From Clostridia bacterium (GTDB taxonomy: Bacteria > Bacillota > Clostridia > Christensenellales > Aristaeellaceae), in assembly GCA_017464305.1 (NCBI GenBank), contig JAFUDS010000026.1:62001-126000 (forward strand): 64,000 nucleotides of DNA. The letters are read 5' to 3'. Below, piece by piece: positions 1 through 64,000 of this stretch (its first letter is position 1; each line of letters begins with the position of its first letter). The notes under the pieces were generated by a model. That model was not told the DNA's origin and did not search any database. It was given only the letters and a program-made list of their open reading frames with translations. Made by a program: the position numbers and the translations under genes.

Positions 1-728
1 TGCGCCAGCAAAATGGCTGCCAGGGTATAGGCCAGCGCCAGCATGATCAGCCGGGGCCAGGCCGGGGACGCAGCGCTTTCCTGAGAAATCTCCTCCTCGG
101 CATAATAGCTGACGCTTTGTGGCTGATACCATCGATCAGCGATGCCGTCCCCCGGGACCACGTTGACCTGCTCCAGTCGCAAATCATCGAACCAGGCTTT
201 TCCCCGGCTTTCCCCGCTGTATCCCCCTAACCGGGCATACAGGGTGACGGAGGTTTGATCCTCCCCCGTCTCTCCGTACCATTCGATATATTGCCAGCCA
301 TCGCTGGTATCAAATATGCCTTCACTGAAAGCATACAGCCCTTCAATGGACAGATTGGCGCCCCGACCATCCTCCACCCCTTCGGTACGGACATAGCCGC
401 TGAAGCGATAAAGGCTCTCCGGTTCTACCGAAACTTTTTGAGAGAAACGGGCATCATTTTCTCCGATATTCCGGATCGCCGCCGCTAGGGACCCTTCCAC
501 AGCGTCCTCCTGGGAAACGGAGAAGACAGTATACCCCTCGTCCAGCACATAGGCATCCGCCTGCCAGCCGGCAGGCATTCCTTCGCTATCCAGGATTTCA
601 AAGCTGCCGTTCTCCAGCAGGTTTTCCGCCCCGGCCGCGCCCAGGAGGGCAAGAAGCAGGCCCCAAAGCGCAACAAAAAGAACGGAAACTCGATGAATCC
701 GTGAAAAATGTCCATGCAGTAATTTCAA
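1..728 (-). CDS. CBM-like domain plus membrane protein (partial, runs off window)
   Basis: This frame has no ATG. It opens at a TTG overlapping the yraN stop (TTGA), with AGGAGG nine bases upstream at 738-743, and stays open to the window edge (242 codons). After a signal-anchor-like hydrophobic stretch (residues about 13-32) comes a segment beginning ENLLENGSFEILD and ending in a WFDDLRLEQV-type strand. That is the typical shape of a family 4/9-like carbohydrate-binding jelly roll (about 35-185). A second hydrophobic helix starts near residue 221, so the product is probably an envelope membrane protein with an extracytoplasmic sugar-binding domain and a further membrane region beyond the window. 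It is the last visible gene of the rplS-rbgA-rnhB-yraN chain. A glycosyltransferase or O-antigen-ligase-like C-terminus is possible but not visible. Confidence 0.72.
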   Translation of the reverse strand, partial: MKLLHGHFSRIHRVSVLFVALWGLLLALLGAAGAENLLENGSFEILDSEGMPAGWQADAYVLDEGYTVFSVSQEDAVEGSLAAAIRNIGENDARFSQKVSVEPESLYRFSGYVRTEGVEDGRGANLSIEGLYAFSEGIFDTSDGWQYIEWYGETGEDQTSVTLYARLGGYSGESRGKAWFDDLRLEQVNVVPGDGIADRWYQPQSVSYYAEEEISQESAASPAWPRLIMLALAYTLAAILLA

Positions 729-1090
729 AATCTCATGCCTCCTGGCTGAAATGCGTTAGGAACATGGAGGATCCCCTCCTGGTTGATCTCGATGACATCG
801 AAGCGCATATTCCGCTGCAGCCATCCATGTTTCATCAAATAGATCATGGCGGTGCGAGCGATTTTTCGCTGCTTGGCCGGGGTTACGGAGCTCAGGCCCT
901 GCCCCGCCTGGGGGGCAGAAAACCGAGCCTTTACCTCCACAAAAACCAGGGTGCCCCCCTCTTCCATGATCAGATCAATTTCTCCGCTCTTTTCCCGATA
1001 GCGCCGCTCCAGACATCGCATCCCCTTTTCGCAAAGGAACTGCTCAGCGATTTCTTCCCCTCGGAGCCCGGTTTCATAGGTTGCTTTCAT
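725..1090 (-). CDS. yraN: YraN/UPF0102 family nuclease-fold protein
   Basis: The 121-residue product matches the UPF0102 family in length and pattern. A GLRGEEIAEQFL start is followed by the restriction-endonuclease-like core GEIDLI...VFVEVKAR (about residues 36-57), whose Asp, Glu and Lys resemble a PD-(D/E)xK nuclease site. The ATG overlaps the rnhB stop (ATGA) and its own stop overlaps the next TTG start, so the three genes are translationally coupled. In many bacteria yraN follows rnhB. Its biological role is poorly defined; a DNA or RNA processing role is inferred from the fold only. Confidence 0.93.
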   Translation of the reverse strand: MKATYETGLRGEEIAEQFLCEKGMRCLERRYREKSGEIDLIMEEGGTLVFVEVKARFSAPQAGQGLSSVTPAKQRKIARTAMIYLMKHGWLQRNMRFDVIEINQEGILHVPNAFQPGGMRF

Positions 1091-1698
1091 GACACAAAAT
1101 GCCCAATAAAGGTCCTCCGATGCAGAGGGGTCGGCCCCTTCTCCCGCAGGGCGGCGATATGCTCCGCGGTTCCGTAACCCTTGTTTTTTGCGAAGCCGTA
1201 TCCGGGATAAACCTCGTCCAGGGCGCGCATCTCCCGATCGCGGGTCACTTTGGCCACGATACTGGCCGCCGCGATGGCATAGGAGGTGGCATCCCCTTTG
1301 ATGATGGCGACTTCCCGCCCGGGCAGTCCCAGGCCCTTTACCGCGTCCACCAGAAAAATCTCCGCTGGCGCACCGGCAGCCGCCTGGCGCATGGCCGCTT
1401 TGGTGGCCTCCAGAATGTTCATCTCGTCGATCTGTGCGGGGGAGCAGCGGCCGATGCCCACAAAAAGGGCGGCTTGCATAATCTCCTCGTACACTTTTTC
1501 CCGCCGGCTTTCGCTCAGCTTTTTGCTGTCGTCAATCCAGGGGATGACTGGCGTAGGGGGCATAATGACACAGGCCGTGACCACATCCCCCGCCAGGGGC
1601 CCGCGACCCACTTCGTCCATTCCGGCCACCACGCTCCCGAACTGGGCATCATAGGCCATCAGGGTCTGGCTCCGGGCCAGATGATCGATCTTCCCCAT
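1087..1698 (-). CDS. rnhB: Ribonuclease HII
   Basis: RNase HII cuts the RNA strand of RNA-DNA hybrids and removes single ribonucleotides from DNA. The 203-residue product carries the family start GMDEVGRGPLAGDVV (first catalytic Asp-Glu pair near residue 24), DDSKKLSESRRE, and later LVDAVKGL and AAASIVAKVTRDR with the remaining acidic residues. The ATG at 1698 is chosen because GAGGAG-type bases lie eight bases upstream; the frame is open further but without homology. The start lies 50 bases inside the end of rbgA, an unusually long overlap. The stop overlaps the yraN ATG. Confidence 0.96.
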   Translation of the reverse strand: MGKIDHLARSQTLMAYDAQFGSVVAGMDEVGRGPLAGDVVTACVIMPPTPVIPWIDDSKKLSESRREKVYEEIMQAALFVGIGRCSPAQIDEMNILEATKAAMRQAAAGAPAEIFLVDAVKGLGLPGREVAIIKGDATSYAIAAASIVAKVTRDREMRALDEVYPGYGFAKNKGYGTAEHIAALREKGPTPLHRRTFIGHFVS

Positions 1699-2551
1699 GG
1701 GGCATGCTCCTCTCCTGCGGCGCTTCCAGGCTGATCCGGCCCAGCTTTCCGCCGCGAAACTCATCCAGCACCACGCTGCAGCAGCGATCATAATCCAGCT
1801 CATTTCCCCGCAGCAGGAACCCCCTTCCCCGACAAACCGCGTCCATGAGCTCTACGCCCCGTAGGGAAGAATCCGTCACGTGGAATCGATCCGCCAGGCT
1901 CTGGGGCGCGATCTCCGCCAGATCGTTCAGCAGGGCAAGGGTTAAATCATCCAGATTCAGCACGTCATCCTTGATGGTTCCCAGATAGCTGAGCCGCCGG
2001 GCGGCCTGCTGATCATTCAAGCGGGGCCATAGCAGCCCGGGAGTGTCCAGCAATTCCAGATAAGGGGTGATCTTGATCCACTGATTGCTGCGGGTCACGC
2101 CGGGCCGATCCCCGGTTTTGGCGATGCTGCCGCCATGAAGGCGATTGATATAAGTGCTTTTTCCCACATTGGGAACGCCCACCACCATGGCGCGCACGGT
2201 TTTGCGAACTCCCCGGCTGGCCGCTCGATCCACGGCGGCCTGGGTCGCTCGCTGAATGGCGGCCAGGGCTTCCTTCGCCCGCAGATTCTTGGCCTGCACC
2301 AGGCTGGCGTCTATCCCCTGTTTTCGGAATTCAGCCAACCATTGACTGCTGACGCCCGGATCCGCCAGATCCGCCTTGTTCAGCAGCAGAATGCGATTTT
2401 TGCCCCGGATCATGCGATCCAGATCCGGATTCCGGCTGGAAAAGGGCAATCTTGCGTCGCACAGCTCGATGATCAGATCCACCTTGCTGATCTGGTCCTG
2501 CAGCAGCCGCCGGGTTTTGGCCATGTGCCCTGGATACCAGTTAATTTCCAT
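1649..2551 (-). CDS. rbgA: Ribosome biogenesis GTPase RbgA (YlqF)
   Basis: RbgA is a GTPase needed for late assembly of the 50S subunit. The 300-residue protein shows the circularly permuted GTPase order: NWYPGHMAK near the start, G4 motif NKAD at 58-61, then G1 GVPNVGKST at 125-133 and G3 DTPG (about 168-171), followed by the C-terminal helical RNA-contacting domain. The C-terminus is longer and more charged than usual because it reads over the rnhB start. Lying in the rplS-rbgA-rnhB neighbourhood is the normal arrangement in Firmicutes. Confidence 0.96.
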   Translation of the reverse strand: MEINWYPGHMAKTRRLLQDQISKVDLIIELCDARLPFSSRNPDLDRMIRGKNRILLLNKADLADPGVSSQWLAEFRKQGIDASLVQAKNLRAKEALAAIQRATQAAVDRAASRGVRKTVRAMVVGVPNVGKSTYINRLHGGSIAKTGDRPGVTRSNQWIKITPYLELLDTPGLLWPRLNDQQAARRLSYLGTIKDDVLNLDDLTLALLNDLAEIAPQSLADRFHVTDSSLRGVELMDAVCRGRGFLLRGNELDYDRCCSVVLDEFRGGKLGRISLEAPQERSMPHGEDRSSGPEPDPDGL

Positions 2552-2597
2552 CGATATTGTTCATCCTTTAATTACTCTGACTGTTTATAGGAGGCCA

Positions 2598-4109
2598 TTA
2601 TTCCTGAAGCGCTGCGGCCAGCGGGGACAGATCAACGCCCTCCAGGCTTTCCAGCTCCTGGTATAGCGCCTGCAGCATGTATTTCACACCGCCGGGCACA
2701 TCGCTTTCGCAGTTCAGGGGCATCACGGGATCATGCACGCTGAGCCGCAGCAGGAACCATCCCGCCTCCGCCTGCCCGGATAGGTCAAAGGAGATCCGAA
2801 CCCCCTCTCGATTATCCGGCGCCACCTGCCATTCCGGATGCTTTTCCGCGGCGGCCATGGTCCGGGCGATGGCCTCCTGCCCCTTGAGCCGGAAATCTTC
2901 CGCGGTAATATTCAGACGAATCTCCCGGCTTTCCACCGGCTCCGCCAGATCCGAGATGAGGCTGCCCAAGGTTTTTCCTGCCCGCTTCATTTCCATGGCC
3001 TTCACGATCAGCACCGTCACCAGATACATGCCGTCATCCAGGAAGTGATTCTCCTCCAGGGCTGCATGTCCGCTGGTTTCAATCGCCAGGGGGCAATGGA
3101 CGCCTTGTTGATTCAGCCGGATGGCTTCATCAATGACGTTACGATAGCCGCGCTTGAAGCGATAATGCTCGCCCCCGTGGGCGGCAATGAATTTTTTCAG
3201 CCCGCTGGAGGTAACGCTGTCCGTCACGATGGTAATCCCTTGCTCCTTCTCCAGCAGGATGGCGCTGATGAGAGCGATCAAGCGATTCCGATTGATTTCC
3301 TGCCCATCTGCGCCTACGATGGCCGCGCGATCACAGTCCGTGTCAAAAATGACGCCCAGATCCGCTCCGCTGCTCAGCACCGCGTTTCGCAGGCTGGCGA
3401 TAGCCTCCGGGTTCTCCGGGTTAGGAATATGGTTCGGGAACATGCCGTCCGGCTCCAGAAACTGGCTGCCCCGGGTGTCGGCCCCCAGGCTTTGCAGCAG
3501 GGTGGCATAGAAGCCGCCAGCCCCGTTCCCCGCGTCCACGGCGATATGCAGCCCGGTCAGAGGTTTCTCTTCCCGGGTGCCCAAGCCCTGGCGAATCCGC
3601 TCCGCCAGCTGGTTCATGTATTCCGGCAGGAAAGCCCTTTTCTCGTATTTGCCGGTGGGTTCCTTTTCCAGCGGCTGTAATGACTGGGCCTCCTTCAAGA
3701 GCTCTTCGACCTCCCGGCTCTCGATGCCACCCTTCGGGGTAAAGAATTTGAGGCCGTTCCGATCCCAGGGATGATGACTGGCCGTCATCATGATGGAGCC
3801 ATTGGGCTGGAAACCAGGGGTCAGAATCGCCATGAACATGGCGGGAGTAGTACACATGTCAAAATCCAGCACATGGGCGCCGGCCCGGAGAATGCCATCC
3901 GCTGTGGCGGTCAGCAGTTTTTCCCCGGTTACGCGGCTATCCCGCCCCAGGGCGATGGTAATCTGATCAATGGTCTTTCCCTGCTCCTGAGCTAATTTAT
4001 GCGCAAAGGCCATGCCCAGCGCCCGGGCGACCTCCTCCGTAATCACCGCGCCGTCGCCGCAGGCCCTTCCCCGTACATCCGAACCGCTTTTCAGCTTTAA
4101 CCAATCCAT
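2598..4109 (-). CDS. Phosphomannomutase/phosphoglucomutase
   Basis: This is a 503-residue alpha-D-phosphohexomutase that moves phosphate between C1 and C6 of hexose phosphates, feeding polysaccharide and nucleotide-sugar synthesis. The catalytic phosphoserine loop reads TASHHPWDRNG (about 109-119), the metal loop DTDCDR (about 256-261) and the sugar-binding loop ETSGH. A C-terminal phosphate-binding domain follows, with NREGVRISF near 430. The metal loop is DTD rather than the common DPD, and the serine loop has HP in place of NP; both are conservative variants. AGGAGG lies nine bases before the ATG. Glucose versus mannose specificity cannot be decided from sequence. Confidence 0.93.
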   Translation of the reverse strand: MDWLKLKSGSDVRGRACGDGAVITEEVARALGMAFAHKLAQEQGKTIDQITIALGRDSRVTGEKLLTATADGILRAGAHVLDFDMCTTPAMFMAILTPGFQPNGSIMMTASHHPWDRNGLKFFTPKGGIESREVEELLKEAQSLQPLEKEPTGKYEKRAFLPEYMNQLAERIRQGLGTREEKPLTGLHIAVDAGNGAGGFYATLLQSLGADTRGSQFLEPDGMFPNHIPNPENPEAIASLRNAVLSSGADLGVIFDTDCDRAAIVGADGQEINRNRLIALISAILLEKEQGITIVTDSVTSSGLKKFIAAHGGEHYRFKRGYRNVIDEAIRLNQQGVHCPLAIETSGHAALEENHFLDDGMYLVTVLIVKAMEMKRAGKTLGSLISDLAEPVESREIRLNITAEDFRLKGQEAIARTMAAAEKHPEWQVAPDNREGVRISFDLSGQAEAGWFLLRLSVHDPVMPLNCESDVPGGVKYMLQALYQELESLEGVDLSPLAAALQE

Positions 4110-4136
4110 CCTTCTATTCCTCCTGATTTGAAATCA

Positions 4137-4817
4137 TTATTCCATTTCATCGCAAATCCCCTGCAGGGTTTGATACAGGGGCGCCAGGGCCAGAAAATCT
4201 TTTTTCATCTCTCGGGCCAGACGATCCGTAAAAGCCCAACCGTATTCCGGCGCCACCTTTCCGACATACATATCCTTCGCCGTGTACCATCGGGCCAGGC
4301 GGGGCGGAATCTGCGGCGGCACCGCCATGCGCTTAAAGGAATTGCCCCCTAAGCCCATCCGGCGCTCCGGCAAATCCATGTCATCGATCATGGCCAGGAT
4401 CCCCTCCGGGTTCGCTTCCATCTTTTTCCGAAAGATGTCCATCAGCTCTCGATTTTCCCCCCAGATACCCATGCCCCAATCCAGCCGGTCCGGCCCAAAT
4501 TCGCCATAGAGGAAGACCGATTTTTCCCGGGGTTGGACCGCCCGGCGGAAGAGAAACCACAAGTGATCCCGGTAGGGGCTCTTATCCTTGCTGAAGCGGG
4601 TATCCCGATGGATGCGGCTCAGGCATTTATAGGGGCGGACCTCCATCAGGGGGTCGATCCTTTGGGCCGTGGGCGCCAGTTCCTCGATCAGGGCATAGAA
4701 GGGCTGCTGCACCACTTCCACATAGCGATCATGATTTTCGTGAAAAAAATCCGTATAGTTATGGAAACGCAAATCCAGGAAAAACTGGACCGTATCATCT
4801 GTGAATCCGGGAAACAT
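4137..4817 (-). CDS. DUF2461 family protein
   Basis: The 226-residue product fits the DUF2461 (TIGR02453) family: MFPGFTDDTVQFFLDL at the start, the conserved RIHRDTRFSKDKSPYR segment near 78-93, and a C-terminal helical region. The family is widespread but has no assigned biochemical role. I chose the ATG at 4817 because GGGGAGG lies six bases upstream; an ATG 18 bases earlier is in frame but has no ribosome-binding site. It lies between rplS and the phosphohexomutase on the same strand, separated from rplS by a terminator. Confidence 0.88.
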   Translation of the reverse strand: MFPGFTDDTVQFFLDLRFHNYTDFFHENHDRYVEVVQQPFYALIEELAPTAQRIDPLMEVRPYKCLSRIHRDTRFSKDKSPYRDHLWFLFRRAVQPREKSVFLYGEFGPDRLDWGMGIWGENRELMDIFRKKMEANPEGILAMIDDMDLPERRMGLGGNSFKRMAVPPQIPPRLARWYTAKDMYVGKVAPEYGWAFTDRLAREMKKDFLALAPLYQTLQGICDEME

Positions 4818-4892
4818 TCCGCACCTCCCCTGCAAAAATCCTTTCTATTATATGCAATTTGATACAGGAATGCAAACCCCGATAAAAAAGAC

Positions 4893-4922
4893 ACAAAAAA
4901 ACCGCCGAAACCGGCGGTTTTC
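4893..4922 (-). terminator. Rho-independent terminator after rplS
   Basis: A perfect 9-bp stem (4899-4907 with 4912-4920, four-base loop) is followed on the minus strand by a run of six T. It sits just after the rplS stop and should end the rplS transcript or reduce reading into the DUF2461 gene. Confidence 0.85.
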
Positions 4923-4929
4923 AGCACAA

Positions 4930-5280
4930 TCAAACGCGCTTGACTTCCTTGATCTTGGCGGCCTTGCCCTGCCGATCGCGGAGATAGTACAGCTTCGCGC
5001 GGCGAACCTTACCGTGACGGACCACTTCAACCCGGTCAACACGGGGAGAATGGATGGGGAAAGTACGTTCCACGCCAATGCCATAGGAAACCCGACGAAC
5101 CGTGAAGGTTTCACGGACGCCGCCATTGCGCTTGGCAATCACAGTGCCTTCGAAAGCCTGCAGACGCTCGCGGCTGCCTTCCACAACCTTGACCCATACG
5201 CGAACCGTGTCGCCCACGTTGATCTGAGGAAGATCCGTGCGGAGCTGTTTCGCTTCGATAGAGCGGATGATCTCGTTCAT
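4930..5280 (-). CDS. rplS: 50S ribosomal protein L19 (bL19)
   Basis: The 116-residue product is a full-length bL19, with the family signature [15 protein letters not shown] (about 76-90) and the [17 protein letters not shown] end. bL19 sits at the interface of the two ribosomal subunits. GGAGG precedes the ATG. A strong promoter and a structured 100-base leader lie upstream, and a terminator downstream, so it can be transcribed as a single gene. Confidence 0.98.
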
Positions 5281-5378
5281 TGTTGATGTGCCTCCTTCCC
5301 TCTCAGACGTTCTTGCACCGGTTCAACCCGCCCGAACGGACAAGCCCGAACCCCCGGCCAGAGGACCGCCCGCATAAC
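5281..5378 (-). promoter_or_regulatory. Structured 5' leader of rplS (candidate L19 leader RNA)
   Basis: About 100 G+C-rich bases separate the rplS promoter from its ATG. They contain nested complementary arms, including GGTTC (minus strand, near 5354) with GAACC (near 5322). Firmicutes often carry an autoregulatory L19 leader at this place. I infer that class from position and structure only; the sequence match was not tested. Confidence 0.5.
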
Positions 5379-5384
5379 CCCTAG

Positions 5385-5413
5385 ATTTTAACACATTTCC
5401 AGGGGAAATGCAA
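5385..5413 (-). promoter_or_regulatory. Promoter of rplS
   Basis: The -35 box TTGCAT (5408-5413) and -10 box TAAAAT (5385-5390) are separated by 17 bases on the minus strand. The -35 box lies directly beside the stop codon of the upstream ATP-grasp gene. Confidence 0.75.
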
Positions 5414-5415
5414 GC

Positions 5416-6426
5416 TTACAGGTCGATAAATTTTTCAAATTCCGGCAAAATACCGATGCCATCGGGATAGTGGGCGGCGAATTGGGGAATCGCGTGGCTG
5501 GGGAAGCTATTCCCCTCAATGAAGGTGGGCCCCGCTTCCGTGATGGCCACATCCCAGGCGATGAAGCGCATCTGGGGAACCACCTTGGCCGCCTCCAGAC
5601 ACATGGCCTTCGCTTCTTCCCAGAAGGGAATCTGGAAACCGATGATGCTGGTGTTGGTCATGGGATGTTTAATAAAGGTATTTCCCTGCTTATCCGCCCC
5701 CACGGTCAACAGCCGGCCTGTAGGTATATCGATTCGGGCGGCCATGCCGCCGCAGTCCACGTTGTCCATCACCTTGCCATTGCCAATGCGAAGGAAGGCA
5801 TATACGATCCCCTCCTGCTTGTCCCCCATCAGGGTCGCGATGCGGCAGGTGTTCACCGAGGTGGGACAGAGAGAGGCCATTTGGGGATGCTGCACCACCA
5901 GCTCCTCCAGGATGCCGATGCCATCCTGGCGCAGCCGCTGTAGGAAAGCCTCCGGCCCCGCCTGCCAGGCTTCCGCCTCGTACTTCAGAATGCCTACGCC
6001 GCTGGAGCCCTCCAGAGGCTTGCCCAGCAGCGCCTGATTCCGCCGGCACAGCTCGAACAGCGTCTCCGGATCCGTCTTTTCGTCGATGCGCAGCCATTTC
6101 CGGGGAATCCACTGGGCAAAGGTCTGGTTGAACTCTGTTTTGTCGTCGAAGAAATGCCAGTATTCCTTGGGGTTCATCCGCCGAACGATATCGTTGGATA
6201 TCCCCCGGGTGATGACAGTTTTCCGCTGTTCATCGTTCAGCTTGTACATCTGGGCGATTTTGTAATCCACATAGCCCGCGTTGTACTTCACCGCGCACTT
6301 CAGCATGTCGCACAGAAGCCAGACTCGGCTCTTGCCGCTGCGCTTTTTCAGCAGCCCCGTGGTTTTCCACATGGCTTTCCAATCCATTTTGAACAGCCGA
6401 TTCCAGAAATACTGCAGTCGAGACAT
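5416..6426 (-). CDS. Sugar-transfer associated ATP-grasp protein
   Basis: The 336-residue product resembles the ATPgrasp_ST family, found among glycan and capsule genes. Visible landmarks are KPLEGSSGVGI (about 136-146, phosphate-binding loop of an ATP-grasp fold), VNTCRIATL (about 192-200), GGMAARIDIPTG (about 227-238), and the metal-binding end FIAWDVAITEAGPTFIEGN, with the Asp and Glu/Asn of the ATP-grasp site. The substrate is unknown; ligation of an amino or carboxyl group to a sugar-linked compound is the usual guess. Here it sits alone between ychF and rplS, with no other glycan gene adjacent. ychF ends just upstream on the same strand. Confidence 0.82.
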   Translation of the reverse strand: MSRLQYFWNRLFKMDWKAMWKTTGLLKKRSGKSRVWLLCDMLKCAVKYNAGYVDYKIAQMYKLNDEQRKTVITRGISNDIVRRMNPKEYWHFFDDKTEFNQTFAQWIPRKWLRIDEKTDPETLFELCRRNQALLGKPLEGSSGVGILKYEAEAWQAGPEAFLQRLRQDGIGILEELVVQHPQMASLCPTSVNTCRIATLMGDKQEGIVYAFLRIGNGKVMDNVDCGGMAARIDIPTGRLLTVGADKQGNTFIKHPMTNTSIIGFQIPFWEEAKAMCLEAAKVVPQMRFIAWDVAITEAGPTFIEGNSFPSHAIPQFAAHYPDGIGILPEFEKFIDL

Positions 6427-6441
6427 GATTCGTTTCCCCTT

Positions 6442-7539
6442 TTACACGTTAAACCGGAACAGGGTAATGTCCCCGTCCTTCATGATGTAGTCCTTCCCCT
6501 CGCTGCGGATCAGGCCCTTCTCCCGGCAGGCGGCCATGCTGCCGTTTTCCACCAGGGTTTCAAAGGGAACCACCTCCGCCCGGATGAATCCTTTTTCGAA
6601 ATCGGTATGAATCTTGCCCGCGGCCTGGGGCGCCTTGGTCCCCTCCGTAATGGTCCAGGCTCGGCACTCATCCTCGCCGGCCGTCAGGAAGGAGATCAGC
6701 CCCAGCAGATGATAGCAGGCAGTGATCAGCCGATCCAGCCCACTTTGGCCGATACCTAACTCCTGCAGGAATTCCTCCTTTTCTTCCGGATCCATCTGGG
6801 CGATATCCTCTTCGATGGCGGCGGAGATCACGATGATTTCCGCCTGCTCGCCGGCTGCGATCTTCCGCACCTCTTCCACAAAGGGAATCTCGCTCTCCGC
6901 CTTGCCCAGATCATCCTCCGAGATGTTGGCGGCATAGATCACCGGCTTGGTGGTCAGCAGGAACCAGGACTGCAGAATGGCCTTTTCCTCCTCGTCCGCC
7001 GGATAGGTCCGGGCGGGCTGACCCTTTTCCAGGTGGGCGTAGATCGCTTCCGCCAGCTCCGCTTCCGCGCCGGCCTTCTTATCCCCACCCCGGAAGTTTT
7101 TCTGGGCTTTTTCCTTCCTGCGCTGCACCGTCTCCATATCCGCGAAAATCAGCTCCAGATTGATAGTCTCGATATCCCGGGCGGGATCCACGCTACCGTC
7201 CACATGGATGATATTTTCATTCTCGAAGCAGCGGACCACGTGCACGATGGCGTCCACTTCCCGAATATGGCTCAAAAATTTGTTTCCCAGGCCTTCGCCG
7301 TGGCTGGCGCCCTTGACCAATCCAGCAATATCCACAAATTCGATGGTGGTCGGAGTCACCTTTTTCGGATGATACATCTCCGCCAGCACATTCAGCCGGC
7401 TGTCCGGCACCAGCACCATCCCGGTATTGGGTTCAATGGTGCAGAAGGGATAATTTTCTGCCTGCGCGCCGGCCTTGGTAATGGCGTTAAAAAGGGTGCT
7501 CTTGCCAACATTAGGTAATCCAACGACTCCCAGCTTCAT
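6442..7539 (-). CDS. ychF: Redox-regulated ATPase YchF
   Basis: YchF is an Obg-related ribosome-associated ATPase of 365 residues. It begins [18 protein letters not shown] (P-loop), has [10 protein letters not shown] as G3, a coiled-coil insertion (about 130-200), and the C-terminal TGS-like domain ending [16 protein letters not shown]. The ATG at 7539 is chosen because homology starts there and AAGGAG lies upstream; the open frame extends 31 codons further without support. It has its own promoter and is divergent from the D,D-carboxypeptidase gene. Confidence 0.96.
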
Positions 7540-7585
7540 CTTTTTCCAGCTCTCCTTCTCCGCTTCCCTGGGGAAGCCAGAGGGG

Positions 7586-7614
7586 ATTATACCATCCCCT
7601 GCCGGCTTTTTCAA
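7586..7614 (-). promoter_or_regulatory. Promoter of ychF
   Basis: On the minus strand TTGAAA (7609-7614) and TATAAT (7586-7591) are separated by 17 bases. ATGG directly before the -10 box gives an extended -10. It is divergent from the promoter at 7626-7654. Confidence 0.8.
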
Positions 7615-7625
7615 CGGGGGAAAAC

Positions 7626-7654
7626 TTTTCAAACGGCAGGAAATATGGTATTAT
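7626..7654 (+). promoter_or_regulatory. Promoter of the D,D-carboxypeptidase gene
   Basis: TTTTCA (7626-7631), a 17-base spacer ending ATATGG, and TATTAT (7649-7654). The -35 box is weak but the extended -10 is good. Confidence 0.6.
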
Positions 7655-7756
7655 TACGGGTCCTTTCATGGATGAAGGGGGTCTTGTGCGGGGAGAAATA
7701 TGCTCCGTTTTAGTGTAGAGAATTTGAGATTAGAAAAAAGGAAGGAGGCGGCGGCT

Positions 7757-9226
7757 ATGGGTACGATTTGGAAGCAAAGATTTTTTCAAGTTTTGATCAT
7801 TTTTTTGGCCATTTCCCTGTTGTCTGCTTCCACCCTGGCGGAAACGACGGACACCATTCCGGAGCCCACCCTGTCTCCCGAGGCCGCCGCCTATGACGCG
7901 GAGCATCCGGAAAATCTGGAGGCGGATCAACTCTATGCCCTTTCCGCCATTCTCATCACCGCGGATAAAGGAGAAATCATTTTTGAGAAGGATCCATACA
8001 CCCTGCGGTATCCCGCTTCCACCACGAAAATCCTGACGGTCTGGCTGGGCATTACCATGGTGGATGATCTGAATCAAAAGGTCACCGTCAGTGAAACCGC
8101 CATGGATGTGCCGGCGGATTCCTCCACCATGGGCCTGAAGGCCGGGGAGGAAATACCTTTTATCGATGTGCTGTATGGCACCATGATGCTCTCCGGCAAC
8201 GAAGGCGCTAACGTAATCGCGGAAACGGTGTCCGGCTCCATTCCCGCCTTTGTCAACCTGATGAATGAAACCGCCCAGGTCATCGGCTGCGTGAATACCC
8301 ATTTTGTCAACGCCCATGGTTATCATGATGACAATCATTACACCACCGCCTATGATATGGCGCTGATTGCCCGGGAAGCCATGAAAAACGAAACCTTCCG
8401 GAAAATCGCAGGAACGGTGACCTATGCCATCGCTCGGACCAATCTGCAGCGGGCCCGGACAATTACTACGAAATCGGAATATATGCTTACCGGGTCTGAG
8501 GAGAGTCCCAATAAGTATTATTTCCCGGACGCCACCGGCATCAAGACCGGCAGCCATTCCCACTCGGGCTATTGCTTCGTTGGTTCCGCCTCCCGGGAGG
8601 GCGTGGATCTGATCTCTGTGGTCTATTTCACCGGGCGCCGGGCCCGCTGGGCGGATACCATCAAACTGATGAACTACGGCTTCAGCCAGTATGTCAGCGT
8701 AACGCCCCTTTCCCTGTATCAGATGAATCCCATTACCATCGAAACCAGCAATTATTCTACCTCCGACGGGAATCGGGGGCGGGTGGAGCTGGTCTGCCAA
8801 ACCCGGCCGGATTCCACCAATCCCACCATCATCGCCACTAAATCCGAAGTGGAACAGATGGCTTCCCATATTCAGGATACCCTGCTGATTCAGTATTCCC
8901 GGGATTTTGAGGCGCCCATCGCCGCGGGGGAAATTATGGGCACTCTGACCTATTTCCCTGAATCTGGAGAGCCGTCCATCTATAATCTGGTGGCCGCCCG
9001 CAGCGTGGCTGTGCGGGAAAATGTGCCTAAGACGTTGGAACAGATTATTGAGGAAACCTATGCGGATCCCAATCCCTTCCCGCCCTTTTCCTTCGAAATC
9101 GCAGTGATTCTATTTGGGCCTTTCCTGATTCTTTTGCTCCTGGTGCTGTTGATCGTTTTTCTGCGCCGATGGCTGCGAAACCGGAAAACCAAAGCGCCTA
9201 AACCGGTGAGCCGGTATTTGAAGTAA
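7757..9226 (+). CDS. D-alanyl-D-alanine carboxypeptidase (PBP5/DacF-type)
   Basis: This 489-residue penicillin-binding protein trims the terminal D-Ala from peptidoglycan stem peptides outside the membrane. A signal peptide (about 1-28) is followed by the S11 peptidase domain with all three active-site motifs: STTK at 88-91, SGN at 146-148 and KTG at 263-265. A smaller beta domain follows, and a C-terminal helix (about 448-470) with RRWLRNRK after it anchors the protein. A true membrane helix, rather than an amphipathic one, is seen. The ATG at 7757 has AAGGAGG eight bases upstream. It is transcribed alone, from the promoter at 7626. Confidence 0.94.
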   Translation: MGTIWKQRFFQVLIIFLAISLLSASTLAETTDTIPEPTLSPEAAAYDAEHPENLEADQLYALSAILITADKGEIIFEKDPYTLRYPASTTKILTVWLGITMVDDLNQKVTVSETAMDVPADSSTMGLKAGEEIPFIDVLYGTMMLSGNEGANVIAETVSGSIPAFVNLMNETAQVIGCVNTHFVNAHGYHDDNHYTTAYDMALIAREAMKNETFRKIAGTVTYAIARTNLQRARTITTKSEYMLTGSEESPNKYYFPDATGIKTGSHSHSGYCFVGSASREGVDLISVVYFTGRRARWADTIKLMNYGFSQYVSVTPLSLYQMNPITIETSNYSTSDGNRGRVELVCQTRPDSTNPTIIATKSEVEQMASHIQDTLLIQYSRDFEAPIAAGEIMGTLTYFPESGEPSIYNLVAARSVAVRENVPKTLEQIIEETYADPNPFPPFSFEIAVILFGPFLILLLLVLLIVFLRRWLRNRKTKAPKPVSRYLK

Positions 9227-9255
9227 TAGAGCGCTGAATTTGTCCAATTCTTCAA

Positions 9256-9284
9256 TTGATTTTCCGTCCTCACTGTGTTAGGAT
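9256..9284 (+). promoter_or_regulatory. Candidate promoter of the FGGY kinase gene
   Basis: TTGATT (9256-9261), 17 bases, TAGGAT (9279-9284), about 50 bases before the ATG. The -10 box is a moderate match. Confidence 0.45.
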
Positions 9285-9333
9285 ACTTCAATAAGGGTTT
9301 GTACTATCTATATATTAAAGGAGATGTCAGACA

Positions 9334-10917
9334 ATGAAGCAGGTGATCGAAAACGGTTCCGCCATTCTGGGCATTGAATTTGGTTCCACCCGTATTAAGG
9401 CCGTGCTCATTGCGCCGGATCATACCCCTATTGCCTCCGGCAGCCATGAATGGGAAAATGATTATGTCAACGGCGTATGGACCTACAGTGAGCAGGCTAT
9501 TCGCGAGGGCTTTCAGGCCTGCTACGCGGATTTGAAAAAGAATGTGCTGGATACCTATGGGGTGCCGCTGACAAAGCTGGCAGCCATCGGCGTCAGTGCC
9601 ATGATGCATGGCTATTTGCCCTTCAATGACCGGATGGAGCTGTTGGTTCCCTTCCGAACCTGGCGGAACACCATTACCGGCGAGGCAGCGGAAAAGCTGA
9701 CCCAGGCTTTTTCCTTCAACATGCCTCAGCGCTGGAGCTTGAGCCATCTGTATCAGGCTATTTTGAAGGACGAGCCTCATGTGAAGGATATCTCCTTCCT
9801 GACCACCCTGGCGGGCTGGGCTCACTTCTGGCTGACGGGGAAAAAGGTGCTGGGCATCGGGGATGCCAGTGGCATGATGCCCATCGACAGTCAAACGCTG
9901 GATTTTGACGCTGGCATGATCGAAACCTTCGATCAGCTGGTAGCGGAGAAGCATTATCCCTGGAAGCTGTGGGAGATCCTTCCCCAGGTGCTGGTAGCCG
10001 GCCAGGATGCGGGCAGCCTGACGCCGGAAGGCGCGCTGTTGCTGGATCCTACAGGGGAATTGACTCCCGGCTGCCCGGTATGTCCGCCGGAAGGGGACGC
10101 GGGGACAGGCATGACCGCCACCAACAGTGTCCGTCCTCGAACAGGGAATGTTAGCGCCGGAACATCTATCTTCAGCATGATCGTGCTGGAAAAGCCCCTG
10201 AGCAAGGTATATCCGGAGATCGATGTGGTTACCACGCCTACCGGCATGCCCGTCGGCATGGTGCATTGCAATTCCTGCTCCTCCGATATCAATGCCTGGG
10301 TGGGCTTGTTCCGGGAATTCGCAGAGACCATGGGCTTCCAGGTGGACACAGGAGAGATCTATACTCGCCTGTTCCGTAAGGCCTTGGAGGCGGATCCCGC
10401 CGGCGGCGGTCTGGTCAGCTTCAACTATTATGCTGGCGAACCGGTGACCGGTCTGGCGGAGGGCCGCCCCATGCTGATCCGGCAGCCTGACGCGAAGATG
10501 AATCTGGCGAATTTTATGCGGGTTCAGCTCTATGCCAGCATGGAAACACTGAAATACGGTATGGAGATCATGAATCAGGAGCAGGTCGCCATTGATCAGG
10601 TCTTTGGCCATGGCGGTCTTTTCAAGACGGAAGGCGTGGCTCAGGGGATCCTGGCTGCCGCTATTCACGCCCCGGTGACGGTGATGCAGACAGCGGGCGA
10701 AGGCGGCGCCTGGGGAATCGCCCTTCTGGCGGCCTATGAGGTGCAAAAGCAAGCGGACGAAAGCCTGGAAGATTATCTGCAACAGCATGTCTTTGCCGGC
10801 ATGAAGCAATCCACCCTGTCCCCCGTGTCTCAGGATGAGGAGGGCTTCGATGAATATATGCGCCGGTTTACTGCCTGTCTCCCGGCCCAGCAGGCCGCGG
10901 TGGATGGATTGAAGTGA
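9334..10917 (+). CDS. FGGY-family carbohydrate kinase
   Basis: The 527-residue product has the two-domain actin-like fold of FGGY sugar kinases, which phosphorylate pentoses, hexitols or glycerol. The N-terminal phosphate loop is [12 protein letters not shown] (about 13-24), with Glu where most family members have Asp. The central region has [12 protein letters not shown] (about 255-266) and SAGTSIF, and the C-terminal domain has [12 protein letters not shown] (about 425-436) with [13 protein letters not shown]. Such sequences are often labelled xylulokinase, but the substrate cannot be read from sequence and no isomerase or epimerase is adjacent. AAAGGAG lies before the ATG. A HAD phosphatase follows 31 bases later on the same strand. 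Confidence 0.85.
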
Positions 10918-10948
10918 GTCCCATCTCCGGAAAGGAATTGAGCGATTT

Positions 10949-11764
10949 ATGTCCAGCCTCCCCTTTCAGGTCATCGCTTTTGATTTGGATGATACCCTGC
11001 TGCGGGACGATTTGACCATTTCAGAGCGAACGATCATGACCCTACGCCGCATCAGCAATCTGGGCGTACAAATCATCCCCGCCAGCGGGCGAGCCAAGCT
11101 GAGCATGAAGTCCTTCGTAGAACAGATCGGCTGCGCCTCCCTGTACATTTCCTGCAATGGCGCGGAGACCTGGGACGCTACGTCTCACGAGCTGCTGCAT
11201 GCGGAGCAATTCTCCACCCAGCTGGGCCAGGAAATCGCGGCCTTCGGCAAGGCACATCAGGTTTACGCCCAAACCTATGACGGACCCTTTTTCTTCTACA
11301 ATGAGGAATCCGTCTGGGCGGAGAAATACGCCGCCTCTTCCATGCTGACAGGAAAATATGTGGGGGATCTGGAGGCCTATATTCAGGAGCCCCGCTCCAA
11401 GATCCTGATGATGGCCTCGGAGGAGAAAATCTCTTCCATGCTGCAGGAGGCTCGGCAGCGCTTCCAGGGTCGGGTGTCCGTCACCTGCTCCAAGCCCTAT
11501 TTTCTGGAGTTTAATCCCCTGCGGGCCACGAAGGGCATCGCCCTGTCCTGGGCGGCGGAGCATTTGGGAATTCCCCTGGACCGTTTTCTGGCCTTTGGCG
11601 ACAGCCTGAATGATCTTTCCATGCTCCAGGCCGTGGGCCGGGGCGTGCTGATGAGCAATGGCCGCCCGGAGCTACAGGCCCTTTGTGACGACGGTTGCGG
11701 CAGCAATCAGGAGGACGGCGTAGCCGCCTATCTGGAATCATTGAACTGGGAGGAGAAAATTTGA
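10949..11764 (+). CDS. Cof-type HAD-IIB phosphatase
   Basis: The 271-residue product belongs to the Cof/HAD-IIB hydrolases, which remove phosphate from small sugar or cofactor phosphates. Motif I is FDLDDTLLRDD (about 10-20, nucleophile Asp), motif II PASGR, motif III a Lys within FNPLRATKGIAL, and motif IV FGDSLNDLSML with the metal-binding Asp pair. The IIB cap lies between motifs II and III. The substrate is unknown. The TGA stop overlaps the TTG start of hprK, so the two are translationally coupled. Confidence 0.92.
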   Translation: MSSLPFQVIAFDLDDTLLRDDLTISERTIMTLRRISNLGVQIIPASGRAKLSMKSFVEQIGCASLYISCNGAETWDATSHELLHAEQFSTQLGQEIAAFGKAHQVYAQTYDGPFFFYNEESVWAEKYAASSMLTGKYVGDLEAYIQEPRSKILMMASEEKISSMLQEARQRFQGRVSVTCSKPYFLEFNPLRATKGIALSWAAEHLGIPLDRFLAFGDSLNDLSMLQAVGRGVLMSNGRPELQALCDDGCGSNQEDGVAAYLESLNWEEKI

Positions 11765-12717
11765 TCCGAACTGATAAATTTCAACGGGATCTGGGACTTA
11801 CCTGTCTGGTGGAAACGACCCGAGAGGAGCTGAATATCGAATCACCGGATTTAAACCGCCCCGGGATGCAGTTTTGCGGCTTCTATGAGCATTTCGCCTG
11901 GGAGCGACCCCAGATCATCGGCATTGTGGAAATGGCCTATTTGGAGCAGCAGGAGCCGAAGGAACGAATTACGGTTTTGAAAAAATACTTCGATTATTCC
12001 CTGCCCTGCGTCATTATCTGCCGGGGGCTGACGCCCCCGCCGGAAATGCTGGCCCTGGCCGGCGCGGCCAATGTGCCCGTGTTCCTGACGAACATGGCCA
12101 CCAGCCGTTTCACCGCCCTGACCATTCATTATCTTTCCCGAGAATTGGCGCCCCATGAGCTGCGCCATGGGGTGTTGATGGATGTATATGGTGTGGGGGT
12201 CTTCCTTTCCGGCAAGAGCGGCGTCGGCAAAAGCGAGGCTGCCCTGGAGCTGGTAAAGCGAGGGCATATGCTGGTGGCGGACGATGTGGTGGATATCTGC
12301 AAGGTTTCAGAGAATCGGCTCATTGGCACCTGTCCGGACGCCATCCGTCATCTGATGGAAATTCGGGGCATTGGACTCATCGATGTTCAGGCCATGTTCG
12401 GCGTTAGCGCCGTGACCAATTCCAAAACCATTGATCTGGTGCTGGAGCTGGAGGCCTGGGATGAGAACAAATTCTATGACCGAGTGGGTTTGAATGATGA
12501 AACCACGGAGATCTTAGGCGTGCCCATTATCCGCCAGATGATGCCCGTCCGCCCGGGGCGAAACCTGGCTATTATCATTGAGGTGGCCGCACGAAACCTT
12601 AGCCTGAAGCGCATGGGGTATCATGCAGCCCGGAATTTGAATCAACGGATTTTTCAGTCCGCTCCGGCGGAAATGAATCTACAAACACATCATCATGAGG
12701 AGGGATTTATTCCATGA
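11761..12717 (+). CDS. hprK: HPr kinase/phosphorylase
   Basis: HprK phosphorylates Ser46 of HPr, and reverses it, in response to glycolytic intermediates, controlling carbon catabolite repression in Firmicutes. The 318-residue product has the N-terminal domain (about 1-130), the conserved LRHGVLMDVYGVGV, the P-loop GKSGVGKS at 151-158, and the C-terminal signature EIRGIGLIDVQAMFG. The TTG start at 11761 has GGGAGGAG five bases upstream and gives the normal family start; a longer frame would run into the HAD gene. Its stop overlaps the ATG of the ROK kinase. No HPr gene is visible in the window. Confidence 0.96.
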   Translation: MIRTDKFQRDLGLTCLVETTREELNIESPDLNRPGMQFCGFYEHFAWERPQIIGIVEMAYLEQQEPKERITVLKKYFDYSLPCVIICRGLTPPPEMLALAGAANVPVFLTNMATSRFTALTIHYLSRELAPHELRHGVLMDVYGVGVFLSGKSGVGKSEAALELVKRGHMLVADDVVDICKVSENRLIGTCPDAIRHLMEIRGIGLIDVQAMFGVSAVTNSKTIDLVLELEAWDENKFYDRVGLNDETTEILGVPIIRQMMPVRPGRNLAIIIEVAARNLSLKRMGYHAARNLNQRIFQSAPAEMNLQTHHHEEGFIP

Positions 12718-13661
12718 TCAGAATCGGACTTGACATCGGAGGCACAGGCATTCAAATCGGCGCGGTGGACGAAAACAATCAGATCATTGCGCAGGCTTCC
12801 ATTCCCACCCGGACGGACATCGCCTTTGAGGATCAGGTGCAGCAGATGGTGGATTGCATCCATTCTTTGCTGGATCCCCAGGTTAATCCTGCCCTGACCA
12901 TGGAGAATGTGGCTTCCATCGGCGCGGGCATCCCCGGCATCGCCAACGAGGAAGGCACGGTTATCGACTGTACTAATCTGGGCTGGAAATACACGCCCCT
13001 GCGGCAGGAGTTCCAGAAGCGGATCGACAAGCCCTTCTACGTGGACAACGACGCCAACGTTGCCGCCCTGGCGGAGAGTGTGGCCGGGATAAGCGCTGGT
13101 ACCTCCTCCAGCGTGTTCATTACCCTGGGTACCGGCATTGGCTCCGGAATTATCATCAATGGAAAGGTCTGGAAGGGGCATCATGGCATCGGCGGCGAGC
13201 TGGGCCACATGATCCTGAAGCTGGATGGTGAGCCCTGCTCCTGCGGCAATCATGGCTGTCTGGAGACCTATTGCTCCGCCACCGCCATGATTCGTATGGC
13301 CCGGGAGGCGGTAGCCAGTCATCCTGATTCTCTGATTCTGAAGCTGGCGGAGGATGATCCAAAGAAGATCAACGCCAAGATGGTCTTTGACGCGGTTCGT
13401 CAAGGAGACGCGGTAGCCGAGGAGCTTTTCCAGCGCTATGTGTCCTATCTTTCCCAGGCCATCGCCGGGGTGGTGAACTTCCTGGATCCGGAAGTCATCA
13501 TCCTGGGAGGCGGTGTCAGCAAGGCAGGCAGCCTGTTGCTGGATGCCATCCGGGCGGAGTATCCCAAATACGTGCTGTTCAACGATCAGCCCCTGCCCCA
13601 GGTAGAGATTGCTTCCCTCAGCGCGGAAGCTGGCATCATCGGCGCGGCTATGCTGTCCTAA
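12714..13661 (+). CDS. ROK family glucokinase
   Basis: The 315-residue product is a ROK-fold sugar kinase, most likely glucokinase, making glucose 6-phosphate from ATP. It starts MIRIGLDIGGTGIQIG (phosphate loop), has the substrate loop VDNDANVAALAE with the catalytic Asp, the GTGIGSGIIING loop, GHHGIGGELGHM (about 159-170), and the zinc motif CSCGNHGC (about 179-186). It overlaps hprK by four bases, which links glucose phosphorylation with the catabolite-repression sensor. A strong bidirectional terminator follows. Confidence 0.92.
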   Translation: MIRIGLDIGGTGIQIGAVDENNQIIAQASIPTRTDIAFEDQVQQMVDCIHSLLDPQVNPALTMENVASIGAGIPGIANEEGTVIDCTNLGWKYTPLRQEFQKRIDKPFYVDNDANVAALAESVAGISAGTSSSVFITLGTGIGSGIIINGKVWKGHHGIGGELGHMILKLDGEPCSCGNHGCLETYCSATAMIRMAREAVASHPDSLILKLAEDDPKKINAKMVFDAVRQGDAVAEELFQRYVSYLSQAIAGVVNFLDPEVIILGGGVSKAGSLLLDAIRAEYPKYVLFNDQPLPQVEIASLSAEAGIIGAAMLS

Positions 13662-13670
13662 TCATAAGCA

Positions 13671-13719
13671 CAACAAAAGAAGCTCCCTTCCGAAAAAGAG
13701 AAGGGAGCTTCTTTTGTTG
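13671..13719. terminator. Bidirectional terminator
   Basis: A perfect 19-bp stem (13671-13689 with 13701-13719) with an 11-base loop lies between the convergent ROK kinase and M18 aminopeptidase genes. T-rich tracts lie within the outer stem on both strands, so it can serve both genes. Confidence 0.88.
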
Positions 13720-13756
13720 CTTCCCGCCTTCTGTAAGGGGAAGGCAGGAGAAAAAC

Positions 13757-15139
13757 TTAGGCTTCCAGCATAAAGGCCTGATAGGCCTTGACCGCTTCGT
13801 ACAGATCCGCTTTGCTGATAATTTCCGCGGGGGCATGCATACTCAGCACGGCCACGCCGCTATCGATGACCTCCATGCCATACAGGGCGCAGATATAGGC
13901 GATGGTACCGCCGCCGCCCACGTCCACCTTGCCCAGTTCCGCGGTCTGCCAGCGAACCTGATTCTTGTCCATAATACCCCGCAGCTTGCCCATGAATTCG
14001 GCGTTGGCATCGTTGGAGCCGCTCTTGCCCCGGCTGCCGGTAAACTTATTGAAGCATACGCCCCGGCCCAGATAGGCGGCGTTCTTCTTTTCGAAGGCGG
14101 AGGCGTACAGCGGATCGAACCCCGCGCTGACATCGCAGGAAAGCATGCGGCTGTTCTGCAGGGCACGGCGAACCTTTAGCTCGCTGTAGTCTCCCAGCAG
14201 GTTCAGAATTTCCGCCACCGCGTTTTCCAGATAATTGGCCCGCATACCGGTGGCGCCAACGCTGCCGATCTCTTCCTTGTCCACAAACATGCCGCAGACC
14301 GTTGCCTTCGGGGTATGATCAATGCCTTCGATGGCTTTCAACTCGGCGTAGGCGCATACCCGATCATCATGGCCATAGCCCAGAATCATGCTGCGATCCA
14401 GTCCAAAATCTCGGGCGGGGCCGGCGGGAACCACTTCGATCTCCGCGGAGATGAAGTCTTCTTCCTCCATATTGTACTCGTCCTTCAGAATCTGCAGCAG
14501 AGTGCCTTTCACCGCTTCCTTTTCCGCACCCTTCAGCGGCTGGCCCGCCAGGATTAGATCCAGATCCTCCCCGGAAACCCCTTCGGACATCTTCTTTCCC
14601 ATTTGATCCATGGCAAGATGGGGCAGCAGATCGCTGATGCCCACCACCGGATCATCCTCTTTTTCGCCGATGACCAGATCCACCACGGCGCCGTCTTTCT
14701 TCACCACCACGCCATGCAGCGCCAGGGGCCGGGCCACCCATTGATATTTCTTAATGCCGCCATAATAATGGGTATCCCCATAGGCCATGTCCGCGTCCTC
14801 ATAGAGGGGGTTCTGCTTCAAATCCAGCCGGGGGGAGTCAATGTGCGCGCCTACGATGTTCATCCCCTTTTCCAGGGCCTCCTCGCCCAGATGGAAGGAG
14901 AGCACCGCCTTGCCCATCCGGTTCGCGTAGACCTTATCCCCGGTCTTCAAGGCACGATTCTCCGCGATCACCTGATCTAAATTCACGTATCCGGCCTTTT
15001 CCAGGCGGGCGATGAGGGCCCGGGTCCATTCCCGCTCCGTCTTCCCCTGACTCAGCATTTGGCGATAATCCTCCCCAATGGCTTTCACCTGGGCCAGATC
15101 CTTTTCTTCATACGCTTTCCACGCGTTGGGTCTTTCCAT
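13757..15139 (-). CDS. M18 family aminopeptidase
   Basis: The 460-residue product is an M18 zinc aminopeptidase, which releases N-terminal residues from peptides in the cytoplasm. Metal-ligand motifs are visible: VGAHIDSPRLDLK (His and Asp), DKEEIGS (Glu pair), and the later LSCDVSAGFDPLY; the C-terminal LSMHAPAEIISKADLYE supplies the last His. The ATG at 15139 has GGAGG eight bases upstream; an in-frame ATG 15 bases earlier overlaps that Shine-Dalgarno sequence and is unlikely. It has its own promoter and 5' stem-loop and is convergent with the ROK kinase. Confidence 0.94.
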   Translation of the reverse strand: MERPNAWKAYEEKDLAQVKAIGEDYRQMLSQGKTEREWTRALIARLEKAGYVNLDQVIAENRALKTGDKVYANRMGKAVLSFHLGEEALEKGMNIVGAHIDSPRLDLKQNPLYEDADMAYGDTHYYGGIKKYQWVARPLALHGVVVKKDGAVVDLVIGEKEDDPVVGISDLLPHLAMDQMGKKMSEGVSGEDLDLILAGQPLKGAEKEAVKGTLLQILKDEYNMEEEDFISAEIEVVPAGPARDFGLDRSMILGYGHDDRVCAYAELKAIEGIDHTPKATVCGMFVDKEEIGSVGATGMRANYLENAVAEILNLLGDYSELKVRRALQNSRMLSCDVSAGFDPLYASAFEKKNAAYLGRGVCFNKFTGSRGKSGSNDANAEFMGKLRGIMDKNQVRWQTAELGKVDVGGGGTIAYICALYGMEVIDSGVAVLSMHAPAEIISKADLYEAVKAYQAFMLEA

Positions 15140-15199
15140 TTGATTTGCCTCCATTTAGGTGAAATCGGAGATCGCTCTGTTCCACCTGATAAAATATAA

Positions 15200-15229
15200 T
15201 CTCCGGCGACAGACAACTGACACCGGAGA
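15200..15229 (-). promoter_or_regulatory. 5' UTR stem-loop of the M18 aminopeptidase gene
   Basis: TCTCCGG and CCGGAGA arms (7 bp) enclose a 16-base loop. On the minus strand they are followed by ATTATATTTT. The structure starts a few bases after the predicted transcription start, so it could act as an attenuator or protect the mRNA 5' end. Confidence 0.45.
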
Positions 15230-15231
15230 AC

Positions 15232-15260
15232 AATATACATGACATCTTTAGGGATTGCAA
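15232..15260 (-). promoter_or_regulatory. Promoter of the M18 aminopeptidase gene
   Basis: TTGCAA (15255-15260) and TATATT (15232-15237) are separated by 17 bases on the minus strand. Confidence 0.65.
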
Positions 15261-15268
15261 GCCCTAAA
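15247..15268. repeat. Inverted repeat TTTAGGG-N8-CCCTAAA over the -35 box
   Basis: Perfect 7-bp arms at 15247-15253 and 15262-15268 enclose the -35 hexamer of the aminopeptidase promoter. The placement fits a repressor operator. The regulator is not known; the adjacent S24-type regulator is one candidate, although its own promoter carries a different repeat. Confidence 0.5.
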
Positions 15269-15311
15269 TGCAACAAGATTGATCGAAAAAGAAAGTTTCA
15301 CAGCCTTTTGC

Positions 15312-16094
15312 TTACAGCCGGCTCCCACCAAAGGCGGCAATCTCTTCCATAGTGGCCCGCTGATCTGGCAGCAGCTTTCCAAGCACCCGGCCCACGCAGC
15401 GGACGGAATCACTTTCCGAGAAGCGAATGGGGGCGTATTGGGGATTATGGCTATATAGCCCATCCCGATGGTATTCCTTAATATATCCGGCATCGCCGTT
15501 GACGAAGATGCCGATTTCCCCTTCCTGAACCCGGTCCACATGTTGCACCAGCACCTGATCCCCATCCTCAAAGGAGGGCTCCATACTATCACCGCTGACG
15601 CGGATGATTTCATCCGCCTTGCTGGTGACCTCGTCCGCGGCCAGGTAGACCAATTCTCCGCGGGCTTCTTCAATATAGGACAGTGGACCCGCTGCGGCAG
15701 AAAGCTCGCTCTGGAAAAGGCGAACCAGAGGCCGGAGAGAGCGAACCTCTTCTCGGCTTTGCAGCTCATATAGCGTATCCATCTGGCGCAGGACCACCTG
15801 GCGATTGTAGGGGGTCAGGCGGGAAAAGCGCTCGTTGAGACGGAAGGTGTCCAGATCTTCCGCCATGCCGAAAAAAACATGCAGCGGAATCCCCAGGGCC
15901 TTACAGAGCACAGGGATGCTGGCCACGTCAGGCCGGCTGCGCCCCGCCTCCCAGGCGCCGACGGCGTTCTTCTTAATCCCTACCAGCGCGCCTAATTGCT
16001 CCTGACTCAGGTGATTCCTCCGGCGATATTCGCGAATCAGTTCTCCAAAAGGACGGCCGGACGCGTTCACCATCTCGGCGGCATTCTCCCTCAC
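15312..16094 (-). CDS. XRE-family repressor with S24 (LexA-like) peptidase domain
   Basis: The 260-residue product joins an N-terminal helix-turn-helix (HLSQEQLGALVGIKKNAVG, about 28-46) to a C-terminal S24 self-cleaving domain. The catalytic Ser is S170 in SGDSMEPSF, the Lys is K206 in GYIKEY, and an Ala-Gly bond at 135-136 is a plausible cleavage site. Such proteins repress DNA-damage or stress genes until RecA-stimulated cleavage, or act as phage-type repressors; no phage genes are nearby. The GTG at 16094 has GGGGAGG eight bases upstream; an ATG 21 bases later is an alternative. It is divergent from argF, and a palindrome in its own promoter suggests autoregulation. Confidence 0.85.
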   Translation of the reverse strand: MRENAAEMVNASGRPFGELIREYRRRNHLSQEQLGALVGIKKNAVGAWEAGRSRPDVASIPVLCKALGIPLHVFFGMAEDLDTFRLNERFSRLTPYNRQVVLRQMDTLYELQSREEVRSLRPLVRLFQSELSAAAGPLSYIEEARGELVYLAADEVTSKADEIIRVSGDSMEPSFEDGDQVLVQHVDRVQEGEIGIFVNGDAGYIKEYHRDGLYSHNPQYAPIRFSESDSVRCVGRVLGKLLPDQRATMEEIAAFGGSRL

Positions 16095-16125
16095 TCTAGG
16101 AGCCTCCCCTCTTTTGCATACATGC

Positions 16126-16154
16126 AGTTTAGCACAAATTCTTTGTGTTTGCAA
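16126..16154 (-). promoter_or_regulatory. Promoter and palindromic operator of the S24 repressor gene
   Basis: TTGCAA (16149-16154) and TAAACT (16126-16131) are separated by 17 bases on the minus strand. The spacer holds the perfect palindrome CACAAA-TTC-TTTGTG (16133-16147), placed where a bound protein would block RNA polymerase. Confidence 0.65.
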
Positions 16155-16203
16155 CAGGATTAGCAAAATCATTTTGGATTCCCGGATGGTTGATTTCCAA
16201 AAT

Positions 16204-16261
16204 TGCATATCCGATGCATAAAATACGCATAATTATTAGTTAATAATTGCATATTTATGCA
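16204..16261. promoter_or_regulatory. ARG-box-like palindromes upstream of argF
   Basis: Three related TGCATA-type palindromes lie here: 16204-16218 (TGCAT-N5-ATGCA), 16215-16230 (imperfect) and 16248-16261 (TGCATA-TT-TATGCA). The last touches the argF -35 box. Their form resembles the TGCATAAATATGCA-like operators of the arginine repressor ArgR, and argF is a classical ArgR target. No argR gene is in the window, so the regulator is inferred. Confidence 0.6.
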
Positions 16262-16290
16262 TTGACAAAGTGGGAGATGCTCGGTATAAT
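16262..16290 (+). promoter_or_regulatory. Consensus promoter of argF
   Basis: TTGACA (16262-16267), 17 bases, TATAAT (16285-16290): a perfect sigma-A promoter, as expected for a repressor-controlled gene. Confidence 0.92.
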
Positions 16291-16324
16291 ATCCGCATCT
16301 TGTTTTTCAGGAGGAAGTTTCGCT

Positions 16325-17311
16325 ATGTTTCATCTTTCCCAGAAGCATTTTCTGAAGCTGCTGGATCTGTCCCCTGCCGAGATTCAGGGCTTGCTGGATC
16401 TGGCGGCGGACCTGAAGGCGCAAAAAAAGAACGGGGTTCCCCATCCGCTCTATCCCGGGAAAAATATCGCGCTGATTTTTGAAAAGACCTCCACCCGTAC
16501 TCGCTGCGCCTTTGAAGTCGCGGCTCATGACTTGGGCATGCACGTAACCTATCTGGATCCTTCCGGCAGCCAAATCGGTAAAAAGGAAAGCATCGCGGAT
16601 ACCGCCCGGGTGCTGGGGCGCATGTATGACGGCATTGAATATCGGGGCTATGGCCAGGAAATTGTGGAGGAGCTGGCGAAATATGCTGGTATTCCCGTTT
16701 GGAATGGCTTGACCAATGAATTTCACCCCACTCAGATCCTGGCCGATTTCCTGACCATTCAAGAGCATTTTGGTGCCTTGAAAGGAAAGAAGCTGGTCTA
16801 CCTGGGGGATGCCCGCTACAATATGGGAAATTCCCTGATGGTAGGTTGTGCCAAGATGGGCATGCATTTTGTGGGCTGTGCCCCCAAAGCGTATCAGCCT
16901 GCTCCGGAGTTGATTGCCCAGTGCCAGGCTATCGCTCAGGAAACCGGCGCGGTCATTGAATTTAACGAGGATCCTGCCTCCGCAGTGCCTGGGGCGGACG
17001 TGCTGTATACGGATGTATGGGTTTCCATGGGAGAACCTGACGAGGTCTGGGCCCAGCGGATTCAGGATCTAACCCCCTATCGCATCACCAAAGAGCTGAT
17101 GGCCCTGGCAGGGCCCCAGTGCCGCTTCATGCATTGCCTCCCTGCCTTCCATGATCTGAAAACCACCATTGGCGCTCAGATCCATGAGAAATTTGACATC
17201 GACTGCATGGAGGTGACGGACGAGGTGTTTGAAAGCGATGCTTCCATCGTCTTCGATGAAGCGGAAAACCGCATGCATACCATCAAAGCCGTCATGGCCG
17301 CTACGCTGTAA
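16325..17311 (+). CDS. argF: Ornithine carbamoyltransferase
   Basis: This enzyme joins carbamoyl phosphate and ornithine to give citrulline, in arginine synthesis or, run in reverse, in arginine catabolism. The 328-residue product has the carbamoyl-phosphate motif STRTR at 56-60, the [10 protein letters not shown] segment, the ornithine-loop region with DVWVSMGEP, and the HCLPAFHD motif near 275. The ATG at 16325 has GGAGG upstream and gives the standard start. It stands alone between terminators, with ARG-box-like operators over a consensus promoter, which favours a biosynthetic, ArgR-repressed role. Confidence 0.96.
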
Positions 17312-17345
17312 GCCGCACTCCTTATTTTCATAGATCGCTGCCGTA

Positions 17346-17372
17346 TCCCTCCCCTGCCGGGAGGGATTTTTC
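17346..17372 (+). terminator. Terminator of argF
   Basis: Arms TCCCTCCC (17346-17353) and GGGAGGGA (17359-17366) with a five-base loop, followed by TTTTTC. Confidence 0.88.
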
Positions 17373-17376
17373 ATAC

Positions 17377-17410
17377 AAAAAGGCCTCCCGCCGATTTCTC
17401 GGAGGGAGGC
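17377..17410 (-). terminator. Terminator of pckA
   Basis: GCCTCCC (17383-17389) pairs with GGGAGGC (17404-17410) around an inner short stem. On the minus strand it is followed by CTTTTT. Confidence 0.82.
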
Positions 17411-17425
17411 ACGGGAATGTGTTTC

Positions 17426-19030
<1,605 letters not shown>

Positions 19031-19094
19031 TGTAAATACCTCTTTCTCAGCGGCCGTTTACATTACCCTTTCCAGGGCTCGCCCGCCGTGTTTT

Positions 19095-19123
19095 ATTATA
19101 TTCCCTCCGGGGAAAAAGTTCAA
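19095..19123 (-). promoter_or_regulatory. Promoter of pckA
   Basis: TTGAAC (19118-19123) and TATAAT (19095-19100), 17 bases apart on the minus strand. Confidence 0.78.
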
Positions 19124-19131
19124 CCAATTCT

Positions 19132-19167
19132 TGTGAAGAATATGTCAATATTCAGCTGTTCTTCACA
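19132..19167. repeat. Nested inverted repeats upstream of the pckA promoter
   Basis: Outer arms TGTGAAGAA (19132-19140) and TTCTTCACA (19159-19167) are perfect over 9 bp. An inner GAATAT-GTCA-ATATTC palindrome lies inside. The block starts 8 bases upstream of the -35 box, a usual place for an activator site. It lacks a T tract and is A+T-rich, so a terminator is less likely. Confidence 0.55.
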
Positions 19168-19215
19168 TAATTTCTTCCGTCAGTCCGGTTTTCTACGTCT
19201 TTCTGAAACAGCTGA

Positions 19216-20433
19216 TTAGCCGCCGAAAACGCTCATCAGGAAGCCGGCCGCGATGGCGGAGCCGATTACGCCCGCCACGTTGGGGCCCATGGCATGCATG
19301 AGCAGGAAATTGGAGGGATTCTCCTGCTGACCTACCTTCTGGCTGACCCGAGCCGCCATGGGAACCGCGGACACGCCAGCGGAGCCGATCAGCGGATTGA
19401 TCTTGCCGCCGCTCAGCTTGTACATCAGCTTGCCTACCAGCAGACCGCCGATGGTGCTGAAGGAGAAGGCGATCAGGCCCAGCACGACGATATAGATCGT
19501 CTGCAGGCTCAGGAAGTTGGAGCCCACCATGGTGGCACCCACGCTGATGCCCAGGAACAGAGTCACAATGTTCATCAGGGCGTTCTGCGCCACATCACTG
19601 AGTCGCTCGGTGACGCCGCTTTCCTTCAGCAGGTTGCCAAACATGAGGCAGCCGATCAGGGGCGCGGTGGAGGGCAGAAGCAGCACCACAAAGATGGTCA
19701 CGATGATCGGGAACAGGATTTTCTCGGTCTTGCTGACCACGCGAAGCTGCTCCATTTTGACGCTGCGCTCTTCCTTGGTGGTCAGCGCCTTCATCAGCGG
19801 AGGCTGAATCATGGGAATCAGCGCCATGTAGCTGTAAGCTGCCACAGCGATGGGCCCCAACAGATGGGGAGCCAGCTTTGTGGTGGTCAGAATGGCGGTG
19901 GGGCCGTCCGCGCCGCCGATGATGCCGATGGAGGCCGCTTCATTGCCGTTGAAGCCCAGCAGCGTGGCGCCAAAGAAGGCGAAGAACACGCCGAACTGAG
20001 CCGCGGCGCCCAGCAGCAGGGATTTCGGATTGGAAATCAGGGGACCAAAGTCGGTCATGGCACCGATGCCGATAAAGATCAGGCAGGGATACAGGCCCGC
20101 CTTGACGCCCATGTACAGAATGTCTATCAGGCCACCGTTGGCCAGAATATAGCCGTAGCTGTGATAGTGCGCGCCGCCCTCGGTCAGGAATTCATCCCAC
20201 AGCTCCTGATGATACAGCGCCTCGGAAAAGCCGCCCAGGGCGCTGACATTGGCCAGCAGGCAGCCCATAGCGATGCCCACCATCAGCAGGGGTTCATATT
20301 GCTTCTTGATACCCAGGTAAAGCAGCACGCAGGCGATGATGATCATGACCAGGTTTTTCCAGCCATCGCCCGTAAACATCATGGCAAAGCCGGATTCCTG
20401 AACCAGCTTGCCAAGGGATTCTAAAATGTTCAT
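19216..20433 (-). CDS. Na+-pumping decarboxylase beta subunit (OadB type)
   Basis: The beta subunit carries the sodium channel that couples decarboxylation of carboxybiotin to Na+ export. The 405-residue product is strongly hydrophobic, with about ten membrane segments, and has the family stretches GAAAQFGVFFAFFGA and GFNGNEAASIGIIGGADGP (about 180-198), the latter carrying the conserved ion-site region. The C-terminus VAGVIGSAIAAGFLMSVF is typical. It is the last gene of the four-gene decarboxylase operon (alpha, gamma, biotin carrier, beta). Confidence 0.94.
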   Translation of the reverse strand: MNILESLGKLVQESGFAMMFTGDGWKNLVMIIIACVLLYLGIKKQYEPLLMVGIAMGCLLANVSALGGFSEALYHQELWDEFLTEGGAHYHSYGYILANGGLIDILYMGVKAGLYPCLIFIGIGAMTDFGPLISNPKSLLLGAAAQFGVFFAFFGATLLGFNGNEAASIGIIGGADGPTAILTTTKLAPHLLGPIAVAAYSYMALIPMIQPPLMKALTTKEERSVKMEQLRVVSKTEKILFPIIVTIFVVLLLPSTAPLIGCLMFGNLLKESGVTERLSDVAQNALMNIVTLFLGISVGATMVGSNFLSLQTIYIVVLGLIAFSFSTIGGLLVGKLMYKLSGGKINPLIGSAGVSAVPMAARVSQKVGQQENPSNFLLMHAMGPNVAGVIGSAIAAGFLMSVFGG

Positions 20434-20447
20434 CTCAGCCCTCCCTA

Positions 20448-20849
<402 letters not shown>

Positions 20850-20850
20850 G

Positions 20851-21225
20851 TTACTTAACCTCCTTAATGGATACGAAACGAAGTTCGTTCAGGGGCTTCT
20901 GCAGCTTATCCGCCACAATCGCCATAATCAGGGCCGCGTCCCGGGGATCGGTGTCATACAGCTTAACCTCTCCAGCGCTGCCGGGGGCCAGCTTCTTTTC
21001 CGACTGGGGCGCCGCAGCTTGAGCCGCCGGAGCAGCAGGACTGGATGTGGCTGCCAAATTCGCCGCCGTCTTGGCGATAGACTTCTTCGTCCGGGCCACC
21101 ATGATTTTGCCGACGATGATAATCAGCGTCATCAACAGCGCCAGGCCGATGAAAACCACCGCGTATCCCAGTACCGCATTCACCAGCGCGACGCCTGTGG
21201 AGAGCATTTCACCTTTGACTTCCAT
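20851..21225 (-). CDS. OadG-type small membrane subunit
   Basis: The 124-residue product has one membrane helix (about 19-42: VLGYAVVFIGLALLMTLIII), an Ala/Pro linker, and a soluble C-terminal part ending AIVADKLQKPLNELRFVSIKEV. This is the layout of the gamma/OadG family that tethers the alpha subunit and biotin carrier to the membrane beta subunit. Operon position between alpha and the biotin protein supports the call. Sequence conservation in this family is weak, so the identification rests on architecture and context. Confidence 0.85.
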   Translation of the reverse strand: MEVKGEMLSTGVALVNAVLGYAVVFIGLALLMTLIIIVGKIMVARTKKSIAKTAANLAATSSPAAPAAQAAAPQSEKKLAPGSAGEVKLYDTDPRDAALIMAIVADKLQKPLNELRFVSIKEVK

Positions 21226-21244
21226 TGGTTTGTCGTCCTCCTTC

Positions 21245-22645
21245 TTACGCCTCGACGATGGTGTAGGTCACTTTCTTTTCCCGAGCCGCCTTCCGATCCT
21301 TCAGGAACTTTTCCGCCTGAGCCGGGAAGCAGATGTAGCTCATGATATCCTCCGGGGTTTCCGCCAGATCCCCCAGGGCTTCCTTGGCCCTCTTGAAGTC
21401 ATCCCCGGTGCGCTTGCTGTCTTCGATTCGGCAATCCACCGGCTTTCCGCCTGCGCCCAGAATCTTTTCTTCCAGGGCCTTATCCACAGGGGCGGGAGCG
21501 ATGCCGTATTCGCCGCGGAAGTAGTTCTTCACTTCGTTGGAGATGTTCTTATACCGCTCGCCCACCAGCACGTTGGTCACCGCCTGATTGCCCACCATCT
21601 GGCTTAGGGGGGTCACTAGGGGCGGATACCCCAGATCCTTGCGGACAGCGGGGATTTCCACCAGCGCCTCGTCGAACTTGTCCATGGCGTTCATGTCCTT
21701 CAGATTGGCAATCATGTTGCTCAGCATGCCGCCGGGAACCTTGTACACCAGGGCTTGAGAATCCGTCGCCATGGACTTGGGGTTAATCAGCCCGCTGTCG
21801 ATGTACTTTTGCTTCACAGGCTTGAAGAAATCGTTTACCTGGTTGATCACCTTTTCGTTCAGGTCCGTCTCAATGCCGTATTGCTGCAGGGCGTAGAACA
21901 TGGTCTCCGTGGCGGCCTGGCTGGTCCCGTTGGAGAAGCAGCTGGTGGCGGTGTCGATGACGTCCACGCCGCTTTCAATGGCCTTGGTCAGGGTCATGTA
22001 GGCCATGCCGGTGGTGCAGTGGGTATGCAGGATCACAGGCACATCGCCCACCGCATCCTTAATCCCTTTGATCAGATGCTCCGCTTCGTAGGGGCTCATG
22101 GTGCCGGCCATGTCCTTCAGGCACAGGGTATCGAAGCCCATCTTGACCAGTTCCTTGCACATCTCCACGTACTTGTCCACCGTGTGCACCGGGCTCTGAG
22201 TATAGCTGATGCAGCCGGAAGCGATGGTCCGGGCTGTGGCAAATTTCTTGGTGGCGGCCAGGGCGGTCCCCAAGTTGCGGAAATCGTTCAGCGCGTCAAA
22301 GATCCGGATGATATCGATACCGTTCTTGATGCTCAGCTCCACAAACTTTTCCACCACGTCGTCATGGTAGTGCTTGTAGCCCAGCAGGTTCTGCCCCCGC
22401 AGCAGCATCTGCAGCCGGGTGTTGGGCATGTTCTTGCGGATGTTCCGCAGCCTTTCCCAGGGATCCTCGTTCAAGTACCGCAGGCAGCTGTCGAAGGTGG
22501 CGCCACCCCAGCATTCCACGGAGTAGTACCCGGCCTTGTCCATTACGGGGAGAATCTCCTCATAATCTGCGTAGGGCAGCCGGGTGGCCATCAGGGACTG
22601 ATTCGCGTCCCGTAGGACGGTTTCGGTGAACTGTACTTTTTTCAT
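21245..22645 (-). CDS. Oxaloacetate decarboxylase alpha subunit (carboxyltransferase)
   Basis: The alpha subunit moves the carboxyl group from oxaloacetate to biotin, leaving pyruvate. The 466-residue product is a DRE-TIM carboxyltransferase: ETVLRDANQSLMATR (about 8-22, metal Asp), ECWGGATFDSCLRYL, LLRGQNLLGY, and the late catalytic region DTLCLKDMAGTMSP with HTHCTTG. It ends after the PYC-type helical domain and lacks the fused biotin domain, supplied by a separate gene. ATG 22645 has AAGGAG nine bases upstream; seven extra in-frame codons lack support. A pyruvate carboxylase B role is a less likely alternative given OadB and OadG. Confidence 0.94.
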   Translation of the reverse strand: MKKVQFTETVLRDANQSLMATRLPYADYEEILPVMDKAGYYSVECWGGATFDSCLRYLNEDPWERLRNIRKNMPNTRLQMLLRGQNLLGYKHYHDDVVEKFVELSIKNGIDIIRIFDALNDFRNLGTALAATKKFATARTIASGCISYTQSPVHTVDKYVEMCKELVKMGFDTLCLKDMAGTMSPYEAEHLIKGIKDAVGDVPVILHTHCTTGMAYMTLTKAIESGVDVIDTATSCFSNGTSQAATETMFYALQQYGIETDLNEKVINQVNDFFKPVKQKYIDSGLINPKSMATDSQALVYKVPGGMLSNMIANLKDMNAMDKFDEALVEIPAVRKDLGYPPLVTPLSQMVGNQAVTNVLVGERYKNISNEVKNYFRGEYGIAPAPVDKALEEKILGAGGKPVDCRIEDSKRTGDDFKRAKEALGDLAETPEDIMSYICFPAQAEKFLKDRKAAREKKVTYTIVEA

Positions 22646-22695
22646 GTAAATAATCTCCTTCAGCATGAATGTTTGTCCAATTCATGCCAGAATAT

Positions 22696-22724
22696 ATTAT
22701 AAGCATGAACGGGGCGGCTCGCAA
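22696..22724 (-). promoter_or_regulatory. Promoter of the decarboxylase operon
   Basis: TTGCGA (22719-22724) and TATAAT (22696-22701), 17 bases apart on the minus strand. Confidence 0.7.
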
Positions 22725-22793
22725 GTGTGAAAAAAAATTTCCTGCCGGATTTAATATATTTTTAACAATTTCGAACTCTCTCTACAAAAGAAT

Positions 22794-22820
22794 CCCCTGC
22801 CCGGTATTTCCAGACAGGGG
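22794..22820 (-). terminator. Candidate terminator of tpiA
   Basis: CCCCTG (22794-22799) and CAGGGG (22815-22820) enclose a 15-base loop, followed on the minus strand by ATTCTTTTG. The tail is only moderately T-rich. Confidence 0.5.
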
Positions 22821-22839
22821 GAAGGATGAAATGACGAGA

Positions 22840-23592
22840 TTATTTGTCGTAGTTTACCACGAGGCTGAAATCCGGCGCCTTCAGGCTGGCACCACCAATC
22901 AGACCGCCATCAATCTCCGGCTGGGCCATGAGCCCCTTCACATTTTTGGGATTCATGCTGCCGCCATACTGAATGCGGATCTTATCTCCGATGTCGCTGC
23001 CATACTTCCGGGCCACTGCCTTACGGATCACGCCGATGGTTTCATTGGCCTGCTCATCGGTGGCGGTCAGTCCAGTGCCGATGGCCCAGACCGGCTCATA
23101 GGCGATGATGACATCCGCCACTTCCGCCTCCGTCAGGCCATTCAGGGCGATCAGGGTCTGATATTCCACCAGGGCGTCGGTGTAACTGGCTTCCCGCTCC
23201 TCTTTGTTCTCGCCCACGCAGAGGATGACCTTCAGCCCGGCGGCCACTGCGGCCCGCACCCGCTGATTCACGGTTTTATCGGTTTCGCCGAAGTATTGGC
23301 GGCGTTCGCTGTGGCCTATGATGACATATTCCACGCCAGCTGCTTTCAGCATATCCGCGCTGAGCTCACCGGTATAGGCGCCGCTGGCGGCGAAATGCAC
23401 GTTCTGGGCGCCCAAATGGATGTTGCTGCCCTCGATGGCGCCCTTCACCGCCGCGAAATCCACGGCAGGAACGCAGACCACCACGTCGCAGGCCGCGTCC
23501 TTCACCAGGGGCTTCAGCTCGTTGACCAGGGCTTCCGCTTCCGCCGGCGTCTTATTCATCTTCCAGTTTCCCGCGATAATCGGTTTACGCAT
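22840..23592 (-). CDS. tpiA: Triosephosphate isomerase
   Basis: TpiA interconverts dihydroxyacetone phosphate and glyceraldehyde 3-phosphate in glycolysis. The 250-residue product shows the substrate Asn-Lys in AGNWKMNK (about 7-14), the catalytic His in IIGHSERRQ, the catalytic Glu in IAYEPVWAIGTG (about 164-175), and the phosphate loop YGGSMNPKN. It follows pgk on the same strand after a 131-base spacer with two stem-loops, so the two may be differentially expressed from one transcript. Confidence 0.98.
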   Translation of the reverse strand: MRKPIIAGNWKMNKTPAEAEALVNELKPLVKDAACDVVVCVPAVDFAAVKGAIEGSNIHLGAQNVHFAASGAYTGELSADMLKAAGVEYVIIGHSERRQYFGETDKTVNQRVRAAVAAGLKVILCVGENKEEREASYTDALVEYQTLIALNGLTEAEVADVIIAYEPVWAIGTGLTATDEQANETIGVIRKAVARKYGSDIGDKIRIQYGGSMNPKNVKGLMAQPEIDGGLIGGASLKAPDFSLVVNYDK

Positions 23593-23633
23593 GTTGTTGC
23601 TCTCCTTTGATCAATTTGATGGCGGCACAAGGA

Positions 23634-23710
23634 TCTCCAGGCGAAGCCTGGCGCATTAGCCGCGATGAATATGGCAAATCCACAGCCCTGTAAGAGAGCT
23701 GCGGATTTGC
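23634..23710 (-). repeat. Two stem-loops between pgk and tpiA
   Basis: The first pairs CCAGGC with GCCTGG near 23637-23651. The second pairs GCAAATCC-CAGC (23674-23686) with GCTG-GGATTTGC (23698-23710), 12 bp with one mismatch. Neither has a T tract. They are placed where an mRNA processing or stability element would separate the two glycolytic messages. Confidence 0.5.
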
Positions 23711-23723
23711 GCTGAAAATCAAA

Positions 23724-24926
<1,203 letters not shown>

Positions 24927-25023
24927 GAAACACACACTCCTTTAATAAAATTGAAACTGAATCTATGCGCGAATCCCTCTCGGGAAAGCAGCCTTGGGAG
25001 CTTCCGCCGGATGGACCGGAAGC

Positions 25024-25052
25024 ATCATACCACATTGCCAATTTTATGACAA
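25024..25052 (-). promoter_or_regulatory. Promoter of pgk-tpiA
   Basis: TTGTCA (25047-25052) and TATGAT (25024-25029), 17 bases apart on the minus strand. TGTGG directly before the -10 box gives an extended -10. Confidence 0.75.
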
Positions 25053-25067
25053 GTGATTCTTTTGGTT

Positions 25068-26213
25068 TTACACCTGAACAACCTCCACCCCGGCCAGGGC
25101 GGCCGCGATCAGGGTCTCCCCCTCCAGCTTCTGCTCCGCCTCGGCTACCTTGTCCTTCTTGGGGCGGGTGGCGGGATGCTTGGGGGTAAAGATGGTGCAG
25201 CAGTCCTCATAGGGCAGGCTGCTGAGCTCATAGGTGTCGATTTTCTTGGCGATGTCGATGATTTCACTTTTATCAAAGCCGATCAGGGGGCGGAACACCG
25301 GCATGGAAACCACGCTGTTGGTGGTCTCCAGAGCCTCCATGGTCTGGCTGGCCACCTGTCCAATGCTTTCTCCGGTAATCAGGGCGCCGCTCCCCGTCTG
25401 CTCTGCGATTTTTTCCGCGATACGCATCATGAATCGCCGCATGATCAGGGTGGTGTATTCCTCGGGGCAATGATCCCGAATCTGCAGCTGAATTTCCGTA
25501 AAGGGAACGATGTGCACCTTGATGCCGCAGCAGCTGTAGCTCAGCTTTCGGGCCAAATCCAGCACCTTTTCCTTCGCCTGCTCGGAGGTGTAGGGATAGG
25601 AGTGGAAATGCACTGCGTTGATCTGGACGCCCCGCTTGGCGATCATCCACCCCGCCACCGGGCTGTCGATGCCGCCGGAGAGCAGCAGGGTGGCGTTGCC
25701 ATTGGTGCCCACTGGCATGCCTCCTACGGCGGGAATCACCTTTACATACAGGTAGGCCTGATCCCGAATTTCCACGTTCAAAACATGCTCGGGGTCATGG
25801 ACATCCACCTTGAGCTGTGGGTTCGCTTCCAGTATTCTACCGCCCATTTCCATGTTGATCTGGGGGGAATTCATGGGATACCGCTTGTCGCTGCGCCGGG
25901 CGTTGACCTTAAAGGTCCCCTTCATGTCCGCCATCATGCTGATGGCTTGCCGGCAGAGAGCGTCAAAATCTTCCTTGGGCATTTCTACCGCGGGGCAGAC
26001 GCTGTGGACGCCGAAAACCCGGGTGATCCGGTCGATCACCAGCTCCAGATCCTCAAATCCCTCCACGAAGATCCGTCCGTCATGCACCCATACGTTGGAT
26101 CCCGTCCCCCGCAGGGCACACCGGATCTTACGAATCAGGGCCCGGATAAAATAGGGGCGGTTTAACCCCTTTAAAAAGATTTCACCATAGCGAACCAGTA
26201 ATAATTCCTTCAA
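25068..26213 (-). CDS. thiI: tRNA 4-thiouridine synthase ThiI
   Basis: ThiI adenylates and sulfurates U8 of tRNA and can supply sulfur for thiamine. The 381-residue product has an N-terminal ferredoxin-like/THUMP region (about 1-165), the PP-loop LLLSGGIDSPVAGWM (about 177-191), and the AdoMet-independent ATPase domain with GALITGESIGQVASQT and FRPLIGFDK. It lacks the C-terminal rhodanese domain of the E. coli protein, as is usual in Gram-positives. The cysteine desulfurase that normally partners it is not adjacent. Confidence 0.96.
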   Translation of the reverse strand: MKELLLVRYGEIFLKGLNRPYFIRALIRKIRCALRGTGSNVWVHDGRIFVEGFEDLELVIDRITRVFGVHSVCPAVEMPKEDFDALCRQAISMMADMKGTFKVNARRSDKRYPMNSPQINMEMGGRILEANPQLKVDVHDPEHVLNVEIRDQAYLYVKVIPAVGGMPVGTNGNATLLLSGGIDSPVAGWMIAKRGVQINAVHFHSYPYTSEQAKEKVLDLARKLSYSCCGIKVHIVPFTEIQLQIRDHCPEEYTTLIMRRFMMRIAEKIAEQTGSGALITGESIGQVASQTMEALETTNSVVSMPVFRPLIGFDKSEIIDIAKKIDTYELSSLPYEDCCTIFTPKHPATRPKKDKVAEAEQKLEGETLIAAALAGVEVVQV

Positions 26214-26275
26214 AGCAATGGCCTCTTTCCAAATGATTTGGGAAAATTTGGCTGATTTTGATCAGCACTTCCCTG

Positions 26276-26815
26276 TCAATTCTCCTGATAAACTCCCCGG
26301 GGAATGTACTGCTTGATCATCCCCACCATCTCCTCACTGGGTTCAAAAATGATCATCTTCTTGTTGCTGTCCTTGGAGAAATAGAAGTAGTATAGTTCGG
26401 CTTCCCGATTTAAAAACCAGTTCATCCGCTTGACGCCCGGCGTCTTCAAATAGCGCTGGAAGGAGCCGCTATTCACCTTGCCGAAAGCGTCCACAGTTTT
26501 TACGTTCAGGCTGCCCAGGCTCTTGCGCTTCTTGTTGTTGTACACCTCGGCGAAATCCAGGGCGCCATTGGTGAAGGTGTATTCATATTCGGTCAGCAGC
26601 TTGTCATGGAACAGGAAGATGTATACCGCAATGCCGGCAAAAACTAATGTGAATACGACGGAATAAATGTTGAAGGAGCTGAAAACCACCTGCAGCCCAT
26701 ACAAGGCAAACAGTGTGGACAGTACTAAAATGACCCAACTTAGCAGATACATGATCCGATTCAGGGCATTCCGCTGCTTTACCACAACCTCTTCCAGAAA
26801 GTGATCCATAGTCAT
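26276..26815 (-). CDS. Small two-helix membrane protein of unknown function
   Basis: I do not recognise the family with certainty. The 179-residue product has a cytoplasmic N-terminus (about 1-20), two adjacent membrane helices (about 21-45 and 48-70, the second ending at HDKLLTEYEY), and a soluble C-terminal domain with FTNGALDFAEVYNNKKRK and YYFYFSKDSNKKMIIFEPSEEMV. This plan resembles PH-like or DUF6106-type bacterial proteins, a guess only. It lies 15 bases after ispA and 62 bases before thiI; a 6-bp GCTGAT/ATCAGC hairpin follows its stop. Confidence 0.75.
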   Translation of the reverse strand: MTMDHFLEEVVVKQRNALNRIMYLLSWVILVLSTLFALYGLQVVFSSFNIYSVVFTLVFAGIAVYIFLFHDKLLTEYEYTFTNGALDFAEVYNNKKRKSLGSLNVKTVDAFGKVNSGSFQRYLKTPGVKRMNWFLNREAELYYFYFSKDSNKKMIIFEPSEEMVGMIKQYIPRGVYQEN

Positions 26816-26830
26816 ATTTCCTCTTCCTCC

Positions 26831-27700
26831 TTAACTGACCCGGGAAAGATTCTCCCAGGTGATTTCCTCCAAGAATGATGTATCCCAAGGCATTTTTGCC
26901 AGAGTCTCCACGGCCTGGCGGATATGCTCGGCCAGATCCTCCCGGGCGCCGGCCACTCCCCGCAGGGCCACCCAGGTCAGCTTCTGTTCGTCCATCCCCG
27001 TGTTTTTTCCCAGGATCGCCGGATCCCCGGTCACATCCAGGATATCATCCATGATCTGGAAGGCCAGACCCAAATGGAAGCCGTAAACCCGGGCTAGGGA
27101 TAGCTCCTCATCTCCCGCGCCAGCCAGAATCAAACCCATTTCTACAGGAGCTTGAATCAAATCAGCGGTCTTATGGGCGTGGATGTAGGATACCAGCTCC
27201 GGCGTAGGCGTGCTGCCCTCCATGGTAACATCCACGGTCTGCCCGGCGATCATCCCCGTCACTCCAGCATGCCGGGCCAGGGCTTCCGCGGCACGAAGGC
27301 CCCGCAAATCCTCCATCCCCAGGCTGGCCTTCAGGGCGATTTCCATGGCGGCGTTCAGCAGCCCGTCCCCCGCCAGGATAGCCAGCCCCTCCCCGAAAAC
27401 CTTGTGATTCGTAGGCCGACCGCGGCGTAAATCATCGTTGTCCATGCCGGGTAAATCATCATGAATCAAGCTGTAAGTATGGATCATCTCCAGGGCACAA
27501 GCAAAGGGAAGGGCTTGCTCCGTAACGCCGCCAGCTGTTTCACAGGCGGATAGCAGCAACAGGGGGCGCAGCCGCTTTCCACCGGCCAAAAGGCTATAGC
27601 ACATGGCTTCCCGCAACTGATCCGGAATGTCGCCCAGGGAGCGCAGCTGTGCCTCCAGGTTCTCATTGATCAGCTGACGATATTCCGCTTCTGTCCTCAT
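26831..27700 (-). CDS. ispA: Farnesyl/geranyl diphosphate synthase (IspA)
   Basis: This prenyltransferase condenses isopentenyl diphosphate with allylic diphosphates to make the C15 (or C20) precursor of undecaprenyl lipid and other isoprenoids. The 289-residue product has GGKRLRPLL (about 41-49), the first Asp-rich motif DDLPGMDND (about 78-86) and the second QIMDDILDVTGD (about 205-216). The two residues inserted in the first motif mark a short-chain bacterial FPP/GGPP synthase. It overlaps xseB by four bases. Confidence 0.95.
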   Translation of the reverse strand: MRTEAEYRQLINENLEAQLRSLGDIPDQLREAMCYSLLAGGKRLRPLLLLSACETAGGVTEQALPFACALEMIHTYSLIHDDLPGMDNDDLRRGRPTNHKVFGEGLAILAGDGLLNAAMEIALKASLGMEDLRGLRAAEALARHAGVTGMIAGQTVDVTMEGSTPTPELVSYIHAHKTADLIQAPVEMGLILAGAGDEELSLARVYGFHLGLAFQIMDDILDVTGDPAILGKNTGMDEQKLTWVALRGVAGAREDLAEHIRQAVETLAKMPWDTSFLEEITWENLSRVS

Positions 27701-27927
27701 GGGGCGTCCTCCAGGGGCTTCTCCTCCGTCGTTCCGTCCGACCGGGACAGAAGCACAGTCACCCGCCGTTGCATCTCGTTCAATTCTTTTTCCAAACCAT
27801 TCAGCGCTTGAATCCCAGTTTCGAATTGACGCACGGAATCCTCCAGGCTCAACTGACCGCCTTCGATTCCCTCGATAATCTCCTTCACCTGATTCAGCCT
27901 TTGTTCAAAGGTGAGCTGCTCTTCCAT
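27697..27927 (-). CDS. xseB: Exodeoxyribonuclease VII small subunit
   Basis: The 76-residue product has the XseB pattern TFEQRLNQVKEIIEGIE followed by LSLEDSVRQFETG, forming two helices that dock on XseA. Exonuclease VII degrades single-stranded DNA from both ends. It lies four bases after xseA and overlaps the ispA ATG. Confidence 0.95.
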   Translation of the reverse strand: MEEQLTFEQRLNQVKEIIEGIEGGQLSLEDSVRQFETGIQALNGLEKELNEMQRRVTVLLSRSDGTTEEKPLEDAP

Positions 27928-27931
27928 CGCA

Positions 27932-29200
27932 TTAAGATTCCTTTCTGATCACCGCGACCCTTCCATCCCGGAATCGAAGAGTCATCTCTTTCTCCTGGGC
28001 CGCCCGAGCGGCGTCCGGCAGGAGCCGTTCCTGAGGATCGTATACCAGGGCGTATCCCCGATCCAGCACCTTCAGGGGAGAAATTGCTTCCAGCCGAACC
28101 CGGGCCTGCTGCAGCGCTGCTTCGCTTGCTTGCATTCGCTTCTGCAGCCCGAATTCCATGCGAGCCCGATCCATGCGCAGCTTTTCCTGCCGCTGGGAAA
28201 GGATTCGCGTCACGGCCGCTTCCATCTTTCCGGCGCTGGCATGGGTTTGCTCTGTCAACAGGTGAATCCGCCGCTCCGGGGACAGGCGCTGCAGTCGATC
28301 CCGCACCTCATGGGTCCGCAGCTGGGCCTCATGGATCCGCTCATTCATGGCCCGGGCCATCCTCGCCCGGGCGTATTTTGTTTTCTCCCGCAGCTCGCTC
28401 CGGTCCGGAAACACCACTTCCGCAGCGTTGCTGGGCGTGCTGGCCCGGAAATCCGCCACATAGTCGCAGATGGTGAAATCCACCTCATGCCCCACTCCGG
28501 AGACCACAGGCACTGGGCAGGCGGCAATGGTCCGGGCCAGCTCTTCGTCATTAAAGCACCATAGGTCCTCCTGGGAGCCCCCGCCCCGGGCCAGAATAAT
28601 GACATCCACCTGGGGCAGAGCCTGGGCAGCTTTCAGGGCCGCGCAAAGCTCTTTCGCCGCGCCGGGCCCCTGCACACCGCTGGGAACAACTACAATGGGA
28701 ATTCCCGGGTTCCGTTGGCCAGAAACATTCAAAATGTCATGCAGCGCGGCGCCGCTGGCAGAGGTGATCACCGCCACCTTTTGCGGATATTGGGGTAGCA
28801 CCTTCTTCCTGCCGGGGTCGAACAGTCCTTCCCCCTGCAGCTTCTGCTTCAGGGCTTCGAACTGCTCGTAAAGGCTGCCCAGGCCGGCGGGCTTCATGGC
28901 CATGGCGTAAAGCTGCACCTTGCCGTCCCGGGTAAACATCTCCACGTAGCCGCTGATGGTCACCCGATCTCCGTCCTTCGGCCGCAGGGCGGCCCGCAGC
29001 GTATTTTGCCGAAACATGACGCAGGAAATGGCGGCGAATTCATCCTTTAGGGAGAAATACCAATGCCCCGTGGCAAAATGGTTTTTAAATCCGCTGATCT
29101 CCCCTGTCACGGAGATATTCCGCAGCCGGGATTCCCGCTTCAGGGTGTCGGAGATGAGCATATTCAGCTGGGAAACGCTGACGCCTTCGCTACCAATCAT
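27932..29200 (-). CDS. xseA: Exodeoxyribonuclease VII large subunit
   Basis: XseA holds the catalytic domain of exonuclease VII. The 422-residue product has an N-terminal OB-fold ([12 protein letters not shown]..., about 8-100), the catalytic region with [27 protein letters not shown] and [14 protein letters not shown] (about 127-275), and a long coiled coil (about 280-380) that binds XseB. The ATG at 29200 overlaps the folD TGA (ATGA) and matches the family start; the frame continues upstream inside folD without homology. Confidence 0.96.
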
Positions 29201-30048
29201 TTCCCAGCCCTCTCCGCTGCCTCCAGGGTGTTCTGCAGCAGCATGGTGATGGTCATCTTCCCTACGCCACCGGGTACTGGGGTAATCCAACCAGCGATTT
29301 CCTTCACTTGGTCAAAATCCACATCCCCCCGGACCTTGCCGTCCACCCGATTGATACCAACGTCGATAACAATAGCCCCTGGTTTGACCATGTCCGAAGA
29401 GACGAAGCCAGCTTTTCCCACCGCTGCCACGAGAATATCTGCCTGACGGGTGATCTCCGGCAGGTTCTTGGTCCGGCTATGGCAGATGGTCACCGTGCAG
29501 TTTTCCTGCAGCAGAAGCATGGCCATGGGTTTTCCAACAATATTGCTGCGACCGATCACTACCGCCTGCTTTCCGGACAAGTCCATCTCAGCCTGGTGGA
29601 TCATGTACAGAGCACCCTTGGGGGTACAGGGCCTCACGCCTGTTCCGCCGGTCATAAGCTTTCCTGCGTTCAATAGATGGAACCCATCCACATCCTTTTC
29701 AGGTAAAATGCGAGCCAGGGCAGCGGCTTCATCCAGATGCTTTGGCAGAGGCAGCTGTACCAGAATTCCGTGAATCCGCGGATCCTGATTCAGACGGTCA
29801 ATTTCCGCTTCCAGTGTTTCCTGGGTCGCATCCTCCGGTAAGGTAATGGTTTCGGAATACATTCCTACTTCCTGGCATCCATTCCCCTTATTGCGGACAT
29901 AGATTTCACTGGCCGGATCGTTTCCTACCAGGATCACAGCCAGCCCCGGTACCATTCCCTTTTCCGCCTGCAGGCGGGAAACCCGGAGGGCAATTTCCGC
30001 CCGCAGGGTTTGGGACATCACTTTTCCATCCAGTATCTGTGCTGCCAT
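29197..30048 (-). CDS. folD: Bifunctional methylenetetrahydrofolate dehydrogenase/cyclohydrolase
   Basis: FolD interconverts 5,10-methylene- and 10-formyl-tetrahydrofolate using NADP(H). The 283-residue product has the active-site Lys in YVRNKGNGC (about 51-59), the QLPLP segment (about 98-102), PEKDVDGFH, the nucleotide-binding [14 protein letters not shown] (about 158-171), and the C-terminal [14 protein letters not shown]. It is translationally coupled to xseA by a four-base overlap. Confidence 0.97.
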
Positions 30049-30063
30049 GTATCTTTCACTCCG

Positions 30064-31026
30064 TCAATGTTTTTGACTCGCCAGCCATTGGTCCCGGCCG
30101 ATGAGGGCGACGCCTACGGCGTTATCACCGCTGAGCTCCGGGCTGCCAAAGACAACCCTCAAACGGCTTCGATGCTTTCTCAGCCTTTCCTGCAGTAGCT
30201 GCCGGAAAAGCGCGGAGGAGGCAATGCCCCCGCAGATCAGCGCCCTTTGTTGTCCTGTCTTGCGTTGCCCTGCAGCCAGCATCCGAGCGATAGTTCGACT
30301 CAAAAGATCATACACTTCCCGGGCGATTTCCTCCTGGGAAAGGCTTCCCTCTTGAATCCATCGCTGTGCTTGGGTTTCCGCGCCGCTCAGATGGCAGGAT
30401 AGATCTCCGTCCGTCATGGCACAGCCCAGCCGGCCGCCACCGCTTCCCTGTAGCGCCAGTTCTTCCAGCTCCGGCCCAGCGGGAAAGGACAGCCCCAGGG
30501 CCACGCCCACACGATCCACCAGCTGCCCTGCGTGCAGATCCAGACTGGAGCCAAGCTCCCAAAGAAATTCCCCCTCCAGGGACAAAAGATCAGTGGTTCC
30601 CCCGGAAAGATGAATCGCCAGAAAATGATCCTGCCCTTCCAGTTCAGTGCCGTAAGCGGCTGCCTGTAAATGGCCTCGTTGATGATCTGTCGGAAAGAAA
30701 GGGATACCCATGGCGCTGGCAACAGTGCGACCCATGGTATCCCCTACTTCGAACACCGGCATGTAGGAATCCTCCCGCCCCCGGGGCGCCACGCTGGCAC
30801 ACACTGCCTGCAGGGAATAAACTCCTTCCAGCCTACGTAGCTCCCCCAGCATGGACTTCAACTGTTTCAAGTGCGCGTAAACCGCATCGCTTTGGCGCAG
30901 CCCCCGCTCTCCTGCCGATACGGGCAATAGCTTTTGCTGGTTCAGGAGGATCTTTCCCTCTTCATCCACCACCGCCAGGGAGGTACGATAATTACTGGTA
31001 TCCAGCCCTAAGAAAGCCGAATTCAT
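30064..31026 (-). CDS. TsaD/Gcp-like ASKHA protein (paralogue of tRNA t6A transferase)
   Basis: The 320-residue product belongs to the Gcp/TsaD ASKHA family, once called O-sialoglycoprotein endopeptidase. It starts AFLGLDTSNYRTSLAVVD, keeps the metal-binding HxxxH as H115 and H119 in DHQRGH, has IHLSGGTTDLLSL (about 139-151) and the C-terminal ICGGIASSALFRQLL and SGDNAVGVALIG. True TsaD reads NHMEGH and differs in several loops, so I take this as the clostridial paralogue often found beside nusB and xseA, function unknown. It overlaps the nusB stop by four bases. Confidence 0.85.
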   Translation of the reverse strand: MNSAFLGLDTSNYRTSLAVVDEEGKILLNQQKLLPVSAGERGLRQSDAVYAHLKQLKSMLGELRRLEGVYSLQAVCASVAPRGREDSYMPVFEVGDTMGRTVASAMGIPFFPTDHQRGHLQAAAYGTELEGQDHFLAIHLSGGTTDLLSLEGEFLWELGSSLDLHAGQLVDRVGVALGLSFPAGPELEELALQGSGGGRLGCAMTDGDLSCHLSGAETQAQRWIQEGSLSQEEIAREVYDLLSRTIARMLAAGQRKTGQQRALICGGIASSALFRQLLQERLRKHRSRLRVVFGSPELSGDNAVGVALIGRDQWLASQKH

Positions 31027-31475
31027 TCCTGAGGCTCCAGCTGACGCAAAATGGTCCCTAAAACGCCGTTAACGAACTTTTTGTCATCTGGGTCGGAATA
31101 GCGCTCCGTCAATTCCAGAGCTTCCGCGATGGAGACATTGCCGGGCACTTCTTCCTCGAACATCATCTCCCACACAGCCAGCCGCATGATGGTCAGATCA
31201 ACCATGGGCATCCGATCCAAGGTCCAGCCCTGAGAAGCGTTTTCGATCTTTTCGTCGATCAGATAGCGCTTTTCCAATACGCCTTCCAAGACCCGGGTGA
31301 TGTAAGCTCGATCCTCCAGATTAGGTTCCTTTTTTCCTACGCTTTCCACGCCGGGCACGCCATCCTGACGCAGTTCATCATAGACCATCTGCAGCGTTTC
31401 TTCCCCGCCTTGTCCGCCGGAAAGCTTTTCATAGATCATTTGCATCGCTGCTGCTCTTGCCGTAATTCTGGACAT
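31023..31475 (-). CDS. nusB: Transcription antitermination factor NusB
   Basis: NusB binds boxA RNA with S10 (NusE) in rRNA antitermination. The 150-residue product has the all-helical NusB pattern: MSRITARAAAMQMIYEKL start, YLIDEKIENASQGWTLDRM (about 81-99), and the C-terminal NVSIAEALELTERYSDP and KFVNGVLGTILRQL. A charged insert of about 20 residues near 25-60 lengthens it slightly. It sits two bases after the DUF2273 gene. Confidence 0.95.
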   Translation of the reverse strand: MSRITARAAAMQMIYEKLSGGQGGEETLQMVYDELRQDGVPGVESVGKKEPNLEDRAYITRVLEGVLEKRYLIDEKIENASQGWTLDRMPMVDLTIMRLAVWEMMFEEEVPGNVSIAEALELTERYSDPDDKKFVNGVLGTILRQLEPQE

Positions 31476-31477
31476 GT

Positions 31478-31798
31478 TTATTCCTTATCCTCGCTGTATT
31501 CTTTCGTTACGTCTTCTCTGGTTTCCTGAGTAAACTGCGCGTCCTGAGCTTTTTCGATCTCCTTGCGGAAATCAATGGTCTCCTCTTTCCTATTCTTGTC
31601 TGGGACTACCCGATCGACCGCGCCTTTGACAAAACCAGCTTTATCGCTCACTGCTCCGATAAAATAGCCAAGGGCGAACAGCGCAGCCAGCAGCAAGGTT
31701 CGCCAGAAGCCAACCCACATGACTAAGCCGCCCAACAGGGAAAAACAGCCCCCAAGCAACAGCCCAAAGCTTGGCGTCCCCTTTTTAAAATGATTCAT
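31478..31798 (-). CDS. DUF2273 small membrane protein
   Basis: The 106-residue product has two close membrane helices (about 12-30 and 33-50, FGLLLGGCFSLLGGLVMWVG then LLLAALFALGYFIGAVSDK) and a charged cytoplasmic tail. This is the DUF2273 pattern, a family regularly found with Asp23 and AmaP. It overlaps the amaP stop by four bases. Molecular role unknown; a part in the envelope-stress complex is inferred from context. Confidence 0.88.
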   Translation of the reverse strand: MNHFKKGTPSFGLLLGGCFSLLGGLVMWVGFWRTLLLAALFALGYFIGAVSDKAGFVKGAVDRVVPDKNRKEETIDFRKEIEKAQDAQFTQETREDVTKEYSEDKE

Positions 31799-32775
31799 TC
31801 GCCAGAGCCCTCCTTCGTTTCACCAGTGACGATATTATCAAAGGCTTTCAGGGATTCAACAAAGGAAGGATCGGCTTGGGAAGAAGATTCCTGCTTCTCA
31901 TCATCCGCTTCGGCAGTAGGCTCCTGCTTTTCAGGCGTGGAAGAATTCTCTTCAGCACTGGTATCCTCCTCTGGTTCCACCGGTGGCGCTGGCACAATAC
32001 AGGGTTCAGGTTGCGTGCTGAATAGCCGCTGATGAAGGGGCCGATCATCGTCCTCATCCTCATCATCCACAGGCGGAACGACCTGTGGCGCAGGAGCAAC
32101 TTCAGCCTGTGGCGCTGCAGGGGCAGGCGTTGGCTCAGGATCAGATTTCACTTCAGTCTGTTGGACCGAAGTTTGTTTTTCGGCAGCTTCCTGTAACCGC
32201 GGCTGCGCAGCTGGAGCAGCGATGGCAAAGGGTGCATCCTTCGCATCCTCCCCAGAGGACTCGATTTGAACCCGGATGCCCTTCACTTCCACGCCACTGC
32301 ATGCAGTAACGTACTGACGAATTTGCTTTTGCAGGGCTTCGACTGTTAAGGGGATACTAATTCCCCCGGCCACGGCTCCCCGAATCCGAATCAGCAGCCC
32401 GTCTTTTTTATTTTCTAGATACAGATTTTTTACATCCAGTTCGTCATGCTGATCAAGGCATTTATAGACCATGTTTTCCAGGGCTTTTACAGAGATCGCC
32501 AATTCGCCATTGTCATTCTTTTGCAGAATAAATTTATCCTTTCTTTTCCGATGGCGAAACAGCACGCACACGCAATAGATCCCCAGTAAAAACAGGAGCA
32601 CTGCTGCAGCGATGAGGATCACTCTTACTTCTGTTCGCTCGCTGTTGAACACTTTTGTGGCCAATTGAATGAGATCCACATTCAAAAACATCTGAGCTAC
32701 AATCCCTGTGCATATGCAAAGCAATAACAAGCCTGCTACGGCAACCAGAATCCGATCTGCTACTCTAAGCCTCAT
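31795..32775 (-). CDS. amaP: Alkaline shock response membrane anchor protein AmaP
   Basis: AmaP anchors Asp23-type proteins to the membrane. The 326-residue product has two N-terminal helices (about 9-30 and 52-72) and an Asp23-like domain (about 80-185: GELAISVKALENMVYKCL... LVAGGISIPLTVEALQKQI). The C-terminal region (about 190-326) is long, Pro/Glu/Asp-rich and likely disordered. Typical AmaP proteins are about 180-200 residues, so the acidic tail is an extension. Its gene follows asp23, separated by an 81-base gap with a stem-loop. Confidence 0.85.
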   Translation of the reverse strand: MRLRVADRILVAVAGLLLLCICTGIVAQMFLNVDLIQLATKVFNSERTEVRVILIAAAVLLFLLGIYCVCVLFRHRKRKDKFILQKNDNGELAISVKALENMVYKCLDQHDELDVKNLYLENKKDGLLIRIRGAVAGGISIPLTVEALQKQIRQYVTACSGVEVKGIRVQIESSGEDAKDAPFAIAAPAAQPRLQEAAEKQTSVQQTEVKSDPEPTPAPAAPQAEVAPAPQVVPPVDDEDEDDDRPLHQRLFSTQPEPCIVPAPPVEPEEDTSAEENSSTPEKQEPTAEADDEKQESSSQADPSFVESLKAFDNIVTGETKEGSGE

Positions 32776-32821
32776 GATCGCAACCCTTTCTTGAACAGTT
32801 TTATGAATAAAAGCGAACGAA

Positions 32822-32843
32822 GACAGAGGGCATTCCCTCTGTC
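32822..32843 (-). terminator. Stem-loop between asp23 and amaP
   Basis: GACAGAGGG (32822-32830) and CCCTCTGTC (32835-32843) form a perfect 9-bp stem with a four-base loop after the asp23 stop. The T tract is broken, so it probably ends only part of the transcripts, which would give more Asp23 than AmaP. Confidence 0.55.
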
Positions 32844-32856
32844 CTTGTTCATCCGC

Positions 32857-33462
32857 TTATTCTTCCGCTGTGACGACTTCGTCGTCAATCGCTTCCTGCG
32901 ACACCGCTTCTACCGGAGAGGAAGCCGCCTCTGCTTCCCCAGCGGGAGTGGCATCCACCGACATGGGAGAAGCTACTTCCTCACCGGCGATGGTTTGATC
33001 TATGATTGGAGTTGGTTTTAGCTCTTCCTGTTCTCCGGCTTCTAAAACCGCGTTCCCCGCGCCAGCTTGCAACAGGTTATTCTCTTTCTCGAAGCTAACC
33101 CCCTGCACATGCACGTCTACTCGAACGACATGGAGCCCTGTCATGGATTCAATGGATTTCTTGACGCCCTCCTGAGCGTCATGAGCCGCTCGTTGAATAG
33201 GCGTGCCGTATTCCACGTTCAGATATAGATCGACACTGACTTCTTCCGTCCCGACCTCTACCTTGACACCCTTGGCAGCATTTTTGTTTTTCCCCTTCAG
33301 ACCGGTGTTCACATTCACCATTCCAGCAACACCCTCCACCTCGCTGGCAGCCAAGCCGGCGATAATGGCGATAACTTCGTTGGCATAGGTGATGGAGCTG
33401 GAAGGCTCGTCGTCACTTTCCACCTGCAGGGGCAATATCTGGTCATTATTCTTCTTCGCCAT
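32857..33462 (-). CDS. Asp23/Gls24 family envelope stress protein
   Basis: The 201-residue product contains the Asp23 domain (about 22-130): SITYANEVIAIIAGLAASEV, VEGVAGM, and VSVDLYLNVEYGTPI. These abundant proteins coat the inner face of the membrane through AmaP and respond to alkaline and wall stress. The C-terminal 70 residues are acidic and Ala/Glu-rich, an extension like that seen in the neighbouring amaP. It has a strong promoter directly downstream of aspS. Confidence 0.92.
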   Translation of the reverse strand: MAKKNNDQILPLQVESDDEPSSSITYANEVIAIIAGLAASEVEGVAGMVNVNTGLKGKNKNAAKGVKVEVGTEEVSVDLYLNVEYGTPIQRAAHDAQEGVKKSIESMTGLHVVRVDVHVQGVSFEKENNLLQAGAGNAVLEAGEQEELKPTPIIDQTIAGEEVASPMSVDATPAGEAEAASSPVEAVSQEAIDDEVVTAEE

Positions 33463-33508
33463 TTCCAGGACCCTCCTTGATTTTGGCGTTTCTCAATTCA
33501 CGAAATCC

Positions 33509-33537
33509 ATTATAACAGAATCTTTTCACCTTGACAA
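33509..33537 (-). promoter_or_regulatory. Promoter of the asp23-amaP-nusB cluster
   Basis: TTGTCA (33532-33537) and TATAAT (33509-33514), 17 bases apart on the minus strand. The -35 box begins a few bases after the aspS stop. Confidence 0.85.
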
Positions 33538-33542
33538 CTGCC

Positions 33543-35312
33543 TCACTCCACAGGCACCAGGGCAATATGCAGCTCATCCAGTTGCTTTTGCTCGACAGTG
33601 CTGGGGGCATCCATCATCAGATCCTGCGCGTTTTTGTTCATGGGGAAAGGAATGACCTCTCGAATAGTATCCACGCCAGCCAATAGCATGATCATCCGAT
33701 CCACACCAGGCGCGATACCTGCATGAGGCGGTGCGCCATAGCAGAAGGCATTGTACATGGCGGGGAACTTGGCTTTCACATCCTCCTCGCCCAGTCGAAC
33801 CAGGCTGAAAGCTTCCACCATGATCTCCGGGTCGTGATTCCGTACCGCGCCGGAGCTCAGCTCCACTCCATTGCACACCAGATCATACTGGAAGGCGGTA
33901 ATGGTGAGCGGATCTACCTCGCCGCTGTGGGCCTTCCGCAGAATCTCCAGCCCACCATTGGGCATGGAGAAGGGATTGTGGCAGAACTCCAGTTCGCCGC
34001 TTTCCTCTCCAATTTCGTACATGGGGAAATCCACAATCCAGCAGAACTCGTACTTTTCCCGATCGATATGATTGTCGCAAATCAGGCCCAGCTGCTTGAT
34101 CAGCACGCCCGCGGTTTTCTGGGCTGCCAAAAGCTTCCCTGCCGTCAGTCCCACCAGGGTATTGGGGGTCAGGTTCAGCTCGGAAATTACCTTTTCCTTC
34201 CGCTCCTGCAGGAATTTGGCGATGCCGCCGGCGATTTCTCCCTTCTCGTCCACCTTGAACCAGTAGACCTTGTTGCCGCTGATCACTTCCACATCGGCGC
34301 ACAGCTTGTCGATCTGCTTCCGGGTTCCGGTGAAATCCGTTACCTTCACCGCCTTCACCCGCTGCCCTTCGAAGGGGCCGAAACCGCAGCCGTCCATCAG
34401 CTCCGTCACGTCCTGCACCCGCAGATCAATCCGCAGATCCGGCTTGTCGCTGCCGTAGGTTTCCATGGCTTCCAGATAGGGAATCCGCTGGAAGGGAGCC
34501 TCTGAGGCCCGATGATAGGTGCCATATTTCGCGAAGATGGGGGGTAGCACCCGCTCCAGCACCGCGAACACATCCTCCTGGGAGGCGAAGGCCATTTCCA
34601 TATCCAGCTGATAGAACTCGCCAGGGCTCCGGTCTCCCCGGGCGTCCTCATCTCGGAAGCAGGGGGCGATCTGGAAATACCGATCGAAGCCGCTGGCCAT
34701 CAGCAGCTGCTTAAACTGCTGAGGCGCCTGGGGCAGGGCGTAGAATTTGCCGGGATGCTTCCGGGCGGGAACCAGATAATCCCGGGCTCCCTCCGGAGAG
34801 GAGGCGGTCAAAATCGGAGTGGTGATCTCCAGGAACCCTTCGTCGATCATGGCGCTGCGCAGCGCGGCCACCACCTGGCTGCGCATGACAATCTGTTTCT
34901 TGACCTCCGGATTCCGCAGATCCAGGTACCGATACTTCAGTCGCAGGCTTTCATCTGCTTCCCGGCTGCGATTGATCTGAAAAGGCAGGGCATTGTAGCG
35001 ACATTTCCCCAGCACTTCTACCTGGGAGGGGACCACTTCGATGTCTCCCGTCGCCATCTTGGGATTTTTGTTATCCCGCTCCCGAACGACGCCGGTGACG
35101 GAAATCACGCTTTCCTTGTTCAGCCCGGCCACGATCTGCAGCAGCTTTTCGTCTTCCACCACCAGCTGTGTGGTGCCGTAGAAATCCCGCAGCACCACGA
35201 AGGCCAGGTTTCCGCCGACCTCCCGAACGTTTTCCATCCAGCCGCTGAGTCGGACCTCTTTCCCCGCGTCACTGAGCCGCAGGTCGTTACATGTATGGCT
35301 TCTGTTTTGCAT
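33543..35312 (-). CDS. aspS: Aspartyl-tRNA synthetase
   Basis: The 589-residue product is a full bacterial-type AspRS: N-terminal OB-fold anticodon-binding domain (about 1-110), class II catalytic core with motif 2 FRDEDARGDR (about 220-229) and motif 3 GIAPGVDRM, and the bacterial GAD insertion (about 290-420). Non-discriminating charging of tRNA-Asn cannot be judged here. The ATG at 35312 lies two bases after the hisS stop, with GGGGAA-type bases upstream as the ribosome-binding site; the frame extends upstream inside hisS. Confidence 0.97.
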   Translation of the reverse strand: MQNRSHTCNDLRLSDAGKEVRLSGWMENVREVGGNLAFVVLRDFYGTTQLVVEDEKLLQIVAGLNKESVISVTGVVRERDNKNPKMATGDIEVVPSQVEVLGKCRYNALPFQINRSREADESLRLKYRYLDLRNPEVKKQIVMRSQVVAALRSAMIDEGFLEITTPILTASSPEGARDYLVPARKHPGKFYALPQAPQQFKQLLMASGFDRYFQIAPCFRDEDARGDRSPGEFYQLDMEMAFASQEDVFAVLERVLPPIFAKYGTYHRASEAPFQRIPYLEAMETYGSDKPDLRIDLRVQDVTELMDGCGFGPFEGQRVKAVKVTDFTGTRKQIDKLCADVEVISGNKVYWFKVDEKGEIAGGIAKFLQERKEKVISELNLTPNTLVGLTAGKLLAAQKTAGVLIKQLGLICDNHIDREKYEFCWIVDFPMYEIGEESGELEFCHNPFSMPNGGLEILRKAHSGEVDPLTITAFQYDLVCNGVELSSGAVRNHDPEIMVEAFSLVRLGEEDVKAKFPAMYNAFCYGAPPHAGIAPGVDRMIMLLAGVDTIREVIPFPMNKNAQDLMMDAPSTVEQKQLDELHIALVPVE

Positions 35313-35317
35313 GGTCT

Positions 35318-36589
35318 TTATTCCCCATCCTTCCTCATTTCCAGAATACGCGCGCCAGCTTCCGCTACCGGGACGGTGCATTCCTCCCGAGTGGCCATGT
35401 TTTTCAGCTTCACGCTTCCATTTTCCGCTTCCTCGTCCCCGATGGTGGCAGAGATGAGTGCGCCGGTCTTGTTGGCGTATTTAAACTGGGCCTTCAGGCT
35501 GCGGCCGCAATGATCCATATCAGCGCGAATCCCCTGGTTCCGCAAGCTTTCTACCAGGTTAAAGGCCTGAATCCGATGCTCTCCCATATAGGTCACAAAC
35601 ACTTCATATTGGGCGGGTTCCGGAATCTGAATCTCTTCCGCGTCCAGCAGCATCAGCACCCGCTCCAGCCCCATGCCGAAGCCCACCGCCGGCAGGTCCG
35701 GGCCTCCCAGCTGCTCCACCAGGTGATCATACCGCCCGCCACCGCAGACCGTCAGATTGCCATCCTTGGTGGTGGTAATCAGCTCGAATACCGTCTTGGT
35801 ATAGTAATCCAGGCCACGAACGATGCGGGAGTTGATCCGATAAGGAATCCCCGCCGCGTCCAGGCAGGCCTGCAGCTGCTCAAAATGGGCCTTGCAGTCG
35901 TCGCACAGCACGTCCAGCATGCTGGGAGCGTCCTTCACCTGGGCCTGGCATCCGGGCTTTTTGCAATCCAGCACCCGCAGCGGATTCCGCTCAAATCGAT
36001 TCTTGCAATCCTCACACAGGTGCTCCACCCGACCCGCCAGATAATCCTTCAGCATGCCATGATATTTCGGCCGGCAGTTCGGGCAGCCAATGCTGTTGAT
36101 GTTCACGCTCAAATTCTGAATCCCCAGCTCGCTCAGCAGCCGGAAAGCCAGCAGGATAAGCTCGGCGTCAGCCGTGGCCTCCTGGGCACCGAAGCACTCC
36201 AGACCGAACTGATGATGCTCCCGCAGACGCCCGTTCTGGGGCGCCTCGTAGCGGAAAATGGGCGCATTAAGATAATACATCTTGCAGGGCAGCGCGTCCG
36301 CGTAAAGATTGCTCTCCAGGAAGCAGCGTGCCGCCCCGGCAGTTCCCTCCGGCTTCAGCGTGATGGATCGATTCCCTTTGTCCTGGAAGGTGTACATTTC
36401 CTTCTGAACGATATCCGTCGTGTCGCCCACTCCGCGGGCAAACAGCTCCGTATGCTCAAAAACCGGGGTCCTTACCTCCCGATAACCCGCCAGAGCGGCG
36501 GCGGCTCTCATCTTTCCTTCAATGTACTGCCAGCGATAGCTCTCAGTGGGCAGCACATCCCTTGTGCCTCTTGGCGCCTGCGTCAGCAT
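35318..36589 (-). CDS. hisS: Histidyl-tRNA synthetase
   Basis: The 423-residue class II synthetase has motif 1 and 2 residues in LKPEGTAGAARCFLE and PIFRYEAPQNGRLREHHQF, the histidine-specific motif VRGLDYYTKTVFE (about 260-272), motif 3 GFGMGLERVLML, and the C-terminal anticodon domain. An insertion carries Cys pairs (CPNC, CEDC, CDDC), a likely zinc ribbon also known from other clostridial HisRS. GGAGG precedes the ATG. aspS follows directly, a common hisS-aspS pair. Confidence 0.97.
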   Translation of the reverse strand: MLTQAPRGTRDVLPTESYRWQYIEGKMRAAAALAGYREVRTPVFEHTELFARGVGDTTDIVQKEMYTFQDKGNRSITLKPEGTAGAARCFLESNLYADALPCKMYYLNAPIFRYEAPQNGRLREHHQFGLECFGAQEATADAELILLAFRLLSELGIQNLSVNINSIGCPNCRPKYHGMLKDYLAGRVEHLCEDCKNRFERNPLRVLDCKKPGCQAQVKDAPSMLDVLCDDCKAHFEQLQACLDAAGIPYRINSRIVRGLDYYTKTVFELITTTKDGNLTVCGGGRYDHLVEQLGGPDLPAVGFGMGLERVLMLLDAEEIQIPEPAQYEVFVTYMGEHRIQAFNLVESLRNQGIRADMDHCGRSLKAQFKYANKTGALISATIGDEEAENGSVKLKNMATREECTVPVAEAGARILEMRKDGE

Positions 36590-36625
36590 GTTTCTCCTCC
36601 TTTATGTCCGGCTAACGGACAAATA

Positions 36626-36654
36626 TTTATACCACATTCCCGGAACAAAAGGAA
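36626..36654 (-). promoter_or_regulatory. Candidate extended -10 promoter of hisS-aspS
   Basis: TATAAA (36626-36631) is preceded directly by TGTGG, an extended -10. The -35 region is weak (TTCCTT at 36649-36654). A small GTCCG/CGGAC hairpin lies in the short 5' UTR; no T-box is present. Confidence 0.5.
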
Positions 36655-36661
36655 GTGAAAA

Positions 36662-36693
36662 TCAAAAATTCCCTCCCGGTTTCTGGGAGGGAG
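36662..36693 (-). terminator. Terminator of the SH3/peptidoglycan-binding gene
   Basis: TCCCTCCC (36670-36677) pairs with GGGAGGGA (36685-36692), seven-base loop. On the minus strand it is followed by ATTTTTG. Confidence 0.85.
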
Positions 36694-36709
36694 AATGAAT
36701 TCAACTGCT

Positions 36710-37933
36710 TTACCAGGTATACTTCAGCGCTGTTTTGACGCAATTCTGATGGGCGGAGTCTACCTTCTTGGAGCCATGGGTCTTGCTGCCGGTAAAATGG
36801 ATGCAAAAATGGCCATCGAAGTTATTGTTTTTGATGGTTTGGGTGCCATGAGGCATCCCGTTCATGGACGCGGCATAAACATGGCCATTATATTTTACCA
36901 AGATGGCCCTCCGCTTCCAGCTCCAATGTCCATAAATGCTTTTCATAATCGCGGTGTCGCTTTTAGAAGCCGGCTCGCAGTCCGCGTGGTTTGCCCCTGT
37001 CCAACGCTTTACGTTGAAAACTTTTCCAGTCTTGACATCCTTGACTTGGAAATTCGCGTGATGTGGAATGGTGTTCGGGTGCTTGAACCAGTTTAGGGAT
37101 TCCGTCGTATAACGACTGCTTCCGCCGCCGCCAGAGCTGGCCTTCTTGGCGCTGGAGCTGTTCATCTTGGAGATGGTTTTGCTATTCGCAACCCCATTCA
37201 CTGTCAATCCATTTGCCTTCTGGAAGGCCTTTACGGCGTTTTTTGTACCATTACCATAGTCGCCGTCCACAGAGCCTGTATAGAATCCGAGACTTTTCAG
37301 CTTCTTTTGTACAGCTTTTACCGCTGCACCCTTATCTCCGGGCGAGCAAGGATCCCCGGCGCTTCCGGAAGAGCTGCTGGAAGAAGATTTTGAGGAACTG
37401 CTACTGGAGCCACCGCTATTCATCTTTTCCAGCGTAGCGCTGTTCACATTTCCCGTCTGTTTTAATCCATTCGCCTTTTGGAACGCGATGACGGCTTTTT
37501 TGGTACCAGAGCCATAGTCTCCATCAATGGAGCCGGAATAGTATCCAAGGCTCTTCAGCTTCTTCTGGATGGTCTTTACCACGGCACCGCTGTCTCCAAC
37601 GGAAGCCGTGCCATCGGAGGAGGAAGATTTAGAGGAGGATTTGGAGGATGAAGAGGAAGACGAGGAGGAACTGGATGAGCTCTTGGTAACGTATTTTTTG
37701 GAAACGTATCCTGTTGTCCCGTTCGCGCTGACGCGATACCAGCTTCCTTTGGTGGATAGCACTTCCACGCTGGCGCCTTTTTTCAGCACCTTAACAACCT
37801 TGCTGTCCGTGGAATTACTTTGTCGCATGTTTAAGGAGCTGGCGGTAATTGTCCCCGTCCAGGCCAGGGCACTCACCAGCGGAAGCAAGCATAGGAGCGC
37901 CAACAGCGAAAATCCTGCCTTCCACTTTCTCAT
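36710..37933 (-). CDS. Secreted SH3 / double peptidoglycan-binding protein with Cys-His C-terminal domain
   Basis: The 407-residue product is secreted: signal peptide (about 1-24), a bacterial SH3 domain (about 27-84), a poly-Ser linker, a PGB1 peptidoglycan-binding domain (about 108-172), a second Ser linker, a second PGB1 domain (about 196-260), and a C-terminal domain (about 285-407) I cannot name. That domain has conserved-looking features: NHADCEP (315-321), WSWKRR (337-342), MPHG (360-363), GHFCIHF (374-380) and STH-like SKTH. The Cys/His set suggests a catalytic or metal site acting on the wall. It is monocistronic, with its own promoter and terminator, and divergent from rplJ. Confidence 0.85.
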   Translation of the reverse strand: MRKWKAGFSLLALLCLLPLVSALAWTGTITASSLNMRQSNSTDSKVVKVLKKGASVEVLSTKGSWYRVSANGTTGYVSKKYVTKSSSSSSSSSSSSSKSSSKSSSSDGTASVGDSGAVVKTIQKKLKSLGYYSGSIDGDYGSGTKKAVIAFQKANGLKQTGNVNSATLEKMNSGGSSSSSSKSSSSSSSGSAGDPCSPGDKGAAVKAVQKKLKSLGFYTGSVDGDYGNGTKNAVKAFQKANGLTVNGVANSKTISKMNSSSAKKASSGGGGSSRYTTESLNWFKHPNTIPHHANFQVKDVKTGKVFNVKRWTGANHADCEPASKSDTAIMKSIYGHWSWKRRAILVKYNGHVYAASMNGMPHGTQTIKNNNFDGHFCIHFTGSKTHGSKKVDSAHQNCVKTALKYTW

Positions 37934-37972
37934 TTCCTCCTCACCTCCTTTCGAAAATCCATGTTCGTGTGC

Positions 37973-38001
37973 ATTTTATTACGAAATTGTTACCAAGTCA
38001 A
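37973..38001 (-). promoter_or_regulatory. Promoter of the SH3/peptidoglycan-binding gene
   Basis: TTGACT (37996-38001) and TAAAAT (37973-37978), 17 bases apart on the minus strand. The 348-base gap 37934-38281 holds this promoter, an A+T-rich stretch (38002-38086) in which I see nothing definite, and the rplJ promoter with its L10 leader. Confidence 0.78.
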
Positions 38002-38086
38002 CCTTGTTTTGTCATCTTTTCTTCATTTTCATGAAATTTTCACATTAAATCTTCGAAAAATCGATTCAAAAACATGAAAAAAACAA

Positions 38087-38115
38087 TTGACACCGAGACG
38101 GAATTATGGTAAATT
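38087..38115 (+). promoter_or_regulatory. Promoter of rplJ-rplL
   Basis: TTGACA (38087-38092), 17 bases ending TATGG, TAAATT (38110-38115). Confidence 0.82.
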
Positions 38116-38124
38116 CATCATCGG

Positions 38125-38252
38125 TTTTGAGAAACCATTGCCGTAGACAGCCGGTATCCCTCCTGGGATGTAAAGGGCTTGGCCCGCCTGCCGAGGTGCG
38201 AGAATTCATGTGATTTCATATGACCCTTGCGCCTGGTCGCAAGGGTTTTCTT
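38125..38252 (+). promoter_or_regulatory. L10 leader RNA
   Basis: The rplJ leader carries GCCGTAGACAGCCGG and CTGCCGAGGTG, sequences typical of the ribosomal protein L10 leader of Firmicutes. The L10-(L12)4 complex binds this RNA and represses its own operon. The leader ends in a terminator hairpin just before rplJ, as expected for transcription attenuation. Confidence 0.85.
38223..38252 (+). terminator. Attenuator hairpin in the L10 leader
   Basis: ACCCTTGCG (38223-38231) and CGCAAGGGT (38238-38246) with a six-base loop, followed by TTTCTT, 30 bases before the rplJ start. Confidence 0.82.
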
Positions 38253-38281
38253 ATTCTGAACCAGAATGGAGGTGCGATTGC

Positions 38282-38782
38282 ATGAGCAAGAATCTTGAAA
38301 TCAAAAAGCAGGTTGTGGCGGACATTATCGAGAAGTTCAAGTCTGCCGAATCCGTGGTTGTTGCCTCCTTCAACGGTCTGACTGTGGAACAGGTGACGGA
38401 GCTGCGGAAGCAGTGCCGCGAAAACGATGTGCATTACTGCGTGCTGAAGAACCGTCTGGTGGCTCGCGCGTTGAAAGAGCTGAACATCGAAGGCCTCGAT
38501 TCCCTGCTGGAAGGTCCCAATGCCTTCATTTTCGGTACCAAGGATGTGACTGCCGCTCCCAAGGTCATTTCTTCTTTCATTGATAAGAACAAGCTGACCT
38601 CTCTGGAGATTAAGGGTGGTCTGACTGGGACTGAATTCACCGATGTCGCCGGTATTAAAGCTTTGGCCGCGACGCCCAGCCGCGACGAGCTGCTCGGAAC
38701 GCTGGTTGGTTGCCTGGTTTCTCCCGTTTCCGCCCTGGTTTCTGTCCTGGACGAAATCGCGGAAAAGAAAGAAGCCGCCTAA
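38282..38782 (+). CDS. rplJ: 50S ribosomal protein L10 (uL10)
   Basis: uL10 forms the base of the ribosomal stalk. The 166-residue product starts MSKNLEIKKQVVADIIEKF and shows CVLKNRLVARAL (about 56-67), FIFGTKDVTAAPK, and the C-terminal L12-binding helix FDEIAEKKE-like end. The ATG at 38282 has GGAGG upstream; the frame extends into the leader without homology. Controlled by the L10 leader. Confidence 0.97.
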   Translation: MSKNLEIKKQVVADIIEKFKSAESVVVASFNGLTVEQVTELRKQCRENDVHYCVLKNRLVARALKELNIEGLDSLLEGPNAFIFGTKDVTAAPKVISSFIDKNKLTSLEIKGGLTGTEFTDVAGIKALAATPSRDELLGTLVGCLVSPVSALVSVLDEIAEKKEAA

Positions 38783-38842
38783 TGCATCAGGCCGCTTGAC
38801 GGCCGCATGAAATTTTACTTATTTTATTTGGAGGAAATCATA

Positions 38843-39211
38843 ATGACGAATCAAGAGATTATCGAAGCGATTGAGTCTATGACTCTGCTTCAGGTGAAGG
38901 AACTGGTTGACGAACTGAAAGAGAAGTTCGGCGTGACTGGCGCGATCGCTGTGGCCGGTGGTGCTGCTCCCGCTGCCGCTGCTGCGGAAGAGGAGAAGAC
39001 CGAATTCGACGTCGTGCTGAAGGATGCTGGCTCCGAGAAGATCAAGGTTATCAAGGTTGTGCGCGAAGTAGTGTCCGGCCTGGGCCTGAAGGAAGCGAAG
39101 GAAATCGTCGAATCCGCTCCCAAGACCATCAAGGAAGCTGTTTCCAAGGAAGAAGCCGAAAAGATCGCCGAGCAGTTCAAGGCTGTGGGCGCCACTGTGG
39201 AAATCAAGTAA
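38843..39211 (+). CDS. rplL: 50S ribosomal protein L7/L12 (bL12)
   Basis: The 122-residue product has the N-terminal dimerisation helices (about 1-35), an Ala-rich hinge (about 36-50) and the C-terminal factor-binding domain [20 protein letters not shown]... KEAKEIVE. The ATG at 38843 follows GGAGG; a longer in-frame start at 38807 is not supported. bL12 forms the flexible stalk that recruits translation GTPases. Confidence 0.98.
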
Positions 39212-39230
39212 GTTTTATTCCTTTCGAAAG

Positions 39231-39256
39231 GCGGATCTTCGGATCCGCTTTTTTCT
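39231..39256 (+). terminator. Terminator of rplJ-rplL
   Basis: GCGGATC-TTCG-GATCCGC, a perfect 7-bp stem with a UUCG tetraloop, followed by TTTTTTC. Confidence 0.93.
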
Positions 39257-39298
39257 TATTTCTCGTATTTAGGCCTCTTTATTCCTTCTTTTCTCCCC

Positions 39299-39327
39299 TT
39301 TTCAATCCCCTGGTTCTGTGGTAAAAT
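39299..39327 (+). promoter_or_regulatory. Promoter of xpaC-telA
   Basis: TTTTCA (39299-39304), 17 bases ending TGTGG, TAAAAT (39322-39327); weak -35, extended -10. Confidence 0.5.
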
Positions 39328-39358
39328 AATCCCAGTTTGATGAAAGGAGCCAAGCGCT

Positions 39359-40237
39359 GTGGCGAAGAGAAAGAATCCAAACAGTAATCCCAAAACCGGT
39401 GGGATTGGTTTTATCATTCCGGCTCTGCTGATCTCCTCTTTGTCCGGGTTCCATCTGGGCGGGATTATCATCGGAGTGATGGTGGGTCTGGGGCTTGGCA
39501 AGGTCGCTTCCATCATGGGCTCTGGCCTGGACACAACGACGCACAACAAAGAGGATGAGGAGCGCCGCCAGCAAGAGGCGGAGGCAGAAGCCCGCCGGCT
39601 TCAAGCGGAACAGCTCCGTCAGGCTCAGGAAGCTGCCTCCCGTATTCCTTTGACGGGGGATCCGGCTGCAGATGCCGTCATTACCAAGGGCTTGGAAATT
39701 GTTGACACCATTCGAAGGGAAAATATCGCGATTCCAGATCCGCGCTTGTCCTCCCAGATGGAATCCATCTGTGAAAAATGCGAACAGATTTTCCGTTCGG
39801 TTTCGGAGGCTCCTTCCAAAGCGCCTCAGGTCCGCAAATTTATGAACTATTATCTCCCGACGACCACCAAGATGCTGGCTAATTATCGTACCATGCAGGA
39901 TCGGGGAGTCTCCTTCCAGGAAATGACGGATGCCAGGGATACCACCATGCGCGGCTTGAACATGATCCTAACCGCCTGCCAGAAGCAGATCGACGCTCTG
40001 CACAAGGAAAATTTGCTGGATATTTCTACGGATATTGATGTGTTGGAGCAGATGCTAAAGCGGGACGGATATATGGATAGTGACCTTTCCGCTATCTCGG
40101 ATCCTATTCCAGCGGCGGAACCGATGACTGCTGCGGAGGCTCAGATGCGAGCTACCTCCGCGCCGGTGATGGATTTCCCGGATTCTACTGATTTTGATCC
40201 GAAGTCCGCTACCTACCAGCATAGATCCCAGCACTAA
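39359..40237 (+). CDS. xpaC: XpaC-like membrane protein
   Basis: The 292-residue product resembles the XpaC family (5-bromo-4-chloroindolyl phosphate hydrolysis). It has a membrane hairpin near the start (about 16-55: FIIPALLISSLSGFHLGG...), a charged coiled coil rich in Glu/Arg/Gln (about 63-95), and the conserved core with FMNYYLPTTTKMLANY (about 160-175). The GTG start at 39359 has AAAGGAG nine bases upstream. Function is unclear. The xpaC-telA pair is a common Firmicutes arrangement linked to membrane-active compounds and tellurite resistance. Confidence 0.85.
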   Translation: MAKRKNPNSNPKTGGIGFIIPALLISSLSGFHLGGIIIGVMVGLGLGKVASIMGSGLDTTTHNKEDEERRQQEAEAEARRLQAEQLRQAQEAASRIPLTGDPAADAVITKGLEIVDTIRRENIAIPDPRLSSQMESICEKCEQIFRSVSEAPSKAPQVRKFMNYYLPTTTKMLANYRTMQDRGVSFQEMTDARDTTMRGLNMILTACQKQIDALHKENLLDISTDIDVLEQMLKRDGYMDSDLSAISDPIPAAEPMTAAEAQMRATSAPVMDFPDSTDFDPKSATYQHRSQH

Positions 40238-40279
40238 CACCCATACAAACATTCATAACATACAAAGGAGGTCCTCCCC

Positions 40280-41446
40280 ATGTCTGAACTGAATTCTCCC
40301 GCCCCCCAGCTGACCCTGACGCCCATGGTGGAAGAACCCGCTTCCACCGAGCCCGTGCAAAGCATTCAACAGCAGCCTGCAGCGCCGGAAACAGCCGCAG
40401 TTCCCATGCTGGACGATTCCCAGCTCACAGACGCGGAACGCAAAGCAATCAATGATTTTATCGGGAAGATTGACATCTCCAATCCTGAACATGTGCTGCT
40501 CTTTGGCGCTGACGCCCAGAAGCGCATTGCAGATTTCTCGGAGAGCGCCTTGGCTTCTGTCAAAACACAGGATACTGGCGAAGTAGGAAACATGCTGGTC
40601 AACCTGGTTTCCGAGCTGAAGGGGTTCGAGCGGGACACGGAAGAGCCCAAAGGCTTGCGTAAGCTTTTCGCCCGGGCGGATGACAAGGTAGAGCGGATGA
40701 AAGCCCGCTATGGCGAAGTATCCGCCACGGTGGAAAACATTGCTGGCTCCCTGGAAAACTACCAGGCACAGCTGCTGAAGGATGTTTCCATGTTTGATCA
40801 TCTCTATGATCAAAACAGCGAGTACTTCCGTCAGCTGACCTTATACATCATCGCCGGAGATAAAAAGCTGGCGGAGATTCGCAATGGTGAATTGAAGGAA
40901 TTGATGGCCAAGGCGGAACAGAGTGGAGATGCCATGGATGCACAGCGGGCCAATGATTTGGCGGCCCAATGCGATCGATTTGAAAAGAAGCTGTACGATT
41001 TGAAGCTGACGCGTCAGGTTTCCATGCAAATGGCACCGCAAATTCGCCTGCTGCAGAACAATGATAGCTTGTTGGTAGAGCGGATTCAATCCACCTTGTC
41101 CAACACCCTGCCTTTGTGGAAGAGTCAGATGGTGCTGGCCCTGGGGTTGCAGCACTCCAAGGAAGCCTTGGCTGCCCAGACTGCGGTGACGGATATGACC
41201 AATGAGCTGCTGCGCAAGAACGCGGAGGCACTGAAGATCGGTACCATCGAAACAGCCAAAGAGGCTGAGCGCGGCATCATAGATATGGAAACCTTGGTAC
41301 AAACCAATCAAAGTCTGATCGACACCATCGATGAGGTCCTGCAGATTCAGACGGATGGACATAACAAGCGCATGGAAGCGGAAAAACAGCTCTACACGAT
41401 GGAAGCGGAGCTGAAAAAGAAACTGCTAACCACTCATATGGGATAA
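40280..41446 (+). CDS. telA: TelA-like toxic anion resistance protein
   Basis: The 388-residue product matches the TelA family: a disordered Pro/Ala N-terminus (about 1-50), then a long helical domain with FGADAQKRIADFSES (about 75-89), KLFARADDKVERMKARY (about 129-145) and the C-terminal NADELLRKNAEALKIGT-like region with ETLVQTNQSLIDTIDEVL. TelA proteins are linked to tellurite and antibiotic tolerance, with unknown mechanism. It follows xpaC by 42 bases with AAAGGAGG before the ATG; a terminator hairpin follows. Confidence 0.9.
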   Translation: MSELNSPAPQLTLTPMVEEPASTEPVQSIQQQPAAPETAAVPMLDDSQLTDAERKAINDFIGKIDISNPEHVLLFGADAQKRIADFSESALASVKTQDTGEVGNMLVNLVSELKGFERDTEEPKGLRKLFARADDKVERMKARYGEVSATVENIAGSLENYQAQLLKDVSMFDHLYDQNSEYFRQLTLYIIAGDKKLAEIRNGELKELMAKAEQSGDAMDAQRANDLAAQCDRFEKKLYDLKLTRQVSMQMAPQIRLLQNNDSLLVERIQSTLSNTLPLWKSQMVLALGLQHSKEALAAQTAVTDMTNELLRKNAEALKIGTIETAKEAERGIIDMETLVQTNQSLIDTIDEVLQIQTDGHNKRMEAEKQLYTMEAELKKKLLTTHMG

Positions 41447-41467
41447 CGGAATCATATAAAATTACTA

Positions 41468-41496
41468 CCCGGCATGGGAACCATGCCGGGATCTTT
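41468..41496 (+). terminator. Terminator between telA and coaE
   Basis: A perfect 10-bp stem CCCGGCATGG-GAA-CCATGCCGGG (41468-41490) followed by ATCTTTT. It ends only about 18 bases before the coaE start and next to its ribosome-binding site, so partial read-through is probably how coaE is reached. Confidence 0.78.
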
Positions 41497-41513
41497 TGAA
41501 GGAGGAACCACTT

Positions 41514-42938
41514 TTGCGCGTGATCGGACTCACCGGCAGTATCGCTTGCGGGAAAAGCGCAGTCAGCGCCTGGCTGCAAAAGCAGGATGGATGCCAGATC
41601 ATTGATGGTGATCTGCTTGCCAGAGAGCTTACCGCGCCAGGTGGGGTTGCGCTTCCCCTGATTCGACAGGCTTTCGGTTCTTCCGTGTTTTATGCGGATG
41701 GGTCGTTGAATCGTCGGCAGTTGGGGTCGCTGATTTTTTCAGAGGGGGCGGCCCGGGAAAACCTGGATCAGCTGATGGCGCCGCTTTTGCAGAAACTAAC
41801 GCGAGAAAGAATTGAGCAGGCGCGAGAGAATGGAATCACCCTTTGTTTTCTGGATTTTCCCCTGCTGTTTGAAAAAGGGTATGACGCCATCTGTGATACA
41901 GTCTGGTGCGTGTATCTTCCCAAGGAGATCCAAATGCAGCGGTTAATGGCCCGGGATCAGATTTCTTCCTCCGAGGCATTGCAGCGAATCAACGCGGTTT
42001 TTTCCTCCGAGGAGAAGGCCGCCCGCAGCCAGGTGGTCATCGATAATTCAGGGGCATTATCCTACACGCTCTCTACCCTCCCCCCCCTGCTGGAGGAAGA
42101 GCGACAGCGAGCACAGGCGTCTCGGAGGAGGCGCAGCAGTCGCCTGGAGGATAACGAAGCTTCTTCCCTTTCCCGCGCTCCTGTGCCTCCCTTGGTGACG
42201 CCGCTTCAGGAATCTCCTGGCGCGATCATGGAGCGTCCTGTAGCAGCTCGCCAGCGGAGATCGCCTCAAAAGGCGCGATGGAGCCTTCCTGCCTGGCTGA
42301 TTGGTCTCCTTACGGGCTTTGCTTTTCTGTGCCTTGCCTGTTTTACCGCGCAAACGTTGATGCAAGCATATCTGACTCGCCAGGCGGAGAAACACCTTGC
42401 CGAAGAAAGGGCAATCCATGCCAATTACCCTTTGGAATATCGGCAAATGATCATTTCCGCCGCGGAGGAATTCAACCTGAATCCTGCCTTTGTTTCAGCC
42501 ATCATTCGGAATGAAAGCTCCTTTCAACCCCGGGCGGAATCCAATGTAGGAGCGCGGGGGCTCATGCAGCTGATGCCGGACACCGCAGAGTGGATTGCTG
42601 GAAAAATGAAGGTGAATGGATACGCCTTCGATCGGATGTATGATCCGGAAAGCAACATCCGTTTTGGCTGTTGGTATCTGCAATATCTATCCACTCTGTT
42701 TCATGGAGATCCGGTGTGTGTCTCCTGCGCCTATCATGCTGGCCAGGGCCAAGTAACCGCTTGGCTATCTGACAGCCGATTCAGTGACGATGGCGTACCC
42801 CTGTCCCTCCAACGCCTGTCTGACGGGCCTACGAAAACCTATGCCGGGAGAGTGATCCGAGCTTATGGAATCTATCAAGCGCTCTATTTTGAAGACCATC
42901 CTGTTGACCCTGACATTGCTGATGCTTTGTACCAGTAG
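41514..42938 (+). CDS. coaE: Fusion: dephospho-CoA kinase + membrane-anchored lytic transglycosylase
   Basis: This single 474-codon frame joins two enzymes. Residues 1 to about 200 are dephospho-CoA kinase, the last step of CoA synthesis: P-loop GSIACGKS (8-15), IIDGDLLAREL, FLDFPLLFEKGYD and VVIDNSG. A basic linker, one membrane helix (about 258-285) and a lytic transglycosylase domain (about 304-465) follow. That domain has its catalytic Glu at 334 in RNESSFQP and the GLMQLMPDT motif, and should lie outside the membrane. TTG 41514 has AAGGAGG eight bases upstream. In Clostridia coaE and a transglycosylase gene are often neighbours, so a fusion is natural. No frameshift is visible. The end overlaps the next gene by 74 bases. 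Confidence 0.9.
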   Translation: MRVIGLTGSIACGKSAVSAWLQKQDGCQIIDGDLLARELTAPGGVALPLIRQAFGSSVFYADGSLNRRQLGSLIFSEGAARENLDQLMAPLLQKLTRERIEQARENGITLCFLDFPLLFEKGYDAICDTVWCVYLPKEIQMQRLMARDQISSSEALQRINAVFSSEEKAARSQVVIDNSGALSYTLSTLPPLLEEERQRAQASRRRRSSRLEDNEASSLSRAPVPPLVTPLQESPGAIMERPVAARQRRSPQKARWSLPAWLIGLLTGFAFLCLACFTAQTLMQAYLTRQAEKHLAEERAIHANYPLEYRQMIISAAEEFNLNPAFVSAIIRNESSFQPRAESNVGARGLMQLMPDTAEWIAGKMKVNGYAFDRMYDPESNIRFGCWYLQYLSTLFHGDPVCVSCAYHAGQGQVTAWLSDSRFSDDGVPLSLQRLSDGPTKTYAGRVIRAYGIYQALYFEDHPVDPDIADALYQ

Positions 42939-44433
42939 TCTGGCCAGCAATGTGGAAAACAGCCTGGTCATTGGCATCCAAAGTGCGAAAACTCAAACCA
43001 TTCGCCCTCTGTTACCGGAGGAACGGGATATGCTGTCCCTCTATGACCTGATGTATGAAAGCCTGATCTACGTGGATGATGATTATAATCCTCAGGGGAA
43101 GTTGGCCCAGAGTTGGGAATCTTCCTCCAATGGCAAGACATGGACCTTTTATCTGCGGCCCGCGGTCACCTTCTCCGATGGATCTCCCTTAACGGCACAG
43201 GATGTGGTAGCTTCCGCCCAGTATATCCTGGACAGAGCCAACGATGAAAGCACGACAGATTCAGGTTTCTACGCTAATTTGAAGTACTTTATCTCCTCTA
43301 TTTCCGCCTCCAACGATTCCACTGTCGTTGTGAGAACCAGCAAACGGCCCTGTTTCGGCCTTCTGTATGCAATGACCTTTCCAGTGGTGCCTGCAGCCCT
43401 GGTGGATTCGGATAATCCTCCCGGAACGGGGCCTTATCAGTTAAATACCTTTGTTGCGGGCGATTATGCTTGGCTACAGGCGAACCCCCACTGGTGGCAG
43501 GCGCAGCCCCAGGTACAGGAGATTATGTTCTCCTTCCATGAGACACAGAAAGCGGTGGTAGAAAGCTATGAGTACGCTCGCGTGGACACGGTTTTTTCCC
43601 GCTCCATCGCTTCCGCGCAATACAAAAGCGGAACGTCTTCGTTGTCTATATCCTACCGTACCAATCAGTTGGAATGCCTGCTCATGAATAATTCCGCATC
43701 TGAATTAACCAAGGAGGTTCGCCAGGCGATTCGTTATGTGGTAGATAAGTCTAAGATTATCTCCAATGTTTACTCTGGCATGGTTACAGCCACGGATCTC
43801 CCCTTCTATCCAGGCACCTGGACCTATAATGACAGCCTTTCCTCCTATTTTACACTGAACCAGCAGGAGGCGAAGCGTCTGTTGCAGGAGGCTGGATGGG
43901 GGGATTCCGACGAGGATGGCATTCTGGATCGGTTAAACAGTGAGGGCAAGCTGGTTCGGCTTCATCTGCGATTCTATGTTTATGAGGAGCCGGAAAATGA
44001 CGTCCGCTTGGAAGCAGCGAATCAGATTGCGGATATGTTGGCGGCCATTGGGATCGATACGACCATTGAGGCAATGACCCTTCCCAATCTGACGGAGCGA
44101 TTGAATGCCGGCTCCTACGATCTGGCCCTGGTTGCTTTTGCGATGGATAAGGTGCCAGATCCCGGGTTCATGCTGATGCGGGGAAACTCTGGCAACTATA
44201 CCCGCTACCGCAGTGAAGAAATTACAAATATGTTCGAAGACCTGCGAACCCAAACGACCCAAACAGGTTATCAGCAGGTGCTGTGGCGGATTCAGAGTCG
44301 CTTTGCGGAGGATTGCCCGTTTCTCTGCCTATATTGGCGGATGGGTAATATTCTGACCAGATACATGTTTACCACTGCACGGGATGTTCGCGAATATGAG
44401 CTTCTGCGCGGCATAGAAACCTTCCACCCGTAG
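42865..44433 (+). CDS. ABC transporter solute-binding protein, family 5
   Basis: The 522-residue product is an extracellular solute-binding protein of the peptide/nickel/oligosaccharide class. A signal peptide (about 1-28, ending SSLASN) is followed by SLYDLMYESLIYVDDDYNP, the family signature WTFYLRPAVTFSDGSPLTAQDV (split by domain fold, about 92-113) and GTGPYQL (about 189-195). No lipobox Cys is seen at the cleavage region. No permease or ATPase gene is adjacent, so it is an orphan. The start overlaps the previous gene by 74 bases. Confidence 0.85.
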   Translation: MESIKRSILKTILLTLTLLMLCTSSLASNVENSLVIGIQSAKTQTIRPLLPEERDMLSLYDLMYESLIYVDDDYNPQGKLAQSWESSSNGKTWTFYLRPAVTFSDGSPLTAQDVVASAQYILDRANDESTTDSGFYANLKYFISSISASNDSTVVVRTSKRPCFGLLYAMTFPVVPAALVDSDNPPGTGPYQLNTFVAGDYAWLQANPHWWQAQPQVQEIMFSFHETQKAVVESYEYARVDTVFSRSIASAQYKSGTSSLSISYRTNQLECLLMNNSASELTKEVRQAIRYVVDKSKIISNVYSGMVTATDLPFYPGTWTYNDSLSSYFTLNQQEAKRLLQEAGWGDSDEDGILDRLNSEGKLVRLHLRFYVYEEPENDVRLEAANQIADMLAAIGIDTTIEAMTLPNLTERLNAGSYDLALVAFAMDKVPDPGFMLMRGNSGNYTRYRSEEITNMFEDLRTQTTQTGYQQVLWRIQSRFAEDCPFLCLYWRMGNILTRYMFTTARDVREYELLRGIETFHP

Positions 44434-44458
44434 GAGCAATAGAAAGGAATTTTAACTT

Positions 44459-45400
44459 ATGACCTGGATAGAATTAATTGTCCATACCACGACCGCGGGA
44501 TCAGATTCCGTCTCCGCCCTCTTTCTGGACTGCGGGGCAGCCGGCACACAGACAGAGGATCGCGCGGATATTCCTGATCCATCCAAACCCCATGGGATTT
44601 GGGAGATCATTGATCCGAAATTATTAGACAGCATGCCGGAAGATGTGCTTGTTCATGCATGGTTCGAATCTGGGGATTCCTTCGGCTCGGCCCTGGCTCA
44701 GCTGGATCAGGGGTTACGCCGCCTGAAACAGGACTATCCGGGGTATGGTTCTTTGCGCCTGGAATCCAAAGAAATTCCAGATGAAAACTGGGGGGAAAAT
44801 TGGAAGCTGCTTTATCATCCCCTTCGGGCTGGCCAGCACCTGGCGATTAAGCCCTCTTGGGAAGATTTTGATCCGCTCCCTGGAGATCATATTATTGAAA
44901 TGGATCCAGGCATGGCCTTCGGCAGTGGCTATCATGATACCACTGTTCTCTGTCTGACCCTGCTGGAAAAATACCTCCATCCGGGTGATCAGGTCATTGA
45001 CATAGGCACTGGCAGTGGAATTTTGGCTTTGGGAGCCGCTCTCTCTGGGGCAGGCCAGGTGCTTGCGATTGATATTGATCCCGATGCAGTTCGCGTGGCG
45101 CAACAGAATGTAGCTCATCATGGGTTGACGGAGAAAATCCATGTGCAGGAAGGAAATCTGCTGGACCGAGTGGAAGATTCCTGCGATGTCTGTGTAGCGA
45201 ACATTATCGCGGATATCATTCTGTCCTTTGCGGTCCCCCTCCAAGCCCATATTCGCCCCGGCGGTCTGTTTATTTGCTCTGGGATCATCCTGGAGCGGGC
45301 CCAGGAGGTTCGGGAGTGTTTGGAAAACGCGGGATACGAGATAATGGAAGAAATGTGTACGGAAGAATGGGCAGCCTTCTGTGTCAGGAGGCCTGAATAA
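44459..45400 (+). CDS. prmA: Ribosomal protein L11 methyltransferase
   Basis: PrmA trimethylates several amines of ribosomal protein L11. The 313-residue product starts MTWIELIVHTTTAGSDSVSA, has the PrmA-typical ENWGENWKLLYHPLR (DENWGENWK near 108-116), the AdoMet loop IDIGTGSGILAL (about 180-191) and the NPPF-equivalent VANIIADII. AAAGGAA lies upstream. It starts the methylation/modification operon prmA-rsmE-mtaB. Confidence 0.95.
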   Translation: MTWIELIVHTTTAGSDSVSALFLDCGAAGTQTEDRADIPDPSKPHGIWEIIDPKLLDSMPEDVLVHAWFESGDSFGSALAQLDQGLRRLKQDYPGYGSLRLESKEIPDENWGENWKLLYHPLRAGQHLAIKPSWEDFDPLPGDHIIEMDPGMAFGSGYHDTTVLCLTLLEKYLHPGDQVIDIGTGSGILALGAALSGAGQVLAIDIDPDAVRVAQQNVAHHGLTEKIHVQEGNLLDRVEDSCDVCVANIIADIILSFAVPLQAHIRPGGLFICSGIILERAQEVRECLENAGYEIMEEMCTEEWAAFCVRRPE

Positions 45401-45401
45401 A

Positions 45402-46118
45402 ATGCATCGCTTCTATGTTGATTCGCTGGATGCGCAAGGACGAGCAGAATTGTCGAAGGAAGACAGCTATCATGCCAGCAAGGTATTGCGTCTGTCGGCA
45501 GGCGATGTGGTGGAACTGATCAGCCAGGGAAAGCGATTCCTTGGAGAGCTGTTACCGGATGGAGGCGCTCAAATCAAGGAAAGTCTTCCCTCCACAGAGC
45601 CGCGCTTGCAGATTACTTTGTTTCAAGGCCTTCCCAAAGCGGATAAGATGGAGATGATTGTTCAAAAGGCAGTGGAGCTGGGCGTCGCCCGGGTTGTCCC
45701 CGTGATGATGAAGCGATGCGTAGTTAGACTTGCCCCGCAGGATGGAGAAAAAAAACAGGCCCGCTGGCAAAAGATTGCTCGGGAAGCAGGAAAGCAATCC
45801 GGGCGGTGCCTGATTCCTGAGATTAGCGCTCCGATTTCCTTTCATCAGCTCGCCGTTTTCTCCTCTCCGCTGGATGCGTGCATCGTCCCCTGGGAGGAAG
45901 CTCGTTCCATGGGCCCTCGCGCCTTTGTCCAGAGAAATCCTTCCATAACCTCCTTGGGAATCCTGATTGGTCCAGAGGGCGGCATCGAACCAGAGGAAAT
46001 CTCTCAACTGGAGGGGGTATTTCAGCCCATGACCCTGGGGCCCCGTATTCTGCGTACAGAAACCGCTGGCTTGGCTGTTTCTGCCGCGATGATGGCTCTC
46101 TATGGAGAAATGGAGTAA
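45402..46118 (+). CDS. rsmE: 16S rRNA m3U1498 methyltransferase
   Basis: The 238-residue product is a SPOUT methyltransferase that makes m3U1498 in 16S rRNA. It has the N-terminal PUA-like domain (MHRFYVDSLDAQG to about 70) and the knotted domain with QGLPKADKMEMIVQKAVELG (split over 75-94), IGPEGGIEPEEI (about 188-199) and LGPRILRTETA (about 210-220). AGGAGG precedes the ATG, one base after the prmA stop. Confidence 0.96.
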   Translation: MHRFYVDSLDAQGRAELSKEDSYHASKVLRLSAGDVVELISQGKRFLGELLPDGGAQIKESLPSTEPRLQITLFQGLPKADKMEMIVQKAVELGVARVVPVMMKRCVVRLAPQDGEKKQARWQKIAREAGKQSGRCLIPEISAPISFHQLAVFSSPLDACIVPWEEARSMGPRAFVQRNPSITSLGILIGPEGGIEPEEISQLEGVFQPMTLGPRILRTETAGLAVSAAMMALYGEME

Positions 46119-46124
46119 TAATCT

Positions 46125-47426
46125 ATGATGACTGCTGCTTTTCATACTCTGGGCTGCAAGGTGAATCAATATGATACCCAGGCCATGCGTGAGCTGATGA
46201 TTCAAGCTGGGTACATCCCTGTTTCCTTTCAGGAAGAAGCGGATGTCTATGTGCTGAATACCTGTACCGTGACCGGCACGGGGGATCGAAAATCCTTGCA
46301 GCTGGCCCGCCGGATCAAACGGGAGCACCCGGCCTCCCTGCTGGTGCTCTGTGGTTGCCTTGCCCAGAAGCAGGGGGAAAGGCTCCAGGGAGAAACCGGG
46401 GCGGATCTGATCCTGGGGACCCAGTTTCGTGGACAGATCGTTCAATTGATTGAACAGGTTCGTGATCAGGGGAAGCCAGTTTGCGCCGTTGCTCCCTTGA
46501 CGGAGGGGATGCCCTTTGAATCCTTGAACATCTCCGAGGTTTCGGGTCATACACGCGCAACTGTAAAGATTCAGGAAGGATGCAATAATCGCTGCACTTA
46601 TTGTATTATACCAGCTGTTCGAGGCCCTATCCGTTCCCGTCCGCTGGAGGATCTGCAATCAGAGGTGATCCGGCTGCGAGAGAAAGGCTTTTGTGAAATT
46701 GTTCTGACGGGAATCCATTTGGCTTCCTATGGAAAGGAAATGCAAGGTCAACCTTTTTCTTTGATTGATGCCATTCGCGTGGTGCATGAAATTGATGGAA
46801 TAGAGCGAATCCGCTTAGGATCCATGGAACCGGTCATTGCCAGCGAAGCCTTTTGTCAAGAGCTTGTGGCCTTGCCGAAGGTTTGCCCCCAGTTTCACTT
46901 GGCCCTGCAGTCTGGATCGGACTCCGTTTTGGCGCGGATGAAGCGTCGCTATAATACATCTCAATATCTGGCTGCCGTAGATCGATTGAAAGCCGCGTTT
47001 CCCACTGCTGCGTTTACGACGGATATTCTTACTGGCTTTCCAGGGGAAACCGAGGAGGAGTATCAGCAAACTCGGGATTTCATCCAGCAGGTTGGCTATG
47101 CAAGAATCCATGTGTTTCCCTACTCTCCTCGGGAAGATACCCCCGCCGCGGCTATGCCGGGCCAGCTTTCCGCCCGGCGGAAGGAGCAGCGGTCTCGGGA
47201 ATTGATTTCCCTGGGAAATCATGTAGCCCGACAGTATTTATCATCTTGGTTGGGGAAGGAAGCACAGCTGCTGCCTGAAGAACAAATCAATGGATGCTGG
47301 GAAGGCTATACCCCTGAATATATTCGAGTGACCCTGCCGTCGAATAGCTCCTGCGAGAGTGGCCATATGGTGCAGGTTCGGCTGACGGGTTTTACCTCTA
47401 AAGGGATGTCCGCGGAGCTGATATAA
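46125..47426 (+). CDS. mtaB: tRNA t6A37 methylthiotransferase MtaB
   Basis: MtaB adds a methylthio group to t6A at tRNA position 37. The 433-residue radical SAM enzyme has the N-terminal MTTase domain (TLGCKVNQYDTQAM, first cluster Cys residues near 10, 46 and 80), the radical SAM motif CNNRCTYC (about 150-157), and a C-terminal TRAM domain. It follows rsmE by six bases. The threonylcarbamoyl substrate is made by TsaD-type enzymes, of which a paralogue lies at 30-31 kb. Confidence 0.95.
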   Translation: MMTAAFHTLGCKVNQYDTQAMRELMIQAGYIPVSFQEEADVYVLNTCTVTGTGDRKSLQLARRIKREHPASLLVLCGCLAQKQGERLQGETGADLILGTQFRGQIVQLIEQVRDQGKPVCAVAPLTEGMPFESLNISEVSGHTRATVKIQEGCNNRCTYCIIPAVRGPIRSRPLEDLQSEVIRLREKGFCEIVLTGIHLASYGKEMQGQPFSLIDAIRVVHEIDGIERIRLGSMEPVIASEAFCQELVALPKVCPQFHLALQSGSDSVLARMKRRYNTSQYLAAVDRLKAAFPTAAFTTDILTGFPGETEEEYQQTRDFIQQVGYARIHVFPYSPREDTPAAAMPGQLSARRKEQRSRELISLGNHVARQYLSSWLGKEAQLLPEEQINGCWEGYTPEYIRVTLPSNSSCESGHMVQVRLTGFTSKGMSAELI

Positions 47427-47485
47427 ATTTTGCTTCCGCGTTTCCAATAAAATACATAAAACGAAAGGAAAGAAGGTTATTCCCT

Positions 47486-47827
47486 ATGGAAAATTGTCTG
47501 TTTTGCAAGATTATCGCTGGTGATATCCCTTCCACCAAGGTCTACGAGGATGAAAAGGTATACGCTTTCAGAGATATTAACCCACAAGCGCCTACGCACA
47601 TTCTCGTTATTCCGAAGAAACATGTTTCTTCCCTGGCCATGATTGATGAAATGGAGGATACAGATTTAGCCGCCTGCTTACGGGCCGTTCGTTTGATCGC
47701 GCAGCAGGAAGGCTTGAAAAATGGTTATCGGGTTGTCTCGAACTGTGGCCCGGATGCATGCCAATCCGTGCCGCATCTTCACTTTCATATTCTGGGGGGA
47801 ACCCAGCTGGCGGATCAAATGGCGTAA
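47486..47827 (+). CDS. hinT: Histidine triad (HIT) nucleotide-binding protein
   Basis: The 113-residue product has CLFCKIIAGDIPSTKVYED at the start, DINPQAPTHILVIPKKH, and the catalytic triad HLHFHILGG (about 98-106). HinT proteins hydrolyse AMP conjugates. The CLFC Cys pair may bind zinc. It follows mtaB by 59 bases and precedes rpsU. Confidence 0.96.
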   Translation: MENCLFCKIIAGDIPSTKVYEDEKVYAFRDINPQAPTHILVIPKKHVSSLAMIDEMEDTDLAACLRAVRLIAQQEGLKNGYRVVSNCGPDACQSVPHLHFHILGGTQLADQMA

Positions 47828-47842
47828 TTTTTGAAAAAAGGA

Positions 47843-47871
47843 TTGACGGAAGGGACGAATTCGACTATAAT
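47843..47871 (+). promoter_or_regulatory. Promoter of rpsU
   Basis: TTGACG (47843-47848), 17 bases, TATAAT (47866-47871). Confidence 0.88.
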
Positions 47872-47945
47872 AACGTCACGGTTGAAGGGGATGTGTGTCT
47901 TCTTTGCCGAGAAAGTCGCTTCTTTGAGCGAGAGGAGGGATAAAA

Positions 47946-48119
47946 GTGTCTGAGGTTCGTCTGCGTGAAAATGAGTCCCTGGAAAGTGCGCTCAAACGGT
48001 TTAAGCGGCAGTGCGCCCGCAGTGGCGTTCTCCAGGAAGTCCGTAAGCGCGAGCATTACGAAAAGCCCAGCGTGAAGCGCAAGAAGAAAGCCGAGGCCGC
48101 GCGTAAGCGTAAGTGGTAA
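47946..48119 (+). CDS. rpsU: 30S ribosomal protein S21 (bS21)
   Basis: The 57-residue product starts at a GTG (AGGAGG seven bases upstream) and reads [18 protein letters not shown], then [18 protein letters not shown] and a basic tail: a full-length bS21. bS21 helps mRNA binding at the small subunit. It is flanked by its own strong promoter and terminator. Confidence 0.97.
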
Positions 48120-48129
48120 TCTGGCTCCA

Positions 48130-48160
48130 TTCCCTTCCCCATGTGGGAAGGGTTTTTTTA
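48130..48160 (+). terminator. Terminator of rpsU
   Basis: CCCTTCCC-CATGT-GGGAAGGG (48132-48152) followed by seven T. Confidence 0.93.
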
Positions 48161-48163
48161 TGC

Positions 48164-48192
48164 TTGAAAAAGGAAACAGAATATGATATACT
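48164..48192 (+). promoter_or_regulatory. Promoter of rho
   Basis: TTGAAA (48164-48169), 17 bases, TATACT (48187-48192), leaving a 5' leader of about 210 bases before rho. Confidence 0.7.
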
Positions 48193-48220
48193 TTCCCCAA
48201 TCACTCTTGCAGAAAAGAGG

Positions 48221-48352
48221 ATGTCATGGTATTTCTTTTTATTTTCGGAGGTATTTAAGCAGCGGCTTCAGCGCATGATTTCTGCTGTTCCGCTATTTGC
48301 GAATAATGTTTTTCTTTTTGTTTGTATGATACTGTGGCTGAGTGCTGCATAA
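48221..48352 (+). CDS. Possible 43-residue hydrophobic leader peptide upstream of rho
   Basis: An open frame of 43 codons in the rho leader encodes a peptide with a basic middle (KQRLQR) and a C-terminal hydrophobic segment (VFLFVCMILWL). A GAAAAGAGG stretch abuts the ATG, too close for a good ribosome-binding site. It may be a leader peptide, as rho genes elsewhere carry leaders, or chance. An overlapping 10-codon frame begins at 48226. Confidence 0.25.
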   Translation: MSWYFFLFSEVFKQRLQRMISAVPLFANNVFLFVCMILWLSAA

Positions 48353-48407
48353 AAAGAGGAATAGTATTCATTTTGAAATATTTTTCCGGTTTTGGAGGAG
48401 GTTTTTC

Positions 48408-50381
48408 ATGTCCCTGTCTGAACTGCAATCCATGACAGTTATCCAGCTGCGTAAAATCGCGCGGGAGAACAATATTGTCCTGGGCGCCGGTGTGGAAAAA
48501 GCATCTATGATCGAAAAGATTGCTTTGGCGCTGGATATTCCGATTCAGCCAGTACAGCAGTCCATCCTGGATCTGCCAGAGCTGCAAGCCGCGCCTCAGG
48601 AGATGGCTGAGGCTTCGAGCCAGGCGGCGGAGGAGGGTATTCCCCCGGTGGAGGAGCCTGCTGTTTTATCGAATCCCGCTTCTGAGCCAACCGCTGCGTC
48701 CTCTGATGTACCTCATGAGAAGAGCGCAAGCGCAACCTCTGCAGAGACGCCAGTAGCTTCGCCTGCACAAGCTGCGGCTCCCGCGCCTGCTGCTCCCACA
48801 GAGCCTCGTTTCCAGGCAGCCTGGCGCAGTCCCAGCGCTCCTCAAGGAGGGAGCCATGCCTCTTATTCCTCCACGGGGTCCTCTCGGCCTGCCTGGCAGA
48901 ACACAACTCCCTCGGGGCGGCCCCTGTCCACGGATCAAAGGCCGCAACCCTTACGGCCCCACTCCTTTGGCCCTCGCTTTGGGCCTGCTGCTTCTCCCAG
49001 GCCGGATGCGGCCACGTCAGCCCCAGTGGAATCGCCCTTGCGCCCCGCCGTTTCTCCCCTGCCTGATCGGCGGAGCGGTTTCAGCACCGCTGCCTCCTTC
49101 GGGCCTGCGGCAGTGAATGCTGCGCAGGAGGCAGCGCCTGCTTCGCAGACGGTTCCTTCCCCTTCTTCTTCCAGCTCGGAAGAGCCCATCTCTCCCTTCT
49201 CGGATGCTTCCAATTCCGCGCCCACGCTGGAGGAATTGTTGGCCACTGGTGATTTCGAGGAAGGCAGCGGCATTTTGGAGCTGCATCCGGATGGCTATGG
49301 ATTTTTACGTGCTTCCAATTTTATGCCCTCTTCCCGGGATATTTATGTCTCCATGGCTCAGATCCGCCGTTTTTCCCTGCGTACCGGAGACCAAATTCAG
49401 GGAAAGATTCGGCCCCAACGGGAGGGGGATAAATATGCCGCGTTGCTTTATATTGACACGGTGAACGGTTTATCCGAAGAAGAGGCACAGCACCGCCCCC
49501 ATTTTGAAGAATTGACTCCTGTCTACCCTTCCCGGCGGATGTCTCTGGAGAGTAAAGCGGGCGAGAGCCTGCCCGATATGCGGCTGATTGACCTGATTGC
49601 GCCCCTTGGTTTCGGCCAGCGTGGATTGATTCTTTGTCCGCCGGACACCGGGAAACGTGATCTTTTACAGCACTATGCTAATACTATCACGTCCAATTAT
49701 CCTGAGGTGACAGTGCTTACCCTGCTCATCGACCTTACGCCGGAGGATGTTACCTCTTTCCGGGAAAAGGTTTCTTGCCCTGTGCTTGCCTCCACCTTCG
49801 ATCAGGCGCCGGAAGCCCATCTTCGGTTGACCGAGATGGTTGTGGAACGGGCCATGCGCCTCGTAGAGCAGCAGAAGGACGTGGTGATCCTGGCTGACAG
49901 CTTGACTCGTTTGGCCAAGATCTATACCTCTGCAGCAGTTCAGCAGGGGCGTAGCCTGCCTGGCATGGTCAATCCGGCTTCCCTGCTTCGAGCCAAGCGT
50001 ATGTTTGGCGCTGCCAGGGCCATGAAGGAGGGTGGATCTCTTACGGTGATCGCTACGATGGATATTGCTTCTGGCAATAAAGTGGATGATTCTGTCGTAG
50101 AGGAATTCAAAGGTACAGCGAATATGGAACTGCTGCTGGATCAGAATATGGTTCGAGCAGGTATCGAACCAGCGATTAACCTGCTGCGCAGCTTCACTAA
50201 GAATTCCGACCTGCTTTTGAATAATCAGCAAAAAGAGGGGCTCAGTCTGATTCGGCAGATGTTGGGATCTACTTCCTCCGCTGTAGCGATTCCTCAATTG
50301 CTCTCCATGATGGAAAAGGCAAAAACAAACAGTGAATTGCTGTTAAAGATGAAGGATTGGTTCGCCCTGATGGGAATGTAA
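48408..50381 (+). CDS. rho: Rho-family protein with disordered insert and degenerate ATPase site
   Basis: Rho is a hexameric RNA translocase that ends transcription. This 657-residue protein has the Rho N-terminal domain (about 1-45), an Ala/Pro/Ser-rich low-complexity insert (about 60-280), the RNA-binding OB-fold (about 285-360, GILELHPDGYGFLR) and the RecA-like core. Core landmarks are RGLILCPPDTGK, DVVILADSLTRLAK, KRMFGAAR and EEFKGTANMEL. Several ATPase residues differ from E. coli Rho: R417 for the P-loop Thr, L443 for catalytic Glu211, T444 for Arg212, and K598 for the arginine finger Arg366. D497, R501 and K558 remain. It may be a poorly hydrolysing or repurposed Rho. GGAGGAG precedes the ATG. 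Confidence 0.9.
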   Translation: MSLSELQSMTVIQLRKIARENNIVLGAGVEKASMIEKIALALDIPIQPVQQSILDLPELQAAPQEMAEASSQAAEEGIPPVEEPAVLSNPASEPTAASSDVPHEKSASATSAETPVASPAQAAAPAPAAPTEPRFQAAWRSPSAPQGGSHASYSSTGSSRPAWQNTTPSGRPLSTDQRPQPLRPHSFGPRFGPAASPRPDAATSAPVESPLRPAVSPLPDRRSGFSTAASFGPAAVNAAQEAAPASQTVPSPSSSSSEEPISPFSDASNSAPTLEELLATGDFEEGSGILELHPDGYGFLRASNFMPSSRDIYVSMAQIRRFSLRTGDQIQGKIRPQREGDKYAALLYIDTVNGLSEEEAQHRPHFEELTPVYPSRRMSLESKAGESLPDMRLIDLIAPLGFGQRGLILCPPDTGKRDLLQHYANTITSNYPEVTVLTLLIDLTPEDVTSFREKVSCPVLASTFDQAPEAHLRLTEMVVERAMRLVEQQKDVVILADSLTRLAKIYTSAAVQQGRSLPGMVNPASLLRAKRMFGAARAMKEGGSLTVIATMDIASGNKVDDSVVEEFKGTANMELLLDQNMVRAGIEPAINLLRSFTKNSDLLLNNQQKEGLSLIRQMLGSTSSAVAIPQLLSMMEKAKTNSELLLKMKDWFALMGM

Positions 50382-50396
50382 TCCATTATTATAGAA

Positions 50397-50432
50397 GCAC
50401 GGCCTCCCGTTTTCACGGGAGGCCGTATTTTA
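50397..50432. terminator. Bidirectional terminator between rho and tdk
   Basis: A perfect 12-bp stem ACGGCCTCCCGT (50399-50410) with 50415-50426, four-base loop, A/T-rich on both flanks. Confidence 0.85.
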
Positions 50433-51005
50433 AGCCTGTTCTCTGATTTTCCGTTTCCAACATTGATGACACATGGCGATATAGCTGTCGTTTCCGCCCA
50501 GGAGCACCTGTCCCCCCTGGGTCACGATCCTCCCCGTCCCATCGATCCGGGCATTGACCGTAGCTTTTCGCCCGCATTCACAAACGGTTTTGATCTCCGT
50601 TAAGGAGTCCGCCAACTCCATCAATCGTTGTGCGCCGGGGAAAAAATGCGTCAGAAAATCTGTCCGCAGCCCAAAGCAGAGCACCGGCAGGTTATCCTCG
50701 TCTACCAGGTATCTCAGTTCATCAATCTGCGCCGGCGTAAAGAACTGCGCTTCGTCAGCGATGATCACATCCCGCTGCCCCAATTGATGATACCTCTCCA
50801 CAATACTGCTCTCCGGGGTGATAATCTCCGCTTCGCTTTCCAATCCGATTCGACTGCGGATGATATTGGCACCGTCCCGGGTATCGATGCTGGGCTTGAT
50901 CAGCCAAACGCTCATGCCTCGTTCTTCATAATTGAACTTGGTGATCAACGCCTGGGCGGATTTGGAGGAACCCATCACGCCATATTTAAAGTAAAGCTTT
51001 GCCAT
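50430..51005 (-). CDS. tdk: Thymidine kinase (type II)
   Basis: The 191-residue product phosphorylates thymidine or deoxyuridine in salvage. It starts MAKLYFKYGVMGSSKSAQAL with a P-loop in which Ser replaces the Gly before Lys, a variant of the usual NSGK form; then VIIADEAQFF (about 95-104, Walker B) and the lasso/zinc region with CECGRKATVNAR and CHQC (four Cys). The ATG at 51005 gives the normal start, with AAGG bases upstream. It follows udk on the same strand, near the nucleoside importer. Confidence 0.93.
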   Translation of the reverse strand: MAKLYFKYGVMGSSKSAQALITKFNYEERGMSVWLIKPSIDTRDGANIIRSRIGLESEAEIITPESSIVERYHQLGQRDVIIADEAQFFTPAQIDELRYLVDEDNLPVLCFGLRTDFLTHFFPGAQRLMELADSLTEIKTVCECGRKATVNARIDGTGRIVTQGGQVLLGGNDSYIAMCHQCWKRKIREQA

Positions 51006-51055
51006 TGGCCTTGAAACCTTTCTATCTGATGCCTCGCATCCCGACATGGGGAATA

Positions 51056-51676
51056 TCAAGCATTATCCAAATGAGCTTTCACTCGCTGGACAACCATCTC
51101 CAGTGCCACAATGTTTTGGCCCCCCTCGGGGATGATTACATCTGCCCGCCGCTTGCTTGGTTCCACGAATTGTTCATGCATGGGTTTTACAGTGGTCAAA
51201 TATTGATTGATTACGCTTTCCAGGCTGCGTCCCCGTTCTTGAACATCCCGCAGGATCCGGCGTAAAATACGAACATCCGCATCCGTATCCACATAGATCT
51301 TGACGTCCATCTGGTCGCACAAACGCGGTTCTGCGTAGATCAAAATCCCTTCCACAATGATGACCCGGGTGGGCTCGATGGTAACCGTCTCTTCGCTGCG
51401 GTCATGGATGGAATAATCATATACGGGACATTCTACGCTTCTCCCTTCCTTTAGCAGCCGCAGATGCTCAATCATCATCTCCGTGTCAAAGGAATCTGGA
51501 TGGTCATAGTTCAGCAGACATCTTTCTTCATAGGGCATATCATGGTGGGCTTTGTAATAATTATCATGATGGACTACGGACACATTTCCGCCGAAGCGTT
51601 TCACCAGGGTATCTGTAATGGTGGTTTTACCACTGCCTGTGCCCCCAGCGATTCCAATGACCATGATTTCACTCAT
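51056..51676 (-). CDS. udk: Uridine kinase
   Basis: Uridine/cytidine kinase of 206 residues. It has the P-loop GIAGGTGSGKTT (about 8-19), HHDNYYKAHHDM, the nucleoside-binding NYDHPDSFD (about 56-64), VEGILIYAE and the lid RRILRDVQERGR. It follows the nucleoside ABC importer genes after about 100 bases and precedes tdk, so the strand reads importer, uridine kinase, thymidine kinase. Confidence 0.96.
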   Translation of the reverse strand: MSEIMVIGIAGGTGSGKTTITDTLVKRFGGNVSVVHHDNYYKAHHDMPYEERCLLNYDHPDSFDTEMMIEHLRLLKEGRSVECPVYDYSIHDRSEETVTIEPTRVIIVEGILIYAEPRLCDQMDVKIYVDTDADVRILRRILRDVQERGRSLESVINQYLTTVKPMHEQFVEPSKRRADVIIPEGGQNIVALEMVVQRVKAHLDNA

Positions 51677-51738
51677 ACCGCTTCCCTCCTCTGGCTTCTA
51701 AAATAGGTTTGGAAACAATATCCCCAAACAGAATGAGG

Positions 51739-51759
51739 GCTCTTTCATTCCGAAAGAGC
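51739..51759 (-). repeat. Stem-loop between the ABC importer and udk
   Basis: GCTCTTTC (51739-51746) and GAAAGAGC (51752-51759) form an 8-bp stem with a five-base loop. No T tract follows on the minus strand, so it may be a processing element or a weak terminator. Confidence 0.45.
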
Positions 51760-51782
51760 TCATCATCCTTGTCGTAAAAAAT

Positions 51783-52727
51783 TTATTTACTCTTGATATA
51801 GGGTTTGCCATTGGCCGCAGGCACACGGGAACGGCCCACAAACAGAATCAGCACCAGAATCGTGATCACATAAGGGATCATGGAAATCAGATGCATGCTG
51901 ATGCCAGAGGAGCCACCCAGCACCACCTTCAACCCGGAGCAGAAACCAAACAACAGGCACCCCAGCAAAGCGCCCTGGGGGCGGAACTTGCCGAAGATTA
52001 CGGCAGCGATGGCGATAAAGCCCTGGCCGACGATGGATATGGGGCGGAACTGGGTGGAGATCGTCATCGTGACACACGCACCACCGAGCCCAGCTAGGAA
52101 ACCGGAAATCACCACGCACAGGAAGCGCATGCTGATCACGTTGATTCCCAATGTTTCACAAGCCTGAGGATGCTCACCGCAGGCACGTAGCCGCAAGCCG
52201 AACTGAGTTTTATAAAACACGAACCAGACAATGATTACCGCGATGAACACCAGGTAAGTGGAAATATAATTCGCGAACACATTGTCCATAAACCGGCCAA
52301 GGACGGTGGAGGTATCGAAAAGTCCGGAGAAGAATTTCGGAATTTTCTGGGTCGAATCCAAGGGAATGGTGTCCGTAGAATTGAACAACACTTTGGCAAG
52401 CATGATTACAATGCCGGGACCAAGCATGTTGATGGCCGTACCCGCAATTGTTTGATCAGCGCCCAGCTTTACGGTAGCCAGCGCGTGTAGGGCGCCGAAA
52501 ATAGCCCCCGCCAGGCCGCCACAAATAAAGCCAATCCAAGGATTGCCGGTAAAATAGGCCACTACGGTTCCTGTAAATGCGCCTGCGGTCATCATTCCCT
52601 CGATGCCGATGTTGACCACGCCGGAAACTTCCGAAAAGCAGGACCCCAGGGCTGCGTATAACAAGGGCGTCGCATAAATCAATGTGGCGTATAGGATAAT
52701 GCCTAAGCTATTGATGAAATCATTCAT
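51783..52727 (-). CDS. nupQ: Nucleoside-type ABC transporter permease (NupQ/YufQ-like)
   Basis: The 314-residue membrane protein has about eight to ten helices and the BPD_transp_2 pattern: TPLLYAALGSCFSEVSGVVN, IGIEGMMTAGAF (about 41-52), and LGINVISMRFLCVVISGFLAGLGG (split near 195-218). It pairs with the preceding permease as the channel of a BMP-dependent importer, the class that takes up nucleosides in Bacillus and Lactococcus. It overlaps the NupP stop by four bases. Confidence 0.88.
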   Translation of the reverse strand: MNDFINSLGIILYATLIYATPLLYAALGSCFSEVSGVVNIGIEGMMTAGAFTGTVVAYFTGNPWIGFICGGLAGAIFGALHALATVKLGADQTIAGTAINMLGPGIVIMLAKVLFNSTDTIPLDSTQKIPKFFSGLFDTSTVLGRFMDNVFANYISTYLVFIAVIIVWFVFYKTQFGLRLRACGEHPQACETLGINVISMRFLCVVISGFLAGLGGACVTMTISTQFRPISIVGQGFIAIAAVIFGKFRPQGALLGCLLFGFCSGLKVVLGGSSGISMHLISMIPYVITILVLILFVGRSRVPAANGKPYIKSK

Positions 52728-53830
52728 GCTTTGGCCACCCCCTTCTTTGTGGAGGCATTGCCCCGCTTTTTCAAGTATTTAATGTTCCGGAAGATGACAG
52801 AAATGGAGATGAAGAACACCACCGTACCAACGATAACGCTGATCAACTGTGTCGGTGCGCCCACCAGATTCAGCTTGCTTCCGCCGTACATCAGCGCGCC
52901 ATAGAAGAGCCCAGCGATAAATACGCCAAAGGGATTGGAGCACCCAATCAAGGCCACTACGATGCCAGCAAATCCATACCCCTCCTGGGAAGAGAAGATG
53001 CTGATTCGCTGTCCCATTCCCATCACCAGCAGCGCGCCAGCTAACCCAGCCATGGCACCGGAGATCCCCAGAGCCGTCAGGATGGAACGGTTCACATTGA
53101 TGCCGCCATATTCCGCGGCATATTTATTTGCGCCCACCGCCTTCAGTTCATAGCCCAGAGTGGTTTTCTCGATCATGAGCCAAACCAGCAGTGTCACCAA
53201 AATCGCGATGATAAATCCCCAGTTGAAGGTGGGCGCCACGCCAGCTTGCTTGATAAAATCCTTGGAAAACTGCAGGCTGGCATTCGCCGCGATATTCTTT
53301 GTCGCCTCGGCGGATCCTTCATTCTTAATTCCAGGAAGCCCTGCGATATAATTGGATAGATAGAAGGCAATCCAGTTGAACATGATCATGCTTAGCACTT
53401 CATTGATCCCGCGCTTGGTTTTCAAAATACCTACCACAACGCCCCATAGAGCGCCCATGCACATAGCGGCAAGGAAGCAAAGGGGGATCAGGATGATGGA
53501 AGGCAGCGAGGAGGCGAACAGGGAGGTTACCACTGCGGCCATGGCACCGACCACAAACTGGCCTTCCGCACCGATGTTAAACACGCCGGTTTTGAAGGAA
53601 AAGGCAACCGAAAGGCCCGCTACGATGTAAGGCACGGCGTAAACCACCACGTAGGTAAACCCCTTCAGGGAGGTAACGCTATTGATCAGGCGCCCATAGG
53701 CGGCGCCCACGGATAATCCCATCACCGCCAGGAAAATCGCGCCCACCAGGAATCCGAGAATGATGGACAGCAGGATGTGAATAAACGTATTCTCGGAAAT
53801 AAAATCTATCCAGGATTTTTTCTCTTTCAT
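52724..53830 (-). CDS. nupP: Nucleoside-type ABC transporter permease (NupP/YufP-like)
   Basis: The 368-residue permease has an N-terminal helix and about nine further helices, with GLSVAFSFKTGVFNIGAEGQF (split, about 72-92), YELKAVGANKYAAEYGGINV and GISGAMAGLAGALLVMG. It is the second channel half with NupQ. Overlapping stop-start codons on both sides show one transcription unit with the ATPase upstream. Confidence 0.88.
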   Translation of the reverse strand: MKEKKSWIDFISENTFIHILLSIILGFLVGAIFLAVMGLSVGAAYGRLINSVTSLKGFTYVVVYAVPYIVAGLSVAFSFKTGVFNIGAEGQFVVGAMAAVVTSLFASSLPSIILIPLCFLAAMCMGALWGVVVGILKTKRGINEVLSMIMFNWIAFYLSNYIAGLPGIKNEGSAEATKNIAANASLQFSKDFIKQAGVAPTFNWGFIIAILVTLLVWLMIEKTTLGYELKAVGANKYAAEYGGINVNRSILTALGISGAMAGLAGALLVMGMGQRISIFSSQEGYGFAGIVVALIGCSNPFGVFIAGLFYGALMYGGSKLNLVGAPTQLISVIVGTVVFFISISVIFRNIKYLKKRGNASTKKGVAKA

Positions 53831-55365
53831 TCCGCTTTCCCTCCAGCCATCAACAGTCCCAACTCATTTTCATTCGCTTGCCCGCCGGGAATGCTGCTGA
53901 CGATCTTTCCATCGAAAATCACATCGATGACGTCGGACAGACTCATGATTTCATCCAATTCAAAGGAAACCAGCAGCACCGCTTTGCCCTTGTTCCGCTG
54001 TTCCACAATGTATTGATGTACATATTCAATCGCGCCCACATCCAACCCGCGGGTAGGGTTCACCGCGATCAGAAGATCCTTATCATTCTGAACCTCCCGG
54101 GCGATGATGACCTTCTGTTGGTTTCCACCAGATAGGGTTCCCGCGGGTCGTTTCTCGCTTTGACGGGGACGGATATCGTAATCCTCAATGGATTTGGACG
54201 CATGCTTGAAGATGGAATCCCTCTGAAGAAATCTTTTCTTCGAGAAGGGCGCTTCCCCATAGTTTTGCAGAATCAAATTGTCCTCAATGGAGAAATCGAG
54301 CACCAGACCATGCTTTTGCCGGTCAGCGGGAATGCTGCTGACGCCATGCTCAAAGCCAAAACTGGGAGATTTGTTATAGATGCTGACGCCATTGACCGTC
54401 GCATCCCCTTGGGTCCCCTTTCGTAGGCCAGTCAGAATCTCCACCAGCTCTGTCTGCCCGTTGCCGTCGATGCCGGCGATGCCCACGATCTCCCCCGCGT
54501 GCACCTGTAGATTCAATCCCTTCAGAATCTCGACACCGCGATAATCCACTCCGTGAAGATCCTTTACGTCCAAGACCACCTTGCCAGGCTCCTGAGCAGG
54601 TTTATCTACCTGGAAGGTCACCTTCCGGCCTACCATCATGCTGGCCAGGTCGTTCTCATCCACCGTGTCCACATCCACGGTGCCGATATACTTTCCAAGA
54701 CGAATAATCGTGCAGTAATCCGCTGCTTCTTTGATTTCTTTGAGCTTGTGGGTAATCAAAATAATGCACTTTCCATCATGGGTCAGATTGTGCATGATCT
54801 GAATCAATTCCACGATTTCTTGCGGCGTTAAGGAGGAGGTAGGTTCATCCAGGATCAGGATATCAGCCCCGCGATAAAGGGCCTTTAATATCTCTACCCG
54901 TTGCTGCATCCCTACGGAAATATCCTCGATTTTCGCGTCTGGATCGATAGACAGGCCGTATTTTTCTGAAAGCTCGATCACGTTCTTTCTCGCCGTGGCC
55001 ATATCCAGCGTAACACCCTTCAGCGGCTCCGCGCCCAGGACAATATTCTCCGTCACAGTGAAAGGCTGAACCAGCATAAAGTGTTGGTGTACCATGCCAA
55101 TCCCTGCGTCGATGGCATCCCTGGGATTGTTCATCTCAATGGGTTTCCCGTTCACCAGGATTTCCCCAGAGGTGGGTTTCAGCAGGCCGTACAGCTGATT
55201 CATCAACGTAGATTTTCCGGCCCCATTTTCCCCCAGAATGGCATGGATCTCTCCTTTGTGGACGGTTAAGTTGATCCCGTCATTGGCTACGAAATCACCG
55301 AACTTCTTTACGATATTCCGCATCTCAATGGCGGGCGTTCCGACATCCACATATTCTTTCGACAA
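53827..55365 (-). CDS. nupO: Nucleoside-type ABC transporter ATP-binding protein (NupO/YufO-like)
   Basis: The 512-residue protein has two fused ABC domains. The first has Walker A LGENGAGKSTLMN (about 44-56), signature SVGMQQRVEI and Walker B DILILDEPTS. The second has a degenerate Walker A GIDGNGQTELVEIL (about 298-311), signature LSGGNQQKVIIARE and a Walker B without the usual Glu, normal for this sugar/nucleoside importer class. It heads the nup-like operon and is divergent from yjjI. The likely partner binding protein is encoded at 57992-58996. Confidence 0.92.
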   Translation of the reverse strand: MSKEYVDVGTPAIEMRNIVKKFGDFVANDGINLTVHKGEIHAILGENGAGKSTLMNQLYGLLKPTSGEILVNGKPIEMNNPRDAIDAGIGMVHQHFMLVQPFTVTENIVLGAEPLKGVTLDMATARKNVIELSEKYGLSIDPDAKIEDISVGMQQRVEILKALYRGADILILDEPTSSLTPQEIVELIQIMHNLTHDGKCIILITHKLKEIKEAADYCTIIRLGKYIGTVDVDTVDENDLASMMVGRKVTFQVDKPAQEPGKVVLDVKDLHGVDYRGVEILKGLNLQVHAGEIVGIAGIDGNGQTELVEILTGLRKGTQGDATVNGVSIYNKSPSFGFEHGVSSIPADRQKHGLVLDFSIEDNLILQNYGEAPFSKKRFLQRDSIFKHASKSIEDYDIRPRQSEKRPAGTLSGGNQQKVIIAREVQNDKDLLIAVNPTRGLDVGAIEYVHQYIVEQRNKGKAVLLVSFELDEIMSLSDVIDVIFDGKIVSSIPGGQANENELGLLMAGGKAE

Positions 55366-55439
55366 GGAATCCGCCCCCTTTTATTGTTGCATAGAAAGTC
55401 GAGTATGGAAACATCCATTCTCTCGAAAATCCAGTTTCT

Positions 55440-55468
55440 ATTTTACGGGTTTTGGCTGGATAGGTCAA
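55440..55468 (-). promoter_or_regulatory. Promoter of the nucleoside importer operon
   Basis: TTGACC (55463-55468) and TAAAAT (55440-55445), 17 bases apart on the minus strand, back to back with the yjjI promoter 11 bases away. Confidence 0.78.
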
Positions 55469-55479
55469 CTGCTTTTTCG

Positions 55480-55508
55480 TTGACAGACAATGAAAAAACG
55501 AATAAAAT
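55480..55508 (+). promoter_or_regulatory. Promoter of yjjI-yjjW
   Basis: TTGACA (55480-55485), 17 bases, TAAAAT (55503-55508). Confidence 0.85.
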
Positions 55509-55536
55509 GGGATGACTTTCAAAGGAGGTTTTTTCC

Positions 55537-57057
55537 ATGTCTGATGCGCTTCAGGTAATTCAGGATCCTACGCTGACCTATCGGCAGGAAGTGCTTGCCC
55601 TGGCTCGTTTGGGCGAAGCGACGGATCATTCTCTGGTATATTCCGACGCGTATTACGCGGCTAAGGCCAAAGGGGCGTTGTGCGATTTGAACGAAGGCCC
55701 CATGCCCTATCGGCCACGGTATATTTGCCCGGATTATAAGCTTCTGTTTCAGAAGGGCTGCGATTTTCTGCAGCTTGATCCGCCCCGGGATCTGCTGGAG
55801 GCGGTGAATGTGCTGGAAATCTTCTATTGCCATGTGCCGTCCATCACGGCCTATCCCGTTTATCTGGGCGATCTGGATAAGCTGCTGGAGCCCTTCGTGA
55901 TCAAAGAGGATCGGGCCTACGCCAAGAAGGTTTTAGGTCTTTTCCTGCGCAACATAGATCGGGTGCAGACAGATTCTTTCGTTCATGCGGATATCGGTCC
56001 TGAGGATTCAGTGACTGGGCGCATCTTGCTGGAGCTGACGGAAGAAATGCAGCTGGCCATTCCAAACCTGACGCTGCGCTACGATCCGGAGCGGACCAGT
56101 GATGATTTTGCCCTGGCCTGCGTCAAATGCATGCTGAAAACCGCGAAGCCCTCCTTCGCCAATCATGGGATGTTTACCAGGGAATGGGGCGAGGATTATG
56201 CCATCGCCTCCTGCTACAATGGCTTAAAGATAGCCGGTGGCGGGTTTACCTTGCCCCGGATGCGGCTGTATGAATGCGCCCTGGACGCGAAGAGTCCCGA
56301 AGATTTCCTGGAAAACGAGCTGCCCAAGTACATTGATTTGCAGCTGGAATATATGGACAAGCGTGTAAAATTCATCGTGGAGGAAAGCTCCTTCTTTAAA
56401 ACAAATTTCCTGGTGACGGAAGGTTTTGTGAAGCAGGAAAATTTCACGGGCATGTTTGGCGTTGTGGGGTTGGCGGAATGCTGTAACCATCTACTGGGGA
56501 TCAAGGATGTGAAGCAAGGCTTCGGCCTCAATGAAGAAGCGACTCAGCTGGGGCTTCGGATTATGGATGCCATCGAGAAGCGGGTGTCTGAACATGTGGC
56601 ACCCTATTGCGATGCTTTTGACCATCGTTATCGTCTCCACGCCCAGGTGGGCATCGATTCCGACGGCATGGATGATTCTCCCGGAACTCGGATTCCCATC
56701 GGGGCAGAGCCCTGCATGCTGGATCAATTGGAGGTGAACGAGAAGTTCCATCCCTACTTCCCCACCGGCACGGGCGATATCTTCAAATTTGAGGAGACCT
56801 ATATTAAAACGCCGGAAGCGATTTTGCCGATCATCAAGGCTTCCCTGGCCCGGGGGCTCAGATATTTCTCCGGATATCTGGAGAATAACGACGTGGTTCG
56901 GGTGACTGGCTATCTGGTCAAGAAGAGTGAAATTGAAAAGCTCCGCCAGAAAAAGCAAAGCCTGAATCAGGTAACCTTGTTTGGCATGGGCGCGCAGGAT
57001 GGCGGCCATGCTCTGGATAGAAGGATACAGCATCATGAAGAAAGCGCCCATCAATAA
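55537..57057 (+). CDS. yjjI: YjjI-family glycyl radical enzyme
   Basis: The 506-residue product is a glycyl radical enzyme of the YjjI family; its reaction is unknown. The C-terminal radical loop RVTGY carries G458, and a central Cys pair (C315-C316 in GLAECCNH) is the likely active-site thiol. The length matches the E. coli protein. Oxygen would cleave the chain at the radical Gly, so it works anaerobically. AAAGGAGG precedes the ATG. The next gene encodes the matching activase and overlaps by 23 bases. Flanking genes are a nucleoside importer (divergent) and a BMP binding protein, suggesting a nucleoside, deoxyribose or base substrate. Confidence 0.9.
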   Translation: MSDALQVIQDPTLTYRQEVLALARLGEATDHSLVYSDAYYAAKAKGALCDLNEGPMPYRPRYICPDYKLLFQKGCDFLQLDPPRDLLEAVNVLEIFYCHVPSITAYPVYLGDLDKLLEPFVIKEDRAYAKKVLGLFLRNIDRVQTDSFVHADIGPEDSVTGRILLELTEEMQLAIPNLTLRYDPERTSDDFALACVKCMLKTAKPSFANHGMFTREWGEDYAIASCYNGLKIAGGGFTLPRMRLYECALDAKSPEDFLENELPKYIDLQLEYMDKRVKFIVEESSFFKTNFLVTEGFVKQENFTGMFGVVGLAECCNHLLGIKDVKQGFGLNEEATQLGLRIMDAIEKRVSEHVAPYCDAFDHRYRLHAQVGIDSDGMDDSPGTRIPIGAEPCMLDQLEVNEKFHPYFPTGTGDIFKFEETYIKTPEAILPIIKASLARGLRYFSGYLENNDVVRVTGYLVKKSEIEKLRQKKQSLNQVTLFGMGAQDGGHALDRRIQHHEESAHQ

Positions 57058-57874
57058 GATCATCTACTTTTCAAATGTGGACGGCCCGGGGAACCGGACG
57101 TCCATCTTTTTTCAGGGCTGCAGTTTCCATTGCCACTTTTGCCACAATCCGGAGACCATCTCCCTCTGTCAGAATTGTGGCCGGTGCGTGCCCCAATGTC
57201 CTGCCAAAGCGTTGCGGATGGAGGGCAGACAGGTCGTCTGGGAAGAAGCCAAGTGCGTTCAATGTGACACCTGTATTCATGTATGCCAGCTTTTCGCTTC
57301 TCCCCGGGTTTCCTGGCTCACCGTGGAGGAGCTGCTGTCCCGAATCAATCGAGCCCTTCCCTATATTGAGGGGATTACTACGTCTGGAGGAGACTGCACT
57401 CTGTACCCGGATTTCCTAAAAGAGCTGTTCTCCCGCATGCATCAGGCTGGGAAAACCTGTCTGATCGACGCAAACGGTGCTTATGATTTTTCTAAGGATT
57501 CAGCATTGCTGTCCGTCTGTGATGGAATCATGCTGGATGTCAAAGCCGTTCTGCCAGCCTGGCATCAATGGCTTATCGGCCAGGCACCGGATCCGGTGCT
57601 GCGAAATCTGGATTTTCTTCTGGCTCAGCATAAGCTGCAAGAGGTTCGAACCGTGATTCTTCCCGGCCAGGAGGAGGAAAATAAAGCCACCGTGCAATAT
57701 GTGGCGCACCGCATTCAGGACGCCTGTGATTATAAAATCATTCGCTATCGCCCCTTTGGTGTCAAGGAAGCCTATCAAAAGGAATTAGGAGAGATGGAAA
57801 CAGCAGTGGAAGAAGCGGAGGCTTATGTCCGCTTGGCCCAATCGCTTGGTGCATCAAGAGCCTATATGGTATGA
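57035..57874 (+). CDS. yjjW: YjjW-family glycyl radical enzyme activase
   Basis: This 279-residue radical SAM enzyme installs the glycyl radical on YjjI. The SAM cluster motif is C29-x3-C33-x2-C36 in GCSFHCHFC; two ferredoxin-type clusters follow (C45, C48, C51, C55 and C74, C77, C80, C84), and the GRE-activase core has GITTSGGDC (about 113-121), with the usual GGE reading GGD. The ATG at 57035 has AAGGA nine bases upstream and gives the normal start. It ends 72 bases before a bidirectional terminator. Confidence 0.92.
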   Translation: MKKAPINKIIYFSNVDGPGNRTSIFFQGCSFHCHFCHNPETISLCQNCGRCVPQCPAKALRMEGRQVVWEEAKCVQCDTCIHVCQLFASPRVSWLTVEELLSRINRALPYIEGITTSGGDCTLYPDFLKELFSRMHQAGKTCLIDANGAYDFSKDSALLSVCDGIMLDVKAVLPAWHQWLIGQAPDPVLRNLDFLLAQHKLQEVRTVILPGQEEENKATVQYVAHRIQDACDYKIIRYRPFGVKEAYQKELGEMETAVEEAEAYVRLAQSLGASRAYMV

Positions 57875-57945
57875 TTTTCGAATGAAGACATAGCTTATTT
57901 TCATGAATGCTGAATTGTAATCACCGAATAATAAATCCGAACTAT

Positions 57946-57984
57946 AAAAAATGCAGGCTGCCAATTGGCAGCCTGCGTGTTTTT
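57946..57984. terminator. Bidirectional terminator between yjjW and the BMP gene
   Basis: A perfect 10-bp stem GCAGGCTGCC-AATT-GGCAGCCTGC (57953-57976) with T-rich tails on both strands serves the convergent yjjW and BMP genes. Confidence 0.92.
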
Positions 57985-57991
57985 CCTGAAA

Positions 57992-58996
57992 TTAGTCGTC
58001 CAGGGTGAAGACGGGCACATCAGCCACGTCGGTGGGAACGGACTTCTCACCAGCGATGATCGCAGCCTTGGCAGCTTCCACCACTTCCAGAACTTCCGCG
58101 GGGATGTGATCCCGAGTGGGAGCCAGGTCAACGCCGCCGTTGGACAGGTCATACAGATGCACACCAGCGGTGAAGGTACCATCCTTTACGGCCTTGGAGA
58201 TATCCTGGGAAGCAGTGTCCACGCGCTTCATGGCGGAGGTGATCACATGATCCGGAGACAGGGGGGACTGGTCGGTATCCACGCCGATGGCCCAGATGCC
58301 TTCTTCGTCGCAAGCATTGATCACGCCCAGGCCAGTACCGCCGGCAGCATGATAGATCACGTCAGCGCCCTTGGTGATCATGTCCTTGGCCGCGGTGGTG
58401 CCGCCAGCGATGTCACCAAAGTTGTTGGCGTTGTACTGCAGCACGGTGGCTTCGGGGTTCACTTCCAGAACGCCAGCGATGTAGCCGATACCGAACAGGT
58501 TCATCTGATCGGACACCATGCCCTGTACATAACCAACGGTGTTGCTCTCGGTCACGGAACCGGCAACCAGGCCTACCAGATAGGAAGCCTGCTCCTGCGC
58601 GAACATCAGGCAAGCTACGTTGGGGAGATCCTCGTTGGTTGAATCATCGATGATGGCGAACAGCTGATCAGGATTGTCCTGAGCCGCTTCACGGGTGGCA
58701 TCGGCCAGCATGTAACCCACGGCGATGATCAGATCATAGCCTTCTTCGATGAAGGTGTTGATGTTGGTCTGATAGTCGGCGTCAGTCTTGCTTTCCAGAT
58801 AGTTCACTTCGAAAGAAGAATCCTCGGCAGCCAGGGCCTGCAGGCCTTCCCAGGAAGTCTGGTTGAAGGACTTGTCATTCACGCCGCCAACGTCGGTCAC
58901 CATGCCGATACGGATGGTCTTGCTCTCCGCAGAAGCGAAGCTGACCATGGCCAGCGCCATGCAAAGCGCCAGAACCAGAGACAGGAACTTTTTCAT
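57992..58996 (-). CDS. BMP-family nucleoside-binding protein
   Basis: The 334-residue product is a BMP/PnrA-like solute-binding protein, the class that captures nucleosides for NupOPQ-type importers. It has a signal peptide (about 1-24, ending FASAES), GMVTDVGGVNDKSFNQTSWEG (split around 31-51), DLIIAVGYMLADA, and GVINACDEEGIWAIGVDTDQ near 230. No lipobox Cys sits at the cleavage site, whereas most Gram-positive BMP proteins are lipoproteins. GGAGG precedes the ATG at 58996. It has its own promoter, about 4 kb from the importer genes it probably serves. Confidence 0.9.
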   Translation of the reverse strand: MKKFLSLVLALCMALAMVSFASAESKTIRIGMVTDVGGVNDKSFNQTSWEGLQALAAEDSSFEVNYLESKTDADYQTNINTFIEEGYDLIIAVGYMLADATREAAQDNPDQLFAIIDDSTNEDLPNVACLMFAQEQASYLVGLVAGSVTESNTVGYVQGMVSDQMNLFGIGYIAGVLEVNPEATVLQYNANNFGDIAGGTTAAKDMITKGADVIYHAAGGTGLGVINACDEEGIWAIGVDTDQSPLSPDHVITSAMKRVDTASQDISKAVKDGTFTAGVHLYDLSNGGVDLAPTRDHIPAEVLEVVEAAKAAIIAGEKSVPTDVADVPVFTLDD

Positions 58997-59055
58997 GTGA
59001 AACCCCTCCAATTTAAATAATATACATGAACAGGAACGCCCTGTTCTGTAACAAA

Positions 59056-59084
59056 ATATTACCATATACCCCTTCGGAAATCAA
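59056..59084 (-). promoter_or_regulatory. Promoter of the BMP gene
   Basis: TTGATT (59079-59084) and TAATAT (59056-59061), 17 bases apart on the minus strand, with TATGG before the -10. The 5' UTR holds a 7-bp GAACAGG/CCTGTTC hairpin (about 59031-59049). Between here and 59239 I see nothing else. Confidence 0.65.
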
Positions 59085-59239
59085 GAGAAATGACTTTGCC
59101 GCATATTACAAAACTATTAAAGAAACGAGTAATTTTCCTTATGTAGCATGCTCCTTGCGATTAACTGATTTTTGAGTGAAACTTTGTTTCAATCAAGAAA
59201 AAGGGCTGAATAAATACGCTAAAGGTACAACCCTGAAAA

Positions 59240-59272
59240 TAAAAAAACAGAGCACAGAAAACCATGCTCTGA
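59240..59272 (-). terminator. Terminator of rpmE
   Basis: CAGAGCA (59249-59255) pairs with TGCTCTG (59265-59271); on the minus strand seven T follow. Confidence 0.85.
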
Positions 59273-59283
59273 TTTCTTCGGTC

Positions 59284-59484
59284 TTACTCGAGCCCGAAAC
59301 GCTTCTTGAAGCGATCCACGCGTCCACCAGTGTCAACCAGCTTCTGCTTACCCGTGTAGAAAGGATGGCACTTGGAGCAGATATCCACCTTCATTTCCTT
59401 CTTGGTGGAGCCGGTCTCGAATGTCTCACCGCATACGCAGCGAACGACGCACTTACCGTACTGGGGATGGATTCCTTCTTTCAT
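59284..59484 (-). CDS. rpmE: 50S ribosomal protein L31 (bL31), zinc form
   Basis: The 66-residue product reads [19 protein letters not shown], then [18 protein letters not shown] and [11 protein letters not shown]. The four Cys (CVVRCVCG and CSKC) mark the zinc-containing form of bL31. The ATG at 59484 follows GAGGTG-type bases and is the family start. It has its own promoter and terminator. Confidence 0.97.
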
Positions 59485-59534
59485 TGCTGTTTCACCTCTT
59501 TCGCGTATGCAATGACGGCCAAGCCGCAAGAAGT

Positions 59535-59563
59535 ATATTACCACAACCCGCCGTCATTTGCAA
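59535..59563 (-). promoter_or_regulatory. Promoter of rpmE
   Basis: TTGCAA (59558-59563) and TAATAT (59535-59540), 17 bases apart on the minus strand, with TGTGG directly before the -10. Confidence 0.78.
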
Positions 59564-59575
59564 GGATTTTTTTCA

Positions 59576-60889
59576 TCATTTGTCAAATCTCGTTGGGACG
59601 GGTTTGGTTACCTGCTGCAGCTTCGCTTCCCGGCGATCCTGCACCTCCTTGGGCTTCTCCTGAATATCTCCCGCCTTGGTCAGCGCCATCTTGGTCAGGC
59701 TGGGGCCAACCAGCTCATACACCAGCACGGAGAACAGAATGATGTTTCGAATCAGCGTGCCGTCCGCTCCCATGGCCCGGGCCGCCGTGGTGCACATGCC
59801 CAGCGCCACCCCAGCCTGGGGCAGCAGGGTGATGCCCAGATATTTCCGCACCGTTTCCGGGCTATGGGCCAGATCGGAGCTGAACCTTGCCCCCAGATAT
59901 TTCCCCAGGGAGCGGAAAAGGATATAGATCACGCCGATCAGAATCACGGACACATCGGAGAAAACCTGGAATTGCAGCGCGGCGCCGCTCAGGACGAAGA
60001 ACAGGGTCAGCACAGGCCCGCTCCAGCGATCTGCCGCCAGCATCAACTCCTCGCTCAGGGGGCAGTAATTGCAGAACACCGTGCCCAGCATCATACACAC
60101 CAGCAGGGAGGAAAAGCCGAAATGGAAAGGACCCAGGTCGAAGGTCAGCTGGCTGAGGGCCACCGTCAGAATCACGCTGCCTACGATCAGGGCGTTCCGA
60201 TTCCGATGAGAGTGAAAATATCTCTCCGCGATGGTCAGCAGCACCCCGGTAATTCCGCCCAGCGCCAGGCTTAAGACCACCTCGCCGATGGGCTCGATGA
60301 TCAGTGCGGCTACGTGGGTGGTCCCCGCCTCCATGGCCTGAGCGATGCCGAAGGAAACAGCGAACACCACCAGGCCCACCGCGTCGTCCAGCGCCACCAC
60401 GGGCAGCAGCACATCCGTCACCGGGCCTTTGGCCTTATACTGACGAACCACCATCAGGGTGGCCGCCGGGGCGGTGGCAGAGGCGATGGCCCCCAGGGTA
60501 ATGGCAGCCCCCATGCTCAGCAGGTCCGGCCGCAGGAAGTGGAAGGCGATCAGCGCCACATCCACGATGGCGCTGGTGATCAGCGCCTGCAGAATGCCGA
60601 TAATGGTCGCCTGCTTCCCAGTCTGCCGCAGGGCGGAGAGCCGGAACTCATGGCCGATGGCAAAGGCGATGAAGCCCAGAGCCACATCGTTGATCAACCC
60701 CAGGGAATCCACCTGCTCAAAGCTTTGAAAGCCCAGCCCGGGGATACCCAGCAGTCCGAGACAACAAGGGCCGATCAGCACCCCTGTCACCAGGTAGGCC
60801 GTCACGTCCGGCAGATGAAACCTGCTGAACAGCCGGGTCATCAGCAGCCCCGCGAACAGGGCAAAGGCGATTAACAAAAGAGATTGCAC
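59576..60889 (-). CDS. CPA2-type cation:proton antiporter (KefB/NapA-like)
   Basis: The 437-residue membrane protein has about 12 to 13 helices and the CPA2 pattern: YLVTGVLIGP (about 32-41), FAIGHEF, ATAPAATLMVV (about 137-147) and the ion-binding Asp pair in VALDDAVGLVV (about 163-173). This family exchanges Na+ or K+ for protons. The C-terminus is a short charged tail without a TrkA/RCK nucleotide-binding domain, so it is closer to NapA than to KefB/C. It lies downstream of the SLC13-type permease on the same strand but has its own promoter. Confidence 0.9.
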   Translation of the reverse strand: MQSLLLIAFALFAGLLMTRLFSRFHLPDVTAYLVTGVLIGPCCLGLLGIPGLGFQSFEQVDSLGLINDVALGFIAFAIGHEFRLSALRQTGKQATIIGILQALITSAIVDVALIAFHFLRPDLLSMGAAITLGAIASATAPAATLMVVRQYKAKGPVTDVLLPVVALDDAVGLVVFAVSFGIAQAMEAGTTHVAALIIEPIGEVVLSLALGGITGVLLTIAERYFHSHRNRNALIVGSVILTVALSQLTFDLGPFHFGFSSLLVCMMLGTVFCNYCPLSEELMLAADRWSGPVLTLFFVLSGAALQFQVFSDVSVILIGVIYILFRSLGKYLGARFSSDLAHSPETVRKYLGITLLPQAGVALGMCTTAARAMGADGTLIRNIILFSVLVYELVGPSLTKMALTKAGDIQEKPKEVQDRREAKLQQVTKPVPTRFDK

Positions 60890-60928
60890 GAAATAACGCT
60901 TCCTTCCTATCCAAAATCACGCGACAAA

Positions 60929-60954
60929 GCGCGGAGAAGACCGCTTCTCCGCGC
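60929..60954 (-). promoter_or_regulatory. Perfect stem-loop at the 5' end of the antiporter mRNA
   Basis: GCGCGGAGAAG (60929-60939) and CTTCTCCGCGC (60944-60954) form an 11-bp stem with a four-base loop, starting about six bases after the -10 box. It would lie at the extreme 5' end of the transcript: an mRNA-stabilising or attenuating element. Confidence 0.6.
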
Positions 60955-60959
60955 CGGGT

Positions 60960-60987
60960 ATTATACCACACCGTTTCGGAAAGTCCA
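60960..60987 (-). promoter_or_regulatory. Promoter of the antiporter gene
   Basis: TATAAT (60960-60965) preceded directly by TGTGG, with TGGACT (60982-60987) 16 bases upstream on the minus strand. Confidence 0.72.
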
Positions 60988-61044
60988 GATGAAAATTAGA
61001 TTTCGCAAAACCGTGGATGAAAGCTCCCCCGCGGAGCGGAGGAG

Positions 61045-61075
61045 GGAGAAAACCTTCGCGAAAAAGCGAAGGCCA
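61045..61075 (-). terminator. Terminator of the SLC13-type permease gene
   Basis: CCTTCGC (61053-61059) and GCGAAGG (61066-61072) with a six-base loop; on the minus strand TTTTCTCC follows. A further GCTCC/GGAGC hairpin lies at 61023-61037. Confidence 0.78.
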
Positions 61076-61082
61076 TCAATGC

Positions 61083-62366
61083 TTAGGCTACCCCGCTCCA
61101 GAAGATCCAGATGAACAGATAACCGATCACCACCGCCGTCAGGGTGAAGGGAATGCCGACGCGGAAGAAGTCGCCGTTCTTCACCTCGTGGCCTTCCTTC
61201 CGCAGAATGCCGATGCCCGCCACGTTGGCGGAAGCGCCGAAGGGGGTGATGTTTCCTCCTAGGGTGGCGCCGGTCAGCAGCCCAAAATACAGCACGTAGG
61301 GCGCGATGCTCAGGTTCACGCTCAGGGCCTCGATCACCGGCAGCATGGCCGCCACATAGGGGATGTTATCAATAAAGGCGCTGAGGAGAACGGACCCGAA
61401 AACGATCAGCGAGTACAACCCGAACAGGTTCCCCTGGCCGATGGCGGAGAACCATCTGGCGATGGCGTCGATGATCCCCGCCTCCCGGATGGAAGCCACC
61501 ACGATGAACAGCCCGCAGAGCATGGCCAGGGTCTGATAATCCATCTCCTGGGCTACCAGCTTGGCGGAGTCGGCGTTCCCCTTCCGGAGGCAGCTGCGAA
61601 CCAGGGTCACCAGGAACACCAGCAGGCAGATGAGTCCGTTCTTCAGGTCGTCCACCTTTCCGGGGAAGGTGATGAAGCTGGCGATGATCAGCAGGCCCAC
61701 CATGGCCACCATCATCCATCCGGGGAAGTAATCGCTGACCGGGGTCAGGGGCTGCTTTTCAATGTGCTCCCTGTTCTTCCGGAAAAGCAGATAGAGGATG
61801 ACCACCGTACCGGCGGCGCCCAGCTCCACAGCCCAGAAGATCCCAGGCCGGCCCTTCCACCACAGGAAATCCAGGAAGGTCATGCCCGCGTAATCCCCCA
61901 GGAGGATGCTGGTGGTATCTCCCACCAGGGTGGCCGCGCCCTGGAGATTGCTGCTGACAGCGATAGAAATGATCACCGGCACGGGGTTGATCTTCAGCTT
62001 TTTACAGATCTCCAGGCCTACGGGCGCCAGCATCAGCACCGTGGCCACGTTGTCCACAAAAGCGGAAATGACCCCGGAGAAAACCGACAGGGCAATGACC
62101 GCCCAGCAGGTGTTGGAAACCTTGTTCAAAATCATGTCCGCCAGCCGGGAGGGCATCCCCGTCTCCACAAAGAGGCTCACCAGCCCCATGGTACCGGCGA
62201 TCATCATGATCACGTTCCAGTTGATGTTGGGCAGCACGCTGCCCAGGGGTAACACTCCGAAAAGCACCATGCAGGCCGCGGCGCCCAACGCGAACCAGAC
62301 CCGCCATTTGGAGAAGATCAGCATCCCCGCATACATTAAGATGAAGATAATCAGCGCCGTCGTCAT
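61083..62366 (-). CDS. SLC13/ArsB-NhaD-type permease
   Basis: The 427-residue membrane protein has about 11 helices and the two inverted repeats of the ion-transporter superfamily: SAFVDNVATVLMLAP (about 101-115) with SSNLQGAATLVGD (about 138-150), and SAFIDNIPYVAAMLPV (about 320-335) with GATLGGNITPFGASANV (about 355-371). The SNxQG-T and ...GGN-T loops bind the anion and sodium. Substrates in the superfamily include dicarboxylates, citrate, sulfate, arsenite or Na+/H+; none can be chosen here. Given the Na+-pumping decarboxylase in this genome, Na+-coupled carboxylate uptake is possible. Confidence 0.87.
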   Translation of the reverse strand: MTTALIIFILMYAGMLIFSKWRVWFALGAAACMVLFGVLPLGSVLPNINWNVIMMIAGTMGLVSLFVETGMPSRLADMILNKVSNTCWAVIALSVFSGVISAFVDNVATVLMLAPVGLEICKKLKINPVPVIISIAVSSNLQGAATLVGDTTSILLGDYAGMTFLDFLWWKGRPGIFWAVELGAAGTVVILYLLFRKNREHIEKQPLTPVSDYFPGWMMVAMVGLLIIASFITFPGKVDDLKNGLICLLVFLVTLVRSCLRKGNADSAKLVAQEMDYQTLAMLCGLFIVVASIREAGIIDAIARWFSAIGQGNLFGLYSLIVFGSVLLSAFIDNIPYVAAMLPVIEALSVNLSIAPYVLYFGLLTGATLGGNITPFGASANVAGIGILRKEGHEVKNGDFFRVGIPFTLTAVVIGYLFIWIFWSGVA

Positions 62367-62421
62367 CCGATTTTCTACTTCCTTTCCCTTGGAAGCGGTC
62401 CCTTCCTGAGCACTTCCGCCC

Positions 62422-62530
62422 CGGCCGCGGCGCCATCAGCAGGCCCGCGGCCGAAAAGCGGGAAATATCTTAGCACAATCTCGGGCTGAAATAAATCCCC
62501 TTTCCCGCAAAATAGCCTTCCCTATTTTGC
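62422..62530. repeat. Two inverted repeats in the permease-topoisomerase intergenic region
   Basis: CGGCCGCGG (62422-62430) pairs with CCGCGGCCG (62445-62453) across a 14-base loop. GCAAAATAG (62507-62515) pairs with CTATTTTGC (62522-62530) across a six-base loop. The first lies in the permease 5' UTR; a TGC-TAAGAT extended -10 for the permease may lie at 62467-62472. The second lies between the divergent promoters and could be an operator. Confidence 0.55.
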
Positions 62531-62556
62531 ACTTTTCCCGGATTTTGTGTTTTTGG

Positions 62557-62585
62557 TTTGCAAGAACCACATTCTGTGGTATAAT
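62557..62585 (+). promoter_or_regulatory. Promoter of the topoisomerase B subunit gene
   Basis: TTTGCA (62557-62562), 17 bases, TATAAT (62580-62585), or TTGCAA with 16 bases. TGTGG precedes the -10, and CCACA-TTC-TGTGG (62567-62579) is a palindrome inside the spacer. Confidence 0.75.
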
Positions 62586-62603
62586 AAATTGTTCTTGAAT
62601 TTC

Positions 62604-62622
62604 GCGCGGGCGGGTCCCGCGC
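62604..62622 (+). promoter_or_regulatory. GC-only hairpin before the topoisomerase ribosome-binding site
   Basis: GCGCGGG-CGGGT-CCCGCGC, a 7-bp all-GC stem ending one base before the AGGGAG Shine-Dalgarno region. It could modulate translation or mRNA stability. Confidence 0.5.
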
Positions 62623-62637
62623 CAGGGAGTGAATTGT

Positions 62638-64000
62638 TTGGCATCGCAAACCTATACTGCTGGAAATATCCAGGTGCTGGAAGGGCTGGAAGCCGTCCGG
62701 ATGCGCCCCGGCATGTACATCGGGACCACCTCTTCCCGCGGGCTGCATCATCTGCTGTGGGAGATTGTGGATAACGCCATTGACGAAGCCGCCAACGGCT
62801 TTGCCTCCGAAGTCTCCGTGACTTTGCATAAAGACGGCTCCGCCTCCGTGTATGACAATGGCCGCGGTATGCCCGTGGATCTTCACCCCACCATGGGGAA
62901 GCCCGGCGTCGAGGTCATCTTTACGGTGCTGCACGCTGGCGGCAAGTTTAATAACGAGAATTATGACTATTCCGGCGGCCTGCACGGCGTCGGCGCCTCC
63001 GTGGTCAACGCCCTGAGCAAATGGCTGACGGTGGATGTGTTTTTGAACTGGACCCATTATCGCATGGAGTTTACCAGTGAATACAATCCTGAGACCAAAA
63101 AGGTGGAAGCCGGCCTCCCCTCCGGCCCTCTCCAGGTGTTGGGGAACACCCGTAAAAAAGGGACTTTGGTCCGTTTTCTGCCGGACGAAGCCGTTTTTGA
63201 GGATGTTCGTTTCAATGGGGACCAGGTGAGCCGCCGCCTGCAGGAATTGGCCTATCTGAACAAAGGGATCAAGATTTCCTTCACGGATGAAAGGGTGGCC
63301 GATCCCGCCAATCGGACCAGGGTTTTCTGCTACGACGGGGGCATTACAGACTATGTCCAGTATCTGAACGCCGGGAAGACCGCCCTCCATCCCGAGGTCA
63401 TCTATATGGAAGGCCGCCGGGATACAGTGATCTGCCGGGCCGCCATCCAGTATACCGACGGCTTCAATGAATCCCTCTTTTCCTATGTAAACAACATCAA
63501 TACTCCCGAGGGCGGGTCCCACGAAACGGGCTTCAAAGCCGCCTTCACCAAATGCCTCAACGACTATGCCCGGAAGGTAGGCCTCCTGAAGGAGAAGGAC
63601 AATAACCTGGCCGGGGAGGATTTCCGGGAGGGGCTCACCTGCGTGCTGACCACCATGGTCAAGAATCCCCAATTTGAAGGCCAAACCAAGGGCCGCTTGG
63701 GCAACAGCGAGGTTCGTCCGGTGGTGGAAGCCATCATTGCCCAACAGATGACGGATTGGCTAGACAACCTCAAGAATCAGGAAATCGCCACCGCCATCGT
63801 CTCCAAGGCTATCCGCGCCGCCCAGGCCCGGGAAGCCGCCCGGAAAACCAGGGACAATATGCGCAAGACCAACGCCCTGGAAGCCGCTCCCCTGGTGGGA
63901 AAGCTGGCCTCCTGTACTGGGCGCAAATGGGAGGATAATGAGCTTTTCATCGTGGAGGGGGATTCCGCCGGCGGCAGCGCCAAGCAGGGCCGGGATCGGC
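62638..64000 (+). CDS. Type IIA DNA topoisomerase subunit B (ParE/GyrB), partial
   Basis: The frame opens at TTG 62638 (GGGAG eight bases upstream) and runs to the window edge (454 codons, about two thirds of the protein). It shows the GHKL ATPase: LEAVRMRPGMYIGTT, LHHLLWEIVDNAIDEAA (Glu/Asn of the ATP site), DNGRGMPVD, and the lid GGKFNNENYDYSGGLHGVG. Then come the transducer domain with QTKGRLGNSEVRPVVE and the start of the TOPRIM domain, ELFIVEGDSAGGSAKQGRDR. The B subunit binds ATP for gyrase or topoisomerase IV. The SSRGLHHLLWEIVDNAIDEA wording leans to ParE, but GyrB is not excluded, since no A subunit, recF or dnaN is in view. Confidence 0.93.
   Translation, partial: MASQTYTAGNIQVLEGLEAVRMRPGMYIGTTSSRGLHHLLWEIVDNAIDEAANGFASEVSVTLHKDGSASVYDNGRGMPVDLHPTMGKPGVEVIFTVLHAGGKFNNENYDYSGGLHGVGASVVNALSKWLTVDVFLNWTHYRMEFTSEYNPETKKVEAGLPSGPLQVLGNTRKKGTLVRFLPDEAVFEDVRFNGDQVSRRLQELAYLNKGIKISFTDERVADPANRTRVFCYDGGITDYVQYLNAGKTALHPEVIYMEGRRDTVICRAAIQYTDGFNESLFSYVNNINTPEGGSHETGFKAAFTKCLNDYARKVGLLKEKDNNLAGEDFREGLTCVLTTMVKNPQFEGQTKGRLGNSEVRPVVEAIIAQQMTDWLDNLKNQEIATAIVSKAIRAAQAREAARKTRDNMRKTNALEAAPLVGKLASCTGRKWEDNELFIVEGDSAGGSAKQGRDR

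Follow-up and report, generated by a model that had tools for sequence, protein, structure and literature searches.

A Rho protein from a Clostridia bacterium with a degenerate nucleotide pocket, a preserved RNA-binding site and a motif-bearing insert

Rho works as a ring motor driven by ATP, and its catalytic residues are described as highly conserved in divergent bacteria (PMC8828861). K181 (E. coli numbering is used throughout) contacts the gamma phosphate, and T185 contributes to holding Mg; the catalytic glutamate is E211, with R212 as arginine valve and R366 as arginine finger. The base is stacked between F355 and M186, and the bicyclomycin pocket includes L320 (PMC11718236 and PMC8828861). 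In E. coli Rho, D265N and R366A dramatically reduce ATP hydrolysis and leave RNA binding unaffected, and in Mycobacterium tuberculosis Rho hydrolysis, unwinding and in vitro termination all depend on the E211 equivalent, while growth depends on the equivalents of D265, R366 and E211 (PMC5379054). The M. tuberculosis protein is a weak NTPase and helicase, and resembles the Rho described here in its reduced activity (for the latter, predicted) and its long N-terminal insert; it differs in retaining the catalytic residues and needing them for growth, whereas the present protein has lost them (parts of PMC8828861 and PMC5379054). Bacteroides thetaiotaomicron Rho likewise has a long low-complexity insert between the helix bundle and the RNA-binding domain, and conserved elements are known in the inserts of Bacteroides and Bifidobacterium Rho (PMC10284900). 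Rho proteins with phase-separating or prion-like inserts, including that of Clostridium botulinum, carry such an insert as well (PMC4703818 and PMC6400439). Bacteroides Rho is described as gaining activity by phase separation; the insert considered here is predicted to be disordered and differs in bearing two clade-specific motifs in a protein whose motor residues are lost.

The window, which is the whole stretch of 64,000 nucleotides analysed, encodes an ATPase-degenerate Rho of 657 residues at 48408..50381 on the forward strand, as are all features given below. The frame starts at ATG 48408, with GGAGGAGG just 5′ of it, and can also be opened by a GTG at 48342; start and stop are as in the initial annotation. 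The protein scores 435 bits against NF006886, above the curated cut-off of 315, and 427 bits against TIGR00767, below the equivalog cut-off of 509, and is thus a Rho by descent and not an equivalog. Against NF041509 (paralog_Rho2, the short-form Rho paralogue) it reaches 325 bits, below the cut-off of 628. Upstream lies rpsU, with a GTG start (47946..48119), a neighbour found in part of the intact relatives too, and a terminator-like hairpin followed by a T run is visible by eye between the two genes, at 48130-48159.

The domain order is that of a canonical Rho. An N-terminal helix bundle (residues 1-44; 48408..48539), with AlphaFold2 helices at 3-7, 11-20 and 31-41 and block pLDDT of 91-96 across residues 1-40, is followed by the large Ala/Pro/Ser-rich insert already remarked in the initial annotation (residues 45-272; 48540..49223), for which disorder is predicted by pLDDT below 50 over most of residues 49-271. 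The primary RNA-binding, cold-shock-like domain (49257..49475) matches PF07497 at 105 bits (cut-off 27) and has 8/8 primary-site residues identical to intact relatives, and the RecA-type ATPase core (49488..50378) matches PF00006 (ATP-synt_ab core) at 65 bits (cut-off 29.5). The AlphaFold2 model, built on a 26-row alignment, is confident in the helix bundle, RNA-binding domain and RecA core, and all 50 Foldseek matches listed for it are Rho or Rho complexes (best E 3.2e-41), so that the Rho fold is predicted to be intact. Compared with Rho of E. coli and M. tuberculosis, the protein thus shares domain order, fold, primary RNA residues and descent, as well as the Walker A Lys, Walker B Asp and R-loop Lys. 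It differs in the absence of the catalytic Glu, arginine valve, arginine finger, K181, T185 and F355, in a rewritten Q-loop, in Asp for L320 and in missing the TIGR00767 cut-off.

These residues were placed with HMMER alignments to the Thermotoga and E. coli Rho chains and with a MAFFT family alignment. Both reproduce, with the same numbering, the substitutions that had been read from the sequence by eye: K181 to D413 and T185 to R417 in the degenerate Walker A CPPDTGKR (49635..49658), E211 to L443 and R212 to T444 where DLTPED replaces DERPEE (49731..49748), and R366 to K598 at the arginine finger (50199..50201). The same holds for the residues said to be retained, D265 (D497) of Walker B (49884..49901), R269 (R501) and K326 (K558) of the R-loop (50067..50084), the last being K in 31/36 and R in 5/36 proteins of the genus. 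K184 is also retained in the Walker A (PPDTGKR). Further changes, absent from the initial annotation, are F355 to E587 at the base-stacking residue, L320 to D552, A319 to M551, T286 to P518 and G288 to M520, and the Q-loop has a conserved form of its own, QQGRSLPGMVN (49935..49973; T286P, G288M, D290N).

Across the 36 proteins of the genus, residue 211 is V, M, L, I or A and residue 212 is N, T or A; E211 and R212 are absent from every one, a pattern in the alignment that is not chance. Residue 366 is K in 34/36 and R in 2/36, and R366K, as a conservative substitution, counts against the reading of a dead motor. Residue 355 is non-aromatic in 34/36 (aromatic in 2/36), T or S at 185 is kept in 21/36 and lost in 15/36, and residue 320 is D in 36/36. 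Positions 184, 265, 266, 269, 283 and 287 equal those of intact relatives throughout, and each protein matches the intact consensus at 3-4 of eight ATP-site residues. The expectation of the initial annotation that ATP hydrolysis should be crippled agrees with the single mutants of D265, R366 and the E211 equivalent, which already abolish or strongly cut hydrolysis (part of PMC5379054), because the window Rho loses several such residues at once; judged by these substitutions, its ATPase is likely lost or nearly so. Weak nucleotide binding may remain, since K184 and D265 are invariant (36/36) and T/S185 is kept in 21/36.

The variation is concentrated in the nucleotide pocket. Within the genus, mean entropy at sites 181, 185, 186, 211, 212, 355 and 366 is 1.60, compared with 0.59 over the domain (permutation P 0.00055); in 37 intact relatives the same seven nucleotide-contact sites average 0.20, entirely owing to site 186, and the domain 0.74. 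The eight positions that we take, from work on E. coli Rho, to form the primary RNA site equal the intact consensus in all 36 genus proteins (8/8, zero entropy). Pairwise dN/dS was computed by the Nei-Gojobori method, many dS values being near saturation. Within the genus, the ATPase part ranges over 0.019-0.102 across 11 pairs, and over 0.019-0.072 when only the five pairs with dS < 1 are counted; the RNA-binding part yields 0.009-0.073 (ten pairs returning a value) and the N-terminal part, insert included, 0.061-0.357. For comparison, the ATPase part lies at 0.066-0.303 in four pairs of intact genera. The frame is open in 36/36 genus rho genes. A constrained core with a free pocket indicates that the nucleotide pocket was released from selection, and not the gene. 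The fragment L097 and the duplicates L001, L102, L103 and L104 were left out of the alignments.

The degenerate protein also appears to stand alone in its cell. The window's genome, a 51-contig assembly of 68.6% completeness, has one Rho match. A full-length degenerate Rho occurs, in one copy each, in 36 of the 45 genus genomes including this one, further matches being to the N-terminal part of that same Rho or, weakly, to ATPase-like proteins; a full-length copy is lacking from nine genomes, which are 54-85% complete. It is single in all 13 genus genomes of at least 90% completeness and at most 5% contamination, two of which are single contigs. Across the family, TIGR00767 has a match, strong or weak, in 195/200 genomes, and in 84 it lies above the cut-off; among the matches listed (≥359 bits, a limit below which short fragments of an intact Rho could go unlisted), none of these 84 belongs to the window's genus or to the other low-scoring genera. 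A second intact Rho or a heterohexamer partner was searched for in the window's genome and in the genomes of the genus and family and was not found. rpsU lies in the short flanks of rho at 27/29 genus loci, 12/30 intact loci and 3/28 other low-scoring loci. A Rho tree (40 rows, quick method, some long branches) and an rpoB/rpoC tree of 60 genomes are similar in their main groups, and a split of Rho at 505 bits (TIGR00767) needs 2 changes on the latter. The single copy, the rpsU neighbour and the agreement of the trees indicate vertical descent of one rho gene, and the window protein is almost certainly the only Rho of its gut-type bacterium.

A long N-terminal extension is as such ordinary in the family, its median length being 314 residues in 30 intact relatives and 231 in the genus; as far as the sequences tell, insert length is not diagnostic and two conserved motifs are. 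In the window they are FQAAWRSP (48810..48833), the genus form of AW[HRQ] or RAWHNP, and RFGPAA (48975..48992). RFGP is present in all 36 genus proteins, in all 10 ATP-intact proteins of the clade (from g20, g23 and g29), in 32/36 other clade proteins and in 0/37 proteins outside the clade, 7 of these 37 having short extensions; AW[HRQ] is found in 36/36, 10/10, 29/36 and 0/37, respectively. Shuffled inserts yield 0.003 RFGP and 0.044 AW[HRQ] per protein, and the real inserts yield AW[HRQ] in 63/69 clade proteins. Genus g8, which branches beside the clade, has neither motif, and two g7 proteins without RFGP retain RAWHNP, the usual form outside the genus. Of 33 clade genomes scanned for the AWHNP codon pattern, 31 have it within the rho coordinates, spelled with varying synonymous codons, whereas 0/5 genomes outside the clade have it in their rho; the other two clade genomes have one match each with its rho place unlisted, and matches outside rho are few and scattered. 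Exact AWHNP occurs in 0/36 genus proteins, which have AW[HRQ] instead, so that this codon scan says nothing about the genus. A third insert motif, ASIIADD-like and followed by acidic residues, was noticed by eye in several proteins of g5, g7, g30 and g35 (for example L075, L079, L086 and L098-L100). Neither AW[HRQ] nor RFGP was found described in the literature reached by searching on the subject of Rho and its inserts. By their distribution, the motifs look older than most of the motor losses; ATP-intact clade members already carry them, and the insert-borne function therefore probably came first.

The wider clade presents several grades of motor loss. Among 36 low-scoring clade Rho outside the genus, 29 lack at least one of E211, R212 and R366 and seven keep this trio; five (genera g10, g12 and g30) keep all six of K184, T/S185, E211, R212, D265 and R366, and a low family score alone is therefore not equivalent to a dead motor. 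In g33, g25, g9 and g3, E211 is kept and R212 lost, with Lys at 366 in 4/6 proteins; in g14, E211 and Walker A are both gone, and in g35 Walker A and Walker B. In g7 the ATPase part is hardly recognisable. The g7 proteins L089, L090 and L098-L100 are about 490-600 residues long; the Rho profile covers about the first two thirds, and AWHNP is kept. The intact genera g20 and g29 are nested among degenerate ones and adjoin g35 in the rpoB/rpoC tree. Parsimony over 50 genomes requires at least six state changes for the E211, R212 and R366 trio and at least five for the six-residue site, taken as losses because an intact site is the rule outside the clade. On this reconstruction, the Rho motor residues were lost in several independent events within the clade.

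Other lineages of the sample show related patterns. One genome of g48 (G048) has two Rho genes, L085 and L101, both degenerate and mutually different, with K, S/A, K and A/T at 184, 185, 211 and 212. In g62 of family f13, a lineage independent of the window's clade, at least four of seven degenerate Rho (L331-L333, L336, L337, L339 and L341) have lost most RNA-site residues too, and the insert motifs occur in 0/7, these being rows that are hard to align. From g62 also comes L326, which keeps all eight ATP-site residues, and from g98 comes L327, which keeps all but R269. In families f25 and f29 of the same order, most sampled genomes (completeness ≥85) have no TIGR00767 match or only a weak one, the weak matches lying mostly at E above 1e-17; one f25 genome, G311, carries a degenerate Rho (E 1.9e-39). 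Within these two families, Rho has probably been lost outright.

Avoidance of Rho has been argued to give genes a purine bias that is weaker where Rho was lost (part of PMC13323073). Groups were split at 505 bits (TIGR00767), which counts g10 and g12 as degenerate, with most of their catalytic residues kept; on this split, fourfold-site purines in rpoB/rpoC are 0.373 in 23 intact and 0.280 in 37 degenerate genomes (genus-level P 0.0003). Other 20-kb regions were taken from the 60 genomes, leaving out G035, for which the chosen region did not exist, and G004, G046, G067, G068, G012 and G016, whose regions were too short, with the window added for G000; in these regions the values are 0.480 in 18 intact and 0.426 in 36 degenerate genomes (genus-level P 0.015). 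Both raw comparisons run in the predicted direction, and neither is significant in phylogenetic regression (rpoBC, P 0.61, or 0.57 when GC3 is included; 20-kb regions, P 0.10 and 0.09, respectively). For the genus itself, 11 genomes give 0.462 against 0.480 in the 18 intact ones, which is no difference (P 0.64); the other degenerate genomes give 0.410 (P 0.0028 against intact). Intrinsic terminators occur at 11/15 convergent pairs in the genus, 8/13 in intact and 13/21 in other degenerate genomes, and in 16/44, 10/39 and 12/35 tandem gaps, respectively, with no clear difference in either. The purine bias and terminator counts of the genus fit continued termination, and a terminator without a motor and an RNA scaffold that does not terminate both fit them.

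The initial annotation had offered an RNA-binding paralogue or a regulator of a second, intact Rho. At 68.6% completeness, the window's genome could be missing such a copy; however, no second Rho turned up there or in the other genus genomes searched, no above-cut-off Rho is listed for the genus or the other low-scoring genera among the 200 family genomes, all 13 of the most complete genus genomes have one Rho and that one degenerate, and rpsU adjoins rho, so that either role is scarcely credible. A decaying gene, in a lineage where Rho has become dispensable and is being lost, would accord with the missing or weak matches of f25 and f29 and with the other genera of the family, where the ATPase part is under weaker constraint (one pair from each of g7, g10 and g35 gives a dN/dS of 0.26-0.34, with 0.10-0.14 for the RNA-binding part where valued) or, in g7, largely gone. 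Other low-scoring pairs give 0.08 (g15), 0.20 (g14) and 0.21 (g16) for the ATPase part; L080/L101, from two g48 genomes and perhaps paralogues, give 0.51, L089/L090 give 0.94 on a poor alignment, and L079/L087 are saturated. In the genus, however, all 36 frames are open, core dN/dS is 0.02-0.10 and the RNA site is invariant, and the truly decaying-looking Rho of f13/g62 loses RNA-site residues too and has no motifs. Decay as a general explanation was rejected for the genus on dN/dS and on the pocket-specific variability, and is very unlikely there; it is possible for g7 and f13/g62.

A Rho with altered chemistry, which the initial annotation also considered, might use E446 or D447 of the PED sequence and K598 in place of the catalytic base and finger, and run as a slow motor. 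The invariance of K184, D265 and R269, K or R at every residue 326, the low core dN/dS and the change of R366 to Lys in 34/36 are in keeping with this, but sites 181, 185, 186, 211, 212 and 355 vary within the genus, as a new chemistry would hardly allow, T/S185 is lost in 15/36, residue 355 is non-aromatic in 34/36, and acids at the PED place occur in intact Rho as well. The proposal is disfavoured by the free variation of the nucleotide-contact sites, and we regard it as quite unlikely. A ring that still terminates but does not translocate, and instead binds to a paused elongation complex and inactivates its RNA polymerase, as in the allosteric route that has been put forward for E. coli Rho (PMC11718236), would explain the conserved RNA site and core, and a purine bias like that of intact relatives is expected if pyrimidine-rich RNA is still terminated. 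M. tuberculosis Rho with its catalytic Glu mutated nevertheless fails to terminate in vitro, and growth depends on the D265, R366 and E211 equivalents (passages of PMC5379054). This reading, a special case of the explanation preferred below, is unlikely.

The preferred explanation is that the protein is an RNA-binding Rho scaffold without a motor, maintained by selection and carrying motifs in its disordered insert (probability about 0.6). It builds on what the sequences show, namely the genus-wide loss of E211 and R212, the nearly genus-wide loss of R366 and F355, an intact RNA site, a constrained core and the two conserved insert motifs. The only Rho of the cell, an ortholog by descent, would have a nucleotide pocket that no longer works as an ATPase and would no longer translocate on RNA; the rest of the protein would be kept by selection as an RNA-binding ring, which is probably hexameric. 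The primary site would capture pyrimidine-rich nascent RNA, and the retained Arg and Lys residues of the Q- and R-loops would hold it. That a function is retained and is RNA-based is likely. Recruitment of a partner by the AW-type and RFGP motifs, which might be RNA polymerase, Nus factors, an RNase or other Rho molecules, is a tentative proposal with somewhat less than even chances. The insert-borne function, being the earlier, may have made the motor dispensable. A parallel for such a protein is the alpha subunit of F1-ATPase, which is non-catalytic and RecA-like, with GK in its Walker A and no catalytic carboxylate, and thus resembles the window Rho. Alpha subunits pair with catalytic beta subunits, and here the likeness ends, as no partner subunit was found for the window Rho. 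Among the open-access titles listed, no paper on a naturally ATPase-degenerate Rho was found, so that its novelty is provisional; a survey of Rho conservation by D'Heygere et al. 2013 is cited in PMC8828861.

An only Rho without motor residues but with an invariant RNA site and a selected core is a natural experiment. It bears on the question of whether Rho must translocate to act or may inactivate polymerase by binding, and it sets RNA capture and scaffolding apart from motor action. The database name "Rho", earned here by passing the NF006886 cut-off, is no guarantee of a terminator motor. A bolder reading of the clade, which we hold to be doubtful, is that a large group of Clostridia-type bacteria gained two short binding motifs in the insert of their only Rho and then lost its motor several times over, each time independently, leaving an RNA clamp that needs no nucleotide, recruits a partner by means of the insert and still controls transcription. 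If true, this would be a natural Rho working without ATP.
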